From NCBI RefSeq assembly GCF_008641065.1, contig NZ_VTRS01000001.1, positions 496,001 through 560,000 on the forward strand: 64,000 bases of DNA, read 5' to 3'. Below the pieces are notes generated by a model that was not told the DNA's origin, ran no database searches, and saw only the letters and a program-made list of their open reading frames with translations. The position numbers and the translations under genes are program-made. Source of the stretch: Rhabdaerophilum calidifontis (GTDB taxonomy: Bacteria; Pseudomonadota; Alphaproteobacteria; Rhizobiales; Beijerinckiaceae). Position 1 is the stretch's first letter. Each line of letters opens with the position of its first letter. Shown here piece after piece: positions 1 to 64,000 of the stretch.

Positions 1-208
1 CCTCCTCGACACGCTGGGCGGCGCGGTCGAGATTGTCCTGCGCGCGGCCGAACACCGCTTCATAGCGCGCGAACTTTTCCTCGATCCGCGCGGCCTTGTC
101 CTCGATCCGCGACAATTGGTCGAGGGCGGAACGGGGAGCGGCCTTCGGCGCCGGTGCCGGCTCCGCGGTCGGATCAACCCCGATGCTCGGCTCGATACGA
201 TCGTTCAT
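1..208 (-). CDS. Small coiled-coil protein, C-terminus beyond window edge
   Basis: The gene reads leftward from an ATG at 208 and runs off the window, so only 69 codons are visible. The N-terminal 25 residues are rich in Pro and Ala. They are followed by a charged heptad-like stretch (LDQLSRIEDKAARIEEKF and onward) that should form an alpha-helical coiled coil. A GGAG-type ribosome site lies just upstream of the ATG. It follows gap by 26 nt on the same strand, so it is probably cotranscribed with tkt and gap. Small hypothetical proteins at this place, before pgk, occur in related genomes as far as I recall. No function can be assigned. Confidence 0.6.
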   Translation of the reverse strand, partial: MNDRIEPSIGVDPTAEPAPAPKAAPRSALDQLSRIEDKAARIEEKFARYEAVFGRAQDNLDRAAQRVEE

Positions 209-234
209 GGCCCGCTCCCGTGCTGCGGTTGTCG

Positions 235-1242
<1,008 letters not shown>

Positions 1243-1307
1243 TTCATTCTCCTGGCCCTTATGGGCATGCCCGTCCCCACGCCGAGTGCGTGGATGGGCC
1301 GTGCCGA

Positions 1308-3296
1308 TCAGCGCTTCACGCGCTCCATAGCCGCCGCGACGATCGCCTCGGCGGTAATTCCGAAATGTTGGTAAACCTTGGCGGCCGGGCCCGAGGCACC
1401 GAAGCCGCTCATGCCGATGAAAATCCCGTCGGTGCCGATGATCGCGTCCCAGCCCATGCGGATCGCGGCTTCGCAGGCGATCTTCACCTTCGCGCGGCCG
1501 ATGACCTTCTTCCGGTAGGCCTCGGGCTGGGCAAGGAAGCGGTCGAGGCAGGGGACGGAGACGACACGGGCGAGGATGCCGAGCCGCAGCAGCTCGGCGC
1601 GTGCCCGAACCGCGAGGCTCACCTCCGAGCCGGAAGCGAAGATCGAGACCTCCGCCCGGCCATCGGCGCCCAGCAATTCGTAGGCTCCGAGCGCGGAGAG
1701 GTTGCGCGGCCCCGCATCCTTGCGCAATTGCGGCAGGTTCTGGCGCGTTAGCGCGAGAACCGACGGGCCGGACTTGTTCTGGAGCGCGCAATCCCAGGCC
1801 TCGGCGGTTTCGGTCAGGTCGCAGGGGCGGAACACGTCGCAATTGGGAATGGCGCGCAGGGCGGCCAGATGCTCCACCGGCTGATGCGTCGGGCCATCCT
1901 CGCCGACGCCGATCGAATCATGCGTCATGACGTAGATGACGCGCTGGTTCATCAGCGCCGAGAGGCGGATTGCGGGCCGGCAATAATCCGAGAAGACGAG
2001 GAAGGTGCCCGAGGCCGGGATCAGCCCGCCATGCAGCGCCATCCCGTTCATCGCCGCGGCCATCGCATGCTCGCGGATGCCGTAATGCACGAAGCGGCCG
2101 GAGAAATCGCCCGGCTTCACCACGCCCATGTCGCGGGTGCGGGTGTTGTTCGAGCCGGTGAGATCCGCCGAGCCGGAGATCAGTTCGGGAATGGCGGGAG
2201 AGAGCGCCTCGAGCGTCAGCTCGGATGCCTTGCGGGTCGCGATCTCCTGCGGCGCCGCAATCGCCGAGGCCTTCACGGCCCTGATCGCCCGGGCATGGGC
2301 CTTGGGCAGGGCGCCGGAGAGGACACGCTCGAATTCCGCCCGGAGCTTCGGCCGGGCATGGTCGAGCCGCAGCGACCAGGCCTTGCGGGCGGCGCTGCCG
2401 CGCTCGGCCGTCGCACTCCAGAGGCGGACCACCTCGTCCGGCACCGCGAAGGGGCCGTGCGGCCAGCCGAGCGTCTCGCGCGCGCCGCGGATCTCCTCGG
2501 CGCCGAGCGGGGCGCCGTGGGCCGCGGATTTGCCGGCCTTGTTCGGCGCCCCGTAGCCGATCGTCGTCACGCAGGCGATCAGGGAGGGGCGGTCCGCGGT
2601 CTTGGCGCGCTCGATCGCGGCGGAGATCGCCGCAGGATCGTGGCCGTTGATGCGCTCGGCGCGCCAGCCGGCCGCCTCGAATCGCCGGAGCTGGTCGGTG
2701 CTGTCGGCGAGGCTCAGCGGGCCGTCGATCGAGATGCCGTTGTCGTCGAAGAGCACGATCAGCTTGTTGAGCCGCAGATGGCCGGCAAGGGTGATCGCCT
2801 CCTGGCTGATCCCCTCCATCAGGTCGCCGTCGGAGGCGAGCACATAGGTGTGATGGTCGACGAGCTTCTTCGTGAAGCGGTGCTGGAGGAAGCGTTCCGC
2901 CATCGCCATGCCGACGGCGTTGGCGAGCCCCTGCCCCAGCGGGCCGGTCGTCGTCTCGACGCCGGGGGTATGTCCGAATTCCGGATGGCCCGGTGTCCGG
3001 GATCCGAGCTGGCGGAAGGCCTTGAGGTCGTTGATCGTCACGCCCTTGACGCCGATCAGGTGCAGCAGCGCATAGAGCAGCATCGAGCCGTGGCCGGCCG
3101 AGAGCACGAAACGGTCGCGGTTCGGCCAGGCGGGATCGGCGGGATCGAAGACGAGGTGGTCGCGGAACAGAACGGTCGCGATATCTGCCGCGCCCATCGG
3201 CAGACCGGGATGGCCGGATTTCGCCGCCTCCACCGCATCCATGGAAAGCGCGCGAATGGCATTGGCCATCGCGTCGTGCTGCGCGCGATTGAACAT
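1308..3296 (-). CDS. tkt: Transketolase
   Basis: This thiamine-diphosphate enzyme moves two-carbon ketol units in the pentose phosphate and Calvin pathways. The 662-residue length is typical. The substrate-binding segment [12 protein letters not shown] is near residue 27. The ThDP/Mg motif [10 protein letters not shown] lies in the first domain, and the pyrimidine-binding domain carries [14 protein letters not shown]. The start ATG 3296 has AAGGAA about 6 nt upstream. It is the first gene of a leftward tkt-gap-(coiled-coil protein) series. The region upstream (3297-3465) is shared with the divergent acyl-CoA synthetase gene and must hold both promoters, though I could not identify either convincingly. 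Confidence 0.97.
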
Positions 3297-3465
3297 GGCG
3301 TTCCTTCGTTCCGGAGCCTGTTGCGATTGGCGCCTTCGTTAGCGATCCGCGGCCCCGAGTCAATCAAGTCGCGCCGAATTGCGCCCTGCTTGTGCGAAAA
3401 CCCGGCACGCGCCTAATCTCCTCCCGGACTTGAACCGGAGCGGACGAAATCCGGAGGGGGGTGAC

Positions 3466-5103
3466 ATGGCGGCCTATGATCACGGGCTCAACCGGCGGGC
3501 GGCAAATTTCCAGCCGCTGACGCCGATAACCTTTCTCGAACGCGCGGCCAAGGTGTTCCCGGAGCGGGTTGCGATCATCCATGGCGGCGCGCGCATCTCC
3601 TATGCGGCGTTCCTTGCCGGCGCGCGGCGCATGGCCTCGGCTTTGGTGAAAGCGGGCATCGGCAAGGGCGACACGGTGGCGGCGCTGCTGCCGAACACGC
3701 CGCTGATGCTCGAACTGCATTACGCGGTGCCGATGCTCGGCGCGGTGCTCAACACGATCAATACCCGGCTCGATGCGGCGACGATCCGCTTCATCCTCGA
3801 ACATGGCGAGGCGCGGATCGTGTTTGTCGATACCGAATTCTCGGCCCTGCTCCGGGCCGCGATCGAGGGCATGGCGGATCCGCCGCGCGTGATCGAGGAG
3901 CGCGATCCCGAATGGCGCGAGGCCGGGGCTATGGTCGCGCCGCCGGCGCTTTATGCGGAGACGGTCGAGGCATTCCGCCGCCAGGGCGATCCGGAGGCGC
4001 GCTTCGCCCGGCCAGACGATGAATGGGATGCGATCACGCTCAACTATACCTCAGGCACCACCGGCAACCCGAAGGGTGTCGTCTATTCGCATCGCTCGGC
4101 CTATCTGATGTGCTTCGCCAACACGCTCGCGACCGATCTCGGCAGGCATCCCATCTATCTGTGGACGCTGCCGATGTTCCATTGCAACGGCTGGTGCTTC
4201 CCCTGGACGCTTTCGGCGGTCGGCGGCACGCATGTCTGCCTGCGCCATGTCCGCGCCGGTGCGATCTTCGAGGCGATCGAGCATCACGGCGTCACGCATC
4301 TTTGCGGCGCGCCGATCGTCATGTCGACGCTGCTCAATGCCGGGGATGACGAGCGGCGGCCCTTCCCGCAGCGAGTGAAGTTCATCACCGCCGCCGCGCC
4401 GCCGCCCGAGGCCGTGCTGACGGCGATGAAGGGCGCCGGCTTCGACGTGACGCATGTCTACGGCCTCACCGAGACCTACGGGCCGGCGGTGGTCAACGAA
4501 TGGCAGGCGCAATGGGATTCATTGCCGGACGCGGCGCGCGGCGCGCGCATGGCCCGGCAGGGCGTCAATTACCCCGGCCTGGAGGATCTCGACGTCCTCG
4601 ACCCGGAGACGATGCAGCCGGTGCCGGCTGACGGGCTGACGATGGGCGAGGTGATGTTCCGCGGCAATATCGTGATGAAGGGCTATCTCAAGAATCCGAA
4701 GGCCACCGAGGAGGCGTTCGCCGGCGGCTGGTTCCATTCCGGCGATCTCGCGGTGATGCATCCGGACGGCTATCTCCAGCTCAAGGACCGCTCGAAGGAC
4801 ATCATCATCTCCGGCGGCGAAAACATCTCCTCGATCGAGGTCGAGGATGTGCTGTTCCGGCATCCGGCGGTGCTGCTGGTCGCGGTCGTCGCCCGTCCCG
4901 ACGAGAAATGGGGCGAGCATCCCTGCGCCTTCATCGAGCTGCGGCCGGGCGCCGAAATCAGCGAGGCGGAGATCATCGCCTATGCGCGCACGCATCTCGC
5001 GGCGTTCAAGGCGCCCCGCACCGTGATCTTCGGCGAATTGCCCAAGACCTCGACCGGCAAGATCCAGAAATACCTCCTGCGCGAACGCGCGCGCCAGCTG
5101 TGA
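3466..5103 (+). CDS. AMP-forming acyl-CoA synthetase (DmdB-like or medium/long-chain)
   Basis: A 545-residue member of the adenylate-forming superfamily that activates a carboxylic acid to its CoA thioester through an acyl-AMP. The P-loop-like motif YTSGTTGNPKGV is near residue 190, and the adenine-binding segment HVYGLTETYGP is near residue 330. The hinge/ligase motif LKDRSKDIIISGGENIS and the C-terminal catalytic Lys in STGKIQKY are all present. Sequence style resembles 3-methylmercaptopropionyl-CoA ligase (DmdB) and its fatty-acid-activating relatives. The substrate cannot be read from sequence. The start at 3466 is preceded by GGAGGGGGGTGAC. The upstream frame extension to 3379 has no ribosome site. 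Confidence 0.9.
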   Translation: MAAYDHGLNRRAANFQPLTPITFLERAAKVFPERVAIIHGGARISYAAFLAGARRMASALVKAGIGKGDTVAALLPNTPLMLELHYAVPMLGAVLNTINTRLDAATIRFILEHGEARIVFVDTEFSALLRAAIEGMADPPRVIEERDPEWREAGAMVAPPALYAETVEAFRRQGDPEARFARPDDEWDAITLNYTSGTTGNPKGVVYSHRSAYLMCFANTLATDLGRHPIYLWTLPMFHCNGWCFPWTLSAVGGTHVCLRHVRAGAIFEAIEHHGVTHLCGAPIVMSTLLNAGDDERRPFPQRVKFITAAAPPPEAVLTAMKGAGFDVTHVYGLTETYGPAVVNEWQAQWDSLPDAARGARMARQGVNYPGLEDLDVLDPETMQPVPADGLTMGEVMFRGNIVMKGYLKNPKATEEAFAGGWFHSGDLAVMHPDGYLQLKDRSKDIIISGGENISSIEVEDVLFRHPAVLLVAVVARPDEKWGEHPCAFIELRPGAEISEAEIIAYARTHLAAFKAPRTVIFGELPKTSTGKIQKYLLRERARQL

Positions 5104-5159
5104 CGGGGCAGGCTCCCGGCCTGGCCCCGAAGCGCGGTTCGGCGGGCTGGGCCGGCCGC

Positions 5160-5354
5160 TCAGTGAAGCTTGGATTTCCCGGCGGCGCTGCGGCCCCTGA
5201 GGCGGGAAATCTCGTCTTTCAGGACGAGCTTCTGGCGCTTCAGCGCGGCGATCCGGACATTGTCCTGGTTCGGATGCGCCAGTTCCTCGGTGAGGCGTTT
5301 GTCGAGCGCCTGATGCTTGCGCTCGAGCTCGGCGATATGAGCCGTCATCGACAT
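5160..5354 (-). CDS. DUF465 (YdcH-family) small helical protein
   Basis: A 64-residue protein made almost wholly of an antiparallel helical hairpin: AHIAELERKHQALDKRL, a short HPNQDN turn, then ALKRQKLVLKDEISRL. This pattern is diagnostic for the DUF465/YdcH family, whose biochemical role is unknown. Of two possible Met codons, the first (5354) is favoured because GGAGG lies 8 nt before it. It is transcribed away from a second DUF465 gene at 5581, and its 3' end converges on the acyl-CoA synthetase with 56 nt between. Confidence 0.88.
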   Translation of the reverse strand: MSMTAHIAELERKHQALDKRLTEELAHPNQDNVRIAALKRQKLVLKDEISRLRGRSAAGKSKLH

Positions 5355-5580
5355 GAGAGAAACCTCCGTTCCTTATGTCGGGACAAAAAAGTGTCGCACA
5401 AAATCGGGCAACCGCAAGGCGATTCGGCGGCTTCGGATCGACGGCGAACAGGGCTGTGGACAACGCTGTTAGCGGCGGGTTAACGACGTCGTGCGAGCGT
5501 CCGGGCTGGAGGAGGCAGGCTCCTTGTCCGGGCGGCGCTGCCGGTTCGGGAGTGCCGGGCGAGGCGAGGCAGGTGCGGGC

Positions 5581-5799
5581 ATGCGGGTGCAACTGACCGA
5601 CGAGGAACGCCAGGCGCTGGAAATCGAACTGCATCGCCTCGAGAGCGAGCATCGCGATCTCGACGCGGCCATCGTGGCGCTTGAATCGCTCGGGAAATTC
5701 GACCAGTTGCAGGTGCAGCGGCTCAAGAAACGCAAGCTCTACCTGCGCGATCGGCTCGCCGCCATCGCCGATAGGCTCACCCCCGACATCATCGCCTGA
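5581..5799 (+). CDS. Second DUF465-family small helical protein
   Basis: A 72-residue helical-hairpin protein: TDEERQALEIELHRLESEH, then a turn, then DQLQVQRLKKRKLYLRDRL. The basic KKRKLYLRD core fits the family. The frame opens upstream at 5491, but that part is low-complexity Arg/Gly sequence with no ribosome site, so ATG 5581 is preferred; a weak AGGCGAGGCAGG stretch precedes it. It lies 98 nt upstream of purE on the same strand and is divergent from the DUF465 gene at 5160-5354. Function is unknown. Confidence 0.8.
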   Translation: MRVQLTDEERQALEIELHRLESEHRDLDAAIVALESLGKFDQLQVQRLKKRKLYLRDRLAAIADRLTPDIIA

Positions 5800-5897
5800 A
5801 GCCGCCGATCATTCCGCTTGCCATGGCCGGGCACTTCGCCTAACTCGCTCAATTTTCCGGAATTCGCCATTGTCGCGGAGTTCCGCCAGGGGGCGCC

Positions 5898-6386
5898 ATG
5901 CGGCCACCAGTCGCGATCATCATGGGCAGCCAGTCGGACTGGGCCACCATGCGGTATGCTGCCGAGACGCTTGACGCGCTCGCAATCGCGCACGAGGACC
6001 GCATTGTCTCGGCGCATCGCACGCCGGAGCGGCTCGTCGCCTTCGCGCGGGGCGCGCGCGAGGCCGGCTTCCGGGTCATCATCGCCGGGGCTGGCGGTGC
6101 CGCGCATCTGCCGGGCATGACCGCGGCCATGACACCGCTGCCGGTGCTGGGCGTTCCGGTCGAATCGAAGGCGCTGTCGGGGCAGGATTCACTGCTCTCG
6201 ATCGTGCAGATGCCGGGCGGCATCCCGGTCGGCACGCTGGCGATCGGCAAGCCCGGCGCTATCAACGCGGCCCTGCTCGCGGCCGCCATTCTCGCGCTCG
6301 GCGATCCCGCCCTCGCGGAACGGCTCGATGCCTGGCGTCGCCGGCAGAGCGAGGCGGTCGCCGAGTTCCCGCGCGACGAGGCGTGA
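5898..6386 (+). CDS. purE: N5-carboxyaminoimidazole ribonucleotide mutase
   Basis: PurE moves the carboxyl group of N5-CAIR to carbon 4, giving CAIR in purine biosynthesis. The 162-residue protein has the class I features: nucleotide/phosphate loop [10 protein letters not shown] near residue 9, SAHRTPER near residue 40 with the catalytic His, and [12 protein letters not shown] near residue 68. AGGGGGCGCC precedes the ATG. purK follows within 30 nt, so the two consecutive reactions are encoded as one unit. Confidence 0.97.
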
Positions 6387-6413
6387 TTCTCCATGCCCGA
6401 TCGCGGAGGATCG

Positions 6414-7487
6414 ATGCTGGCTCCCGGCGACATGATCGGCATTCTCGGTGGCGGGCAGCTCGGGCGCATGCTCGCGCTGGCCGCCGCCCGGCTCGGGCTT
6501 TCCTGCCATATCCTCGCGCCGGAGGCGGACAGTCCGGCCTTCGAGGTCTCGGCGCTCACCAGCGTCGCGGCCTATGACGACGAGGATGCACTCGCCGCCT
6601 TCGCCGCCACGGTTTCGGCGATCACCTATGAATTCGAGAACGTGCCGGTCGAGACGGTGCGGTTTCTCGAAAGGCTGAAGCCGGTGCGCCCCGGCTCGCG
6701 GGCGCTGGAGGTCGCGCAGGCACGGCTCGCGGAGAAGGCGCTCGCGCAAGCGCTCGGCGCGCGGACGGCGGATTTCGCCGCGATCCGCAGCCGCGCCGAT
6801 CTCGATGCCGCGCTCGCGCGGATCGGCCTGCCGGCCATCCTGAAAACCAACCGGTTCGGCTATGACGGCAAGGGGCAGGCCAAGCTGCGCGACCCGCGCG
6901 ATGCCGAGGCGGCCTTCGCCATGCTCGGGGGCGCGGACGGCATCCTCGAAGCCTTCGTGCCCTTCGATCGCGAGGTCTCGGTCGTCGCGACGCGCGGGCT
7001 CGACGGCGCCTTCGCCGCCTTCGAGGTCACCGAGAACGAGCACCGCAACCATATCCTGCATCGCTCCACGGTGCCGGCGCGGATTTCCGGTGCGGCGGCG
7101 GCGGCGGCGGTCGATATTGCGCGGCGGCTCGCGGAGGCGCTCGATTATGTCGGCACATTCGCGGTCGAGTTCTTCCTGATCGACGCCGAAGGCGGCCAGG
7201 TTCTCGTCAACGAAATCGCACCGCGCGTGCACAATTCCGGCCATTGGACGATGGATGGCGCCTTCACCTGCCAGTTCGAACAGCATATCCGCGCGGTGGC
7301 CGGCTGGCCGCTGGGCGATACCGCGCGGATCGGGCGGACCGAGATGCTGAACCTGATCGGCGACGAGGCCGCGGATTGGCGTGCGATCCTCGCCGATGGC
7401 CGCGCGCATCTCCATCTCTACGGCAAGAAGGCCATCCGGGCCGGGCGCAAGATGGGGCATGTCAACCGGATCTGGCCGGATGCGTGA
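6414..7487 (+). CDS. purK: N5-carboxyaminoimidazole ribonucleotide synthase
   Basis: This ATP-grasp enzyme carboxylates aminoimidazole ribonucleotide with bicarbonate and ATP, feeding PurE. The N-terminal motif [12 protein letters not shown] is followed by the ATP-grasp core: [16 protein letters not shown], then [10 protein letters not shown], then [14 protein letters not shown] in the metal-binding region. ATG 6414 is chosen because GGAGG ends about 4 nt before it. An in-frame ATG at 6393 would add seven residues but overlaps that ribosome site. The protein is 357 residues long and ends before the rpsU promoter region. Confidence 0.95.
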
Positions 7488-7513
7488 TTGCCGCTACAGC
7501 GGGCGCGGGCGGT

Positions 7514-7542
7514 GTGGACAAGTGTCCACGCTTCTGCTATGG
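7514..7542 (+). promoter_or_regulatory. Putative rpsU promoter with a palindrome over the -35
   Basis: A perfect inverted repeat with 7-bp arms, GTGGACA (7514-7520) and TGTCCAC (7523-7529), is separated by only 2 nt. A plausible -35 TGGACA (7515-7520) is 16 nt from a -10-like CTATGG (7537-7542), about 65 nt before the rpsU start. The palindrome therefore overlaps the -35 box and could be an operator. The promoter assignment is by eye only. Confidence 0.4.
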
Positions 7543-7609
7543 CCCTGTCTCTCCTGGTCCCCTGTGCGGGGCCATTTTCTTTCCGTCCGAACCTGATCCT
7601 GGAGCCAAC

Positions 7610-7837
7610 GTGCAGGTCCTCGTCCGCGATAACAATGTCGATCAAGCGCTGCGCGCGCTGAAGAAGAAGATGCAGCGCGAAGGCATTTTCCGCGAGATGA
7701 AGCTTCGCGGCCATTACGAGAAGCCCTCCGAGAAGCGTGCCCGCGAGAAGGCCGAGGCCGTTCGCCGCGCCCGCAAGCTGGCGCGCAAGCGCATGCAGCG
7801 CGAGGGGCTGCTTCCGGTCGTCGCGAAGAAGAAGTAA
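7610..7837 (+). CDS. rpsU: 30S ribosomal protein bS21
   Basis: A 75-residue, strongly basic protein matching bS21, a small-subunit protein important for translation initiation. It begins [20 protein letters not shown] and continues with the family core [20 protein letters not shown] and an Arg/Lys-rich helix. The start is a GTG at 7610, with GGAG 5 nt upstream; no ATG is available in frame nearby. It is a single gene with its own putative promoter (near 7515) and a rho-independent terminator at 7866-7892. Confidence 0.97.
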
Positions 7838-7865
7838 GCGCGCCGCCGCCATCGATCCATCCGGG

Positions 7866-7892
7866 AAGCGCTCGTCAAACCGGGCGCTTTTT
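7866..7892 (+). terminator. Rho-independent terminator of rpsU
   Basis: Stem AAGCGC (7866-7871) pairs with GCGCTT (7884-7889), with a 12-nt loop, followed by a run of five T starting at 7888. It begins 28 nt after the rpsU stop codon. Confidence 0.7.
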
Positions 7893-7991
7893 CGTATTGA
7901 AGCCGCTTTTTGAACCATTTTTCATGCTTTCACTGCATTCCTGCGCATAGGCGGCGCGACGGGCTGTCGCGGCGGAGAAGGGGGCTTCGCG

Positions 7992-8882
7992 ATGATCGAG
8001 CATGCCGGTGTGATTGCGGCGGGGTGGCGGGGCCCCGGCCTTGCGCGGCCGATGCGCGCCTGCGGCCTCGCAGCGCTGCTCGCGCTCGGGCTCGCAGCTT
8101 GCGAGACGGTGCAGAGCCTCAACCCGACCGGAATCGCCGAGGTTGATGACGCCGCGAATGCCCAGGCGGCGCAGACCAACATCGCTTCGCTCTCCGATGT
8201 CGTGCAGCGCAACCCCAATGACCCGCAGGCCTACAACACCCGCGGCGTCGCCTATGCCCGCGCCGGGCGCTTCCAGGAGGCGGTGAACGATTTCGGCCGC
8301 GCGATCCAGATCAATCCCAATTACGCCGCCGCCTATACGAACCGGGCGCTCGCCTTCCGGCAGATGAATCGCAACGATCAGGCGCTCGCGGATTTCAACC
8401 GGGCGCTGACCGCCGACCCGAATTACCATCCGGCCTATCTCGGGCGCGGCAATCTCTACCGCGCGCAGGGCAATCTCGGCGATGCGATCGCCGATCTCGG
8501 CCGGGTGATCCAGCTCAACCCCGCCGGCGCCGAGGCCTATCACGGCCGCGGCCTCGTCTATCAGGCGCAGGGCCAGCACAATCTCGCGATCGGCGATTTC
8601 GACGCCGCGATCGACCGCAACCCCTATGTCGCACCGCCCTACCAGGCACGCGGGCAAAGCCTGATCGCCATCGGGAAATACGAGCAGGCGATCGAGGATT
8701 TCAACGCCGCGCTCAATGTCGACAACAAGAACGCCGATAGCTGGGCGCTGCGCGGCATCGCCCTCGACCGCGCCGGCAAGAAGAGCGAGGCGCAGGAGAG
8801 CTTCCAGCGCGCGCTCGTCATCGACGGCAACAACCGGATCGCCAAGCAGGGCATGTCCGGCGGCCGCTCGGGGATCTTCTGA
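7992..8882 (+). CDS. TPR-repeat lipoprotein (NlpI-like)
   Basis: The protein has an N-terminal lipoprotein signal with hydrophobic stretch LAALLALGLAAC. The Cys of that lipobox would be acylated and the mature protein anchored in the envelope. The rest is a row of about six tetratricopeptide repeats, each with the NPNxxxAYxxRGxAYxxxGxxxxAxxDFxxAI pattern, so it probably scaffolds protein contacts. The ATG at 7992 has AAGGGGG upstream. An in-frame ATG at 8052 would give a more compact signal peptide and is a fair alternative. The general arrangement recalls NlpI, an adaptor for murein hydrolases, but that function is an inference. Confidence 0.85.
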   Translation: MIEHAGVIAAGWRGPGLARPMRACGLAALLALGLAACETVQSLNPTGIAEVDDAANAQAAQTNIASLSDVVQRNPNDPQAYNTRGVAYARAGRFQEAVNDFGRAIQINPNYAAAYTNRALAFRQMNRNDQALADFNRALTADPNYHPAYLGRGNLYRAQGNLGDAIADLGRVIQLNPAGAEAYHGRGLVYQAQGQHNLAIGDFDAAIDRNPYVAPPYQARGQSLIAIGKYEQAIEDFNAALNVDNKNADSWALRGIALDRAGKKSEAQESFQRALVIDGNNRIAKQGMSGGRSGIF

Positions 8883-8894
8883 GCCTGGCGGGCG

Positions 8895-9383
8895 TCAGTC
8901 GAGCCGTTTCAGCATTTCGAGCGCGTAGGGGCGGAAACCGGTCCGGCGGTAGAGCGCCTCGGCGCCGGCATTGCCCGCCACCACGCCGATGAGCATGGCG
9001 CGGCAGCCTGCGGCGCGCGTCAGCCGTTCGGCCTCCGCGAGCAGCGCCGAGCCGATGCCGCGCCCGCGCGCCGCCTCCGCCACGACGAGTTCCATGACAT
9101 GGCCGTGCCGGCGCAGTTCCGGGCGGATGAACGGCATGCCGGGCTCGATCGCCAGCGCGAGGAAGCCCAGCACGCGGCCCGCCGCTTCCGCGACCAGCAG
9201 CGTGCCGCCGGTTTCCGCGGCCCGTGCTTCGTCGCGGGCAAGACATTGGATCGCCGCGGCGCGATCCGTCGGACGATCGCCGGTGATCGCATCCTCGTGG
9301 CGGTTCAGCGCCTGGATAAGATCGATGACCGCCTCGCGGTCATCGGCATGCATCGCGCGGATGACCGGGATGCCGGAATTCAT
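8895..9383 (-). CDS. GNAT-family N-acetyltransferase
   Basis: A 162-residue single GNAT domain. The acetyl-CoA pyrophosphate-binding signature is seen in ELVVAEAARGRGIGSALL (motif A, about residues 97-114). The C-terminal NAGAEALYRRTGFRPY gives the usual Tyr-containing motif B. The substrate is unknown. Its ATG overlaps the stop codon of the upstream hydrolase gene (shared bases 9380-9383), so the two are translationally coupled. Confidence 0.88.
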   Translation of the reverse strand: MNSGIPVIRAMHADDREAVIDLIQALNRHEDAITGDRPTDRAAAIQCLARDEARAAETGGTLLVAEAAGRVLGFLALAIEPGMPFIRPELRRHGHVMELVVAEAARGRGIGSALLAEAERLTRAAGCRAMLIGVVAGNAGAEALYRRTGFRPYALEMLKRLD

Positions 9384-10231
9384 GGCGCGAGCTCCGCCAG
9401 GAAGGCCGGAACGTCGCGGTCGGGTCCGCGATCATAGGGCACCACATGTCCCTCGCCGGGATAGAGGATGCGTTTCACGCGGCCCGGCCGGCCGCGTGCG
9501 GCGAGAGCCTCCGAAACGGCCGGGGGGATCAGCGTGTCGGCCGCCCCGTGCAGGATGAGGATCGGCTCGTCCACCGCGCCGATGCGCAGATCCGAGCGGA
9601 AATCGTCGACCAGCAGCCAGGCGACCGGCAGCCAGGGATAGCTCGCCTCGGCCCGGCGAAGGACGGAATAATAGGGGCTGTCGAGAATCACCGCCTTGGC
9701 CTTCACCTGGCGGGCGAGTTCCAGCGCCACGCCGGTGCCAAGCGATTCGCCGAAGATCACGATCCGCTCCGGAGGAACGCGCCGCGCGAGATCGTCATAG
9801 ATCGCCCGCGCATCGGCGATGAGCGTCGCCTCGCGCGGGTTGCCGGCGCTGCCGCCATAGCCGCGATAGGACATGGCGAGCAGGCCGGAACCGTCCGCCG
9901 TCATCAGGCCGAAGCGGCGGGCGCGGCGGTCAAGCCCGTTCGCATTGCCGTGGAAATAGAGGAAGACCGGCTTTTCCGGGGATTGCGGCTCGATCCGCCA
10001 GCCGAGGAGCCGCGTGCCGTCCGCCATGGTCAATTCCGCGCGCGCGGCACCGGGCAGGTTCTGACCGGCGGGGTCGATCCAGGCCGGCGCGGGCTTGTAG
10101 AGGAAATCGCGCTGGAAGGCCGCCATGTAGGCCGCCGCGCCGAGATAGACGAGGAGAGCAAGCAGCAGCGGAAGCCGGGCGATGCGCAGCGCGCGCGTGA
10201 GGGGCAGGGGGGAGGCGGCGGGACGGGTCAT
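9380..10231 (-). CDS. Membrane-anchored alpha/beta hydrolase (Bem46/YfhR-like)
   Basis: A serine hydrolase fold anchored by one N-terminal helix (LPLLLALLVYLGAAAYMAAF). The oxyanion region is YFHGNANG, and the nucleophile elbow is IFGESLGTG with Ser in GxSxG. The acid lies near LILHGAADTLIP, and the catalytic His is in YPGEGHVVPYD. The order matches the Bem46/YfhR group, whose substrates are mostly unknown. ATG 10231 is preferred. A TTG at 10261 in the same frame lies inside the T-run of the upstream terminator and is unlikely. The protein is 283 residues long and its gene overlaps the GNAT gene by 4 nt. Confidence 0.85.
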   Translation of the reverse strand: MTRPAASPLPLTRALRIARLPLLLALLVYLGAAAYMAAFQRDFLYKPAPAWIDPAGQNLPGAARAELTMADGTRLLGWRIEPQSPEKPVFLYFHGNANGLDRRARRFGLMTADGSGLLAMSYRGYGGSAGNPREATLIADARAIYDDLARRVPPERIVIFGESLGTGVALELARQVKAKAVILDSPYYSVLRRAEASYPWLPVAWLLVDDFRSDLRIGAVDEPILILHGAADTLIPPAVSEALAARGRPGRVKRILYPGEGHVVPYDRGPDRDVPAFLAELAP

Positions 10232-10259
10232 CGGCGGCGGATTTCCGGGAACTGGCGAC

Positions 10260-10289
10260 AAAAAAAGGGCCGCGCATGCCGCGCGGCCC
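10260..10289 (-). terminator. Rho-independent terminator of the pnt operon
   Basis: Read leftward, a 9-bp perfect GC stem (10281-10289 with 10267-10275) and a 5-nt loop are followed by seven T (plus-strand A-run 10260-10266). It starts 40 nt past the pntB stop codon and is one of the strongest terminators in the window. Confidence 0.9.
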
Positions 10290-10328
10290 TCCTGATACGC
10301 GCGAGCGGCCCCGCGGGATGCCGGCGCT

Positions 10329-11732
10329 TCAATGCGCCATGGCTTTCACGATTTCCTCTGTCGTCTTCTTGGCGTCGCCGAACAGCATCATCGTGTTGTT
10401 CTTGAAGAACAGCTCGTTCTCGACGCCGGCATAGCCCGAGCCCATGCCGCGCTTGAGGAAGAGCACGGTGCCCGCCTTCTCGACATCGAGGATCGGCATG
10501 CCGTAGATCGGCGATTGCGGATCGGTCTTGGCGGCGGGGTTGGTGACGTCGTTGGCGCCGATCACGAAGGCGACATCGGCCTGGGCGAATTCGTTGTTGA
10601 TGTCCTCGAGTTCGAAGACCTCGTCATAGGGCACGTTGGCCTCGGCCAGCAGCACGTTCATGTGGCCCGGCATGCGGCCCGCGACCGGATGGATCGCGTA
10701 TTTCACCTCCACGCCCTCCTTCTTGAGCGTGTCGGCCATCTCCCGCAGCGCGTGCTGCGCCTGCGCCTGCGCCATGCCGTAGCCCGGCACGATGATGACC
10801 TTGCCGGCATTCTTCATGATGAAGGCCGCATCGTCGGCCGAGCCCTGCTTCACCGGCCGCGCCTCCTGCGCTCCCCCCGCGGGGCCGGCGGTCTCGCCGC
10901 CGAAGCCGCCGAGGATGACCGAGAAGAACGAGCGGTTCATGCCCTTGCACATGATGTAGGAGAGGATCGCGCCCGAGGAGCCGACCAGCGCGCCGGTGAT
11001 GATCAGCGCCAGATTGCCGAGCGTGAAGCCGATGCCCGCCGCCGCCCAGCCGGAATAGGAATTGAGCATCGAGACGACCACGGGCATGTCCGCGCCGCCG
11101 ATCGGGATGATCAGCAGGATGCCGAGCGCCAGGCTGACCGCCACCACCAGCCAGAACACGACGCGGCTCTCCGAGCCGATCAGCATCGCGATCAGCACCA
11201 CGAGCAGCACGCCGAGCGCGATGTTGATCGCATGGCGCTGCGGCAGCATGATCGGCTTGCCGCTCATCCGCCCGTCGAGCTTGAGGAAGGCGATGACCGA
11301 GCCGGTGAAGGTGATCGCGCCGATCGCGACGCCGAGCGCCATTTCGAACAGGCTCGCCTTCTTGATCGTGCCGACCGCGCCGATGCCGAACGCCTGCGGC
11401 GCATAGAGCGCCGCAGCGGCGACGAACACCGCCGAAAGCCCGACCAGCGCGTGGAAGAACGCGACAAGCTGCGGCATCTTGGTCATCTCGACCCGGCGCG
11501 CCATCACCGCCCCGAAGCCGCCGCCGAGCGCGAGGCCGAGCAGCACCAGCAGCCAGGCCATGCCGCCCGCCGGCGGTGAGAGCAGGATGGTCGTCACCAT
11601 CGCAATCCCCATGCCGGTCATGCCGAACAGGTTGCCCTGCCGCGATGTCGAGGGATGCGAGAGGCCGCGCAGCGCTAGGATGAACAGGACGCCGGAAACG
11701 AGATAAAGGAGGTTCGCGAAATTGGCGTTCAC
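10329..11732 (-). CDS. pntB: Proton-translocating NAD(P) transhydrogenase subunit beta
   Basis: PntB holds most of the proton channel (domain II) and the NADP(H)-binding domain III of the enzyme that reduces NADP+ with NADH using the proton gradient. About eight to nine membrane helices occupy residues 5-260. The soluble domain has the Rossmann-like [15 protein letters not shown], then [14 protein letters not shown], then [13 protein letters not shown], which form the NADP site. It begins at a GTG (11732) whose bases overlap the pntAB stop (GTGA). The predicted length of 467 residues is normal. A strong terminator follows. Confidence 0.95.
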
Positions 11733-12184
11733 TTGCCGCCCTCCTTCTTCTTGTACATCGCGAGCATGCGCTGGGTGACGAGGAAGCCGCCGAAGATGTT
11801 CACCGCCGCGAGCACCAGGCCGATGAAGCCGAAGCCGCGCGCGGCGCCAGTCCCCTCGGTCAGCAGCGGCACGCCGACCGCGAGCAGCGCGCCGACGACG
11901 ATCACCGAGGAGATCGCGTTGGTGACGCTCATCAGCGGCGTGTGCAGCGCCGGGGTGACCGACCAGACGACGTAATAACCGACGAAGATCGCCAGGACGA
12001 AGATCGCGAGGCGGAAGATCGTCGGGTCGATTGCGCCGCCGGTCGCGGCCGCAGCCGCGGCGCCGCCGGCTTCGGCGAGCTTCTCGGCCGCCTGGAGCGC
12101 GGCCTGCGCCTTGGCGAGGCTCGTCTCGGCCGCGGCCTGCGCCGCCTTGGCCTGTTCGAGGAGTTTCTGCGGGGTATCTGCCAT
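11729..12184 (-). CDS. pntAB: NAD(P) transhydrogenase subunit alpha part 2
   Basis: This 151-residue subunit supplies the membrane helices that are fused to the end of PntA in enterobacteria. Residues 1-50 are an Ala/Gln-rich helical segment. Helices follow at [35 protein letters not shown] and [18 protein letters not shown], with a basic C-terminus (MYKKKEGGK). The split alpha subunit is usual in alphaproteobacteria. It lies 33 nt after pntAA and overlaps pntB by 4 nt. Confidence 0.93.
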
Positions 12185-12217
12185 GATCGTCTCCTCGCGG
12201 GTGAGGGCCGTGCCGGG

Positions 12218-13354
12218 TTACGCCTTCGGGGCGAAGATCGGGTGGACGAGCGCGCCGTCCTTCGTCAGCAGCGTCGCCTTGACGAGTTCGTCGTCGAAAT
12301 TGACGGCGAGCCTGCCTTCCTTCTTGTCGATCATCGTCTCGAGGAAAGCGAAGAGGTTGCGGGCATAGAGCGCCGAGGCGGAGGGCGCGATCCGGCCGGG
12401 CGTGTTCGACCAGGCGACGATCTTCACCCCGCCATGCTCGACGATCTGGTCCGCCTTCGACACTTCGCAATTGCCGCCGCGCTCGACCGCGAGATCGACG
12501 ATGACCGAGCCCGGACGCATGCTCTCGACCATCGCCTGCGAAACGAGGCGCGGCGCCGGGCGGCCGGGGATCAGGGCCGTGGTGATCACGATATCCTGCT
12601 TGGCGATATGCTCGGCGACGAGCACAGCCTGCTTCGCCTGGTATTCGGCGGACATCGGCTTGGCGTAGCCGGCGGCGGTTTCCGCCTGCCGGAACTCCTC
12701 GTCCTCCACCGCGATGAACTTGGCGCCGAGCGAGGCGACCTGCTCCTTCGCCGCCGGGCGCACATCGGTCGCGGTGACGATCGCGCCGAGGCGGCGGGCG
12801 GTGGCGATCGCCTGAAGCCCGGCGACGCCGGCGCCCATCACGAAAACCTTGGCGGCCGGCACGGTGCCGGCGGCGGTCATCATCATCGGGAAGGCGCGGC
12901 CGAACACCTCGGCCGCGTCGATCACCGCGCGATAGCCGGCGAGATTGGCCTGCGAGGAGAGCACGTCCATCACCTGGGCGCGGGTGATGCGCGGCATCAG
13001 TTCCATCGCGAAGAGGCTGAGGCCCTTCTCGGCGAAGGGCTTCAGCGCCTCGTCATTGCCATGCGGATCCATGATGCCGAGCAGCAGCGCACCGCTCTTC
13101 ATCTTGGCGGCGAGTTCCGGCTTCGGCCGGCGGACGGCGAGCAGGACATCCGCCTCCTTCACCGCCTCGTTGGCGTTCTTGGCGATGGTGACCCCGGCGG
13201 CCTCGTAGGCCGCGTCGGGAATCGCCGAGCCGGCGCCGGCGCCCTTCTCGGCGACAAGGCTCGCGCCGAGCGCCTTCAGTTTGGTCGCGGTCTCCGGGGT
13301 GACCGCGACGCGCGGCTCGCCGCTCTTCGATTCGTCCAGAAAAGCAATGCGCAT
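12218..13354 (-). CDS. pntAA: NAD(P) transhydrogenase subunit alpha part 1
   Basis: This is the soluble NAD(H)-binding domain I of transhydrogenase (378 residues), related to alanine dehydrogenase. The N-terminus carries ESKSGEPRVAVTPET, and the NAD-binding Rossmann motif is VFVMGAGVAGLQAIATARRLG near residue 170. The mobile loop and ALIPGRPAPRLVS are also visible. It is the first gene of the leftward pntAA-pntAB-pntB operon. The oxidase subunit IV gene ends 84 nt upstream of its start and may be cotranscribed. Confidence 0.95.
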   Translation of the reverse strand: MRIAFLDESKSGEPRVAVTPETATKLKALGASLVAEKGAGAGSAIPDAAYEAAGVTIAKNANEAVKEADVLLAVRRPKPELAAKMKSGALLLGIMDPHGNDEALKPFAEKGLSLFAMELMPRITRAQVMDVLSSQANLAGYRAVIDAAEVFGRAFPMMMTAAGTVPAAKVFVMGAGVAGLQAIATARRLGAIVTATDVRPAAKEQVASLGAKFIAVEDEEFRQAETAAGYAKPMSAEYQAKQAVLVAEHIAKQDIVITTALIPGRPAPRLVSQAMVESMRPGSVIVDLAVERGGNCEVSKADQIVEHGGVKIVAWSNTPGRIAPSASALYARNLFAFLETMIDKKEGRLAVNFDDELVKATLLTKDGALVHPIFAPKA

Positions 13355-13438
13355 GCCGTCCCCCCGTGTCGTTCGATGTCATCCCGCGCAGCGAGGGCGC
13401 GGGTCCGGTCGCGGTTCGGCCCGTCGGGCGGGCGCGGG

Positions 13439-13651
13439 TCAGAAGAATTTCGCGATGATCGCAGCCAGCACGACCAGGACGAGCAGGGCGAACCACCAGC
13501 CGATCGTGCCGCTGAAAGCGCCCGTCAGCAGGACGAGGCCAACGGAGGCCACCGTGCCCCATTTGATGATGCTGGCGAACAGGGCGAAGGTCTTTTCATG
13601 CTCGGCGTAATCCATCGCCGGAGCATCGTGGTTGTGGTGGTCGGCAGCCAT
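13439..13651 (-). CDS. aa3-type cytochrome c oxidase subunit IV
   Basis: A 70-residue protein of the bacterial aa3 oxidase subunit IV family. The conserved amphipathic start (PAMDYAEHEKTFALFASI) is followed by two membrane stretches (IKWGTVASVGLVLLTGAFS and WWFALLVLVVLAAIIAKFF). It is a small accessory subunit of the aa3 oxidase in alphaproteobacteria and its exact role is unsettled. ATG 13651 is preceded by AGGGGGAATC. The frame extends further upstream but without a ribosome site. The gene stands apart from the main cox operon and precedes pntAA on the same strand. Confidence 0.9.
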   Translation of the reverse strand: MAADHHNHDAPAMDYAEHEKTFALFASIIKWGTVASVGLVLLTGAFSGTIGWWFALLVLVVLAAIIAKFF

Positions 13652-13757
13652 GATTCCCCCTAGGTGACGGCACGTCGCTTCAGCCTTCGCGTCTAACGGA
13701 AACCGCCTTTCCGCGCAATCGCCTTGGACGGGCGGGGAGGAGCGCGGGGCGGGCGGT

Positions 13758-15116
13758 TCAGGCAAGACCGGCGCGGGAGAGCGCGTCCGCCTGGCGCGCG
13801 GCGACCGTCCGGGTCGAGAAATCCGCGATTTCGGCGTTGAACAGCCGGAAGAAGTTCAGTTCCGCATCGAGATGCAGGAACACGCCGCCGAGCCCGATCG
13901 CGGCACGGTCCATGAAGACGAATTCGCGCGGGATCGTCACCGGACCCGTCTCCTTCAGCGCCTGATGCACGCGGGCGGCCTCCTTGCGGCCGTATTGCCC
14001 CGGCGAGACGCCATCGGCGATGGTGCGGGTGCGATCGTCGAGCAGCGGGCCGTAGATGAAACGCGCCCAGATGTTGAGCACGTCGATCATCGCGCGATTG
14101 AGCCTGCGGAAGCCCCAGGTCTCATAGGCATGGACGATCCGCGCCTCGTCGCCTTCGAGAAGCCCGCGATAGAGATCGACCACCGCGCCGACGAAGGTGG
14201 GCGGGAAGATGCGGATGCAGCCGTAATCGAGCAGGTTGATGCCGCCCGGCTCGCCCTCTGCGGTGCGGAAGACCGTGTAATTCCCGAGATGCGGATCGCC
14301 ATGGATCACGCCGTAATGCGAGAACGGGTGCCACCAGGCCCTGAACATCGCGGTTGCCAGCCGGTTGCGGATTTCCGCCGGCGCCGTCTTGAAGGCGAGG
14401 ATCTTCTCGCCGTCGAGCCATTCCATCGTCAGCAGCCGGCGTGTCGATAGCGCGGGAAGGACCCGCGGCACGCGGATCAGCGGCTCCCCCGCCAGCATCT
14501 CGGCATAGAGGGCGGCGTGGCGCGCCTCGCGGACATAATCGAGTTCCTCGCGGATGCGGGCGCCGATCTCCTCGCGGATTTCGCGGGTGTCGATCGCGCT
14601 GGTGAATTGCCGGTGCAGCGCGAAGACGAGGCCGAGCTGCTTGAGATCCGCCTCGACCGCCGATTCCATGTCCGGATATTGCAGCTTGCAGGCGAGGCGG
14701 GTGCCGTCCGCCAGCCATGCGCGGTGGACCTGGCCGAGCGAGGCCGCGGCGGCGGGCTCGCGCTCGAATTCCGCGAATTTCGCTGCCCAATCCGGGCCAA
14801 GCTCCGCCGCCATGCGCCGGCGCACGAACAGCGCGCCCATCGGCGGCGCCTCGGATTGCAGCGCCTTCAATTCCTCCGCGTATTCCGCCGGCAGCGCTTC
14901 CGGGATCGTCGCGAGCAATTGCGCGACCTTCATCAGCGGCCCCTTGAGCCCGCCGAGCGCGGCGGTGAGCGCGGCGGCGTTGCGGCGGTCGGCATCACCG
15001 GAGCGGCCGGCCAGCGCCGAGCCGGCGATGCGCGCGGCCACGCCGCCCATATTGGCGCCGACGCGCGCATAGCGGCTCGCACGGGCGGTGAAGCGGTTCT
15101 GTTCGCGATCAGTCAT
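13758..15116 (-). CDS. ABC1/AarF/UbiB-family atypical kinase
   Basis: A 452-residue member of the UbiB/ADCK family, atypical kinases or ATPases linked to ubiquinone biosynthesis and lipid biology. The Ala-rich nucleotide loop AAAASLGQVHRA is near residue 125, with the Lys in ACKLQYP after it. The catalytic loop is HGDPHLGNY and the metal motif is LDYG rather than the common DFG. The family hallmark KxGQ appears as KVAQ (residues 63-66), with Ala in place of Gly. No ubiquinone-pathway gene is adjacent, so its partner pathway is not shown by context. Confidence 0.9.
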   Translation of the reverse strand: MTDREQNRFTARASRYARVGANMGGVAARIAGSALAGRSGDADRRNAAALTAALGGLKGPLMKVAQLLATIPEALPAEYAEELKALQSEAPPMGALFVRRRMAAELGPDWAAKFAEFEREPAAAASLGQVHRAWLADGTRLACKLQYPDMESAVEADLKQLGLVFALHRQFTSAIDTREIREEIGARIREELDYVREARHAALYAEMLAGEPLIRVPRVLPALSTRRLLTMEWLDGEKILAFKTAPAEIRNRLATAMFRAWWHPFSHYGVIHGDPHLGNYTVFRTAEGEPGGINLLDYGCIRIFPPTFVGAVVDLYRGLLEGDEARIVHAYETWGFRRLNRAMIDVLNIWARFIYGPLLDDRTRTIADGVSPGQYGRKEAARVHQALKETGPVTIPREFVFMDRAAIGLGGVFLHLDAELNFFRLFNAEIADFSTRTVAARQADALSRAGLA

Positions 15117-15199
15117 GGCGGCGATATGGGGTCTGCCCGCGGGAAGGGGAGGAGAGATACCCTTTTTACGACGCGGGCGCCCCTTCGGATGGCGGGCGG

Positions 15200-17035
15200 T
15201 TATCCCTCCATCCCCTCCAGTTCGGTGATCATGCCGTCGATCACGCTAAGGCCGATCTGCCAGAAGGCGGGGTCGCGGGCATCGAGCCCGAAGGGCGCGA
15301 GCAGTTCCGAATGGTGCCGCGTGCCCCCCGCCGCGAGAAGTGCGAAGTAGTTCTCGACGAATTTCGGGTCCGCTTTCTGATAGACGCCGTAAAGCGAGTT
15401 CACGAGGCAATCCCCGAAGGCATAGGCATAGACATAGAACGGCGAGTGGATGAAATGCGGGATATAGGCCCAGAACACCTCGTAGCCCGGCCCGAGATGA
15501 ATAGCGGGGCCCAGGCTTTTCGACTGGACTTCGATCCAGATCTCGTTGAGTCTCTCCGTCGTCAGCTCGCCGTTGCGGCGCTCGGAATGAACCCGCCGCT
15601 CGAAGGCATAGAACGCCACCTGACGCACCACGGTGTTGATCATGTCCTCGACCTTGCCGGCGAGCAGGGCCTTGCGCTGGGCGACCTCCTGCGTGCCGGC
15701 GAGGATGCGCCGGAAGGTCAGCATCTCGCCGAACACGCTCGCGGTCTCGGCTAGGGTCAGCGGCGTCGGCGCCATCAGCGCGCCGTTGGGGGCGGCGAGC
15801 ACCTGGTGGACGCCGTGGCCCAGCTCATGCGCCAGCGTCATCACGTCGCGCGGCTTGCCGAGATAATTGACAAGCACGTAAGGATGCGCGGACGGGACGG
15901 TCGGGTGTGCGAAGGCGCCCGGGGCCTTGCCCGGGCGGGTCGGCGCGTCGATCCAGCGTCCGTCGAAGAAGCGGCGGGCGATCTCAGCCATCTGCGGTGA
16001 GAATCCGGCATAGGCCGAGAGCACGGTCTCGCGCGCCTCCTCCCAGGGGATGGTACGCTGCGGAACCTTCGGCAGCGGCGCGTTGCGATCCCAGAATTCG
16101 AGCCGCTCCTTGCCGAACCAGCGCGCCTTGAGCGCGTAATAGCGATGCGAGAGCCGCGGATGCGCCGCCTCGATCGCCTGCACCATCGCATCGACCACCT
16201 CGGGCTCGACGCGGTTGGCGAGGTGGCGGCTCTCCGCCACATCCCGGAACCCGCGCCAGCGATCGGAGATCTCCTTGTCCTTGGCGAGGGTGTTGGTGAT
16301 GAGCGTGAAGAGGCGGGTGTTCTCGGCCAGCGTCTTTGCCAGCGCCTCGCCGGCTGCGCGGCGGCGGTTCTCGTCGGCATCCTGGAGGCGGGCCAGGGTC
16401 GGCTCCAGCGTCAGCGTCTCGCCTGCGATATCGAAGCGCAGCGAGGCCATGGTCTCGTCGAAGAGCCTGTTCCAGGCGGCGCGGCCGGTGACCGATTTCT
16501 CGTGGAACAGCTGCTCGATGCGGTCCTCGAGTTGGAAGGGCTTGTCGCGGCGCAGGTCGACGAGCCAGGGACGGTAATGGTCCAGCGGTGCTGCGGCCAT
16601 CAGCCGGTCCATGAGCTGATCGTCGATCAGGTTGAGTTCGAGCGTGAAGAACAGCAGTTCGGAGCCTGCTTCCGTCACCTTCTCCTGGGTGTCGCCGTAG
16701 AACTTGCCGTGGATCGGGTTGGTGGTGTCGGTCGAGTAGATCAGGCCGGCATAGGAGATGATGCGGCCCATCCGCTCCTCGATCGCCTCATAGGCGCGGA
16801 TCGCCTCGAACAGCGCCGCGCCGCCCTCCGCTCCGGCGGCCAGCGCGGCGAGCTTGCCGCGGTAGCGGGCGGCGAAGGCCCTGGCATCGTCGGACATCGC
16901 CGCAAAATCCGCTGCGAATTCCAGCGAGTCCATGCCGGGATAGAGATCGTCGAGCCGCCATTCGGGCAGGTCGCCCAGTGCGGTCTCGGATTCGGCGCCG
17001 GATGCAGCGGGCAGGAGGGCAGGGTTCGGGCGCAT
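15200..17035 (-). CDS. pepF: M3-family oligoendopeptidase F
   Basis: A 611-residue cytoplasmic zinc peptidase that degrades oligopeptides. The zinc motif HELGHGVHQ lies at residues 403-411, with the third ligand Glu in the following ETASVFGEM helix. The N-terminal part is the long helical region of the M3B group, including the YSTDTTNP segment near residue 105. The C-terminus carries HFIHSPFYVYAYAFGD, typical of the family. It is transcribed alone, with 83 nt between its stop and the AarF gene start. The 210-nt gap upstream is shared with the divergent response regulator gene. Confidence 0.93.
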   Translation of the reverse strand: MRPNPALLPAASGAESETALGDLPEWRLDDLYPGMDSLEFAADFAAMSDDARAFAARYRGKLAALAAGAEGGAALFEAIRAYEAIEERMGRIISYAGLIYSTDTTNPIHGKFYGDTQEKVTEAGSELLFFTLELNLIDDQLMDRLMAAAPLDHYRPWLVDLRRDKPFQLEDRIEQLFHEKSVTGRAAWNRLFDETMASLRFDIAGETLTLEPTLARLQDADENRRRAAGEALAKTLAENTRLFTLITNTLAKDKEISDRWRGFRDVAESRHLANRVEPEVVDAMVQAIEAAHPRLSHRYYALKARWFGKERLEFWDRNAPLPKVPQRTIPWEEARETVLSAYAGFSPQMAEIARRFFDGRWIDAPTRPGKAPGAFAHPTVPSAHPYVLVNYLGKPRDVMTLAHELGHGVHQVLAAPNGALMAPTPLTLAETASVFGEMLTFRRILAGTQEVAQRKALLAGKVEDMINTVVRQVAFYAFERRVHSERRNGELTTERLNEIWIEVQSKSLGPAIHLGPGYEVFWAYIPHFIHSPFYVYAYAFGDCLVNSLYGVYQKADPKFVENYFALLAAGGTRHHSELLAPFGLDARDPAFWQIGLSVIDGMITELEGMEG

Positions 17036-17245
17036 CGGGGTCTCTCTCGGCTCGGGCGCGACGCGGGAGGAGCGGGCCCCATTCCATGACGCAAGCCGGC
17101 GGCGCTTTCAACCGCGCGCCGCTCGCAGGGCTGCGCGACAGGATTTACAAGCTGTTTACGTCCATCCGCGAAACTGGTTCGAAACGACACAGGCGGATCG
17201 CGCGCGTCAGGCGCCTCCGTCCGCCGCGAGAGGCAAGATCCAAAG

Positions 17246-18742
17246 ATGAGCGCGACCGTCCTCGTCGTCGACGACGACCCCGTCCAGCGCCGGCTGCTGA
17301 CCGAGCTGGTCCGCAAGTTCGGCTATCAGCCGGAGGCCGTCGAGAGCGGCGCGGCGGCGCTCGACCGGATCGCGGACCGCGCCTTGCCGCCGGTCGATGT
17401 GGTGGTGCTCGATCTCGTGATGCCGGATCTCGACGGGATGGCGGTGCTGGAGCGCCTGCGCGCCGGCGAGGCGTCGCCGCCGGTCATCGTCCAGACCGCA
17501 CATGGCTCGATCGAAACCGTGATCGGCGCGATGCGGGCCGGGGCGGTCGATTTCGTGGTCAAGCCGGTCGGGGCCGAGCGGCTCCAGGTCTCGATCAAGA
17601 ACGCGCTGCGCGTCGAGGCCCTGGAGGGCGAGGTGCGGCGGCTTTCCAAGCGCGGCTCGGGGGCGATGAGCTTCGCCGATCTTGCCTCGGGCGCGCCGGA
17701 CATGATCCGCGCGATCCGGCTCGGCGAACGTGCCGCCAAATCTGGTATTCCTGTGCTGCTCGAAGGTGAATCCGGTGTCGGCAAGGAGGTGTTCGCCCGC
17801 GCGCTCCAGGGGGCCGGCGACCGGCGCGGCAAACCCTTCGTCACCGTGAATTGCGGGGCGATCCCGGCCAATCTCGTCGAATCCATCCTGTTCGGGCACG
17901 AGAAGGGGGCCTTCACCGGCGCCACGGAGAAGCATGCCGGCAAGTTCGTCGAGGCGCATGGCGGCACGCTCTTCCTCGACGAGGTTTCCGAACTGCCGCT
18001 CGATGCGCAGGTGAAGCTGCTTCGTGCCATCCAGGAGGGCGAGGTCGATCCGGTCGGCGGGCGACGCACCGTCAAGGTCGATATCCGGCTGATCTCCGCC
18101 ACCAACCGCGACCTGATCGAGGCGGTGCGCCAGGGGCGGTTCCGCGAGGATCTCTATTACCGCCTCAACGTCTTCCCGATCTCGATCCCCCCCTTGCGCA
18201 ACCGCCGCGAGGATATCCCGGCGATCGCGCGGCGGCTTCTTGCCCGGATCGCGGCGGAGGAGGGGCGCAATATCCGCGGCATCGGCCAGGCGGCGATGGC
18301 GCTGATCTGCCGCTACGATTGGCCGGGCAATGTCCGCCAGCTCGAGAACGCGATCTTCCGCGCGGTGATCCTCGCCGAGGGCGACGAGCTTGGCCCGGCA
18401 GAATTCCCGCAGCTCGTGCAGGCGCTCGACGGCCATGCGGTCGAGATCCCGCCGCTTGCCGCGCCGTCGCGCGCGGCGCGTCCGGAGCGCGAGATCGTCC
18501 GCGTCGAGATCAAGGATCCGTCGGCCCTGGCGCTTCTCGACCAGACCGGCGATGTGCGGCCGCTCGAACAGGTCGAGAGCGACACGATCCGCTTCGCGCT
18601 CGAGCATTATCGCGGGCAGATGTCGAAGGTCGCGCGCAAGCTCGGCATCGGTCGCTCGACGCTCTATCGCAAGCTGAAGGAACTCGGCATCGAGGCCGAG
18701 GAGGGTGAGGGCGCCGAGGAAACCCAGATCCGCGTGGCCTGA
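17246..18742 (+). CDS. Sigma-54-dependent response regulator (NtrC type)
   Basis: A 498-residue three-domain activator. Residues 1-125 form a receiver with acidic pocket VVDDD and phospho-acceptor Asp56 (VLDLVMPDLDG). Residues 145-380 form the AAA+ sigma-54 activation domain, with Walker A GESGVGKE near 175 and an intact EKGAFTGA loop near 220, so contact with RpoN is expected. The C-terminus has a Fis-type helix-turn-helix (MSKVARKLGIGRSTLYRKLK). No partner sensor kinase is adjacent. The neighbours downstream are cell-wall enzymes, so a link to envelope homeostasis is possible but is only inferred. The ribosome site is weak. Confidence 0.93.
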   Translation: MSATVLVVDDDPVQRRLLTELVRKFGYQPEAVESGAAALDRIADRALPPVDVVVLDLVMPDLDGMAVLERLRAGEASPPVIVQTAHGSIETVIGAMRAGAVDFVVKPVGAERLQVSIKNALRVEALEGEVRRLSKRGSGAMSFADLASGAPDMIRAIRLGERAAKSGIPVLLEGESGVGKEVFARALQGAGDRRGKPFVTVNCGAIPANLVESILFGHEKGAFTGATEKHAGKFVEAHGGTLFLDEVSELPLDAQVKLLRAIQEGEVDPVGGRRTVKVDIRLISATNRDLIEAVRQGRFREDLYYRLNVFPISIPPLRNRREDIPAIARRLLARIAAEEGRNIRGIGQAAMALICRYDWPGNVRQLENAIFRAVILAEGDELGPAEFPQLVQALDGHAVEIPPLAAPSRAARPEREIVRVEIKDPSALALLDQTGDVRPLEQVESDTIRFALEHYRGQMSKVARKLGIGRSTLYRKLKELGIEAEEGEGAEETQIRVA

Positions 18743-18847
18743 CGGCGACAGGGGGCGCGCGCATGCATCCGAAGGGCGGCGCTGTGCGTTGCCGCACTTG
18801 ACGGAAAGCCGGGATTCGGACGACCAAGACGAAACGGGCGAGGGGCC

Positions 18848-20881
18848 ATGAGCGTGTTCGACAGAAACGGGTCCGAAATGCGTCGCATGCCGGAGCGGAG
18901 CGGCTCCGCTTTCGGGATGTCCCGCGGTCTCCTTGCCGGCCTCGCGCTGCTGGCGGCGCTGCCGCTCCGCGCCGAGGACGCGGCGCATTTCCCGGCCCTC
19001 CCGGCCCCGCCCGAGATCGAGATCCAGGCGAGCCGCGATCTGCGGCCGCCGGAGGATGGTGTCCGCGCCGCGCAACCTTCGGGAGGCGACGCGACGCTGC
19101 TCCGTCAGGCCGAAGCGGCGCCGGCCCGCGTGTCCGTGCTGCCCGATCTCCTGCCCGACCTGCCGGAGCCGCCCGCCATCGCCCTCTCCGATGAGCTGCG
19201 CGCGGCGGAGAAGCCCGGTCTGTCGGCGCAGGCAACCGCGGATATCGCTCTGCCGGAGCCGCCGCCGGTTATCGTCTCGCTCGAGCCCGCTGCACCTCCG
19301 GTCACCGCCTCTGCCGCGGCGGGGGCCGGGCTCGATCTTGACCCGCAGCGTCTCGAGGCGCTGCTCGAACCCGCGCGGGCGAAGTTCCGGCTGACGCAGG
19401 CCGAGATCGAGAGCTTCGTGGCTTTCTATCAGGCCCGGGATTTCCAGCCGCTCTGGCTCGACCTTTCCGGGCCGGATGCCGTGGTCTCGCGCGCCGCCGA
19501 GATGCTCGCCGAAACGCTCGCCGGCGCCGAGGCGGACGGGCTCGATCCGGCCCGCCTGCTCGCGGCGCTGCCGGCGCGGCGTTCGGGTGCCCTGCCGGCG
19601 CGGGAGCGGGCCCCGGCCGAGATCGCGTTCTCCGTCGCAGCCTTTCTTTACGCCCATGACGCGCGCGGTGGCCGGCTCACCCCGGCGCGGCTCTCCTCGC
19701 TGCTGACGCCGAAACTTGAGATCCCCGCCCCGGCGGAGGTGCTGGCGCCGCTCGCCGGGCTGGCCGCTGCGGCGGTGCCGGATGCCCTGCGCGCCCATCA
19801 GCCGCCGCATGCCGGCTACCGTGCCCTGCGCGCGGAACTGGCGCGGGTCCGGCGCGAGATCGACGCACCGCTGCTGACGGGCGCGGTCGCCGGGGCAGAG
19901 GGCGCACCGCAGCCCCCGGCCCGCCTGCCCGAGGGCTGGCTCGCGGGGCCGCCCCTTCTCCCCGGCAAGGCCGATCCGCGCGTGGCGATGCTGCGCCTGC
20001 GACTCGGGCTTCCGGCCGCGGAGGGCGATGTCTACGACGAGCCCCTGCGCCAGGCGGTGATCGCCTTCCAGCGCGCCAACGAGTTGACGCCCAACGGCCG
20101 CATCACGCCGAAGACCCGCGCCGCGCTCGAGGATCCCCGCGCCCCGCGCGACCCGTCCGAGACGCGGCCGGATCTCAACCGCCTCGTGGCAACCATCATC
20201 GCCAACATGGAACGCTGGCGCTGGCTGCCGCGCGATCTCGGCCGCACCCATGTGTTCGTCAACGTGCCGGATTTCCGCATGCGCTTCATCGATGGCGGAA
20301 AGGTTGCCTTCGAGACGCGGGTGATCGTCGGCAAGCCGGAGACCCAGACGCCGATCTTCTCCGACGAGATGGACCATCTGATCGTCAACCCGTCCTGGCA
20401 TGTGCCGCCCTCGATCCTGCGCAAGGAATTCCTGCCCAAGCTCGCGACCGATCCCGATTACGCCGCGCGCCGGGGCTTCGAGGTGGTGCGGCGCGGCAAT
20501 GCGATCTCGATTCGCCAGCCGCCGGGCGAGCGCAACGCGCTGGGGCATGTGAAATTCATGTTCCCGAACCAGCATTCGGTCTATCTGCACGATACCCCGA
20601 CGCGGAACCTGTTCTCCGCCGAGACCCGCGCCTTCAGCCATGGCTGCGTGCGGGTGCAGAATCCTTTCGCCTTCGCCGAGAAGCTGATCGGCCATCAGGG
20701 GCATAGCGAGCAATCACTGCGCGCCATGGTCGGCCGCGGCGAACGCATGATCCGGCTGCAGGAGAAGATCCCGGTCCACCTGACCTATTTCACGGTCTTC
20801 GTCGACGAGGCGGGCGTCATGCAGCAGCGGCGCGATCTCTACGGCCACGATCAGCGCGTTCGGGCGGCGCTGGCGCTCTGA
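18848..20881 (+). CDS. L,D-transpeptidase with peptidoglycan-binding domain (YcbB-like)
   Basis: A 677-residue periplasmic protein. A signal sequence (GLLAGLALLAALPLRAEDA) is followed by a Pro/Ala-rich linker to about residue 160, then a helical scaffold domain. A peptidoglycan-binding domain is near 375-430 (LRQAVIAFQRANELTPNGRI). The C-terminal YkuD catalytic domain has the catalytic motif SHGCVRV with nucleophile Cys600 and an upstream His in VYLHDTPT. It should make 3-3 peptide cross-links or attach proteins to the wall. The architecture matches YcbB/LdtD. It is followed at 109 nt by a DUF882 protein, another wall-directed protein. Confidence 0.92.
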   Translation: MSVFDRNGSEMRRMPERSGSAFGMSRGLLAGLALLAALPLRAEDAAHFPALPAPPEIEIQASRDLRPPEDGVRAAQPSGGDATLLRQAEAAPARVSVLPDLLPDLPEPPAIALSDELRAAEKPGLSAQATADIALPEPPPVIVSLEPAAPPVTASAAAGAGLDLDPQRLEALLEPARAKFRLTQAEIESFVAFYQARDFQPLWLDLSGPDAVVSRAAEMLAETLAGAEADGLDPARLLAALPARRSGALPARERAPAEIAFSVAAFLYAHDARGGRLTPARLSSLLTPKLEIPAPAEVLAPLAGLAAAAVPDALRAHQPPHAGYRALRAELARVRREIDAPLLTGAVAGAEGAPQPPARLPEGWLAGPPLLPGKADPRVAMLRLRLGLPAAEGDVYDEPLRQAVIAFQRANELTPNGRITPKTRAALEDPRAPRDPSETRPDLNRLVATIIANMERWRWLPRDLGRTHVFVNVPDFRMRFIDGGKVAFETRVIVGKPETQTPIFSDEMDHLIVNPSWHVPPSILRKEFLPKLATDPDYAARRGFEVVRRGNAISIRQPPGERNALGHVKFMFPNQHSVYLHDTPTRNLFSAETRAFSHGCVRVQNPFAFAEKLIGHQGHSEQSLRAMVGRGERMIRLQEKIPVHLTYFTVFVDEAGVMQQRRDLYGHDQRVRAALAL

Positions 20882-20989
20882 TCGTCGCCTGCCCTGGCGG
20901 GGATTGTGACGCAAGGAAGCCGGTTGGCATTTTTCTGCCATTATTTTAAGCGAACCGGGGAGATCGCTCCACAAGCAGAGGGGGGCTTG

Positions 20990-22603
20990 GTGAGCTCTGT
21001 CGGCCGTCATTCCCGCGCATGGATGCAAGTCCGGCGCCCGCTCTTCATGGCGGGTGGCGGGTTCGTCCGGCGGGTCTGGCTCGCGGCGGGCGCCGGGCTC
21101 GGGCTGGTTGCGCTGACGACGGCAACGCAGGACGCCAATGCCAATGGCGAGACGCGGGCACTCTCCATGGTGCATGCCCATACCGGCGAGACGATCAACA
21201 TCGTCTACAAACGCGAGGGAACCTTCGAGTCCGGCGCGCTCGAGAAGCTCAACTGGTTCCTGCGCGACTGGCGCGTCGACGAGCCGATCGCGATGTCGCC
21301 GCAGCTCTTCGACGTGATCTGGTATGTCTATCGCGAGGTCGGTGCCTCCGAGCCGGTCAAGGTGATGTCCGCCTATCGCTCGCCGGGCACCAACGCGATG
21401 CTGCGCCGCCGCTCGCGCGCGGTGGCGAAGGAAAGCCAGCACATGCGCGGCAACGCTATGGATATCCACATCCCCGGCGTTTCCATGGCGCGGGTGCGCG
21501 AGATCGGCATGCGGCTCCAGCGCGGCGGGGTCGGCTATTATCCCTCCGCCGGCTCGCCTTTCGTCCATCTCGATGTCGGCTCGGTGCGCTCCTGGCCGCG
21601 CATGCCGCGCGAGCAGCTTGAACGCCTGTTCCCGGACGGCAAGACGGTCCATATCCCGGCGGACGGCATCCCGCTTTCCAATTACCAACTCGCCTATGCC
21701 GAGATCCAGGCGCGCGGCGGCACGGCGCTCGATTACGAGACGGTCAACGCGAACCGAGGCAAGAGCCTGTGGGCGTTGCTGTTCGGCGGTGACGAGGACG
21801 AGGATTCCCGCGAGGTCGCGGCGCGCGGCACGCGCGTTGCGGCCCGCGGCCGCGCCGCGCCGCCGCAGCAGGTGGCGGCCGCTCCCGCTTCGGGAGACCG
21901 TGTGAGCGCCTGGGGCACGGCGGCGCCGGTTCCCGTCGAGCCGGCGCCGCGCGTCGTCGCTGCGGCGCCGGTGCCGGCACCCGAGCCGGCGAAAGCCGAG
22001 ATCCGGACCGAGCCGGCGAAGGCCGAGGCCCGGGTCGAGTCGTCGCCGCCGGTGCTGATCGCGGCGATGCCCGTTCCGCCGATCCGGCCGCGCGGCGCCG
22101 CGTTCGCCCAGCTCGTGGCGGCGCATGAGCCGCTGCCGCCGATCCGCCCCGGCCTTCCGGTCATCGTCGCGGGGGCGGAACCGGCTCCGGTCACCGTCGC
22201 GGGGATGCCGCTGCCGCCGGCGCGTCCGGCCGCCGCTGCGGCGCTTCCCGGCATCCTCGCGCCGCCTGGCGCGCCGGATCCGGCGCTGGTGCAGGCCTAT
22301 GCCCCGGTTGTGGCGCCCGCGCCGCCGGCCCGGCCGGCGCCGCCGCCGGTCGAAGTCGCCGCGCTCGGCGCGACCCGCTCGCTGCGCGGCGCGCTCGCCA
22401 GGCCGGCAAGCCCCGCGCCTTCACCGGCGCTCGCGATCCGCGGCGCGCTGATCGCCGATCCGACCGCGCCGCCCGCCCCGCCGAAGCCCGATACGCTGGC
22501 GATGGGCTTTTCCAAGGCCGGGGCAATGGTGATGCCGGGCATGACCTTCACCGGCGGCTTCATCCGGCCGATCGGGATGGGGTTCACCAAACCCGGCGAA
22601 TGA
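20990..22603 (+). CDS. DUF882/M15-type periplasmic protein with long Pro/Ala-rich tail
   Basis: Residues up to about 50 contain a signal-like stretch (RRVWLAAGAGLGLVALTTA). Residues 60-225 are the DUF882 (YcbK-like, peptidase M15_2) domain, with the zinc-site pattern SQHMRGNAMDIHI and the later PFVHLDVG. Unlike the compact family members, about 290 residues of low-complexity Pro/Ala sequence follow, with recurring PPIRP or PPARP motifs and a Gly/Met-rich end. GTG 20990 is chosen because AGGGGGG lies about 8 nt upstream; earlier GTG and later ATG starts exist. It probably trims peptidoglycan peptides or is a wall-bound structural protein. Confidence 0.8.
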   Translation: MSSVGRHSRAWMQVRRPLFMAGGGFVRRVWLAAGAGLGLVALTTATQDANANGETRALSMVHAHTGETINIVYKREGTFESGALEKLNWFLRDWRVDEPIAMSPQLFDVIWYVYREVGASEPVKVMSAYRSPGTNAMLRRRSRAVAKESQHMRGNAMDIHIPGVSMARVREIGMRLQRGGVGYYPSAGSPFVHLDVGSVRSWPRMPREQLERLFPDGKTVHIPADGIPLSNYQLAYAEIQARGGTALDYETVNANRGKSLWALLFGGDEDEDSREVAARGTRVAARGRAAPPQQVAAAPASGDRVSAWGTAAPVPVEPAPRVVAAAPVPAPEPAKAEIRTEPAKAEARVESSPPVLIAAMPVPPIRPRGAAFAQLVAAHEPLPPIRPGLPVIVAGAEPAPVTVAGMPLPPARPAAAAALPGILAPPGAPDPALVQAYAPVVAPAPPARPAPPPVEVAALGATRSLRGALARPASPAPSPALAIRGALIADPTAPPAPPKPDTLAMGFSKAGAMVMPGMTFTGGFIRPIGMGFTKPGE

Positions 22604-22622
22604 GCCCCGCACAAGGCGGGGC
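22604..22622. terminator. GC hairpin between convergent DUF882 and gapR genes
   Basis: GCCCCGC (22604-22610) pairs with GCGGGGC (22616-22622) across a 5-nt loop, immediately after the DUF882 stop codon. It lacks a clear T-run on either side, so its strength as a terminator is uncertain. Confidence 0.4.
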
Positions 22623-22630
22623 ATTGCCGC

Positions 22631-22876
22631 TCAATCCATGCCCAGCGCGCGGAGATAGGTTTCGAGCAGGGCCTCCTGCTCGCGCCGCTCGTCGGCGTCC
22701 TGCCGGCGCAGGGTGATGACCTTGCGGAGGATCTTGGTGTCGAAGCCATTGGCCTTGGCTTCGGCATAGACATCCTTGATATCGGCGGCGATCTGCCGCT
22801 TCTCCTCTTCGAGCCGCTCGATCCGTTCGATCACCGCCTTGATCTGGCCGGCGCCGGTCTGGGAAATGTCGTCCAT
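22631..22876 (-). CDS. gapR: GapR-family (DUF2312) nucleoid-associated protein
   Basis: An 81-residue protein covering the whole DUF2312 domain: [20 protein letters not shown], then [18 protein letters not shown], then [11 protein letters not shown]. In Caulobacter, GapR is a dimer-of-dimers clamp that binds overtwisted AT-rich DNA and helps topoisomerases ahead of replication and transcription. The start ATG 22876 has CCGGAG 6 nt upstream. The longer frame to 22912 has no support. It is convergent with the DUF882 gene. Confidence 0.92.
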
Positions 22877-22994
22877 GGCAATCTCCGGGGGCGGGCCTGC
22901 CGAGCGGCCCATAGTTCGGGCGAACTCCGTCCCTCAAACGCGCGCGCCGGTCAAGATCGGCGGCGTGCTGTGCTGTGGGTTGGCGTGCGGCGGG

Positions 22995-23795
22995 TCAGAA
23001 TGCCGGATGGGCGCCGTAATGCCGGATTTCCGCGAGGGTCGGATCGGCCAGCACCGGCCGGAGGATGCGGGCGAGCCGCCGCCCCCAGAACCCGGCCTTG
23101 TCCGGCGTGTCGATCAGGTCCTGCCGGATCTCGACCAGCGCATGCGCGAGCCCGCGCCGCAGGCAATGGCGGTCGATCGTGTCGCCGGCATAGCCGCCCT
23201 GATAGGGCTCGTTCTCGCCGACGATCAGGTCGTGCTCGGCGCGCAGCGCCGCCAGCAGCGCGCGGTTGAGGCGGGGGTCGAAATCCCAGATCACGGTGAT
23301 CTCCCACGGCCGCGCGATGCCCTTCATCGCCGGCGTGTAGGAATGCATCGAGAGGATGGCGGGGTTGCGGCCGCTCGCCTGCATCGTGGTGATCGTGCGG
23401 GTGATCGCATCGTCATAGGGCGCGTAGAAGCGCGCGATCCGCGCCGCGATTCCGGCCGCGTCGATGCGCGCATTGCCGGGCACGATCGCGCCGTCGGCGA
23501 TACGCATCACCAGGGTCGGGTCATCCGTGCCGCGATTGGGGTCGATCAGCAGCCGCGAGAAGCGGCTCATCACGGCCGGCGCGCCGAATTCTGCCGCGAG
23601 CACCCGGGTCACCGCCTCGGCGCCGATATCATAGGCGATGTGCCGTCCGAGTTCCCGCGCCGGCAGGCCGAGATTGTCGAATTCCTTCGGGATGCTGGCC
23701 TGGGCGTGGTCGCAGAGGAGCAGGAGCCCCCCGCCGGCATCACCGCCGACGATCTCGAAGGCGGGGGCGGATTCGGGGTGGATGACGGCGTTCAC
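22995..23795 (-). CDS. N-formylglutamate amidohydrolase family protein (copy 1)
   Basis: A 266-residue member of the FGase family, which hydrolyses N-formyl-L-glutamate in histidine breakdown or acts on related N-acyl amino acids. Conserved metal and substrate motifs are CDHAQASIP near residue 28, SRLLIDPNRG near 92, ILSMHSYTPAMKG near 150 and NEPYQGGYAGDTI near 200. The start GTG 23795 has AGGAGG about 10 nt upstream. The open frame that continues upstream is antisense to glycerate kinase and is not used. No hut genes are nearby, so the physiological substrate is open. Confidence 0.85.
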   Translation of the reverse strand: MNAVIHPESAPAFEIVGGDAGGGLLLLCDHAQASIPKEFDNLGLPARELGRHIAYDIGAEAVTRVLAAEFGAPAVMSRFSRLLIDPNRGTDDPTLVMRIADGAIVPGNARIDAAGIAARIARFYAPYDDAITRTITTMQASGRNPAILSMHSYTPAMKGIARPWEITVIWDFDPRLNRALLAALRAEHDLIVGENEPYQGGYAGDTIDRHCLRRGLAHALVEIRQDLIDTPDKAGFWGRRLARILRPVLADPTLAEIRHYGAHPAF

Positions 23796-23921
23796 GCGGC
23801 GGGTTCCTCCTCGGGCGGCGGACGGCGCAGCATCGGGAAGGGGCGCGCAGCGGTCAAGCCGATTGCGGAACACCGCAGTTCCGCTAGGCTTGCCCTGCAT
23901 CGTCATCGGAGGAGCCGGACC

Positions 23922-25226
23922 ATGTTCGAATCGCTGCGGATCAGGTCGCGGCGGCGGCATTGCACCGCGATCTTCGAGGCAGCGGTGCGTGCAGTCGCGG
24001 CCGGGACCTTCCTGCCGCCGCTGCTCCCCGAGCCGCCGGAAGGCGGGCGCCTCGCGATCCTGGCCGCGGGCAAGGCCGCCGGTGCGATGGCGGCGGTCGC
24101 TGAGGCGCATTATCGCGATGAGCTTGGGCTGCCTCCGGAGCGGCTCCTCGGGCTCGCCGTCACGCGGCATGGCTACGGGGTTCCGACGCGCGGCGTCGAG
24201 ATTCTCGGCGCCGGGCATCCGGTGCCGGACGCGGCGAGCCTGGCCGCCGCCGAGCGGATGCTCGACCTGGCCGACACCCTCGGCCCAGACGATCTCGCGG
24301 TGTTCCTGCTCTCCGGCGGAGCCTCGGCCAATCTCGTTGCGCCGGTCGCCGGGGTGACGCTGGAGGAGAAGCAGGCGCTCACCCGCGCGCTCCTGCGTTC
24401 CGGCGCGCCGATCGACGCCATGAACGCGGTGCGCAAGCATCTCAGCCGCATCAAGGGCGGGCGCCTCGCGCAGCGGATTGCGCCGGCGCGGCTCGTGACG
24501 ATCGCGCTGTCCGACGTGCCGAACGACGATCTCTCCGCGATCGGTTCCGGCCCCACGGTCCCGGACGCGACGACGCTCGCCGATGCGTGCGCGGTGCTCG
24601 GGCGCTACGACATTCCTCTCTCGCCGGGGATCGCCGCCGCGCTGGCGGATCCCGCCAACGAGACGCTGAAACCCGGTGATCCGGCCTTCGGACGCAGCCT
24701 GGCCATGATCGGCGCCCGCCCGCGCGATGCCTTCGATGCGGCCTGCGAGGCGGCGATGCGGCTTGGCTATGTCGTGCGGGATCTCGGCTGTGACCTCGAG
24801 GGCGAGGCACGCGCCATCGCCGCCCAGCACGCCGCACTCGCCTTGCGCGAGGCGGAGCAGGGCGGCCCGCTGGCACTCATCTCCGGCGGCGAACTGACGG
24901 TGACGATCAAGGGCGACGGCCGTGGCGGGCCGAACCAGGAATACGCGCTGGCGCTTGCCATCGGCCTCGGCGGCGCGCCGGGCATCGTCGCGCTCGCCGC
25001 GGACACGGACGGCACGGATGGCGGGCGGGGCGAGCCCACCGACGCCGCCGGCGCCTTCATCGATCCGACCACGCTTGCCCGCGCCGCCGAGCATGGCCTC
25101 GACCCCGCGGCGCATCTTGAGCGCAACGATTCGACCGGCTTCTTCGAGGCGCTCGGCGACCTGCATCTTCCCGGCCCCACCTTCACCAACGCCAATGACT
25201 TGCGCGTGATCCTGATCGGCGATTGA
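23922..25226 (+). CDS. Glycerate 2-kinase (MOFRL family)
   Basis: A 434-residue protein of the GckA/TtuD type that phosphorylates D-glycerate, giving 2-phosphoglycerate (GckA) and so feeding C2/tartronate carbon into glycolysis. The N-terminal domain includes AAGKAAGAM near residue 47, FLLSGGASANL near 128 and NAVRKHLSRIKGGRL near 168. The C-terminal MOFRL domain shows LISGGELTVTIKGDGRGGPN and ADTDGTDG. CGGAGGAGCC precedes the ATG. pyk lies about 550 nt downstream, consistent with a route to pyruvate. Confidence 0.92.
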   Translation: MFESLRIRSRRRHCTAIFEAAVRAVAAGTFLPPLLPEPPEGGRLAILAAGKAAGAMAAVAEAHYRDELGLPPERLLGLAVTRHGYGVPTRGVEILGAGHPVPDAASLAAAERMLDLADTLGPDDLAVFLLSGGASANLVAPVAGVTLEEKQALTRALLRSGAPIDAMNAVRKHLSRIKGGRLAQRIAPARLVTIALSDVPNDDLSAIGSGPTVPDATTLADACAVLGRYDIPLSPGIAAALADPANETLKPGDPAFGRSLAMIGARPRDAFDAACEAAMRLGYVVRDLGCDLEGEARAIAAQHAALALREAEQGGPLALISGGELTVTIKGDGRGGPNQEYALALAIGLGGAPGIVALAADTDGTDGGRGEPTDAAGAFIDPTTLARAAEHGLDPAAHLERNDSTGFFEALGDLHLPGPTFTNANDLRVILIGD

Positions 25227-25257
25227 CCTTTGCCGGGGGCGGGGCGATACGAAACCC

Positions 25258-25722
25258 ATGAAGACGACGAACAGGCCGATTCCCGCGCGGCATCCGTCGC
25301 GAATCGGGGCCTTCCTCGGCGCGGTTCTTCTCGGCCTCCTGCTCGCGGGCGGAGCGGCGAGGGCCGATCTGCGTGTCTGCAACGCGACCGCCGGGCGCGT
25401 GGGGCTGGCGATCGGCTATCTCGACGGTCCGGTCTGGGTCACGGAGGGCTGGTTCAATCTCAAGCCGAACCGGTGCGAGACGATCATCCGCGGACGCCTC
25501 GCGTCACGCTATTTCTACATTCATGCGGTCGATTACGACCGCGGCGGGGATTGGAGCGGGCCGAACGTGCTCTGCACGCGCGATTCCGAATTCTCGATCC
25601 GGGGGCCTCTCGATTGCTACGCGCGTGGCTTCGAGCGCGCGGGCTTCATCGAGATCGATACGGGGCAGCAGGCGGACTGGACGGTCGAGCTTGGCGATGG
25701 GGGGCTCGTCTCCGGGCGGTGA
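25258..25722 (+). CDS. DUF1036 exported protein
   Basis: A 154-residue protein with a signal sequence (IGAFLGAVLLGLLLAGGAARA). The mature DUF1036 domain starts DLRVCNATAGRVGLAIGY. It has the family pattern of Trp and Cys residues (GWFNLKPNRCETI, YDRGGDWSGPNVLC) and a PLDCYARGFERAGF end. The domain's function is unknown. It lies 54 nt upstream of pyk in the same direction, an arrangement I recall as common in Hyphomicrobiales. Confidence 0.9.
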   Translation: MKTTNRPIPARHPSRIGAFLGAVLLGLLLAGGAARADLRVCNATAGRVGLAIGYLDGPVWVTEGWFNLKPNRCETIIRGRLASRYFYIHAVDYDRGGDWSGPNVLCTRDSEFSIRGPLDCYARGFERAGFIEIDTGQQADWTVELGDGGLVSGR

Positions 25723-25776
25723 CGGGCGGTTTTGGCGGCGGAATGCGGCGCATTCCCAAATGGCGGGGGTTGATCC

Positions 25777-27213
25777 ATGCGGCGGAACAGGAGAACCAAG
25801 CTGATCGCGACGCTTGGTCCGGCCTCGGAGGATCTCGCGATCGTCCGGCAGCTCTTCCAGGCTGGCGTGGATGTGTTCCGCATCAACATGAGCCATTCGA
25901 GCCACGCGGTGCTGGCGCAGCGCGTCCAGCAGATCCGCGCCATCGAGGCCGAGTTCAACCGGCCGATCGGCATCCTCGCCGATCTCCAGGGGCCGAAGCT
26001 GCGCGTCGGCACCTTCGCCGCACCGCCGGTGATGCTCGAGAAGGGGCAGCGCTTCGTGCTCGATTCCGACCCCGCGCCGGGCGACGCGACGCGGGTGCAT
26101 CTGCCGCATCCGGAGATCCTCGCCGCGCTGCGCCCCGGCCACCGCGTGCTGATCGATGACGGCAAGCTGCTCTTCGTCGTGCGCGAGGCGGATCCGGAGC
26201 GGGTCGAGATCGAGGTCGAGGTCGCCGGGGCGATCTCGAACAAGAAGGGCGTGAGCCTGCCGGATACGCTGCTGCCGAGTTCGGCGCTCACCGACAAGGA
26301 CCGCTCGGACCTTGTTGCGGCGCTCGAGGCGGGGGTGGACTGGATCGCGCTTTCCTTCGTGCAGCGGCCGGATGACGTCGCCGAGGTCCGCAAGATCGCG
26401 CGCGGCCGGGCGCTGGTGATGTCCAAGCTCGAGAAGCCGCAGGCGATCGAGCGGCTCGACGAGATCATGGAGCTTTCCGATGCGCTGATGGTGGCGCGCG
26501 GCGATCTCGGCGTCGAGATGCCGCTGGAGGTCGTGCCGGGGCTCCAGAAGCGTATCACCCGCATGGCGCGCAAGCTCGGCAAGCCCGTGGTGATCGCGAC
26601 GCAGATGCTCGAATCGATGATCCAATCGCCGACGCCGACCCGCGCCGAGGTCTCCGATGTCGCAACCGCGGTGTTCGAGGGCGCCGATGCCGTGATGCTC
26701 TCGGCCGAGAGCGCGGCCGGGAAATACCCGATCACCGCGGTCGAGACGATGAGCCGGATCGCCGAGGCGGTGGAACGCGATCCCAATTATACGGTGCTGC
26801 TCGCCGGCCAGCGCACGGCGCCGGAGCCGACCGGCGCCGACGCCATCGCCGCCGCGGCGCGCTCCGTCGCCGAGACCCTCGATCTCCGCGCCATCGTCGC
26901 CTGGACGGCCAGCGGCGCCACGGCGCTGCGCATCGCGCGCGAGCGGCCCTATCCGCCGATCCTGACGCTGACGACGAGCCACCACACGGCACGGCGGCTG
27001 GCGCTCGTCTGGGGCGTGCACGCGGTTGTCGGCGAGGATCCCCGCGATGTCGACGACATGGCGCGGCTTGGCGCCCAGGTGGCGCGCGAACAGGAATTCG
27101 CCAATCCCGGCCAGCGCGTCATCCTGGTGGCGGGGGTGCCGTTCGGAACCCCGGGCGCCACGAACATGCTGCGGATCGCCTTCGTGGGGGCGGGAGACCG
27201 GCCGCCGGGCTGA
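25777..27213 (+). CDS. pyk: Pyruvate kinase
   Basis: This enzyme transfers phosphate from phosphoenolpyruvate to ADP at the end of glycolysis. The 478-residue protein has the substrate motifs FRINMSHSSH near residue 37, ADLQGPKLRVG near 68 and the signature MSKLEKPQAIERLDEI with catalytic Lys near 216. MVARGDLGVEMP and ATQMLESMIQSPTPTRAE follow. The C-terminal regulatory domain is present. The start ATG 25777 follows the DUF1036 stop by 54 nt. Confidence 0.97.
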   Translation: MRRNRRTKLIATLGPASEDLAIVRQLFQAGVDVFRINMSHSSHAVLAQRVQQIRAIEAEFNRPIGILADLQGPKLRVGTFAAPPVMLEKGQRFVLDSDPAPGDATRVHLPHPEILAALRPGHRVLIDDGKLLFVVREADPERVEIEVEVAGAISNKKGVSLPDTLLPSSALTDKDRSDLVAALEAGVDWIALSFVQRPDDVAEVRKIARGRALVMSKLEKPQAIERLDEIMELSDALMVARGDLGVEMPLEVVPGLQKRITRMARKLGKPVVIATQMLESMIQSPTPTRAEVSDVATAVFEGADAVMLSAESAAGKYPITAVETMSRIAEAVERDPNYTVLLAGQRTAPEPTGADAIAAAARSVAETLDLRAIVAWTASGATALRIARERPYPPILTLTTSHHTARRLALVWGVHAVVGEDPRDVDDMARLGAQVAREQEFANPGQRVILVAGVPFGTPGATNMLRIAFVGAGDRPPG

Positions 27214-27237
27214 GCCCTTGCGGCCGTGGGGACGGGG

Positions 27238-27891
27238 TCAGATCGGCTGTCCCTCGATCTCGGGACGCATCTTGTCGAGGCTGCCTTTCAGATCCGGGAA
27301 GTGCGGGTAGATCTCGAGCGCGCGGGTGAAGGCGCGATAGGCGCCCTTGCGGTTGCCCATGCCGCGCAGCAGCCCGCCGAGCCCGGCGAGCGCCTGGTAA
27401 TGGCGCGGTTCGAGCGCCAGGGCGGCCCGCACGTCGCGCAGGGCCGCCTCCTCGTCCTTGCGCAGGAAATGCACCACCGCGCGGCGGTGATGGGCCTCCG
27501 CCCAATCCGGTTTCATCGCCAGCACGAAATCGAGAAGATCGAGCGCGAGATCGAGATCCTTGGCGCCCACCGCCTCCTTGGCGCGCTGATAGACGAGATC
27601 GGCCGTCGGGCTGCCGGAGCGTTCGAGGATCTGCTCGATCTCGTTCGCGATGCCGCGCGCATTCTGCGCGTCCGGTGCCTCGCGCAGTCGTTCGAACAGC
27701 AGGTTCAGCCGCTGCTCGGCACGATGCCGGGTTTCAGGTTGGGCGGGATCGGCGGGTTTCGGGGCGGCCGGGACGGCGGGCGGCACGTCCTGCGCGAGGG
27801 CGGGCGCGGCGGCAAGAAGGAGCGTCGCGACGACGGACGCGTGCGCGCCGCGCGACCGCATCCACGAAGACATCCGCACCCATGAGGCCAT
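27238..27891 (-). CDS. Exported tetratricopeptide-repeat protein
   Basis: A 217-residue protein with a signal peptide (ASVVATLLLAAAPALAQDV), a Pro-rich spacer and a helical repeat region. TPR units are visible at about 105-138 (ALDLLDFVLAMKPDWAEAHH), 139-172 (ALRDVRAALALEPRHYQALA) and 173-205 (AYRAFTRALEIYPHFPDLKG). It likely sits in the periplasm as a scaffold, but partner and role are unknown. It converges with pyk, with 24 nt between stops. Confidence 0.85.
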   Translation of the reverse strand: MASWVRMSSWMRSRGAHASVVATLLLAAAPALAQDVPPAVPAAPKPADPAQPETRHRAEQRLNLLFERLREAPDAQNARGIANEIEQILERSGSPTADLVYQRAKEAVGAKDLDLALDLLDFVLAMKPDWAEAHHRRAVVHFLRKDEEAALRDVRAALALEPRHYQALAGLGGLLRGMGNRKGAYRAFTRALEIYPHFPDLKGSLDKMRPEIEGQPI

Positions 27892-27958
27892 GGCGCTAAG
27901 GTATCCCGCGTGCGGCGCGGGTCAAGGCCGATGTCCGCGCCCGCCAATGGCGCAACGC

Positions 27959-27984
27959 AAAAAGGCGCCCGGCCGGGGCGCCTT
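27959..27984 (-). terminator. Rho-independent terminator of rpmJ
   Basis: Read leftward, a 9-bp stem (27976-27984 with 27962-27970) and a 5-nt loop are followed by a short T-run (plus-strand A 27959-27963). It begins 23 nt after the rpmJ stop. Confidence 0.8.
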
Positions 27985-28006
27985 CCACCATGCCGGACGC
28001 GAAGGA

Positions 28007-28132
28007 TCAGCCCTGGCGGGCCTTGTAGCGCTTCTGCGTCTTGTTGATGATGTAGACCCGGCCGCGCCGGCGCACCATCTGATTGTCGCGATGCCGCTTC
28101 ATCAGCGACTTGAGCGAATTCCTGATCTTCAT
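28007..28132 (-). CDS. rpmJ: 50S ribosomal protein bL36, zinc-free (YkgO) type
   Basis: A 41-residue, highly basic protein beginning [20 protein letters not shown] and containing [15 protein letters not shown]. This is the type-B form of bL36, which lacks the four zinc-binding residues (Cys/His) of the type-A form. The start has GGTGGAGTTGAG upstream. It lies 88 nt downstream of tRNA-Val on the same strand and is followed by its own terminator. The gene is short enough to be missed by length-filtered gene finding. Confidence 0.95.
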
Positions 28133-28220
28133 CGTCTCAACTCCACCCGGTCGCCCGGATCTGCCCGGTCGCCCGGAACCTGCGCCATCCAGGCCCCGTG
28201 CGGGGCTCTTCCGGCCGAAA

Positions 28221-28295
<75 letters not shown>

Positions 28296-28338
28296 CTGAC
28301 GGCACCGGAACCGGAGCCGCCGGAAAAAGGGAAGCGCC

Positions 28339-28367
28339 CGTATAGTCGCGGTTCGGCGAAAGGGCAA
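28339..28367 (-). promoter_or_regulatory. Putative promoter of tRNA-Val
   Basis: On the minus strand a -35 TTGCCC (28362-28367) is exactly 17 nt from a -10 TATACG (28339-28344), about 45 nt before the tRNA 5' end. Found by eye; spacing is ideal for the housekeeping sigma factor. Confidence 0.5.
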
Positions 28368-28418
28368 GGATTTTTGGCGCATAACCGCGCAAGAATCCGG
28401 CGCTGGAAATGGACCGGG

Positions 28419-28778
28419 TCAGGCGGCCAGAAGCTGCTTCACCTGGGTGACGAGTTCCTTGAGGTGGAAGGGCTTCGAGAGCACCCGTGCATCCTTCGGC
28501 GCGTTCGATTCCGGGTTGAGCGCCACGGCGGCGAAGCCGGTGATGAACATCACCTTGATGTCCGGGTCGAGTTCGGTGGCGCGGCGGGCGAGTTCGATCC
28601 CGTCCATCTCCGGCATGACGATATCGGTCAGCAGCAACTCGAACGGCTCCTCGCGCAGCCGGTGATAGGCCGAGCGGCCATTGTCGAAGGAGGCGACCTC
28701 GTAGCCCGCGTTCTGGAGTGCGCGCACCAGGAACTTGCGCATGTCGTTGTCGTCTTCGGCAAGCAGGATCTTCGTCAT
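28419..28778 (-). CDS. cpdR: CpdR-type single-domain response regulator
   Basis: A 119-residue receiver domain with no output domain. The acidic pocket is LAEDDNDM, the phospho-acceptor is Asp52 (LLTDIVMPEMDG), and the switch residues are in MFITGFAA and the Lys of LSKPFHLKEL. The sequence closely matches CpdR, which in its unphosphorylated state primes ClpXP to degrade cell-cycle proteins such as PdeA and CtrA-pathway factors. The protein ends LLAA, a hydrophobic-Ala tail of the sort ClpXP recognises. Start 28778 is used because the family N-terminus begins MTKILLAEDD. The N-formylglutamate amidohydrolase lies divergently upstream, as in many rhizobia. Confidence 0.92.
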   Translation of the reverse strand: MTKILLAEDDNDMRKFLVRALQNAGYEVASFDNGRSAYHRLREEPFELLLTDIVMPEMDGIELARRATELDPDIKVMFITGFAAVALNPESNAPKDARVLSKPFHLKELVTQVKQLLAA

Positions 28779-28951
28779 GAGGCTCTCTCGGGACCGGGGC
28801 GGCACTTCATGCGGCCGGCCGGATAATTTAGAAATATCGTTAGGCCGTCAGGGTAAACAGCGCGTCAATTTTCCACATCCGCATCGCGGGCGCTGGACCA
28901 TGGGGCGGGATCGCGGCATGTTTGTCGGCAAGCGATCCCAGAGGAGGCTCG

Positions 28952-29863
28952 ATGCCGGCCGCGTTTGCACCCGATCCGCCCGAACAGGGCATCTACCAGA
29001 TCGCGGCGCCCCTGGCTTCCGACACGACGCTGTTCCTCAATTCCCCGCATTCGGGCGACCATTTCCCCGCGGAATTCCTTGCCCGGGCGCAATTGCCGCG
29101 TGAAACCTTGCGGCGTGCCTCGGATCTTTTCGTCGACCGGCTGTTCATGCCGGCGACCGAGGCCGGCGTGCCGATGATGCGCGCGCTGCTGCCGCGCAGC
29201 TATGTCGATCTCAACCGCGAGCCCTTCGAACTCGATCCGCGGCTGATCGCCGGCCCGTTGCCGGTCGATGCCAATACGCGCTCGCTGCGCGTCGCCGGCG
29301 GGCTCGGCACGGTGCCGCGCGTCATCGGCGACCAGATCGAGATCTATGCCGGCAAGATCAGCCTCGACGACGCGCTGCGCCGGATCGAGCAGGCTTACGT
29401 GCCCTATCACCTGCGGCTCCACCGCGAACTTGCGCTGCGGCATCAGCGGCATGGCCGGGTGGTGCTTGTCGATCTGCATTCGATGCCATCGCAATCCGGG
29501 CCGCGTCCGGCGCGGCCCTTGCCGGATCTCGTGCTCGGCGACCGGTTCGGCGCCAGCGCCGACCCCGATCTCATCGAGGCGGCGGAGGCGGCGGCGCGCG
29601 GGCTCGGCTTCCGCGTCGAGCGCAACCAGCCCTATGCCGGCGGCTACATCACCGAGCATTACGGCCGGCCGGCGCTCGGCTGGCACGCCTTCCAGATCGA
29701 GATCAACCGCGCGCTCTACATGGACGAGCAGCGGCTGGAGCCGCATGGCGGTTTCGCGCCGGTCTGCGAGGCGCTCGTCGCACTGATCCTGCGGCTTATG
29801 GATTTCGAGGCATACGCCAGCCGCACAACGGCCTTGCATTTTTCGCAAGATGCTGCTGAATAG
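28952..29863 (+). CDS. N-formylglutamate amidohydrolase family protein (copy 2)
   Basis: A 303-residue FGase-family hydrolase. Motifs are NSPHSGDHFP near residue 31, LPRSYVDLNREPFELDP near 80, VVLVDLHSMPSQSGP near 170 and NQPYAGGYITEHYG near 225. GAGGAGG is 5 nt before ATG 28952, which decides the start over an in-frame ATG at 28922. It is divergent from cpdR, a pairing I recall from several Rhizobiales genomes. Possible transcript ends are the hairpins at 29975-30002 (weak in this direction) and 30097-30123. Confidence 0.87.
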   Translation: MPAAFAPDPPEQGIYQIAAPLASDTTLFLNSPHSGDHFPAEFLARAQLPRETLRRASDLFVDRLFMPATEAGVPMMRALLPRSYVDLNREPFELDPRLIAGPLPVDANTRSLRVAGGLGTVPRVIGDQIEIYAGKISLDDALRRIEQAYVPYHLRLHRELALRHQRHGRVVLVDLHSMPSQSGPRPARPLPDLVLGDRFGASADPDLIEAAEAAARGLGFRVERNQPYAGGYITEHYGRPALGWHAFQIEINRALYMDEQRLEPHGGFAPVCEALVALILRLMDFEAYASRTTALHFSQDAAE

Positions 29864-29974
29864 AAGCACGCTGCCCATCGCGCCAGCAGAATGAGCCGGA
29901 AGAGCCGAACGGCCGCCGCACAAGAGCTCAAGGCATGGGTGGCCTTTCCGGCGCGCCTTCCGGTGTTTCGGGAT

Positions 29975-30060
29975 AAAAAAAAGGCCGCACGAAGCGGCCT
30001 TTGTAAGTCTAGGGAGGAAACGCCCAAGGAGGGCACGTCACGAGGGCGAACCGTCGTGAC
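29975..30060 (-). ncRNA. mmgR: MmgR/suhB-family (alpha-r8) trans-acting small RNA
   Basis: Read leftward from about 30060, the RNA would form a 7-bp hairpin (GTCACGA/TCGTGAC, 30060-30037). A small GCCC/GGGC hairpin (30034-30022) follows, then the single-stranded decamer TTTCCTCCCT (30011-30020), and last a terminator stem (30002-29980) with a T-run. The CCTCCC core could pair with Shine-Dalgarno sequences. This layout and decamer match what I recall of the MmgR sRNA of Sinorhizobium, Rfam family suhB, named for lying beside suhB. Here a suhB/hisN-type gene starts 200 nt away. MmgR limits polyhydroxybutyrate storage in Sinorhizobium. The exact 5' end is inferred from the promoter. Confidence 0.82.
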
Positions 30061-30066
30061 AGCTTC

Positions 30067-30095
30067 AATATATATTGCGCCGCACAAACTGCAAG
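30067..30095 (-). promoter_or_regulatory. Promoter of the MmgR-like sRNA
   Basis: On the minus strand a -35 CTTGCA (30090-30095) is 17 nt from a -10 TATATT (30067-30072). Seven nt further is the G that opens the first sRNA hairpin. The stretch is AT-rich against a GC-rich background. Confidence 0.6.
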
Positions 30096-30096
30096 C

Positions 30097-30123
30097 CCCA
30101 TCCGGACGGATGGGTATTTTTTT
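30097..30123 (+). terminator. Rho-independent terminator facing hisN
   Basis: CCCATCC (30097-30103) pairs with GGATGGG (30108-30114) over a GGAC loop, followed by TA and seven T. It would stop rightward transcripts from the FGase gene before hisN and lies directly behind the divergent sRNA promoter. Confidence 0.8.
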
Positions 30124-30259
30124 GTCGACATTTCATCAACGCGGTTTCGGAGCCGTTACCGGGATGGCATGAGCAGCCTCGGAGCAGCGGCGGTTCGCTT
30201 GCTTCCGGCATCGCGCATGGCGCGGTGTCGCCCGCCATCCGAATTCCGTCAGGGGCTAC

Positions 30260-31051
30260 ATGCGTCCGGTCGATCTCTCCGCCTTCATGGAACAGCTGGC
30301 CCGGATGTCGGGGCAGGCGATCCTTCCCTTCTTCCGCACGCGCCTCAACGTCATCGACAAGGCGAGCGCACAATCCGGCCGGTTCGATCCGGTGACGGAG
30401 GCGGATCGCGCCGCCGAAACGGTGATCCGCCGGCAGATCCGCGCCACCTTTCCGGGGCACGGCATTCTCGGCGAGGAATTCGAGACCGAGAATGCCGGGG
30501 CGGAATATCTCTGGGTCATCGACCCGATCGACGGCACGCGCGCCTTCATCTGCGGCCTGCCGGTCTGGGGCACGCTGATCGGGCTGATGCGCAACGGCGA
30601 TCCGGTGATGGGCGTGATGCACCAGCCCTATACCGGCGAACTCTTCTTCGGCGACGGGCGGATCGCCCAGCTCCGGGGGGCGCAGGGCTCGCGCGATCTG
30701 CGCACCCGCGATTGCGGCGGGCTCGCCGAGGCGCATCTGATGACCACCGATCCGCGCCTCTTCGCCGAGGGCGACCGCCCCCGCTATGCGCGCGTCGAGG
30801 CCGCAGCCAAGATGACCCGCTACGGCGCGGATTGCTACGCCTATGCCATGCTGGCGGCGGGGCATGTCGATCTCGTGATCGAATCCGGCCTCCAGCCCTA
30901 CGATATCGTCGCCCTAATCCCGATCATCGAGGGTGCGGGCGGCGTGGTGAGCGATTGGGAGGGCGGGAGCGCCAAGAATGGCGGGCGCATCCTCGCGGCC
31001 GCCACGCCGGCGCTGCATGCCGCCGCGCTGGCGCTGCTCCGCGAGGGCTGA
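30260..31051 (+). CDS. hisN: Inositol-monophosphatase-family phosphatase, probable histidinol-phosphatase
   Basis: A 263-residue Mg2+-dependent phosphatase. The metal sites are GEEFETENAG near residue 70 and DPIDGTRAFICG near 89, and YDIVALIPIIEGAGG near 215 carries the third Asp. The DGTRAF form, rather than DGTxNF, and the SGRFDPVTEADR entry motif favour histidinol-phosphatase HisN over inositol phosphatase SuhB. Substrate identity is inferred from these motifs only. It stands alone, downstream of the sRNA region, and converges with an alpha/beta hydrolase with 3 nt between stops. Confidence 0.88.
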   Translation: MRPVDLSAFMEQLARMSGQAILPFFRTRLNVIDKASAQSGRFDPVTEADRAAETVIRRQIRATFPGHGILGEEFETENAGAEYLWVIDPIDGTRAFICGLPVWGTLIGLMRNGDPVMGVMHQPYTGELFFGDGRIAQLRGAQGSRDLRTRDCGGLAEAHLMTTDPRLFAEGDRPRYARVEAAAKMTRYGADCYAYAMLAAGHVDLVIESGLQPYDIVALIPIIEGAGGVVSDWEGGSAKNGGRILAAATPALHAAALALLREG

Positions 31052-31054
31052 GGT

Positions 31055-32059
31055 TCAGCCGCCGGCGGGGGCAGGGTGCGGATCGTCCTCCGCCGCGCGC
31101 TGGGCATCGTCCGCGGCGTCGAGGCGCATGAAGGCGTCGAAGGCGGCCCAGAATTGCGCCTGGATCGCGTCGGCCTCCATCAGGATCTCGTGACGCGCGC
31201 CGCGCAGTTCGATCGCCCCGGCACCCTTGAGGCGCCGGGCGAGCGCGGCAGCCACCCGCGTCTCGACCACATGATCGGCGCCGGCGAGGATCATCAGGAT
31301 CGGGGTGCGGTTGGCGCGGCCGAAGTCCGGCTCCTGGAATTCGGCCAGCGCGTCGAAAGTCGCGTCCACCCAGCCGATCGTCGGATCGCCGATCGCCAGC
31401 CGGGGTTCGGCCGCGAGCCAGCGTCCGGAGATCGCGTAGCGGAGGGGATCGCTCGACAGCGGGTTGCCCTCGAAGGGCTTGGCGAAGATCGGCTTCGCGC
31501 CTCCGCCGGGAACATAGCGTGTCGAGAGGCCGATGCTCGCAAGAAGGCGGGTGAGCACGCGCGCGGTGCCGGGCCAGCTGATCCCGGCGATGCCTGTCAG
31601 CGGGGCGGTCAGAATCGCGCGGCGGAAGCGGTTCTCGCCCCTGGCCAGCGCCGAGAGGGCGATCGCCCCGCCGGTCGAATGCGCGAGGAGCCCATAGGGT
31701 TCTGGCATCGCCTCGGCGGCCGCGGCATCGAGCAGCGCCGCGAGATCGAGCCGGTAATCGGCGTAATCCTCGACATGTCCCTTCATCGGATCCCGGAGCT
31801 GGCGCGCCGAACCGCCCTGGCCGCGCCAGTCCAGCATCGCCACGGCGAAGCCGCGCGCGAGGAGATGGCCGAGCACCTCGGCGTATTTCTCGATGAACTC
31901 GGCCCGGCCGGGCAGGACGATGATCGTGCCCTTCGCCGCGCCATCCGGGCGGGCGAAGGCCGCGCGCAGCGCCAGCCCGTCCGCCGCTTCAAGGCGGCGC
32001 GCGGCGAGGCCGGGCGGCAGGGCGAGGCCGGGGGGAGGCGGGACGAGATGATCGAGCAT
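31055..32059 (-). CDS. Lysophospholipase-type alpha/beta hydrolase
   Basis: A 334-residue hydrolase of the Hydrolase_4/monoglyceride lipase group. LPGRAEFIEKYAEVLGHL near residue 50 is the oxyanion/cap entry motif, and LDWRGQGGS near 76 is characteristic. The nucleophile Ser lies in LAHSTGGA near 125, the acid in LAGADHVV and the His in GARHEILME. It is probably cytoplasmic and acts on lysophospholipids or acylglycerols, with substrate unproven. The start ATG 32059 is 44 nt downstream of the small membrane protein gene on the same strand. Confidence 0.87.
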   Translation of the reverse strand: MLDHLVPPPPGLALPPGLAARRLEAADGLALRAAFARPDGAAKGTIIVLPGRAEFIEKYAEVLGHLLARGFAVAMLDWRGQGGSARQLRDPMKGHVEDYADYRLDLAALLDAAAAEAMPEPYGLLAHSTGGAIALSALARGENRFRRAILTAPLTGIAGISWPGTARVLTRLLASIGLSTRYVPGGGAKPIFAKPFEGNPLSSDPLRYAISGRWLAAEPRLAIGDPTIGWVDATFDALAEFQEPDFGRANRTPILMILAGADHVVETRVAAALARRLKGAGAIELRGARHEILMEADAIQAQFWAAFDAFMRLDAADDAQRAAEDDPHPAPAGG

Positions 32060-32103
32060 CGGGCGGCTTTCCGCGCGGGAGCGTGAGCCTCCTCGTTCGC
32101 AGT

Positions 32104-32499
32104 TCAGCGCCGCGCCGGCAAGGGGGTTCCCGCTTCGGCCACGGGGCAGGCCGGCCCCGCCTCGGCCGCCGCCGGCCGTTCGAGCACCCGGAAACCGACG
32201 AGGCTCTGGCTTCGCGCATCGAAGACGAGCCGCAGGGGCGTGCCGTCGCCGGCCCGGACCTCGCCGACGATCAGCGTGCCGCGGCGCTGGAAGCCGGCGA
32301 GCCGCGTCAATTCGCCGGCGAGCGTGCCGTCGCCCGGCGCGGGCGGCGCCAGCATGGTCTGGCGCACCTGCGAGAGCGCGACCACCGCGAAGCCGATCGA
32401 GCCGAACGCGATGCCGGCCGCCACCGTCAGCCGGCGCCGCAGGCGCGGCGCAGCCCCGCCTTCTGGCGCGGGCTGTGGGGAGGGAGGACGCGTGACCAT
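32104..32499 (-). CDS. Hypothetical single-helix membrane protein
   Basis: About 131 residues if started at ATG 32499. A Pro-rich cytoplasmic N-terminus and an Arg cluster (PRLRRRLTV) precede one membrane helix (AAGIAFGSIGFAVVALSQV). A 75-residue outer domain follows, containing GELTRLAGFQRRGTLIVGEV and LRLVFDARSQSLVGFRVLE. I do not recognise a family. The ribosome site is weak, and the frame continues to 32601, so the start is uncertain. It probably shares a transcript with the downstream hydrolase. Confidence 0.6.
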   Translation of the reverse strand: MVTRPPSPQPAPEGGAAPRLRRRLTVAAGIAFGSIGFAVVALSQVRQTMLAPPAPGDGTLAGELTRLAGFQRRGTLIVGEVRAGDGTPLRLVFDARSQSLVGFRVLERPAAAEAGPACPVAEAGTPLPARR

Positions 32500-32625
32500 C
32501 TCGGGATTCCCGCCCGGCGCGCACCATGCGGGCCGAAGCATGCCGGCAGGTCTAGCATCGCCACGCTGAACCGCGCCGCAACCACGGCGTTCATCCGCCA
32601 TTCATCGCTCCGGCGGCGGCAGGGG

Positions 32626-32654
32626 CTTGAAAGCCGGTTCGGCCGTTCCCACCT
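32626..32654 (+). promoter_or_regulatory. Putative RpoH (sigma-32) promoter of the hsp20 gene
   Basis: CTTGAAA (32626-32632), a perfect sigma-32 -35 box, is 15 nt from CCCACCT (32648-32654), one base off the CCCATNT -10 consensus. The element lies about 85 nt before the Hsp20 start codon. Confidence 0.6.
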
Positions 32655-32740
32655 TTTTTCCGTGCAGGCCGTCTGGCTGCACATTTCGGCCCGGCCGATC
32701 GGCGGGCCGTCCCCGCATGTCGCTTCAAGGAGGATATGCC

Positions 32741-33205
32741 ATGCGCTCGTTTGACCTGACCCCCCTCTATCGCTCCACCGTGGGCTTCGATCGTCTGTTC
32801 TCGCTGATGGACCAGCTTGGCGGCTTCGAGAACGCCGCGCCGAGCTATCCGCCCTACAATATCGAGAAGGTGTCGGAAAACGGCTACCGGATCACGCTGG
32901 CCGTCGCCGGCTTCAGCGAGGCCGAACTCGCGATCGAGACCCGGGAAAACGCGCTCGTCGTGCGCGGCGAGAAGCAGGCCGAGGCCGAGCCGAAAGGTGA
33001 ATTCCTGTTCCAGGGCATTGCGGCCCGCGCCTTCGAGCGCCGCTTCCAGCTCGCCGATTACGTGAGCGTGACCGGCGCGCGGCTGGAGAACGGCCTGCTC
33101 CATGTGGAACTCGTGCGCGAGGTTCCGGAGGCCAAGAAACCCCGGCTGGTGCCGATCGCCAACGGTTCGGCGAAGCCGGCAACCGTGGACGCGATCGCGG
33201 CCTGA
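32741..33205 (+). CDS. Small heat-shock protein (Hsp20/IbpA type)
   Basis: A 154-residue ATP-independent chaperone that holds unfolding proteins. The N-terminus LTPLYRSTVGFDRLFSLMDQ is the class A (IbpA-like) signature. The alpha-crystallin domain runs from about residue 35 (YPPYNIEKVSENGYRITLAV) to about 130, including the conserved ARLENGLLHVELVRE. AAGGAGG precedes the ATG by 8-9 nt. A heat-shock-type promoter at 32626-32654 and a terminator at 33255-33278 frame it as a single-gene unit. Confidence 0.94.
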   Translation: MRSFDLTPLYRSTVGFDRLFSLMDQLGGFENAAPSYPPYNIEKVSENGYRITLAVAGFSEAELAIETRENALVVRGEKQAEAEPKGEFLFQGIAARAFERRFQLADYVSVTGARLENGLLHVELVREVPEAKKPRLVPIANGSAKPATVDAIAA

Positions 33206-33254
33206 CGCATCCGGCTGCCCGACCCCCGGGCTTCCCCATCACGAGACCAGAAGG

Positions 33255-33278
33255 AAGGGCGCCGGAGGGCGCCCTTTT
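33255..33278 (+). terminator. Rho-independent terminator of the hsp20 gene
   Basis: An 8-bp stem AAGGGCGC/GCGCCCTT (33255-33262 with 33269-33276) has a 6-nt loop and ends in four T. It lies 50 nt after the Hsp20 stop and 20 nt before the convergent gene's stop. Confidence 0.8.
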
Positions 33279-33297
33279 CATGTTGCACGGGTGTTGT

Positions 33298-33906
33298 CTA
33301 TTCGAGCGGCGCGACGGGAACCGAATTGATCGGCGCCCATTCCGAAGGGTCGCGCGCCGGCGCGACCGGGGCCGGGCGCGGTGCGGGCCGTGCGGCTGGC
33401 GGGGCAACCGCCGGCGCGGCGGCATAGGCTGGGCGGCGCGGCGGCACGGGCGGCTCGGCAGTCTTCTCGGCCGCCTTGTCGTCCGGCTTTGCGCCGTCGG
33501 GGCGGCTCGTACGCGGCGCGTCGCGGCGGGTGTCCGGAGTGCGGGCGGTGAGGTCGCGCTCGCGGGCGAAACGTTCGAGGATCTCGCCGTCATAGGCGTC
33601 GACAATCAGCCGGACCGTTTGCCGGCGCGGGTCGACGGCGTCGATCACGAACACGTCGGGGCGGCGCGCCACGATCGTCAGGCTGCGGAACCCGCGATCC
33701 TCGAGTTCGCCCAACACCGCCATGGCACCCATGCCGATCGGCGCACGCGGAACCGGCGCCGGGACGACGACGGGGCCGTAGAAACCGCCGAAGAAGGGCC
33801 TGGCGAAGAATTGCGCCGAGGCCGGCGCGAATATCCCCGAAAGCAGCAGGGCGCCGCCGGCAAGGCCGAGGCGGCGAAGAGGGTTGGTCCGATGCGCGTC
33901 CGTCAT
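33298..33906 (-). CDS. Exported protein with PepSY-like domain and Pro/Ala-rich tail
   Basis: A 202-residue protein with a signal peptide (LGLAGGALLLSGIFAPASAQ). An aromatic segment (FFARPFFGGFYGP) comes next, then a compact domain at about residues 58-112 (VLGELEDRGFRSLTIVARR then VRLIVDAYDGEILERFAR). That domain resembles the PepSY fold by pattern. The last 85 residues are Pro/Ala/Arg-rich and probably disordered. The gene is a single leftward unit. No specific function can be given. Confidence 0.7.
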   Translation of the reverse strand: MTDAHRTNPLRRLGLAGGALLLSGIFAPASAQFFARPFFGGFYGPVVVPAPVPRAPIGMGAMAVLGELEDRGFRSLTIVARRPDVFVIDAVDPRRQTVRLIVDAYDGEILERFARERDLTARTPDTRRDAPRTSRPDGAKPDDKAAEKTAEPPVPPRRPAYAAAPAVAPPAARPAPRPAPVAPARDPSEWAPINSVPVAPLE

Positions 33907-34033
33907 GCCTGTCGCGGCTCCTCGTCTTGCCTTGTCGCGCCGACCCCGTCCGGATGATCCGGCGCCATGGTTGATGCCGGATTAAACGCCAGAGAACAGC
34001 GCAGCGATTTGAGGCGAAATGATGAAGGCGGCC

Positions 34034-35107
34034 TCACGCGCCGCGGCCGGCGGCGAAATCGCGCAGGATCGCGAGCAGGCTTTCCACCTCCTCCGGAACG
34101 GTGGCGAAGGAGGTCACGAAGCGCAGCACGATCTCGCCGGGACGCGCCCGGTTGTCCGGCGGTAGGGCGTCGTCCGTCCAGTCGTGGCAGGCGACCCCGC
34201 GCGCGTGGAGATGGGCAAGCAGCGGCGCGGGCGCGATCGGGAACACCTCGTTGATCATCACCGGCCAGCCGAGCCGCAAGCCGGGGATGGCGGCGATGCC
34301 GGCCGCGAGCCGCGCCGCCATCGCGTTGGCATGGGCGGCGAGCGCGCGCCAATGGTCGTCCGCGAGATAGGCCTCGAATTGCGCCGAGATCAGCCGCTGC
34401 TTGGAGAGCGTCTGCCCCGCGCGCTTGCGGCGGAAACGGAAATCCTCCGCCAGCGCCGCATCGAAGAGGATCACCGCCTCCGCCATCAGGCAGCCGTTCT
34501 TGGTGGCGCCGAAGGAGAGCAGGTCGATCCCCGCCTTCCAGGTCATCTCGGCCGGGCTGCAGCCGCATGCGACCAGGGCATTCGCAAAGCGCGCCCCGTC
34601 CATATGCATGCGCAGCCCGCGCGCGCGGGCTGCGGCGCTCAGGGCAGCGATCTCGTCGGGATCATAGGCGAGGCCGAATTCCGTGCCTTGCGCGATCGAC
34701 AGCGCCTTGACCGGCGGGCGCCGGACGCCGCCCGGCTCAGCCGCGAAATATGCATCGAGCGCCTGGGGCGTGATCTTGCCGCCGACGCCCGGAAGCCCGA
34801 CAAGCTTGGCGCCGCCCATGAAGAATTCCGGCGCACCGCATTCGTCGTCGATGACATGGCTCTCGCGATGGGTCAGCAGCGCGCCCCAGGGCGGGCAGAT
34901 CGTGGCGCAGGCCAGCGCATTGGCCGCCGTGCCGGTCGTGACCGGGAAGACATGCACCTTCCGCTCGAACAGTGCGTCGAAGGCCGCCTCGACCCGCGCG
35001 GTCCAGGGATCGGCGCCATAGGAGCCGGCGGCGCCGGCATTGGCGGCCACGAGCGCCGCGAGCACGCGCGGGCTCGCGCCGACGACATTATCCGAGTTGA
35101 AATGCAT
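34034..35107 (-). CDS. ltaE: Low-specificity threonine aldolase
   Basis: A PLP enzyme (357 residues) that splits L-threonine or allo-threonine into glycine and acetaldehyde. The N-terminus NSDNVVGASPRVLAAL, the HVFPVTTGTAANALA segment near residue 50, the MHMDGARFANAL motif and the PLP lysine in SFGATKNGCL near residue 205 are all family features. HESH-type His stacking is seen in LLTHRESHVIDDE. The N-terminus begins within the conserved fold, so ATG 35107 is well placed. It is a single gene. Confidence 0.92.
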   Translation of the reverse strand: MHFNSDNVVGASPRVLAALVAANAGAAGSYGADPWTARVEAAFDALFERKVHVFPVTTGTAANALACATICPPWGALLTHRESHVIDDECGAPEFFMGGAKLVGLPGVGGKITPQALDAYFAAEPGGVRRPPVKALSIAQGTEFGLAYDPDEIAALSAAARARGLRMHMDGARFANALVACGCSPAEMTWKAGIDLLSFGATKNGCLMAEAVILFDAALAEDFRFRRKRAGQTLSKQRLISAQFEAYLADDHWRALAAHANAMAARLAAGIAAIPGLRLGWPVMINEVFPIAPAPLLAHLHARGVACHDWTDDALPPDNRARPGEIVLRFVTSFATVPEEVESLLAILRDFAAGRGA

Positions 35108-35341
35108 GGTGATTTCGGCCGGCGGCTTGATAGGGGGCCTTCATCAAGACGGATTTCATGAGGGCAGGCAAGATGCGCGACGCGGAGCCTGCGGCGGCGC
35201 CAGGTGGGGGCGCGCCACGGGCTGGATGCGGAACCGTGGCCTTTCGACGCATTCTTTCGCTCTTGCGGCGTCGGAAACAATTTTATGTCTCGTATGGGCC
35301 ATAAAAGGCAATTAAAGCGATCATTTTTCGCCTCCCGGCTC

Positions 35342-35370
35342 TTGTGCGAGGCGGTTAATTCTGATTATGT
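35342..35370 (+). promoter_or_regulatory. Candidate gltB promoter
   Basis: TTGTGC (35342-35347) and TTATGT (35365-35370) are separated by 17 nt, just after the AT-rich patch. A start near 35377 would give a leader of about 175 nt containing the long hairpin. Confidence 0.35.
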
Positions 35371-35408
35371 GCCCCGCCGATAGGACAGGGTTGCTGACCT
35401 ACTCGACG

Positions 35409-35459
35409 GCCCGCGCTCCGGATGCCCGAATCCTTGCGGATTGCATCCGGTTCGCGGGC
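35409..35459 (+). promoter_or_regulatory. Extended stem-loop in the gltB leader
   Basis: Nested arms pair as GCCCGCG (35409-35415) with CGCGGGC (35453-35459), CCGGATGC (35418-35425) with GCATCCGG (35443-35450), and AATCC (35429-35433) with GGATT (35438-35442). The last pair closes a TTGC tetraloop. Only two small internal interruptions break about 20 base pairs. No T-run follows, so it is not a simple terminator. It may be an mRNA leader element or a dispersed palindromic repeat. Confidence 0.6.
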
Positions 35460-35551
35460 TCGACATGCCTGAACTGTCGCCGCGCATCCGCCGGCGGCAC
35501 GTAGAACCGGAGAATCCGCGGCAAGGCGCCGCGACCCTGGAGGATGGGACG

Positions 35552-38500
35552 ATGACCACGAGAGAGACGAAGTTTGGCTTCGCCGCGCAGCCTGTTCCGG
35601 CCTCGCGTGCGACCAAATGCGCCGCTCGTGGCGAGGCGGTTGCGAAGCCGATCATTGTCCGCGATCCTGGTCTGCCGGCAGCCTCGGGGCTCTATGATCC
35701 GCGCCACGAGAAGGATTCGTGCGGCGTCGGCTTCGTGGCCGATATCAAGAACCGCAAGAGCCACCGGATCGTCGAGCACGGGCTCAAGATCCTCGAGAAT
35801 CTCGATCATCGCGGCGCGGTCGGCGCAGATCCCAAGGCCGGTGACGGTTGCGGCATGCTGGTCCAGATCCCGCACCGCTTCTTCGCCGAGGAATGCGCAA
35901 AGCTCGGCTTCACGCTGCCGGAGCCGGGACATTACGCCGTCGGGCAATATTTCCTGCCGCAGGATGCGGAGGCGCGGGCGCGCATCGAGCGGATCATCGA
36001 ACAGACCATCCGCGACGAGGGCCAGATCCTGCTCGGCTGGCGCGATGTGCCGGTCGACAATTCCGATCTCGGCGAGAGCGTGAAGCCGACCGAGCCGGTG
36101 CATCGGCAGGTCTTCATCGGCCGCGCCAGCGACATCGCGACCGAGGAGGCGTTCGAGCGCCGGCTCTTCATCTTCCGCAAGGTCGTCTCGCATACGCTCT
36201 ATCTCTCCACCGAGCGGGCGAAGGCCTCGTATTATCCGGTCTCGGTCTCGTGCCGGACCGTGACCTACAAGGGCATGCTGCTCGCCAACCAGCTCGGCGG
36301 CTATTTCAAGGATCTCACCGATCCGCGCTTCGAGAGCGCGCTGGCGCTCGTGCATCAGCGCTTCTCGACCAACACCTTCCCGACCTGGCAGCTCGCGCAT
36401 CCCTATCGCATGGTCGCGCATAACGGCGAGATCAACACGCTGCGCGGCAATGTGAACTGGATGGCGGCGCGGCAGGCAAGCGTCGATTCCGAGCTTTACG
36501 GCACCGAGATCTCGAAGCTCTGGCCCATTTCCTACGAGGGCCAGTCGGATACCGCCTGTTTCGACAACGCGCTCGAATTCCTCGTGCGCGGCGGCTATAG
36601 CCTCGCGCATGCGGTGATGATGCTCGTGCCCGAAGCCTGGGCCGGCAACCCGCTGATGAGCGAGGAGCGCCGCGCCTTCTACGAGTATCACGCGGCGCTG
36701 ATGGAGCCCTGGGACGGGCCGGCCGCGATCGCCTTCACCGATGGCCGCCAGATCGGCGGCACGCTCGACCGGAACGGCCTCCGGCCCGCGCGCTATTTCG
36801 TGACGAAGGATGATCTCGTCGTCATGGCCTCGGAGATGGGGGTTCTCCCCTTCCCGGAGAGCGAGATCGTCACCAAGTGGCGGCTCCAGCCCGGCAAGAT
36901 GCTGCTCGTCGATCTCGTCGAGGGGCGGATCATCTCCGACGAGGAGGTCAAGGCCAGCCTCGCCAAGGCCAATCCTTACAGGGAATGGCTGAAGAACAGC
37001 CAGATCGTGCTGGAGGATCTCCGCCCGGTCGAGCCGCGCGCCAGCCGCACGGATGTGAGCCTGCTCGATCGCCAGCAGGCCTTCGGCTATACGCAGGAGG
37101 ACACGAAGCTCCTGATGGCGCCGATGGCGGTGACGGGTCAGGAGGCGGTCGGCTCCATGGGGACCGACACGCCGCCGAGCGTGCTCTCCGACAAGTCGAA
37201 GCTGCTCTACACCTATTTCAAGCAGAATTTCGCGCAGGTCACCAACCCGCCGATCGACCCGATCCGCGAGGAGCTGGTGATGAGCCTCGTCTCGTTCATC
37301 GGGCCGCGGCCGAACATATTCGACCTCGAGGGCAATGCGCGGCGCAAGCGGCTGGAGGTGCGCCAGCCGATCCTGACCAACGAGGATCTCGAGAAGATCC
37401 GCTGCATCGGCCATTTCGAGGACCGGTTCGATACCAAGACGCTCGACATCACCTATCCCGTTGCGCAGGGCGCGAAGGGGATGGAGGGGGCCATCGCGCT
37501 GCTATGCGACCGCGCCGAGGCGGCTGTGCATGGCGGCTACAACATCATCATCCTCTCCGACCGCATGGTGGGGCCGGACCGCATCCCCGTGCCGGCGCTG
37601 CTCGCGACGGCGGCGGTGCATTACCACCTGATCCGCAAGGGGCTGCGGACCTCGGTGGGGCTGGTGGTCGAGACGGGCGAGGCGCGGGAGGTGCATCATT
37701 TCGCCTGCCTCGCCGGGTTCGGCGCCGAGGCGATCAACCCCTATCTCGCCTTCGAGACGCTTGTCGCGATGAAGAGCGACATGGAATTCCCGGAGGAGGT
37801 GGACGAGGCCGAGATCGTCAAGCGCTACATCAAGGCGGTGGACAAGGGCCTGCTCAAGGTGATGTCCAAGATGGGCATCTCGACCTACCAATCCTATTGC
37901 GGCGCGCAGATCTTCGATGCCGTCGGGCTGAGCCAGGATTTCATCGATCGCTTCTTCTTCGGCACCGCGACCACGATCGGCGGCGCGGGGCTCGACGAAA
38001 TTGCTGAGGAGAGCGTCCGGCGCCACCGTGCCGCCTTCGGTGCCTCGCCGGTGCTCAAGCGCCATCTCGATGTCGGCGGGGAATACAATCTCCGCCAGCG
38101 CGGCGAAGATCACGTCTGGACCTCGGATTCGGTGGCCGATCTCCAGCATGCCGTGCGTCTCAATGCGCGCGACCGCTTCACCGCCTATTCCCGGCGGATC
38201 GACGAACAGGACAACCGGTTCACGACGATCCGCGGCCTGTTCCGCATCCGCAAGGCCGAGGAGAGCGGCCGCAAGCCGGTGCCGCTCGACGCGGTCGAAC
38301 CGGCAAGCGCGATCGTCAGACGCTTCGCGACCGGCGCGATGTCCTTCGGCTCGATCAGCCGCGAGGCGCATGAAACGCTGGCCAAGGCGATGAACGCGAT
38401 CGGCGCCAAGTCCAACACGGGTGAGGGCGGCGAGGAGGCGGCGCGCTTCAAGCCGCTGCCGGACGGCTCGCAGAATCCGCGCCGCTCGGCGATCAAGCAG

Positions 38501-40303
38501 GTGGCTTCGGGACGGTTCGGCGTGACGACCGAATATCTCGTCAATGCGGATGTCATGCAGATCAAGGTGGCGCAGGGCGCGAAGCCCGGCGAGGGCGGGC
38601 AGCTTCCCGGCCACAAGGTCGATGCGGTGATCGCCAAGGTGCGGCACTCGACGCCGGGCGTCGGGCTCATCTCGCCGCCGCCGCATCATGACATCTATTC
38701 GATCGAGGATCTCGCACAGCTGATCTTCGATCTGAAGAACGTCAATCCCGCTGCGGATGTCTCGGTGAAACTCGTTTCCGAAGTCGGCGTCGGCACGGTC
38801 GCGGCCGGCGTCGCCAAGGCGCGGGCCGACCATATCACCATTTCCGGCTATGAGGGCGGCACCGGCGCTTCTCCCCTGACCTCGATCAAGCATGCCGGTT
38901 CGCCCTGGGAGATGGGCCTCGCGGAGACGCAGCAGGTGCTGGTCCGCAACCGGCTGCGCGGCCGTGTCGCGCTCCAGGTCGATGGCGGCCTGCGCACGGG
39001 GCGCGACGTGGTGATCGGTGCCCTGCTCGGTGCCGACGAGTTCGGCTTCTCGACGGCGCCGCTCATCGCGGCGGGCTGCGTGATGATGCGCAAGTGCCAT
39101 CTCAATACCTGCCCGGTCGGCGTCGCGACGCAGGATCCGGTGCTCAGGAAGCGCTTCAAGGGCCAGCCCGAGCATGTGATCAACTTCTTCTTCTTCGTGG
39201 CGGAAGAGGTGCGGGCCCTGCTCGCCGAGATGGGGTTCACGCGGCTCGAGGAGCTGATTGGCCGGGTCGACCTGCTCGATACCCGCGAGGGGCTCGCGCA
39301 TTGGAAGGCGCGGGGGCTCGATTTCTCGAAGCTGTTTGCGGTGCCGGACGCGCCGGCCTCGGTCGCGCGGCGGCATGCCGAGCGGCAGAAGCATCCGATC
39401 GACGATGTGCTGGATCGCAAGCTGATCGCCGAGGCGCGCGAGGCGCTGGAGCACGGCAAGCCGGTGCGCATCGAGGCGGCCATCCGCAGCGTCGACCGCG
39501 CGACCGGCGCCATGCTCTCGGGCGAGATCGCCAGGCGCTACGGCCATGCCGGGCTGCCGGACGACACGATCCATGTCGCCCTCCGGGGCACGGCCGGGCA
39601 GAGCTTCGGCGCCTGGGTGGCGGCGGGCGTGACGCTCGATCTTGTCGGCGAGGCGAACGATTATGTCGGCAAGGGCCTTTCCGGCGGCAAGCTGATCGTC
39701 CGCCCCGCGGAGGATGCGGCGATCGTGCCGGAGCGCTCGATCATCGTCGGCAACACGGTGCTCTATGGCGCCATCGCGGGCGAGTGCTATTTCCGCGGCG
39801 TTGCCGGCGAGCGCTTCGCGGTCCGCAATTCCGGTGCGATCGCGGTGGTCGAGGGCACGGGCGACCATGGCTGCGAATACATGACCGGCGGCGTGGTGGT
39901 CGTGATCGGCGAAACCGGGCGCAATTTCGCGGCCGGCATGTCCGGCGGCGTCGCCTATGTGCTCGACGAGGACCGGACCTTCCGGCAGCGCTGCAATCTC
40001 TCGATGGTCGATCTCGAACCGGTCGAGGAGGAGGAGGAGCTGCTCGAGCGCGACTACCATCATGGCGGCGATCTCGAGTTCAAGGGCCGGATCGACATCA
40101 TGGGTGACATGTCGCGCCATGACGAGGAGCGCCTCCACCAGCTCATCGCCAATCATCTGCGCTATACGGGTTCGACCCGCGCCAAACACATTCTCGAGCA
40201 TTGGCCGGAATACCGGACCAGGTTCGTGAAGGTGATGCCGGTCGAGTATCGCCGGGCCATCCGCGAGATGGAGAAAGCCCGCCAGCTCCAGGCGGCGGAA
40301 TAG
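35552..40303 (+). CDS. gltB: Glutamate synthase (NADPH) large subunit
   Basis: GltB makes glutamate from glutamine and 2-oxoglutarate. The 1583-residue preprotein has a propeptide of 56 residues before Cys57 (KDSCGVGF), the class II glutaminase nucleophile. The central domain, then the FMN domain with [18 protein letters not shown] and [10 protein letters not shown], follow. The 3Fe-4S cysteines are in [19 protein letters not shown]. The C-terminal beta-helix repeats are seen in [20 protein letters not shown] 35552 is chosen for its GGAGGATGGGAC ribosome site. gltD follows after a degenerate GST gene. Confidence 0.97.
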
Positions 40304-40372
40304 GCGAGAATGGCGGGCCGGGGCGAGGCTCCCGCCCGCATCCCTGAACCGATGGCGCGGACGGAGAGATCC

Positions 40373-40612
40373 ATGCGGATCTACGGAGATTTGAACTCGG
40401 GCAATGGCCTGAAGGTGAAATACGCGGCCGATTTTCTCGGCCTGCGCTATGCATGGGCGCCGGTCGACATCGCGATCGCCGATATCGCGCGGCCCGCCTA
40501 TACGCGGCTTGCCGACGAGGGCGGGTTCGACCTAAATGCGCGGCCGAACGTATCGGCCTGGATTTCAGCTTGCGAGCACAGACTCGCCCTGCCGGCGCGG
40601 AAGCGCGGCTGA
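40373..40612 (+). pseudogene. Internally deleted glutathione S-transferase remnant
   Basis: The 79-residue frame begins [20 protein letters not shown], the start of a bacterial GST thioredoxin fold. At residue 33 it jumps directly to the family's C-terminal helix pattern ([20 protein letters not shown] then [14 protein letters not shown]). A full GST is about 200 residues, so about 115-120 residues of the middle are missing in frame. The usual Cys of SGNCLKVK is Gly here. A GGAGA lies upstream of the ATG, so a peptide might still be made, but GST activity is not expected. It sits in the gltB-gltD gap. Confidence 0.8.
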
Positions 40613-40626
40613 TCGGGACAAGAATC

Positions 40627-42048
40627 ATGGGCAAGGTTACAGGCTTCCTCGAGATCGACCGGCGCGACAGCAAGTATCAGCCGGCCTCCGACCGCATCCG
40701 CCATTTCCGCGAATTCACGCTGCCGATGGACGAAAAGGACATCCGCGAGCAGGCGGCGCGCTGCATGGATTGCGGCATTCCCTATTGCCACGGCCCGGCG
40801 GGCTGCCCGGTGCACAACCAGATCCCGGACTGGAACGATCTCGTCTATCAGGACGATTGGCAGACCGCGCTCGACAACCTGCACTCGACCAACAATTTCC
40901 CGGAATTCACCGGCCGGATCTGCCCCGCGCCATGCGAGGAAGCCTGCACGCTCAATCTCGAGAACAAGCCGGTGACGATCAAGACCATCGAGCAGGCGGT
41001 TGCGGACAATGGCTGGAAGAACGGCTGGATCCGCCCCGAGCCGGCGGAACGGCTGACGGGCAAGCGCGTCGCGATCATCGGCTCCGGCCCGGCAGGGCTC
41101 GCGGCGGCGCAGCAGCTGGCGCGGGTCGGCCATGAGGTGCATGTCTTCGAGCGCGAGCCCCGCGCCGGTGGGCTGCTCCGCTACGGGATCCCCGATTTCA
41201 AGATGGAGAAGCACCATATCGATCGCCGCATCGCGCAGATGAGCGCGGAGGGTGTGACCTTCCATTACGGGGTCAATATCGGCGTGAACCGCCCCCTCGC
41301 CGATCTTATCCGCGATTTCGACGCGGTGCTGATGGCGGGCGGCGCCGAGGCGCCGCGCGACCCCGCATTGCCGGGGCAGGATCTCGACGGCGTGCATTTC
41401 GCCATGCCCTATCTCGTGCAGGCGAACCGCCGTGTCGGCGGCGAGCCGGAGGCCGAGCGGCCGCTGCTCGCGGGCGGCAAGGATGTGGTGGTGATCGGCG
41501 GCGGCGACACCGCCTCGGATTGCGTCGGCACTGCCTTCCGGCAGGGCGCGCTCTCGGTCACGCAGCTCGATATCCGTCCGCGTCCGCCGGAAATGGAGGA
41601 CAAGCTGACGATCTGGCCGTTCTGGCCGACCAAGTTCCGCACCTCGTCGAGCCAGGCCGAAGGCGCGGAACGCGAATTCCAGGCCGCGACGCTCGGCATC
41701 GTTGGCCAGAACGGCCGCGTGACCGGGGTGCGCTGCGCCCGTGTCGACGAGCGGCGCCAGCCGATCCCCGGGTCGGAATTCGTGCTCAGGGCCGATCTCG
41801 TCTTCATCGCCATCGGCTTCGCCGGGCCGGTGAAGGAAGGCATGATCGAGCAATCCGGCGCGGCCCTCGATCGGCGCGGCAATGTCGCTGCCAATGATGA
41901 GGAATACCGCACCAGCCGCGAGAAGCTCTTCGTTGCCGGCGACATGCGGCGCGGCCAGAGCCTCGTCGTCTGGGCGATCCGCGAGGGCCGACAGGCCGCC
42001 CGCGCGATTGACCGCTTCCTGATGGGCGACAGCGTTCTGCCGCGGTGA
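40627..42048 (+). CDS. gltD: Glutamate synthase small subunit
   Basis: GltD (473 residues) oxidises NADPH on FAD and passes electrons through two 4Fe-4S clusters to GltB. Cluster cysteines are in [16 protein letters not shown] and CPAPCEEAC. The FAD motif is [15 protein letters not shown] near residue 147, and the NADPH motif is [14 protein letters not shown] near 292. The C-terminal FAD contact is [17 protein letters not shown]. It begins 14 nt after the GST remnant and 323 nt after gltB, so the usual tight gltB-gltD spacing is interrupted. A bidirectional terminator follows. Confidence 0.96.
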
Positions 42049-42057
42049 CGGTTCGAG

Positions 42058-42084
42058 AAAAGGCGCCCCTCGGGGCGCCTTATA
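42058..42084. terminator. Bidirectional terminator between gltD and asd
   Basis: AGGCGCCC (42061-42068) pairs with GGGCGCCT (42073-42080) over a CTCG tetraloop. Leftward it is followed by four T (plus-strand A 42058-42061); rightward the tail is TTATAA. It lies between the convergent stops of gltD and asd. Confidence 0.75.
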
Positions 42085-42106
42085 ACCCGTTATGCTGCCG
42101 AGATGC

Positions 42107-43141
42107 TCACGCCGCCTTCTGCTTCGGCGTGATGAGGCCGCGATTGATCAGGCATTCGGCGATCTGCACGGCGTTGAGCGCGGCGCCCTTGCGCAGATTG
42201 TCGGAGACGCACCAGAAGGCGAGGCCGTTCTCGACCGTCATGTCCTCGCGGATGCGGGAGATGTAGGTCGCGTCCTCGCCTGCGGCCTCGTGCGGGGTGA
42301 TGTAGCCGCCGGGCTCGCGCTTGTCGATCACCAGCACGCCCGGCGCCTGGCGCAAAACCTCGCGCGCCTCGTCGGCGGTGATCGGCTTCTCGCATTCGAT
42401 GTTCACGGCCTCGGAATGGCTGATGAAGACCGGAACGCGCACGCAGGTGGCGGTGAGCCGGATCTTCGGATCGAGGATCTTCTTGGTCTCGGCCATCATC
42501 TTCCATTCTTCCTTCGTGAACCCGTCCTCCATGAAGACATCGATATGGGGGATCAGGTTGAAGGCGATGCGCTTGGGGAACTTCTTCGTGGTCACGTCCT
42601 TGGCGGAATAGATCGCCTTGGTCTGGTCGAAGAGTTCGTCCATCCCCTCCTTGCCGGCGCCGGAGACGGATTGATAGGTCGAGACGACGACGCGCCGGAT
42701 GCCGAACCGGTCATGCAGCGGCTTCAGCGCGACGACGAGCTGCGCGGTGGAGCAATTGGGGTTGGCGATGATGTTCTTCTTCGTGAATCCGCGCACGGCC
42801 TCGGCATTGACCTCCGGCACGATCAGCGGGACATCGGAATCGTAGCGCCAGGCCGAGGAATTATCGATCACCACGCAGCCCTGCGCGCCGATCCGGGGCG
42901 ACCATTCCTTCGAGACCTCGCCGCCGGCCGACATCAGGCAGATATCGGTGTCGGAGAAATCGTGATGCTCCAGCACCTTCACCTTGAGCGTCCTGTCGCC
43001 GAAGGAAACCTCCTGGCCGATGGAACGCTGGGAGGCCAGCGCCACGACCTCGCTGACCGGGAAGGCCCGCTCCGCGAGAATATCCAGCATTTCGCGGCCC
43101 ACATTGCCCGTAGCGCCGGCGACAGCGACCTTGTAACCCAT
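42107..43141 (-). CDS. asd: Aspartate-semialdehyde dehydrogenase
   Basis: This enzyme reduces aspartyl phosphate to the semialdehyde, a branch point to lysine, threonine, methionine and diaminopimelate. The NADP motif AVAGATGNVGREML is at the N-terminus, and the active-site Cys is in IIANPNCSTAQL near residue 130. The substrate Arg/His are in VRVPVFISHSEAVN. The start at 43141 (MGYKVAVAG) is favoured because AAGGA lies 8-9 nt upstream; an ATG 9 nt earlier is too close to that site. The length is 344 residues. Confidence 0.96.
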   Translation of the reverse strand: MGYKVAVAGATGNVGREMLDILAERAFPVSEVVALASQRSIGQEVSFGDRTLKVKVLEHHDFSDTDICLMSAGGEVSKEWSPRIGAQGCVVIDNSSAWRYDSDVPLIVPEVNAEAVRGFTKKNIIANPNCSTAQLVVALKPLHDRFGIRRVVVSTYQSVSGAGKEGMDELFDQTKAIYSAKDVTTKKFPKRIAFNLIPHIDVFMEDGFTKEEWKMMAETKKILDPKIRLTATCVRVPVFISHSEAVNIECEKPITADEAREVLRQAPGVLVIDKREPGGYITPHEAAGEDATYISRIREDMTVENGLAFWCVSDNLRKGAALNAVQIAECLINRGLITPKQKAA

Positions 43142-43533
43142 GGTGATCATCCTTTGCGATCCTGCTCCCCCGGGAACCGCCCGGCCGCGTGAACCGGGTT
43201 CTGGCCCTATCCCCCGACCGGGGGAGGACCCGAGAGCGAGGACAAGCGTCAGCGGACGAGGCCGCCTTTGGTGGCGGTCGTCGGTTTCGTCGGTTTCGTC
43301 GGGGTCCGGAAGGACATGCGGGAAGCCGTGCTGTGACGCGATCCTCGGCGGAAAGCCGATCCGCTAGCTGAAACAGGAAGACGTTAAAAAAGTCAATTCG
43401 CCAAGCCCGCGCGCAAGCCCGCGTTTACCGTGCGGAAAGATCGCCCGCCGCCGGTAACCGGATCCTCGCCCCCGCCGCCCATTCTCGCCGGGAAGCAACG
43501 GGGAAGGCGGGGCACCCCCCGCGAGACGGGACA
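43142..43533. other. Gene-free divergent region between asd and a hypothetical gene
   Basis: This 392-nt gap holds a short CCCCCG/CGGGGG hairpin near 43216-43229 and three tandem copies of a CGTCGGTTT-like unit near 43280-43305. A short AT-rich run (GTTAAAAAAGTCAATT) is near 43383-43398 and may belong to a promoter. No coding sequence with a ribosome site was seen. Confidence 0.6.
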
Positions 43534-44520
43534 ATGGGCGCAGCAACCGGCCTTCACGCCGGAGAACCGATCACGGCATGGCGGGGCCGCGGCGCGGCCT
43601 TCCGTCGCCTCGCCTTCGCGGCCTGGCTTATGCTTGTCACCTCTGCGCAGCTGGCGATGCACCGGCTGGCATGGCGTCTTGTCCGTGTGCGGGCGCGGTT
43701 TGCGGCGACGATCCTTGCCGCGGCCGGCCTCACCGCTTTCCTTGCAGCAACCCTGCTGCCGGATACGGAGGAGCCGTTGCGGGCGGCTTCCGTCATCGCC
43801 GTACCGGAAATGGCCACCGCGCCGGCGCCGCTCCGCCGGAGCGAGCCGGAGGCGCCGGGGCCGGTGGTGGTGCTGCCGCCCGCGCCGGAGCCATGGCGGC
43901 CCGTGCGGCGGCCGATTCCCCTCTACAACCTCGAAAGCCCGGAGATCGACCGCCTCGCCCTGCGCTATCAGGTCGAGATTCGTGGGCGCGGCGAACGGCG
44001 CGATACGCTGGCCTGGGCGTCGCGCGAGCCGGCGGCCGGCCCGGCGCTGATCGTCATCGCGGCGGAGCGCTACGAGGCCGGCGCGCCGACCGCGCGGCCC
44101 TTCTTCCCCGATCTCGCGGCGCGGGCCGCGGCGCAGGGCCTGGCGATCGAACGATTGAGCCGGACCGGCGAGATCGCGACCAAGTTCGGCGCCATGGAGA
44201 TCGCCGACGCGATCCTTGATGCGGAAGGATTGCGGCTCGCCTGCCTCGCCTTCCGCCGCAACGATGCCGCCGGGCTGACGCTGGCGGGCTGGTTCTGCGG
44301 TTCGTCGCGCCGCCCGGCCGATCGGGTCGGATTCGGCTGCTTCATCGATCGTCTCGACCTCGTTGCGGCGGGGCGCGACCGGGAGCTGAAGCGGCTCTTC
44401 GCCGCCGCCGAGCGCAACCGGCGGGGCTGCGGGCAGGGCCGGGTCGGGGCGCGCAAGGCGAGTTGGCTCGACCATGAGGCGCCGGCACCGGTGCTCAAAC
44501 TCACCACCCGCGCGAAATGA
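43534..44520 (+). CDS. Hypothetical membrane-anchored protein
   Basis: A 328-residue protein. An Arg-rich N-terminus carries one or two hydrophobic segments (RLAFAAWLMLVTSAQLAMH and FAATILAAAGLTAFLAATLL). A Pro-rich linker (residues 90-135) and a folded outer domain follow. The domain contains PLYNLESPEIDRLALRYQVE, then TGEIATKFGAMEIADAIL, then RLACLAFRR and LTLAGWFCGSSRRP, with three Cys. I recall similar KFG..E.AD and GW.CG patterns in uncharacterised proteins of Hyphomicrobiales, so the family is probably conserved but has no known role. Confidence 0.7.
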   Translation: MGAATGLHAGEPITAWRGRGAAFRRLAFAAWLMLVTSAQLAMHRLAWRLVRVRARFAATILAAAGLTAFLAATLLPDTEEPLRAASVIAVPEMATAPAPLRRSEPEAPGPVVVLPPAPEPWRPVRRPIPLYNLESPEIDRLALRYQVEIRGRGERRDTLAWASREPAAGPALIVIAAERYEAGAPTARPFFPDLAARAAAQGLAIERLSRTGEIATKFGAMEIADAILDAEGLRLACLAFRRNDAAGLTLAGWFCGSSRRPADRVGFGCFIDRLDLVAAGRDRELKRLFAAAERNRRGCGQGRVGARKASWLDHEAPAPVLKLTTRAK

Positions 44521-44609
44521 GCAGGCTGGTGTGAAATTGCCGATAAGGTTACTGGTCTTTAATCGGGGGCACGCTAGGGTTAACGGGAGAGATCGACAGG
44601 AGATTCCGC

Positions 44610-44903
44610 ATGCGTGTTCTCGCCCTCGCCGCCATCCTGGCCGGCACGACCTTCGCCCTCGCGGGCGCCGCCGAGGCGCAGAGCCGCCGCGGCATCACGC
44701 TCGATGTCAAGCCGCGCTCCTGGCTCGATCCGGGCCCGGCGGTGCCGCAGCATTCGCAACAGAATTATGTCTACGACACGATGTCCTTCTCGGATACCGG
44801 CCGCTTCGGGTCGCGTGGCGGCGATTTCGGCCTGCTGCCGGACCGGTTCGCCTCCGGGCGCGGCTTCGCGTTCGAATCGCCGGTCTGGTGGAGCGTGCGC
44901 TGA
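44610..44903 (+). CDS. Small secreted hypothetical protein
   Basis: A 97-residue protein with a clear signal peptide (VLALAAILAGTTFALAGAAEAQ) and a mature part of about 74 residues rich in Ser, Gly and aromatic residues (QNYVYDTMSFSDTGRFG then FESPVWWSVR). AGGAGATTCCGC precedes the ATG. It lies 89 nt after the preceding hypothetical gene, and both may be envelope proteins. No family is recognised. Confidence 0.75.
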   Translation: MRVLALAAILAGTTFALAGAAEAQSRRGITLDVKPRSWLDPGPAVPQHSQQNYVYDTMSFSDTGRFGSRGGDFGLLPDRFASGRGFAFESPVWWSVR

Positions 44904-44948
44904 CGCGGTGCTTTGCGCGGGCCGTAATCCTCCGCAAGTGAACGAAAG

Positions 44949-44969
44949 AGGGCGCCTCCGGGCGCCCTT
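44949..44969. terminator. Hairpin terminator between secreted protein gene and leuB
   Basis: AGGGCGCC (44949-44956) pairs with GGCGCCCT (44961-44968) over a TCCG loop. The tails are weak (TTC rightward, CTCTTTC leftward). A series of GCCGGC-rich hairpins continues to about 45060, before the leuB stop. Confidence 0.5.
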
Positions 44970-45046
44970 CGCATGTCCGGGCCGGCGAAGGCCGGCCGGT
45001 GTTTCTCAGGGAGCCGGCGCAGGCCGGCCTCCTCGGAACCGGCGCC

Positions 45047-46156
45047 TCAGAGCCGGCGCTTCAGCGCCGCGATGATCGCGTCGCCCATTTCCTGCGTGCC
45101 GACCGCATTGGCCCCCTTCGCAGCGATGTCGCGGGTGCGGATGCCGGCGGCGAGCACGTCGGCGATCGCCTGATCGACCATGTCCGCCGCCTCGCCGAGC
45201 CCGAAGGAATAGCGCAGCGCCATGCCGAACGAGCCGATCATGGCGATGGGGTTGGCGAGGCCCTGGCCGGCGATGTCCGGCGCGGAGCCGTGCACGGGTT
45301 CGTAGAGCGCCTTGCGCGTGCCGGTCTTCGCGTCCGGCGCGCCGAGCGAAGCCGAGGGCAGCATGCCGAGCGAGCCGGTGAGCATCGCGGCCACGTCCGA
45401 GAGCATGTCGCCGAACAGGTTGTCGCAGACGATCACGTCATATTGCTTCGGCCAGCGCACGAGCTGCATGCCGCAGGCATCGGCGAGGTGGTGCTCCAGC
45501 GCGATATCCGGATATTCCTCGGCGCCGATCTTCGTGACGATCTCCTTCCAGAGCACGCCGGAGCGCATGACATTGTGCTTCTCGCTCGACGTCACCTTCT
45601 TGCGGCGGACCTTGGCGAGGTCAAAGGCGACGCGGGCGATGCGCTCGATCTCGTGCGTGGTGTAGACCTGCGTGTCGACCGCGCGCTTCTCGCCGTTCTC
45701 CAGCGTCACGATCTCCTTCGGCTCGCCGAAATAGACGCCGCCGGTGAGCTCCCGCACGATCATGATGTCGAGCCCCTCGATCACCTCGCGCTTCAGGGAG
45801 GAGGCATCGGCGAGGGCCGGATAGCAGACGGCAGGGCGGAGATTGGCGAACAGGCCGAGATCCTTGCGGAGCCGGAGCAACCCGGCCTCGGGGCGGTGCT
45901 CGTAGGGAACCTTCGCCCATTTCGGCCCGCCCACGGCGCCGAACAGCACGGCATCGGCGGCGAGCGCGTTTCTCATCGCCGCTTCGGTGATCGCGACGCC
46001 ATGGGCGTCATAGGCCGCGCCGCCGACGAGATCGGTCTCGGTCTCGAACCGGGCTATGCCCGCCGCGCCGAGAAGCGATGCGACCTTCCCCACCTCCGCC
46101 ATCACTTCGGGGCCGATCCCGTCGCCGGGGAGCAGGAGAAGGTTGAACGAGGCCAT
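45047..46156 (-). CDS. leuB: 3-isopropylmalate dehydrogenase
   Basis: LeuB oxidises and decarboxylates 3-isopropylmalate with NAD+ in leucine biosynthesis. The 369-residue protein has the family start [17 protein letters not shown] and the substrate Arg residues in [15 protein letters not shown]. The metal site is [16 protein letters not shown], and the NAD-binding loop is [18 protein letters not shown]. It lies on the minus strand. leuD is 2 kb away on the same strand, separated by a DsrE-like gene (opposite strand) and a transglycosylase gene. Confidence 0.97.
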
Positions 46157-46340
46157 GGGAAACCCTTTGCTGGTTATCGCCGGGCGCTATCGGCCGGGCG
46201 GACCGGCGTTGACTACAAAACGCGAAATGTCGCCGCAAGGGGCTTGGCAAGGGGCTTGTCGCAGCCGGAATGCCGCGACGTTTACCGGGGGCCAAGGGTT
46301 TGGCGCTAGCCTCGCCCGCCTCGATGCCGGAAGGAGAGCC

Positions 46341-46880
46341 ATGCGTCCCGCCGCCGAACCATCCCGCGCCCGGCGCGCCTTCCTCGCGGGTTTCGCGACG
46401 GCCTGCGGGCTTGGTGCGCTCGCCGCGCTTGCCGCACTGAGCCTCGATCCCTTGCAGCCGCGCCACGGGGAGGCCATGACGATCCGCGCCCCGCTCGGTG
46501 AATACGGCGACCAGAAGATCGTCTATCACGTCTCGACCAAGGGATCCTGGCGCGACCGAGAGGCAGAGGCCTGGCGGCTCGTCGCGGTGGTCAACAACCA
46601 TCTCAACGCCATCGAGCCGAACGAAGCGGATCTGCGCATCCTGTTCCAGGGCGATGGGGTCGATGCGCTGCGCCGCGCGAAGGCCAATCCACGGCTTGCC
46701 GCCGCCTTCGCGGCCTTGAAGACGCGCGGCGTCAAGTTCCGCATCTGTGCCAACACGCTGGAGGCCTATCATCTCGGCCTCGAGACGCTCTGGGGCGCGA
46801 GCGAGGGCGATCTCGTCCAGGCGGCGGTGGCGGAACTGATCCATCTCCAGAAGCAGGGCTTCGGCTATATCAAGTTCTGA
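46341..46880 (+). CDS. Exported DsrE/DsrF-like protein
   Basis: A 179-residue protein. The N-terminus has RRAFLAGFATACGLGALAAL, which may be a twin-arginine signal or a membrane anchor. The rest resembles the DsrE/TusD fold: KIVYHVSTKGSWRDREAEAW, then RILFQGDGVDALRRAKANP, then a conserved-looking Cys in VKFRICANTLEAY. Cytoplasmic members carry sulfur on this Cys. Exported ones are common in alphaproteobacteria but of unknown role. AAGGAGAGCC is 1-10 nt upstream of the ATG. It is divergent from leuB. Confidence 0.78.
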   Translation: MRPAAEPSRARRAFLAGFATACGLGALAALAALSLDPLQPRHGEAMTIRAPLGEYGDQKIVYHVSTKGSWRDREAEAWRLVAVVNNHLNAIEPNEADLRILFQGDGVDALRRAKANPRLAAAFAALKTRGVKFRICANTLEAYHLGLETLWGASEGDLVQAAVAELIHLQKQGFGYIKF

Positions 46881-46911
46881 GCCCTGATGCCGGGCGCGCC
46901 GGCGCGGTGGC

Positions 46912-48093
46912 TCAACGCAGGGCGTCGAACACCTTGCCGCCGGGCCGCCCGGTCTGCGGCATGCCGAGCCGAGCCTCGACATCCTTGATCGCGGCGCGCG
47001 TCAGCGCGCCGATGGCGCCATCCGGCTTGCCGACATCGTAGCCGCGGCGGATCAGCCGCTCCTGCAATTCCTTGCGCTCGGCCCGCGAGAGGCCGCGATC
47101 GTCGGTTGGCCAGGGCGTGCGGATGCCCGACCCGCCGCGCAGCCGGTCCGAGAGCACGGAGATCGCCAGCGCGTAGCTTTCGGCGGCATTGTAGGCATAG
47201 GCGGCGTCGAAGTTCCGCGTGACGAGGAAGGCCGGGCCATTGCGCCCGGCCGGCAGCAGCAGCCCGGCCGCAGGCAGGCCGGCGAGCGCCGTGCCGTCCA
47301 CGCGGGTGATGCCGCGTCCGGCCCAGCTTTCGAGCGGCTGCTTCGCCGTGCGGCCCGAGGGGCCGGCATAGCCTGCCGGCAGCCTGACCTCGTATCCCCA
47401 GCGCGCGCCGGTGATCCACCCGGATTTCTTGAGATAGTTCGCGGTCGAGGCCAGCGCGTCGGGGATGGAATCGACGAGATCGCGCCGTCCGTCGCCGTCG
47501 AAATCGACCGCGAGGCGGAGATAGGTGGAGGGAATGAACTGGGTATGGCCGAAGGCGCCGGCCCAGGAGCCCCTGAGCTTCTCCGGCGCGATATCGCCGC
47601 GCTGGACGATCTTCATCGTCGAGATCAGTTCGCCGCGGAAGAATTCACGCCGGCGCGTGCCGAAGCAGGCGGCGGTGGACAGCGCCTGCGGCAGCGACCA
47701 GCGCCCGCCGATCTGGCCGAAATCGCTCTCGACACCCCAGACCGCGACCACCGCGTGGCGATCGACGCCGTAGGCGCTTTCGATTCGCGCCAGCACCTCG
47801 GCATGCTTGCGGAGCATGGCGCGCCCCTCGGCCACTTTCTGCTCGTCGACCAGGGTCGCGAGATAATCCCAGATCGGCGTCTTGAATTCCGGCTGGGAAT
47901 TCATCAGTTCGACGATCTTCATGTCCGGCTCGACCCCGGCCATCATCCGGTCGAAGGTCGCGGCCGAGATGCCCTGACCGAGCGCGTGGCTTCTCAGCCC
48001 GGCGACGCAGCCGGCGAAATCGGCGCGCGCGGGTGCCCCCGCCAGGATGAGAAGGGGCAGGGCGAGAAGGGGCAGGGCAGGGCGCGCGCGCAT
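46912..48093 (-). CDS. Lytic murein transglycosylase (MltB-like) with peptidoglycan-binding domain
   Basis: A 393-residue periplasmic enzyme that cleaves glycan strands with formation of 1,6-anhydromuramic acid. A signal peptide (LPLLALPLLILAGAPARA) is followed by the SLT_2 domain, with catalytic Glu in AVWGVESDFGQ near residue 125. GAFGHTQFIPSTYLRLAVDFDGDG lies near 185. The C-terminal 60 residues are a peptidoglycan-binding domain (LIRRGYDVGKPDGAIGALT). ATG 48093 has GGAG 7-10 nt upstream; an ATG at 48105 is also possible. The gene lies between leuD and leuB on the same strand. Confidence 0.92.
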   Translation of the reverse strand: MRARPALPLLALPLLILAGAPARADFAGCVAGLRSHALGQGISAATFDRMMAGVEPDMKIVELMNSQPEFKTPIWDYLATLVDEQKVAEGRAMLRKHAEVLARIESAYGVDRHAVVAVWGVESDFGQIGGRWSLPQALSTAACFGTRRREFFRGELISTMKIVQRGDIAPEKLRGSWAGAFGHTQFIPSTYLRLAVDFDGDGRRDLVDSIPDALASTANYLKKSGWITGARWGYEVRLPAGYAGPSGRTAKQPLESWAGRGITRVDGTALAGLPAAGLLLPAGRNGPAFLVTRNFDAAYAYNAAESYALAISVLSDRLRGGSGIRTPWPTDDRGLSRAERKELQERLIRRGYDVGKPDGAIGALTRAAIKDVEARLGMPQTGRPGGKVFDALR

Positions 48094-48205
48094 CGGAGGC
48101 TCCATCGCAATGCGCGCAAGATTAGGCCGGGATGGTTAACCAACGTCAACCATCCGTTGCGCGTCGATGCGCCTTGAACGCCCCTGCCGCCGCGGGCGCG
48201 CGGCT

Positions 48206-48811
48206 TCAAAGCCAGGGCCGTTCCGATTTTGCCTTCAGCTCGTAGCCGGCAATGGCCGTGGCCTTCTCCATGGTGAGCCCGATATCGTCGAGGCCCTCCA
48301 GCAGGCATTTCTTGCGGAACGGGTCGATCTCGAAACGGATCACCCCGCCATCCGGGCCGCGGATTTCCTGTGCCTCGAGATCGACGGTGAGGGTGGCGTT
48401 CGCGCCGCGATCGGCATCGTCGAACAGCTTGTCGAGATCCTCGGGGCTGACGATGATCGGCAGGATGCCGTTCTTGAAGCAATTGTTGTAGAAGATGTCG
48501 GCGAAGCTCGTGGAGATCACGCAGCGGATGCCGAAATCGAGCAGCGCCCAGGGCGCGTGCTCGCGGCTGGAGCCGCAGCCGAAATTGTCGCCCGCGATCA
48601 GGATCTCGCTCTTGCGATAGGCCGGCTTGTTGAGCACGAAATCCGGGTTCTCGTTACCCTGCTCGTCATAGCGCATCTCGAAGAACAGCGATTTGCCGAG
48701 GCCGGTGCGCTTGATCGTCTTCAGGAACTGCTTGGGGATGATCATGTCGGTGTCGACATTGACCACCTTCATCGGCGCGGGCGTCGAGGTGAGCTTGGTG
48801 AAGGGCTGCAT
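48206..48811 (-). CDS. leuD: 3-isopropylmalate dehydratase small subunit
   Basis: LeuD partners LeuC to isomerise 2- to 3-isopropylmalate. The 201-residue protein carries [19 protein letters not shown] near residue 18 and the conserved loop [18 protein letters not shown] near 73. The C-terminal domain has [26 protein letters not shown] lies about 9 nt upstream of the ATG. leuC is 10.7 kb away rather than adjacent, with an accessory gene block between them. Confidence 0.96.
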
Positions 48812-49006
48812 GGCGTGAACTCCTCGTTTCCCGTGTAGCGCAACCGGCCGGCGATTCAAGCGCCACGCATCGGCGACGAAGCCCCCGGCGCTGCTTGCGC
48901 TGGACAGGAGGCGCATGCCCCGGCATGACCGGGCGGACCATCGCCAGCAGGGCAAGGCGGTTGCGCCGGGATTCGCCTGCCGCCATCGGCCCCGGACGGA
49001 GGGATC

Positions 49007-49606
49007 ATGACCCGCGGTTTCGACAGCGTCCCGCGCGAATTGGTGGCGCGGCTGACGCGCGACCTTCAGGGCGAGCGCATCCTCTGGGCCGGGCAGCCCT
49101 CGCCGCGCGCCGCCTTCTGGGCGGGCGCGCCGATCTGGCTCTTCGCGATCCCCTGGCTCGCCTTCTCGCTCGGCTGGGAGGCGATCGCGCTCGCCGCCTA
49201 TTTCGGCACGGATCTCGGCAAGACGCCGGGCGGGGCCGGTCTCATGGCGGCCATCTTCCCGCTCTTCGGCATCCCCTTCGTGCTGATCGGGATCGGCCTC
49301 GTCGGCAAGCCGTTCTGGAACGCGTGGCGCGCGCGCCGCAGCGTGCATGTGCTGACGGACAAGCGTCTCGTGACCGCCCGGCTGCGTGGGAGCGCGCTGG
49401 AGGTCGATTCGATCGCGCCGGGGCGCATCATGGCGATTTCCCGGCTCGAGGGCCGGGAGGGCATCGGCACGCTGACCTTCTCGCTGGGCGCCTTCCGCGA
49501 TTCCGACGGCGATCCGGTCGAGAAGCGCGAGAGCTGGGTCGGCGTCGCGGATGTGAAGACGCTGGAGGACCGGCTGCGTCAGATCATGGCAGGAGGCGGG
49601 GCCTGA
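49007..49606 (+). CDS. Two-helix membrane protein with PH-like domain
   Basis: A 199-residue protein. After a soluble lead ([17 protein letters not shown]), two membrane segments appear ([20 protein letters not shown] and [20 protein letters not shown]). A beta-rich domain follows ([19 protein letters not shown] then [19 protein letters not shown]), resembling bacterial PH-like domains. The GE.ILW.GQP entry is typical of that membrane family. Role unknown. CGGAGGGATC precedes the ATG. Confidence 0.75.
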
Positions 49607-49665
49607 CCGCCCCGCTGGCGTCGGCATGTTATCGAACCGTCATACAAGCCCCATAGCCGGGCGGG

Positions 49666-50898
49666 ATGAGACCTTCTCCCACGCCCGGCCTGCGCGCGCT
49701 TTTCGGCGGCTTCGACAATCCCGTGATCCTTGCGCTCGGTCTGACGCAGACGATCGGCTATGGCTCGCTCTATTATGGCTATGGGGTGCTCGCCCCGGCG
49801 ATCGCCCGCGAATTCGGCGTCGGGGGCGACGTGTTCTTCGGTGCATTCACGATCGAGCTGCTGCTCGGCGGCCTGGTGGCGCCGCGTGTCGGGCGTGAAC
49901 TCGACCGGCGCGGCGCGCGCGCGGTGATGACCTTCGGCTCGGTCCTGGCAGCTCTGGCGTTGTGCGCCTGCGCGCTGGCGTCGTCGATCTGGCTGTTTTC
50001 CGCCGCGCTCATCCTCGCCGAGGCCGCGGCCTGCCTCGTGCTCTACGAGGCGGCGTTCGCCGGGCTCACGCAGATCTACCGGCATGCGGCGCGACGCGGG
50101 ATCACGCTGGTGACGCTGATGGCCGGCTTCGCCTCGACGGTCTTCTGGCCGCTGACACAGGCGCTGCTCGCCGCGCTCGACTGGCGGATGACCTTTCTGG
50201 CCTTCGCCGCGCTCAACCTCGCGATCTGCGCGCCGCTGCATTTTCTGGCGCTGCGCGGCGCCACGTCTGCCGCGATGCGGGCCGCCGCCGCCCATGCCGA
50301 GGCCGCGCCAAGCGAGGAGCCGCCTCGCTTCGAGGGCGCGGAGCGGCGGCGCGCGCTGCTTCTCTACGGTGCGGCGATCGTGATCTCCGGGCTCGTCTTC
50401 GCGGCCTTTCCGATCCACATGCTGCGCATCATCGAGAACGAGGGGTTTTCGGCAGAGCAGGCGGCGCTGATCGCCATGGTGATGGGGCCAGCCCAGGTGG
50501 CCGCGCGGATCGTCGAGGTCGCCGGCGGGGCGCGCTTCGATCCGCTGATGACGGGCCGTGTGGCGCTGGGATCGCTGGTTGCGGCGGTGGCGCTGCTCCT
50601 CGCGACGCCGAGTTCGACCGCGAGCGCGCTTGTCTTTGCAGCCCTTTACGGGATCGCGCAGGGGCTGATCACCATCGCGCGCGGCACGGTGCCGCTCCAG
50701 CTCTTCGGCGTGACGGGCTATGCGACGCTTGTGGGGCGGATCACCGGCTGGCGCTTCCTCGCCAACGCGTTCAGTCCGTTCCTCTTCGCAGCGGCGATGA
50801 CGCATATCGGCGTCGATCCGGCGCTGTGGGTTTCCGCGCTCTGCGCCGCGCTCGCCTTCGGCGCGTTCCTGCTGCTTCGGCCGCCGCGCGCGGGGTGA
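49666..50898 (+). CDS. Major facilitator superfamily transporter
   Basis: A 410-residue permease with about twelve hydrophobic segments and the MFS motif A-like loop between helices 2 and 3 (GRELDRRGARAVMTFG). A cytoplasmic loop around residues 200-225 is Ala/Glu-rich, as expected between the two six-helix bundles. Late motifs include YGIAQGLITIARGTVPLQLFG. Substrate is unknown. It starts 60 nt after the PH-like gene and converges on the antiporter gene with 9 nt between stops. Confidence 0.85.
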   Translation: MRPSPTPGLRALFGGFDNPVILALGLTQTIGYGSLYYGYGVLAPAIAREFGVGGDVFFGAFTIELLLGGLVAPRVGRELDRRGARAVMTFGSVLAALALCACALASSIWLFSAALILAEAAACLVLYEAAFAGLTQIYRHAARRGITLVTLMAGFASTVFWPLTQALLAALDWRMTFLAFAALNLAICAPLHFLALRGATSAAMRAAAAHAEAAPSEEPPRFEGAERRRALLLYGAAIVISGLVFAAFPIHMLRIIENEGFSAEQAALIAMVMGPAQVAARIVEVAGGARFDPLMTGRVALGSLVAAVALLLATPSSTASALVFAALYGIAQGLITIARGTVPLQLFGVTGYATLVGRITGWRFLANAFSPFLFAAAMTHIGVDPALWVSALCAALAFGAFLLLRPPRAG

Positions 50899-50907
50899 AG
50901 CCCCGCT

Positions 50908-51996
50908 TCAGGGGATCGCCGAGATCAGCAGGAAGACGACGAAAATCACGAGATGGATCGCGCCGTGCAGCGCGGTGGTGCGGCCGGTGCCGAGCGTCAG
51001 CGTGCTGACGAACAGGGTCATGACGAGCAGCGTCATGCCCGAGGGCGAGACGCCGAGATCCAGCGGCTTCGCCAGCGTGACCGCGAGCACGCCGACGGTG
51101 GGAACGGTGAGCCCGATGCTGGCGATGGCCGAGCCTATCGCGAGGTTGATGCTGTTCTGAAGGCGGTTGCGCAGCGCCGATTTCGTCGCGGCGATGCCTT
51201 CCGGGAGCAGCACGATCGTCGCGATGACGACGCCGACGAAGGCCTTGGGCAGGCCGGAGGCGGCGATCGTGCGGTCGAGCGGGGCGGAAAGCACCTTCGC
51301 GAGCAGGATCACCGCCGTGAGCGCCAGGATCAGCAGCGCGAGGCTTGCCGCCGCCACGGCGGCCTTCGGCCGCTCCGATGGGCTTTCATCCGCCTGCGCG
51401 TCGAGGAAATAATCCCGGTGGCGGATCGTCTGCGCGAGAACGAAGGCCCCCCAGAGGAACAGCGAGAGCGCCCCGACGACCAGAACCTGGATGCTCGAAT
51501 AGGCCGGCCCCGGCGCCGAGAGCGTGAAGTTCGGCAGGATCAGGGTGATCGCGGCCAGTGTTCCCAGCACCGCCAGCGCCGAGGCTGCGCCCTGGAGCTG
51601 GAAAAGCTGCTCGTGATGGCGTTGGCCGCCGAGCAGCAGGCAGAGGCCGATCACCCCGTTGAGCACGATCATCACCGCGGCGAAGACAGTGTCGCGCGCG
51701 ACGCCTTCCGCCCCCTCCGCGCCGGAGAGCATGATCGAGACGATCAGCCCGACCTCGATGATCGTCACGGCCACCGCGAGCAGGATCGAGCCGAAGGGCT
51801 CGCCGAGCCGCAGGGCCAGGATCTCGGCGTGATGGACGGCGGCGAACACCGCCGCGCCGAGCAGCAGCGCCGCCAGCGCCAGAACCGCCGGGTGCTCCGG
51901 CGGCACGAGATGGGCGAATTTCGCCGCGAGCAGCCCCATGGCGGCGGCGGGCGCGAGCCATGTCCAATGGGGATTCGTCGGGGAATGTCCGGCCAT
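50908..51996 (-). CDS. Calcium/sodium:proton antiporter (ChaA-like)
   Basis: A 362-residue membrane antiporter of the cation/Ca2+ exchanger superfamily. The two inverted repeats are recognisable by their acidic motifs, LAVAVTIIEVGLIVSIML near residue 75 and GVVIATIVLLPEGIAATKSA near 255. The pattern resembles E. coli ChaA, which exchanges Ca2+, Na+ or K+ for protons; ion choice is not readable here. A central charged loop (RDYFLDAQADESPSERPK) separates the halves. It shares its upstream region only with the end of the MocR gene. Confidence 0.85.
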   Translation of the reverse strand: MAGHSPTNPHWTWLAPAAAMGLLAAKFAHLVPPEHPAVLALAALLLGAAVFAAVHHAEILALRLGEPFGSILLAVAVTIIEVGLIVSIMLSGAEGAEGVARDTVFAAVMIVLNGVIGLCLLLGGQRHHEQLFQLQGAASALAVLGTLAAITLILPNFTLSAPGPAYSSIQVLVVGALSLFLWGAFVLAQTIRHRDYFLDAQADESPSERPKAAVAAASLALLILALTAVILLAKVLSAPLDRTIAASGLPKAFVGVVIATIVLLPEGIAATKSALRNRLQNSINLAIGSAIASIGLTVPTVGVLAVTLAKPLDLGVSPSGMTLLVMTLFVSTLTLGTGRTTALHGAIHLVIFVVFLLISAIP

Positions 51997-52091
51997 CCTG
52001 CTTCCATTCTGTTGCTGCGATCATCGCGCGGGCGAGCTTAGCAAAGCCGGGCCGCCTGTCGAAGGCCGCCGGTCTGGGTTCATATGGAAAA

Positions 52092-53459
52092 TCAGCCGGC
52101 ATGGCGCCGGAGCAGATCGAGCAGCGCCGGGTGATCGCCATAGGCGACATTGACACGTATCGCCGGGCGGTAGCCGACGCGGTCGCGGCAGAAGAGGCTG
52201 CCCGGCGCGAGAAAGATTCCTTGCGCCGATGCCTCGCCGGCCAGGGCGAGATCGTCGAGCCCCGCCGGCAGCCCGCACCAGAGGTAATAGCCGCCGGCCG
52301 GGGGGGCAAAATCCGCAAAGCCGATCCGCCGCAGCGCCGCCATCGTCGCCGCCGTCGCATGGGCGACGCGGTCGGTGAGGCGGCGGAGATGGCGGCGATA
52401 ATGCCCCTCGGCGATCAGATCATGGATCAGGCGCTCGACATGGCCGGAACTGTTGACGACGCTCAGCATCTTGATGTCGGTGAGCGAGGCGATGAGCCGG
52501 GGATCGGCGGCGAGGAAGCCGCTGCGCAGGCTCGCGGACAGCGTCTTCGAGAAGGTGCAGACATAGACGACACGCGCGAGCTGATCGAGGGCGGCGAGGC
52601 GGGGCGCAAGCGCCGGCAGGATATCGGCGAAAGGATCATCCTCCACGACCAGGAAGCCGTATCGGTCGGCGATGCGCAGCAGGCGGTGCATCGCTGCCAG
52701 GCTCATCGAGGTGCCGGTCGGGTTATGGGCCAGCGCCTGGGTGAAATAGAGCTTCGGCCGCGTCTCGGCGGCGCGCGCCTCCAGCGCGTCGAGATCCGGC
52801 CCCTCCGTCCCACGCGCGACCGGCACGATCGCCGCCCGCGCGAGCAGCAGCTTGCCGAACAGGGGATAATAGCCGGGGCTGTCGACCAGCACCGCGTCGC
52901 CCGGTTCGAGGAAATGCCGGATCACCAGATCGAGCCCGTGATTGGCGCCGAACGTGGTCAGGATCTGGTCCGGCCCGGCGGCGATGCCGCGTTCGATCAG
53001 CATCTGCGCAAGGCGGGCGCGCAGGGGCTCGTAGCCCTGCGGCGTGCCGTAGCCGTGGTCCGGCGGCGCGTCGCCCCGCTTCCGGCGCGGATGCAGATGC
53101 CGGCCGAGTTCGGAGCCGTCGGTCCAGTCCGAGGGGGGGCGTCCGTCGCCGACCCGCACGGCGTAATGCTTGTCGAGCTGCTCGCGCAGCAGGGAGACAT
53201 GGTCGGTCGCCTCGGCGATCAGCATCGGCCGCGGATTGGCGGGCGGCTTGCGGGCCGTCGCGACGAAGAAGCCCGATCCCGCGCGCGAGACCAGGGTTCC
53301 GGCGGCGACGAGACGCTCGTAGGCCTCGACGATCGTGTTCTTCGAAACCCCGTATTCGCGCGCCGCGGCGCGGACGGAGGCGATGCGCATTCCCGGCGCG
53401 AGATGCCCTTCCGCGATCAGCCGGCTGATCGCCGCAACGACGCGCTCGATCCGTGTCAT
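52092..53459 (-). CDS. MocR-type regulator (GntR HTH fused to aminotransferase domain)
   Basis: A 455-residue transcription factor. Residues 1-70 form a GntR winged helix (IRLIAEGHLAPGMRI-like entry, REYGVSKNTIVEAYERLVAAG). Residues 110-455 form a fold type I aminotransferase domain with LAHNPTGTSMS, VVEDDPFADI and the PLP Lys in YVCTFSKTLSASLRSGF. MocR proteins sense PLP or amine-related ligands in studied cases. It is divergent from the HMG-CoA reductase gene with 168 nt between. An inverted repeat in that gap (53495-53543) is a likely binding site. It is therefore the candidate regulator of the mevalonate operon. Confidence 0.9.
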   Translation of the reverse strand: MTRIERVVAAISRLIAEGHLAPGMRIASVRAAAREYGVSKNTIVEAYERLVAAGTLVSRAGSGFFVATARKPPANPRPMLIAEATDHVSLLREQLDKHYAVRVGDGRPPSDWTDGSELGRHLHPRRKRGDAPPDHGYGTPQGYEPLRARLAQMLIERGIAAGPDQILTTFGANHGLDLVIRHFLEPGDAVLVDSPGYYPLFGKLLLARAAIVPVARGTEGPDLDALEARAAETRPKLYFTQALAHNPTGTSMSLAAMHRLLRIADRYGFLVVEDDPFADILPALAPRLAALDQLARVVYVCTFSKTLSASLRSGFLAADPRLIASLTDIKMLSVVNSSGHVERLIHDLIAEGHYRRHLRRLTDRVAHATAATMAALRRIGFADFAPPAGGYYLWCGLPAGLDDLALAGEASAQGIFLAPGSLFCRDRVGYRPAIRVNVAYGDHPALLDLLRRHAG

Positions 53460-53494
53460 GCCGAGAATGCTCCCTTCTGTGCCTATCGTTCCAA

Positions 53495-53543
53495 GGGGAC
53501 AGTATGGGATCGATCCTGTCAAACCGTACCTTGAATTGTCCCC
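53495..53543. promoter_or_regulatory. Inverted-repeat operator candidate for the MocR regulator
   Basis: GGGGACA (53495-53501) and TGTCCCC (53537-53543) form a perfect inverted repeat with centres 42 bp apart, close to four helical turns. A second palindrome, GGATCGATCC (53507-53516), lies between the arms. It is placed midway between the divergent starts at 53459 and 53628. Confidence 0.5.
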
Positions 53544-53627
53544 AAACCTGCCGCAGGTTCCACGCAATCAAGGCGGCCGGAGCGAAGGCTGCGCCCATGA
53601 GGAAGTGCTTATGCGAGGACGTGCCTG

Positions 53628-54944
53628 ATGACGGTTCCGGCCGAAAACACCACCATGCGCGCGCTTTCGTCGCGCCTTGAGAATTTCCGCAATCTCGACC
53701 CCGCCGAGCGGCTCGACAGGCTCGCCGAGGCGGCCGGGCTCTCGCCGGCCGACCGTGCGCTCCTCGCCGCGCCCGGCGCGCTGCCGCTCGCCCGTGCCAA
53801 CGGCATGATCGAGAACGTGATCGGCACCTTCGAATTGCCGCTCGGCGTCGCGACCAATTTCCAGATCAACGGCCGCGATTATCTGGTGCCGATGGCGGTG
53901 GAGGAACCGTCCGTCGTCGCGGCCGCCTCCTACATGGCGCGGATCGCGCGCGGCTGCGGCGGGTTCGAGACGTCGAGTTCCCTGCCGCTGATGCGCGCGC
54001 AGGTGCAGGTCATCGGCATTACCGATCCGCATGGCGCGCGGCTGAAGCTGTTCCAGGCGCGCGAGGAGATCCTCGCCGCCGCCAATTCCCGCGACAGGAT
54101 GCTGGTCAGCCTCGGCGGCGGCTGCCGCGATATCGAGGTGCATGTGTTCCCGCAGACGCCGCGCGGCGCCATGGTGGTGATGCACCTGATCGTCGATGTC
54201 CGCGACGCGATGGGCGCCAACACGGTCAACACCATGGCCGAGACGGTGGCGCCGATCGTCGCGCGGGTGACCGGCGGCGAGGTGCGCCTGCGGATCCTGT
54301 CCAACCTCGCCGATCTCCGGCTGGCCCGTGCCCGCGTCAGCCTGACCCCGGAAGCCCTCGCAACGCGGGATTTCTCCGGCGAGCGGATGATCAAGGGCAT
54401 TCTCGACGCCTATACCTTCGCGGCGGTCGATCCCTACCGCGCCGCCACCCACAACAAGGGCATCATGAACGGTATCGACCCGGTCGTGGTCGCGACCGGC
54501 AATGATTGGCGGGCGATCGAGGCCGGCGCACATGCCTTCGCGGCCCGCTCGGGCAGCTATACCTCGCTCACCGCCTGGGAGCGGGCGCAGGACGGCCGGC
54601 TCGTCGGAACGCTCGAAATGCCGATGGCGCTCGGCCTCGTCGGCGGCGCGACGAAGACGCATCCGCTGGCGCAGCTTGCGCTGCGCATCCTTGGCGTCCG
54701 TTCGGCGCAGGAACTGGCGGAGGTCACGGTCGCGGTCGGGCTGGCGCAGAACATGGCGGCGCTGCGCGCGCTGGCGACGGAAGGCATCCAGCGCGGCCAT
54801 ATGGCGCTGCATGCGCGCAATATCGCGATCGTCGCTGGCGCCACCGGCGCGGAGATCGATGCGGTCGCTGCCGAACTTGCCGCCAGCCACGATGTCCGCG
54901 CCGACAAGGCGAAGGAGATTCTCGCCCGTCTGCGCGGCGCCTGA
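53628..54944 (+). CDS. mvaA: Class II (degradative) hydroxymethylglutaryl-CoA reductase
   Basis: A 438-residue enzyme that in the catabolic direction turns mevalonate, CoA and two NAD+ into HMG-CoA. The whole sequence closely tracks Pseudomonas mevalonii MvaA as I remember it. Key parts are [13 protein letters not shown] near residue 60 and [11 protein letters not shown] with catalytic Glu about 93. Also present are [25 protein letters not shown] with Lys about 277, ATGNDWRA with Asp about 293, and the C-terminal GHMALHARN with His about 391. Class II type implies NAD(H) use and no membrane anchor. GAGGA lies 10 nt before ATG 53628. It is the first gene of a five-gene operon with the TRAP genes and mvaB. 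Confidence 0.96.
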
Positions 54945-54987
54945 CAATGAACCTGCCCGACAAGAACGATTAAAACCGGAGGAAAGC

Positions 54988-56019
54988 ATGACGATCGATC
55001 GCCGCCACCTGATCAAGACCGCCGGCGCCGCCGCGCTCGGCGCGCCGCTCGCGACGCCGGCCCTCGCACAGAGCGCCGTGAAATGGCGCATGCAGGCGCT
55101 TTGGGACCCCGGCACCACGCCGCAGAAATTCGAGGAGCGGTTCGTCAAGCGCGTCAGCGATCTCACCGGCGGCAAGTTCACCATCGAGCTTTTCGCGGGC
55201 GGCCAGCTCATCCCGGCGCCGCAGGCCTTCGATGCGGTGCGCGGCGGCGCGCTCGAAATGATGAAGACCTTCGACGGCTACGAGGCCGGCAAGATCCCGG
55301 CCTTCGCCTTCACCTCGACCGTGCCGTTCGGCTTCCCCGAATCCGAGCAGTTCGAGGCCTGGTTCTACGAGATGGGCGGGCTCGATCTTGCGCGCGAGGC
55401 CTATGCGCCGGCCGGGCTGTTCTACATCGCGCCGACCGTCTACGGCCAGGAGCCGCTGCATTCCAAGGTGCCGATCGCGAAGATCGCCGATCTCGCCGGC
55501 AAGAAGGGCCGCTTCGTCGGCCTGGCCTCGGCGGTGATGGCGGCGTTCGGGGTTTCGGTCGCGCCGCTGCCGACGAGCGAGGTCTATTCGGCGCTCGACA
55601 AGGGCGTGATCGATCTTGCCGATCGCGGCGACCTGACCGCGAATTTCGAGGCCGGCCTCGCCGAGGTCGCGAAATTCGTGATCCTGCCCGGCATCCACCA
55701 GCCGACGACCGCCACCTCCTATGTCGCGAATCGCGGCGCCTACGAGAAGCTGCCGGCGGAATTCAAGGCGGCGCTCGCGGTGGCGGCGCGCGAGATCTCG
55801 GCCGCGCTCCGGCAGCATATCCTGGTGCAGGATGCGCAGGTCCTGCCGAAATATGTCGCGAAGGGCTGCACCATCCAGCGCTTCGATGCCGCCGACATCG
55901 CCGCGAACCGGCCGAAGGCCGTCGCCGCCTGGCAGAGCGCCACGAAGGACAATCCGCTCGCGAAGAAGATCCTCGAAAGCCAGATGGGCTTCATGAAATC
56001 GCTCGGCGTGCTGGGCTGA
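54988..56019 (+). CDS. TRAP transporter solute-binding protein (DctP family), probably for mevalonate
   Basis: A 343-residue periplasmic binding protein. The N-terminus MTIDRRHLIKTAGAAALGAP has a twin-arginine signal ending near PALAQ. Mature-domain marks of DctP-type proteins are KWRMQALWDPGTTPQKFEER, TGGKFTIELFAGGQLIPAP and the region of the carboxylate-binding Arg around AGKKGRFVGLASA. CGGAGG precedes the ATG, which is 44 nt after mvaA. Its place between HMG-CoA reductase and the membrane subunits suggests mevalonate as ligand. Family membership is clear, but ligand identity is an inference. Confidence 0.92.
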   Translation: MTIDRRHLIKTAGAAALGAPLATPALAQSAVKWRMQALWDPGTTPQKFEERFVKRVSDLTGGKFTIELFAGGQLIPAPQAFDAVRGGALEMMKTFDGYEAGKIPAFAFTSTVPFGFPESEQFEAWFYEMGGLDLAREAYAPAGLFYIAPTVYGQEPLHSKVPIAKIADLAGKKGRFVGLASAVMAAFGVSVAPLPTSEVYSALDKGVIDLADRGDLTANFEAGLAEVAKFVILPGIHQPTTATSYVANRGAYEKLPAEFKAALAVAAREISAALRQHILVQDAQVLPKYVAKGCTIQRFDAADIAANRPKAVAAWQSATKDNPLAKKILESQMGFMKSLGVLG

Positions 56020-56086
56020 TCCCTTGAGGACTGGGTGGCGGGGAGCGATCTCCGCCACCGGTTTTCCCTTTCCGCAAGGAAACCGC

Positions 56087-56608
56087 ATGCCTCCGCTCGT
56101 CTCGCTATTCGTGGGCGCCGTCACGACGCTCAACCGCGCAGCCTTTCATGGCGCCGGGCTGCTGATCTACGCGATCGTGCCAATCATGCTGATCGATGTC
56201 GTGATGCGCTATGCCTTCAACAGCCCGACCGATTGGGGCATGGAACTCGCGGTGCTGCTGTTCGGGCCGTATTTCCTGCTCGCCGGCCCCTATGTTCTGC
56301 ATCTCAAGGGCCATGTGGCGATGGATATCCTGCGCCAGCGGCTCTCAATGCGCGCCAACCGGCTCTTCGAACTGGTGAACATCCCGATCATCATCGCCTT
56401 CGCGGCGATCCTGCTCAGCTATTCGCTGCCGCTGGCGATCGATTCGTTCAACTACCGCGAAACCTCGTTCTCGGCCTGGAACCCGCCGATCTGGTGGGTG
56501 AAGGCGGCGGTGCCGCTGGCGCTGGCGCTGCTGATGCTCCAGGCGGCTGCGGAATTCCTGCGGGTGCTGTTCCGCGACCCCGCGCTCGAGGCGCATCCCC
56601 ATGGCTGA
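56087..56608 (+). CDS. TRAP transporter small membrane subunit (DctQ family)
   Basis: A 173-residue protein with four predicted helices, including GAGLLIYAIVPIMLIDVVMR, ELAVLLFGPYFLLAGPYVL, IPIIIAFAAILLSYSLPLA and WVKAAVPLALALLMLQAAAE. The DctQ-type loop LKGHVAMDILRQRL lies between the second and third. The start 56087 has AAGGAAACCGC upstream; the longer frame to 56024 lacks one. It overlaps the next gene by 8 nt, typical of a Q-M pair. Confidence 0.9.
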   Translation: MPPLVSLFVGAVTTLNRAAFHGAGLLIYAIVPIMLIDVVMRYAFNSPTDWGMELAVLLFGPYFLLAGPYVLHLKGHVAMDILRQRLSMRANRLFELVNIPIIIAFAAILLSYSLPLAIDSFNYRETSFSAWNPPIWWVKAAVPLALALLMLQAAAEFLRVLFRDPALEAHPHG

Positions 56609-57929
56609 GCCGTTTCTCGGATCGACCGGCATCCTCATCGTGATGTTCGGCGGGCTGACCCTGTTCATGATGACGGGGCTGCCGATCGCTTTCGTGCTCG
56701 GCGGGCTGTCGCTGATCATCGCGGTGACGCTGTGGAACCCGCAATCCGTCATCCTGCTGGTGCTGCAGATCTTCGACACGATGAAATCGGAGGCGCTGCT
56801 CGGCATCCCGCTCTACATCCTCATGGCGGCCTTGCTCTCGCGCTCGGGGGTGATCGAGAAGCTCTACCGCGCCATGGAATTGTGGTTCGGGCGGCTCCGG
56901 GGCGGGCTCGCGGTCGGCACGGTGGTGATCTGCGTCATCATGGCGGCGATGACCGGCGTGGTCGGCGCGGCGGTGACGGCGATGGGCATGCTGGCGCTGC
57001 CGGAAATGCTGCGCCGGCGCTATTCTCCCGAACTCGCGACCGGGACGATCTGCGCGGCCGGCACGCTCGGCATCCTGATCCCGCCCTCGGTGCTCACCAT
57101 CGTCTATGCGGTGACGGCGCAGGTTTCGATCGGCAAGATGCTGATCGCCGGCATCGTGCCGGGGATCATGCTGGCGACGCTGTTCATCGGCTATATTCTC
57201 GTGCTGTCCTGGCTCAGGCCGGAGGTCGCGCCGCTTGCGGATGATTTCGAGCCGGCGCCGCTCGGCGCGCGGCTTGCCGCGCTCGGGGCGCTGATCCTGC
57301 CGAGCCTGATCATCGTGCTCATTCTCGGCTCGATCTTCCTCGGCGTCGCGACGCCGACGGAGGCCGCCGCCGTCGGCGTGCTCGGGGCGATGGCCGCGGC
57401 GCTCATCGAGGGGCGGCTTACGCGGGAGACGCTCGCCTCCTCGGCCTTCGACACGGTGAAGGCCACCGCGATGATCCTGTGGATCACCATCGGCGCCAAG
57501 GCCTATGTCGCGATCTTCACCGGATTGGGGGGCGCGGACGCGCTGCTCGGCTTCATCAAGGGGCTCGACGTCGCGCCGATGCTGATCCTCGCCGTGATGA
57601 TGCTGATCCTGATCTTTCTCGGCACCGTGCTGGACGAGATCGGCATCATCCTGCTCACGGTGCCGGTCTTCCTGCCGATCGTGAAGTTTCTCGGCTTCGA
57701 CGAGATCTGGTTCGGCGTGCTCTACGCGATCACGATCCAGATGGGCTATATCTCGCCGCCCTTCGGCTACACGCTGTTCTACATGAAGGGCACGCTGCCG
57801 CCCGGCATGTCGATGGGGGTCGTCTATCGCGGGATCACGCCCTTCATGCTGCTTCAGGGGGTCGGCCTGCTGCTTGCCATGGCCTTCCCGGCGCTGATGA
57901 CGGTGCTGCCGGCGCTGATGGTGAAATAG
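56601..57929 (+). CDS. TRAP transporter large permease subunit (DctM family)
   Basis: A 442-residue permease with about twelve helices of the DctM/ion-transporter superfamily. It uses the sodium gradient to take up the ligand delivered by the binding protein. Family marks are GIPLYILMAALLSRSG, GVVGAAVTAMGMLALPEMLRR, GTLGILIPPSVLTIVY and GVATPTEAAAVGVLGAM; QMGYISPPFGYTLFYMKG lies near the end. Its start overlaps dctQ by 8 nt, and mvaB begins 4 nt after its stop, so the transporter is tightly coupled to the catabolic gene. Confidence 0.94.
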   Translation: MAEPFLGSTGILIVMFGGLTLFMMTGLPIAFVLGGLSLIIAVTLWNPQSVILLVLQIFDTMKSEALLGIPLYILMAALLSRSGVIEKLYRAMELWFGRLRGGLAVGTVVICVIMAAMTGVVGAAVTAMGMLALPEMLRRRYSPELATGTICAAGTLGILIPPSVLTIVYAVTAQVSIGKMLIAGIVPGIMLATLFIGYILVLSWLRPEVAPLADDFEPAPLGARLAALGALILPSLIIVLILGSIFLGVATPTEAAAVGVLGAMAAALIEGRLTRETLASSAFDTVKATAMILWITIGAKAYVAIFTGLGGADALLGFIKGLDVAPMLILAVMMLILIFLGTVLDEIGIILLTVPVFLPIVKFLGFDEIWFGVLYAITIQMGYISPPFGYTLFYMKGTLPPGMSMGVVYRGITPFMLLQGVGLLLAMAFPALMTVLPALMVK

Positions 57930-57933
57930 GCTG

Positions 57934-58788
57934 ATGGATGCGGCGGTGATCGTCGAGGTCGGCCCGCGCGACGGGCTCCAGAACGAACCGGGCTTCGTCG
58001 CGACCGCTGACAAGCTGGCGCTGATCGGGCGCCTCGCCGCCAGCGGCCTGAGCCGGATCGAGGCGACGGCTTTCGTCGCGCCGAAATGGGTGCCGCAGAT
58101 GGCGGACCATGACGCGGTGATGCGCGGCGTGCCGCGGCGCGCCGGCCTCGTCTATTCGGCGCTGGTGCCGAACGTGCAGGGCGCTGCGGCGGCCATCGCG
58201 GCCGGCGCGGACGAACTCGCGATCTTCACCGCCGCCTCCGAGAGTTTTTGCCGGCGCAATATCAATTGCACGATCGCCGAAAGCCTCGAGCGCTTCCGCC
58301 CGGTAATGGCGCTTGCGGCCGAGCACGGCCTGCCGGTGCGCGGCTATGTCTCCTGCGTGACCGATTGCCCCTATGAGGGCGCCGTCGCTCCGGCGGCGGT
58401 CACGCGGGTGGCGCTGGCCCTGCGCGACCTCGGCTGCACCGAGATTGCGCTCGGCGAGACGCTCGGCCGCGCGGAACCGGGCCGTGTCGCGGCGCTGGTC
58501 GCGGATGTCGCCGCTTCGCTTCCGCCGGAGCGGCTGGCGGGGCATTTCCACGATACCGGCGGGCAGGCGCTGGCGAGCATCGATGTCTGCCTTGCGCATG
58601 GCATCCGCGTCTTCGACGCCGCGGCGGCCGGGCTCGGCGGCTGCCCCTACGCGCCTGGCGCCAAGGGCAATGTCGCGACCGGGCGGGTGGCGCGGCATCT
58701 CGCGGCGCGCGGCTTCAGGACGGGGATCGACGCGGAACGCCTCGCCGAGGCGGAGGCCTTCGCGGCCGCCCTCCGCGGCGCGGGCTGA
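57934..58788 (+). CDS. mvaB: Hydroxymethylglutaryl-CoA lyase
   Basis: A 284-residue TIM-barrel lyase that splits HMG-CoA to acetyl-CoA and acetoacetate. Catalytic Arg12 and Asp13 are in VEVGPRDGLQNE, and SRIEATAFVAPKWVPQMAD is nearly canonical. The metal histidines are in GHFHDTGGQ, and the signature loop with Cys237 is GLGGCPYAPGAKGN. The usual SLGDTIG segment reads ALGETLG, with Glu175 in place of Asp. It is the last gene of the operon and completes a mevalonate breakdown route with mvaA. No acetoacetate-activating enzyme is present in the window. Confidence 0.93.
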   Translation: MDAAVIVEVGPRDGLQNEPGFVATADKLALIGRLAASGLSRIEATAFVAPKWVPQMADHDAVMRGVPRRAGLVYSALVPNVQGAAAAIAAGADELAIFTAASESFCRRNINCTIAESLERFRPVMALAAEHGLPVRGYVSCVTDCPYEGAVAPAAVTRVALALRDLGCTEIALGETLGRAEPGRVAALVADVAASLPPERLAGHFHDTGGQALASIDVCLAHGIRVFDAAAAGLGGCPYAPGAKGNVATGRVARHLAARGFRTGIDAERLAEAEAFAAALRGAG

Positions 58789-58797
58789 GCGTGGCGT

Positions 58798-59226
58798 TCA
58801 GCCCGCCTCGGCCTCGATGCGCTCCATATCGGCGTCCGAGAGCCCGAAATGATGGCCGATCTCGTGCACCAGCACATGGGTGATGACGCTGCCGAGGGTT
58901 TCCTCGTTCTCGGCCCAGTAATCGAGAATCGGGCGGCGGTAGAGCCAGATCATGTTCGGCCCCTCGCCGGTCTCGGGCACGGCGCCGGCTTCGGTGAGGC
59001 CACGGCCATGGAACAGGCCGAGAATGTCGAACGGACTTTCGAGTTCCATCGCCTCGATCACCTCGTCATCGGGAAAATCCTCGACCCGGACGACGACCTG
59101 GCCGCAGAGATTGCGGAAATGCTCGGGGAGCTGGGTGAAGGCATCCTCCGCCATGGCCTCGAAATCCTCGAGGGTCGGGGCCTGCATCGGCGCCCAGGAG
59201 GCAGCGGGAAAACGCGCGGTGGCCAT
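58798..59226 (-). CDS. Minimal zincin metallopeptidase (DUF1025/MpnA-like)
   Basis: A 142-residue cytoplasmic zinc-peptidase-like protein. The zinc motif HVLVHEIGHHFGLSDADME near the C-terminus (HEIGHHFGLSD) is the family signature, preceded by NMIWLYRRPILDYWAENEE. No signal peptide is evident. Substrates are unknown. ATG 59226 is used, but its ribosome site is weak and ATG 59187 is a possible alternative. It converges with mvaB, with 9 nt between stops. Confidence 0.87.
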   Translation of the reverse strand: MATARFPAASWAPMQAPTLEDFEAMAEDAFTQLPEHFRNLCGQVVVRVEDFPDDEVIEAMELESPFDILGLFHGRGLTEAGAVPETGEGPNMIWLYRRPILDYWAENEETLGSVITHVLVHEIGHHFGLSDADMERIEAEAG

Positions 59227-59297
59227 CGTCTTGCTCAAGGCATCCGTTCCAGAACCAGCGGCCAGGCGGCCGGTCGCGGCGGGCGGGGCCCTCCCGC

Positions 59298-59513
59298 TCA
59301 CCACCATCTCAACTGATGGCCGAAATACCAGACGAGCGCGACAAAGGCGATGGCCGAAAGCGCGCGGCCGAGGCGCCTCGCCCAGATCTCGACCCTGTCG
59401 CCGGGCTCGTCATCCCCGGATCGGGAATCCCTGGCGGCGAAATGATCCGCCGCCCGCGCGAGCGAGGAGGAGAGGAAGCCGCCGGAATCATCATGCTTCG
59501 GCGGCTCGGGCAT
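59298..59513 (-). CDS. Small single-helix membrane protein downstream of leuC
   Basis: A 71-residue protein with a hydrophilic, charged N-terminus (SLARAADHFAARDSRSGDDE), the basic WARRLGRA, and one C-terminal helix (LSAIAFVALVWYFGHQLRWW). Its ATG lies one base after the leuC stop (TGAGATG), so translation is probably coupled to leuC. Unnamed small genes after leuC occur in related genomes as I recall. Function unknown. Confidence 0.7.
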   Translation of the reverse strand: MPEPPKHDDSGGFLSSSLARAADHFAARDSRSGDDEPGDRVEIWARRLGRALSAIAFVALVWYFGHQLRWW

Positions 59514-59514
59514 C

Positions 59515-60924
59515 TCACCCCACCGTCCGGATATCCACGAACCGCCCGGCGATCGCTGCTGCGGCCGCCATTTGCGGCGAGACGAGATGGGTGCGGCCCT
59601 TGAAGCCCTGACGGCCCTCGAAATTGCGGTTCGAGGTCGAGGCGCAGCGCTGGCCGGGCTTCAGCTGGTCCGGGTTCATGCCGAGGCACATCGAGCAGCC
59701 CGGCTCCCGCCACTGGAAGCCGGCGGCGATGAAGACCTGATCGAGCCCTTCCGCCTCGGCCTGCTCCTTCACGAGGCCGGAGCCCGGCACTACCATGGCG
59801 TAATCCAGCCGGTCGGAGATGCGCTTGCCTTCGAGGATCTTGGCGGCGGCGCGCAGATCCTCGATGCGGCCATTGGTGCACGAGCCGATCCAGACCACGT
59901 CGAGCTCGATGTCGGTGATTTTGGTTCCCGGCGTCAGCCCCATATAGGCCAGCGCGCGCAACTTGGATTCGCGCTTCACCTCGTCGGCGATCGTGGAGGG
60001 ATCCGGCACGGTGCCGGTGATCGAGACGACGTCTTCCGGGCTCGTGCCCCAGGAGACGATCGGCGGCAGATTGTCGGCATCGAGCGTGACGACACGGTCG
60101 AAATGCGCGCCGTCATCCGTGCGCAGCGTGTCCCAATAGCGGCAGGCCGCGTCCCAGGCCGCACCCTTCGGCGCCTTCGGGCGATCTTTGAGATAGGCGT
60201 AGGTCTTGGCATCCGGCGCGATCAGCCCGGCGCGGGCGCCGCCCTCGATCGACATGTTGCACACCGTCATGCGGCCTTCCATCGACAGCGCCTCGATGGC
60301 CGAGCCCGCATATTCGATCACCGAACCGGTGCCGCCAGCCGTACCGATCTCGCCGATGATGGCGAGCACGATATCCTTCGCCGTGACGCCGGATTGCAGG
60401 CTGCCCCGGACCTCGACCTTCATGTTGCGGGCCTTCTTCTGGATCAGCGTCTGGGTGGCGAGCACATGCTCGACCTCCGAGGTGCCGATGCCATGGGCCA
60501 GCGCGCCGAATGCGCCATGGGTCGAGGTGTGGCTGTCGCCGCAGACGATGGTGGTGCCCGGCAGGGTGAAGCCCTGTTCCGGGCCGATGACATGAACGAT
60601 GCCCTGGCGCTTGTCGCGCTCGGAATAATATTCCAGGCCGAAGGCGCGGGCATTCTCGGCGAGCGTCTCCACCTGGATCCGGCTCTCCTCCTCCGCGATG
60701 CCCTTGGAGCGATCGGAGGTCGGCACGTTGTGATCGACGACGGCGAGCGTCTTCTCCGGCGCGCGCACCTTGCGGCCCGTCATGCGCAGGCCCTCGAAGG
60801 CCTGGGGGGAGGTCACCTCGTGCACGAGGTGGCGGTCAATGTAGAGAAGGCACGTGCCGTCGGGCTGCCGGTCGACCACATGGTCGTCGAAAATCTTGTC
60901 GTAGATCGTCTTCGGAGCGCTCAT
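59515..60924 (-). CDS. leuC: 3-isopropylmalate dehydratase large subunit
   Basis: LeuC (469 residues) carries the 4Fe-4S cluster and, with LeuD, isomerises isopropylmalate. Cluster cysteines are in [13 protein letters not shown] and [13 protein letters not shown]. The substrate region [13 protein letters not shown] is near residue 128, and the N-terminus has [16 protein letters not shown]. The frame is open to 61050, but ATG 60924 begins the family N-terminus. leuD is far away at 48.2 kb. The gap to the divergent kup gene (286 nt) shows no clear regulatory element. Confidence 0.96.
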
Positions 60925-61210
60925 CGTGCTGTCATCTCGTCTTGGCCTGTCGCTTTGGCTGTCATCCCAGCCCGGCCGATCCGGCCCGTTTACGGGAAAG
61001 ACGCGCGCGTTTCCAGCCTCTTGTTGCCGCGGCACCACCGCTGCGCCCAACCGTGATGCAAATTGAGGGATCGCCTATTCCCTCGGGAAAGAACGGTGTA
61101 TAAGCCCGCCGCTTTCGTCCGCCCGGAAGGGGGGCGGGGCTCCGGCCCGGCCGCCGCCGGTTCGGCACAGAGCAGGAAGCCGCCGTGTTCGGCCGCCTTG
61201 GAGCTCGATC

Positions 61211-63166
61211 ATGACCGTCACCGCTTCGACCGAGCCCGCGGCCTCGTCCTCCTCCCCGCAAGACGGCGGCACGCCGGAGCATGCGCCGCAGGGCGGCGGC
61301 TTCCGGCGCAATCTCGCGCTGGCGGTGGGCTCGGTCGGTGTCGTCTACGGCGATATCGGCACGAGCCCGCTCTACGCGCTCAAGGAATCGATCCACCATG
61401 TCGCCTATGACGGGCTGACGCGGGCCGAGGTGATCGGCGTCGTCTCGCTGCTGATCTGGGCCGTGATCGTGGTGGTAACGCTGAAATACGTCGTGCTCAT
61501 CATGCGTGCCGACAACAAGGGCGAGGGCGGCACGCTCTCGCTGATGGCGCTGGCGCAGAAGGCGGTCGGCCGCCGCTCGCTGCCGATCTTCCTGCTCGGC
61601 GTCATGGGCGCTGCGCTGTTCTACGGCGATTCGATCATCACTCCGGCCATTTCGGTGCTCTCGGCGGTCGAGGGGCTGAAGCTGGTGACGCCGGTCTTCG
61701 CCGACCAGTGGAACGTGATCCTGCTCGCCATCGCCATCCTGATCGCGCTCTTCTTCGTGCAGAGCCGCGGCACGGCGGGGGTTGCGGTGTTCTTCGGCCC
61801 CATCATGGTGCTCTGGTTCGGCGTGCTCGCCTTTCTCGGCCTCATCCACATCAACGACGATCTCGGCATCCTCGCCGCCTTCAACCCGCTGCATGCGGCG
61901 GAATTCATCGGCAATCACGGGATCGTCGGGCTGATCGTCCTCGGCTCGGTCTTCCTCGCGGTCACCGGCGCCGAGGCGCTCTATGCCGATATGGGGCATT
62001 TCGGCCGCTTCCCCATCCGCGCGGCGTGGCTCTTCTTCGTCTTCCCGGCGCTGGTGCTCAATTATCTCGGGCAGGGCGCCTTCGTCCTGAAGAATATCGG
62101 CGACGAGAAATCCGTCGCCAACCCGTTCTTCCTGCTGGCGCCGGAATGGGGCGTGCTGCCGCTGGTCATCCTGTCCGGCGTTGCGACCATCATCGCCAGC
62201 CAGGCGGTGATCACCGGTGCCTTCTCGCTCACCCAGCAGGCGGTGCAGCTCGGCCTGCTGCCGCGCATCGAGATCCGCCACACCTCGGAGACCCAGCACG
62301 GGCAGATCTACATTCCGCAGGTCAACCGCATGCTGGCGCTGGGCGTCATCGCGCTGGTGCTGTCCTTCAAGACCTCGAGCGCGCTGGCCTCGGCCTACGG
62401 AATCGCGGTGACCGGGGCGATGCTCGCCGATACCGGGCTGTTCTTCGTCGTCGCCTATCATGTCTGGAAATGGGATCGCTGGCAGGTGGCGCTGTTCGGC
62501 ATCCCCTTCCTGGCGGTCGATCTGATCTTCTTCGGCGCCAATTGCCTCAAGATCCCCGAGGGCGCCTATCTGCCGCTCATCTTCGGCGCGGTGCTGATCG
62601 TGACCATGTGGACCTGGGTGCGCGGAACCCGGATCGTCTACGACAAGTCGCGGCGCGATTCGGTGCCTTTGCCCGATCTCGTGAAGATGCTCGAGAAATC
62701 GAAGCCGGTCCGCGTGGCGGGCACCGCCGTCTTCCTGACAAGCGACCCGGAGACGGCACCCGGCGCCCTGCTGCACAATCTCAAGCACAACAAGGTGCTC
62801 CACAAGCGCAACATCATCCTCACCATCCACACGGCGGATACGCCGCGCGTGACCGATTCCGAGAAGCTGACGGTCGAGGATCTCAGCGAGGACGTGAAGC
62901 GGATCATCGTCCGCGTCGGCTATATGGAAAGCCCGCGCGTGCCGCATTTCCTGGCGCTCGCACGCCGGCGCGGGCTCGATTTCGACATCATGCAGACCTC
63001 GTTCTTCCTCGGCAAGCGGACGATCAAGGCGGCGGCCAGTTCCGGCATGCCGCTCTGGCAGGACAATCTCTTCATCTTCCTGTCGCGCACGGCGGCGAAC
63101 GCCACGGACTTCTTCCACATCCCTACCGGCCGCGTCGTCGAGCTCGGCGCGCAGGTCACGGTCTGA
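61211..63166 (+). CDS. kup: Kup-type potassium uptake permease
   Basis: A 651-residue K+/H+ symporter of the KUP/HAK/KT family. The conserved [20 protein letters not shown] is near residue 40. About twelve helices follow to residue 465, with [31 protein letters not shown] and [12 protein letters not shown]. The hydrophilic C-terminal domain includes [13 protein letters not shown] and [15 protein letters not shown]. The N-terminal 30 residues are a disordered Ser/Pro/Gly lead. It imports potassium at low osmotic pressure or acid pH. The agmatinase-family gene follows 66 nt later. Confidence 0.96.
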
Positions 63167-63232
63167 CGCCGCGGGCCGCCTTGCCTTCGCGGCCGGGGCT
63201 TGCCAGTCTCGCGCTCGGGAAGGAGAAACGGC

Positions 63233-64000
63233 ATGGATCCCGAGAAGCTCGCGGCGCTGCGCGCCCGGTTCGGCGCGGCCGAGGCCAGCGAGGTGCAGGA
63301 CGCGGAATTCCGCAAGGTGGTGGACCTGCTCTTTACCGGCAAGGACCGCCGCGCCAAGCCCTATGAGGGAGTCTCGTCCTTCCTCGACGCGCCCCTGCGT
63401 CTCGAGGCCGCGAAGACGGGGGATTTCTCCGGTATCGACATCCCGCTGATCGGCGTGCCGATGGATCTCGGCGTGACGCATCGGCCCGGCTCGCGGCTCG
63501 GGCCGCGCGCGGTGCGCGGGGTTGAGCGGATCGGTCCCTATCACGAGGTGCACCGGATCGTCCCGATCGCCGAGTTCGGGGTCGCCGATCTCGGCGACGT
63601 TCCCTTCCGCTCGCGTTATTCGCTGGAGCAGAGCCACGCGGATATCGAGGCGTTCTACCGCCCGCTCGCCGAGGCGGGGCTGCGGCCGGTCTCGGTCGGG
63701 GGCGACCATTCGATCACCTTGCCGATCCTGAAGGCGCTGGGCGCGAAGCGGCCGCTCGGCATGATCCATATCGACGCGCATTGCGATACCGGCGCCCCGT
63801 TCGAGGGCTCGCGCTTCCACCATGGCGGGCCGTTCCGGCAGGCGGTGCTCGAAGGCGTGCTCGATCCCGAGCGGGTGATCCAGATCGGCATCCGCGGCAA
63901 TGCCGAGTTCCTGTGGGAATTCTCCTATGCCAGCGGGATGCACGTCATCCATGCCGAGGACTTCATGCGGCTCGGCGTGGACGAGACGATCCGGCGCATG
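63233..64000 (+). CDS. Agmatinase/guanidinobutyrase-family ureohydrolase, C-terminus beyond window
   Basis: 256 codons are visible and the frame is open at the window edge. The arginase-fold motifs are VSVGGDHSIT and MIHIDAHCDTGAP, which supply the first Mn-binding His and Asp residues. GVPMDLGVTHRPGSRLGP and GIRGNAEFLWEFSY also fit. The third metal motif (SxDxDxxDP) would lie beyond the edge. AAGGAGAAACGGC precedes the ATG. It releases urea from a guanidino compound; agmatine, guanidinobutyrate or guanidinopropionate are all possible. Confidence 0.9.
   Translation, partial: MDPEKLAALRARFGAAEASEVQDAEFRKVVDLLFTGKDRRAKPYEGVSSFLDAPLRLEAAKTGDFSGIDIPLIGVPMDLGVTHRPGSRLGPRAVRGVERIGPYHEVHRIVPIAEFGVADLGDVPFRSRYSLEQSHADIEAFYRPLAEAGLRPVSVGGDHSITLPILKALGAKRPLGMIHIDAHCDTGAPFEGSRFHHGGPFRQAVLEGVLDPERVIQIGIRGNAEFLWEFSYASGMHVIHAEDFMRLGVDETIRRM

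Follow-up and report, generated by a model that had tools for sequence, protein, structure and literature searches.

The locus lies within a window of 64,000 nucleotides, the whole stretch of Rhabdaerophilum calidifontis DNA analysed here, and comprises six genes (Table 1). The order and strands claimed in the first-pass annotation, a mocR gene on the reverse strand divergent from mvaA-dctP-dctQ-dctM-mvaB on the forward strand, were recovered from the coordinates; the earlier identities also held, with MvaA, DctP, DctQ, DctM, the HMG-CoA lyase and MocR each above curated or Pfam cut-offs. As to spacing, the mvaA-dctP gap is 43 nt and not the 44 nt given before, and the remaining distances are as described: 67 nt between dctP and dctQ (the dctQ start codon being picked by position), an 8-nt overlap of dctQ and dctM, and 4 nt between dctM and mvaB. 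From this spacing we infer that mvaA to mvaB form one operon. The stem-loop in the dctP-dctQ gap is within chance by the scan that detected it (1 terminator-like site; shuffle mean 2.2), and the same type of scan gave no terminator-like site 3' of mvaB. A promoter scan found no sigma-70-like promoter in the mocR-mvaA gap; the two promoter-like sites it detected fall inside coding sequence or at its end. There is no G+C break at the locus in a composition check; hence, composition gives no sign of recent acquisition.

Table 1. Genes and sequence features of the locus (positions in the window)
Feature	Coordinates	Strand	Basis
mocR, MocR-family regulator (GntR + PLP-binding aminotransferase-like domain)	52092..53459	-	Pfam GntR, Aminotran_1_2
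predicted MocR operator	53496..53532	+	sequence conservation alone
mvaA, class II degradative NAD-type HMG-CoA reductase	53628..54944	+	TIGR00532, solved chains, catalytic residues
dctP, TRAP solute-binding protein, lactate / 2-oxo-acid branch	54988..56019	+	Pfam DctP, 2zzv
inverted repeat (stem-loop), dctP-dctQ gap	56034..56059	+	terminator-like site scan
dctQ, TRAP small permease subunit	56087..56608	+	Pfam DctQ
dctM, TRAP large permease subunit	56601..57929	+	TIGR00786 308.4 bits, Pfam DctM
mvaB, HMG-CoA lyase	57934..58788	+	PRK05692/NF004283 403.9 bits

By its sequence, MvaA is a degradative, NAD-type, class II HMG-CoA reductase. It scores 438.6 bits against the 'degradative' model TIGR00532 (cut-off 259.95) and 47.1 bits against the NADPH model TIGR00533 (cut-off 441.8), and it carries the NAD-selecting aspartate (Asp156). 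The catalytic Glu, Lys, Asp and His, motifs that had been noted earlier, are all in place, at positions which we take to correspond to those of the P. mevalonii numbering. The nearest solved chains are 6dio, 1qax and 6p7k. In the MvaA clade that includes this locus (50 rows, support 100/100), all 50 members retain the catalytic residues and the NAD-selecting aspartate. The mvaB product is the sole HMG-CoA lyase above the curated cut-off in the genome, and might serve leucine catabolism as well. Pseudomonas mevalonii is known to degrade mevalonate through its mvaAB operon; here too mvaA and an HMG-CoA lyase gene occur together, in a genome in which HMG-CoA synthase and mevalonate kinase were not found.

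The last observation comes from a search of the organism's own genome, rated 100% complete, which covered HMG-CoA synthase and mevalonate kinase among the enzymes of mevalonate biosynthesis and returned no match for either. Of the enzymes of the MEP route, Dxs and DRL are above cut-off and Dxr was not found in the same genome; absence of the MEP pathway, considered after the negative result for Dxr, is ruled out by the presence of DRL and Dxs. This answers the genome check for the DXP and mevalonate pathways suggested earlier: the combination of missing HMG-CoA synthase and mevalonate kinase with Dxs and DRL makes a biosynthetic role for MvaA unlikely and, together with the degradative family match, supports the proposed catabolic direction. 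For the activation of acetoacetate, one SCOT/PcaI-family CoA-transferase is above cut-off in the genome, on another contig. It is a better candidate than acetoacetyl-CoA synthetase, which we rejected as activator, its best match being 273 bits against a cut-off of 521. The earlier description of the locus as self-contained thus holds in part, the candidate for this activating step lying apart from it.

The regulator has GntR and Aminotran_1_2 domains above the Pfam cut-off and the PLP-binding lysine, K305, found in 45/45 aligned rows; N246, D275, R312 and R435 are invariant wherever the aligned rows have a letter. It falls below the cut-offs of the named NCBIfam subfamilies: PdxR (230.5 of 320 bits), YczR (211.1 of 487.4), rhizopine MocR (176.5 of 650), EhuR (148.8 of 480) and GabR (98.2 of 600). 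Within a set of 80 of the 590 matched loci, a divergent MocR gene adjoins mvaA in 30, all proteobacterial, whereas for nine of the 39 loci from Proteobacteria the search turned up no MocR next to mvaA; in the MvaA clade of this locus, which is proteobacterial, a divergent neighbouring MocR is present in 43 of the 50 rows. Across 41 genomes (our own and 40 relatives), MvaA is above cut-off in three, and the same three have a MocR of at least 50% identity, the next full-length matches being at 36-41%. Within the genus, MvaA occurs in just 2 of 16 further genomes. This MocR appears to be a conserved, dedicated regulator that travels with mvaA genes in many bacteria.

A candidate operator, common to these loci, has the consensus GGTACAGT-N17/18-AACTGTACCTT. 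Between mocR and mvaA of this locus it takes the form GGGACAGT, 18 nt, AACCGTACCTT, spanning 37 bases, with the two boxes at 53496-53503 and 53522-53532. Scored in its two-box form with at most three mismatches, it fits 27 of the 33 discovery loci and occurred in none of 300 shuffled sets of them; in a separate run with 19 non-alphaproteobacterial loci, shuffled sets gave at most one match per set. It further fits 10 of 12 loci fetched later (across 1000 shuffled sets, 0.001 matches on average and never more than one). Where mvaA lacks a MocR neighbour, none of the 49 upstream regions (nine of them proteobacterial) contained the operator at up to three mismatches, nor did any of 2074 other segments, which gave a single match at four. 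In 5 of 45 loci the two-box form was missed even at four mismatches. The Nitratireductor locus (L122) has mocR pointing away from dctPQM-mvaA-mvaB, with the operator ahead of dctP; its DctP is 69% identical to that of this locus, as against only 54% for MvaA. The divergent adjacency, the co-occurrence in the same 3 of 41 genomes and the shared putative operator all favour the control by MocR that had been proposed.

The transporter has all three TRAP subunits, DctP, DctQ and DctM, by Pfam, and the N-terminus of DctP carries a paired arginine. The closest solved chain to DctP is 2zzv, followed by constructs of the lactate-binding TTHA0766; the nearest solved relatives are binders of lactate, 2-oxo acids or picolinate rather than of mevalonate, which speaks against mevalonate as the cargo. 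In an alignment of 13 DctP orthologues, with TakP positions placed indirectly via 4yzz, the carboxylate arginine of TakP is conserved as R175, and the acid/amide residues of the cation site as D212, Q238 and Q/E154. Loss of a cation ligand (TakP Gln156) was considered and rejected, as the profile alignment with 4yzz shows Gln/Glu at that column. Position 213 is Arg in 13/13 orthologues, Phe in the lactate binder and Trp in 4yzz. Regrouping the neighbourhood rows at the 44 other mocR-mvaA loci gave the following transporters: 12 TRAP, 21 tripartite tricarboxylate, three Liv-type ABC and two sugar-type ABC, with six not recognised. This variety beside mvaA fits mevalonate as the common cargo. 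The same six-gene order as here recurs in L011, L030, L031, L032, L117 and L119 (mvaB aligned in part in L032), which is more than expected by chance; in 19 of the 44 relatives, some of them cut by contig ends, the neighbourhood that was searched yielded no mvaB. Gene context and transporter exchange favour the earlier suggestion that the TRAP system may import mevalonate.

Taken together, these observations point, with a probability of about 0.85, to an operon for the scavenging and catabolism of mevalonate, imported by the TRAP transporter, degraded by MvaA and MvaB and controlled by the divergent MocR via the predicted operator. Gene content and order, catalytic residues, genome context and the conservation of mocR and of the operator are direct results of the analysis; from them we infer what is transported, which way flux runs in the cell, the binding of MocR to the operator and the inducer: DctP would pick up mevalonate in the periplasm and DctQM bring it into the cell, where MvaA would convert mevalonate, NAD and CoA to HMG-CoA, and MvaB would split this into acetyl-CoA and acetoacetate, the latter to be activated by the CoA-transferase encoded elsewhere. 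MocR would bind at 53496-53532, with the substrate or a closely related metabolite as the signal by which it controls the operon. The MocR proteins whose ligands are known answer to amines or PLP (in part from PMC5320631). Since mevalonate has no amine, the inducer may be something else. A more tentative proposal, to which we give somewhat less than even odds, is that this MocR is a dedicated natural mevalonate sensor. With its PLP site and its carboxylate-clamp arginine, R435, retained, it would respond to an amine-free ligand, whether by accommodating the mevalonate carboxylate or through recognition of mevalonolactone or HMG-CoA, and its regulon would extend across alpha-, beta- and gammaproteobacteria and take in four exchangeable kinds of transporter.

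It is conceivable, though unlikely, that mevalonate is degraded by the operon but enters the cell by a separate route, the cargo of DctPQM being a different small hydroxy- or oxo-monocarboxylate. The kinship of DctP with lactate and 2-oxo-acid binders and its retention of the carboxylate arginine and cation site speak for such a cargo; against it, the invariant Arg213 sets DctP apart from those binders, the TRAP genes sit between mvaA and mvaB, where relatives have other transporters, and in Nitratireductor they come after mocR and its putative operator. We give hardly any weight to a reductase that makes mevalonate for isoprenoids: more distant MvaA relatives do occur in Archaea (judged from organism names only), where they are presumably biosynthetic, and yet the results of the genome search, the match to the degradative model, Asp156 and the HMG-CoA lyase within the same operon all run counter to it.

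That MocR is a neighbour retained for other reasons, with no part in regulating the operon, is also most improbable. MocR genes are common and often have several paralogues, as described in parts of PMC5320631. Against this reading stand the conserved divergent adjacency, the co-occurrence with MvaA, and the predicted operator along with the controls run on it.

The enzymes by which bacteria break down mevalonate were described decades ago. To this known catabolism the locus adds a candidate importer and a candidate regulator; among the open-access papers listed for our searches, judged by titles and abstract openings, we found none on a mevalonate TRAP transporter or on MocR control of mevalonate genes. 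Should MocR answer to mevalonate, it would be a MocR protein acting without an amine ligand and a natural biosensor for mevalonate engineering, a field in which an AraC-based biosensor has been employed (from part of PMC13064465). The locus may also mark soil, plant-associated and marine bacteria that live on isoprenoid precursors from eukaryotes and archaea.

Comparable systems share different parts of this arrangement. The MocR proteins that regulate GABA, taurine, ectoine and PLP metabolism resemble this one in domain architecture, PLP residues and, as predicted here, a repeated-box operator, whereas the mevalonate pathway is without an amine. Reported MocR operators include inverted pairs, direct-plus-inverted boxes and alternating three-box layouts (parts of PMC5320631); the main text of that survey contains none of the terms mevalonate, hydroxymethylglutaryl, HMG-CoA and mvaA. 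TakP and TTHA0766 (pyruvate, lactate) share with DctP the sequence family and, by alignment, the carboxylate arginine and cation-site positions; their branch has Trp/Phe in place of the orthologues' Arg213. The Pseudomonas loci L019, L020, L022, L026 and L029 have, as here, a degradative NAD-type HMG-CoA reductase followed by the lyase, along with a divergent MocR and an operator that departs from the consensus at 0-1 positions; they differ in having a tripartite tricarboxylate transporter after mvaB instead of a TRAP transporter between mvaA and mvaB. On the megaplasmid of Ruegeria pomeroyi DSS-3 (SPO_RS20660-SPO_RS20640) the order mocR, mvaA, dctP, dctQ, dctM is that of our locus and the operator is present with one mismatch, whereas no HMG-CoA lyase is annotated within the 15-kb stretch and mvaB ends the operon here. 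The Ruegeria HMG-CoA reductase is 70% identical to MvaA, and has been purified and described, in the part of PMC12292504 that concerns it, as predominantly NADH-dependent, with mevalonate oxidation assayed too.

The locus is characterized by a mocR gene divergent from a rightward operon encoding an HMG-CoA reductase (MvaA), the three subunits of a TRAP transporter (DctP, DctQ and DctM) and an HMG-CoA lyase (MvaB): order and strands match the six-gene layout of the first-pass annotation. From mvaA to mvaB the spacings are 43 nt, not 44 as first given, and then, as originally described, 67 nt, an 8-nt overlap and 4 nt. The dctP-dctQ gap is filled by an inverted repeat (window 56034-56059). The lowest-energy fold of this gap, obtained with no shuffle control, is a long-stem hairpin in 11 of the 13 TRAP-type loci (L015 and L112, two of the relatives' mvaA loci, here given L-numbers, fold differently); this hairpin may lead to more binding protein than permease.

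Features of the mevalonate locus in the window
Feature	Position	Strand	Remark
mocR	52092-53459	-	divergent from mvaA
predicted operator	53496-53532		sequence conservation
mvaA, dctP, dctQ, dctM, mvaB	in that order, ending at 58788	+	
zincin-like gene	from 58798 on		convergent with mvaB; Pfam

MvaA scores 438.6 bits against the curated degradative model (cut-off 259.95) and 47.1 bits against the NADPH model. The catalytic residues and Asp156, the NAD-selecting residue, are conserved throughout its clade (50 of 50 members). The solved structures closest to it, 6dio/6eeu, 1qax/4i4b and 6p7k, come from Delftia, Pseudomonas mevalonii and Burkholderia cenocepacia (legend in PMC12292504). As the first-pass annotation had suggested, the own genome (G000: 3.09 Mb, 19 contigs, rated 100% complete; the window is G000:C11:496001-560000) was searched for enzymes of the DXP and mevalonate biosynthetic pathways: Dxs and DRL, a DXR-like enzyme (G000:C11:43274-43768), are present, and the search found no HMG-CoA synthase, no mevalonate kinase and no Dxr itself. 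DRL is a substitute for Dxr. Because the synthase and kinase were not found and Dxs and DRL are present, mevalonate is unlikely to be an isoprenoid intermediate in R. calidifontis; with the degradative-model match, the same findings bear out the catabolic direction proposed at the outset, which is well supported. The genome has one HMG-CoA lyase over the cut-off, the operon's mvaB, and three more matches under it. On contig 13 a SCOT/PcaI-family CoA-transferase scores over its own cut-off and could activate acetoacetate. A family III CoA-transferase gene lies near mvaA and mvaB in L020, L026 and L116, with acetoacetate or a similar acid as its possible substrate.

Among 41 genomes (the own and 40 relatives, 16 of these in the same genus), MvaA exceeds the cut-off in three, including two of the 16, with a weak under-cut-off fragment in a fourth. 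MocR of at least 50% identity occurs in the same three (58% and 56% in the two relatives), and the next full-length matches among the 41 are 36-41% identical. In one of these two, G014, a Liv-type ABC transporter and then mvaB come after mocR-mvaA, and the transporter therefore varies within one genus; in the other, G016, the contig ends 1.3 kb past mvaA. Among the best 80 of 590 confirmed genome-contig matches, a divergent MocR homologue adjoins mvaA in 30, all from Proteobacteria, and no MocR lies beside mvaA in nine other proteobacterial loci (L016, L028, L034-L037, L041, L048, L054). A search of a plasmid collection gave 37 records, and the 14 of them that were fetched supplied 12 new loci with MocR, L114 (a duplicate of L015, dropped) and L123, which is without MocR. 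In two haloarchaeal plasmid hits (H19, H23), an 'acyclic terpene utilization AtuA family protein' is likewise annotated under the match to HMG-CoA reductase. In the MvaA tree of 96 rows the window falls within a group of 50 rows, all proteobacterial and with 100/100 support, of which 43 have MocR adjoining mvaA; another group with 100/100 support, made up of L121, L122 and L123, has MocR beside mvaA in L121 and beside dctP in the cluster of L122. The MocR-beside-mvaA label changes 9 times on this tree versus 32.2 in shuffles. In L123 (a Sagittula stellata plasmid) and L035 (Roseovarius litorisediminis) mvaA is accompanied by a GntR-type regulator, not MocR, and by a TRAP system of another kind (DctP 26-28% identical).

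The consensus of the predicted operator was drawn from the mocR-mvaA gaps of 33 discovery loci: the 30 among the best 80 of 590, the window, G014 and G016. The most frequent 8-mer, ACTGTACC, is shared by 22 of these gaps, against at most 7 for any 8-mer in 200 dinucleotide shuffles. The layout consists of GGTACAGT, 17 or 18 nt, and then AACTGTACCTT; a second GGTACAGT, starting 18-19 nt after the start of the centre, is found in 20 of 40 two-box loci. Allowing at most 3 mismatches over 19 positions, the two-box form is present in 27 of the 33 loci versus none of 300 shuffled sets; in a separate run on 19 non-alphaproteobacterial loci the shuffles yield at most 1. At this threshold none of the 49 regions upstream of mvaA genes lacking MocR has it (9 are proteobacterial, the others belong to other phyla), nor does any of 2074 further 220-nt stretches of the same loci, one of which has it at 4 mismatches. 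Since the consensus came from the discovery loci themselves, the 12 later-fetched loci served as a check: 10 have the form at no more than 3 mismatches, whereas 1000 shuffled sets average 0.001 and never exceed 1; the 12 include close kin of discovery loci, such as L118 and L120, as well as L121 (1 mismatch) and L122 (2), which are not. Across all 45 loci it is found at up to 4 mismatches in 40 and is absent from L005, L025, L027, L033 and L111, each of which retains one box within 1 mismatch of ACTGTACC. A degenerate pattern admitting the window site, searched on both strands of the whole genome at up to 3 mismatches, finds that site alone; the reversed pattern, run as a control, has a single hit. 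Such box layouts are among those known for MocR regulators (PMC5320631), a survey whose main text lacks mevalonate, HMG-CoA and mvaA. The conserved divergent adjacency, the shared occurrence in 3 of 41 genomes and the operator with its controls make regulation of the operon by MocR, as initially proposed, a well-supported prediction.

Among the 44 MocR loci besides the window (rows regrouped by us, Liv-type matches of 26-37% excluded, families verified with Pfam on representatives), 21 have a tripartite tricarboxylate transporter, 12 a TRAP system, three a Liv-type and two a sugar-type ABC system. None was recognised in L010, L025, L027, L087, L116 and L121; in two of these, L027 and L087, the sequence stops no more than 1.8 kb from mvaA, and in L121 mvaA is followed by an annotated ABC binding protein. 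mvaB is within reach in 25 of the 44, and an SMP-30 lactonase-like gene in three by tblastn, the query locus included. SMP-30/gluconolactonase-like genes lie near mvaA in five loci, L004 (11286-12317), L014, L029, L007 and L113, the last two recognised by Pfam or annotation; it is possible that they are mevalonolactone hydrolases. In the Nitratireductor locus L122 a divergent mocR is followed by dctP, dctQ, dctM, mvaA and mvaB, with the operator placed before dctP, and identities to the window are 54% (MvaA), 69% (DctP) and 53% (MocR). Hence, regulator, site and TRAP system stay together though the reductase belongs to another clade, which is the best single comparative argument that the transporter would serve the mevalonate pathway.

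DctP groups with the TRAP proteins that bind lactate and 2-oxo acids; 2zzv is presumably TTHA0766, consistent with the TTHA0766 constructs matched next. The residues named for TakP are Arg177, Tyr100, Gln156, Glu214, Trp215 and Glu240 (PMC1839085). Mapped indirectly, via the 4yzz alignment, the window DctP has Arg175, Gln154, Asp212, Arg213 and Gln238; position 154 is Gln or Glu in 13 orthologues and the other four are invariant. Mevalonate, a hydroxy-monocarboxylate, would be held much like lactate, with Arg213 adapting the pocket. In the MocR alignment Lys305 is present in all 45 rows, and Asn246, Asp275, Arg312 and Arg435 in every row with a letter there; because of this conservation the PLP site and the carboxylate arginine, whose roles follow by analogy with aminotransferases, are predicted to be intact. 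Mevalonate is amine-free, whereas its proposed sensor is a PLP protein. Mevalonate is a plausible candidate both for the TRAP cargo and for the MocR inducer.

The Ruegeria pomeroyi locus has the same order as the window: mocR, mvaA, dctP, dctQ, dctM. The HMG-CoA reductase of this organism has been purified, predominantly uses NADH and was also assayed for mevalonate oxidation (PMC12292504, whose main text has no word starting with 'catabol'). Its accession, WP_011241944.1, falls numerically between those of the locus's dctP and mocR proteins, and is therefore taken to be the locus's mvaA, now under another accession. While the mevalonate catabolic pathway itself is already known, the new part, as far as our searches of the open-access literature reach, lies in the regulator with its operator and in the exchange of transporters between loci.
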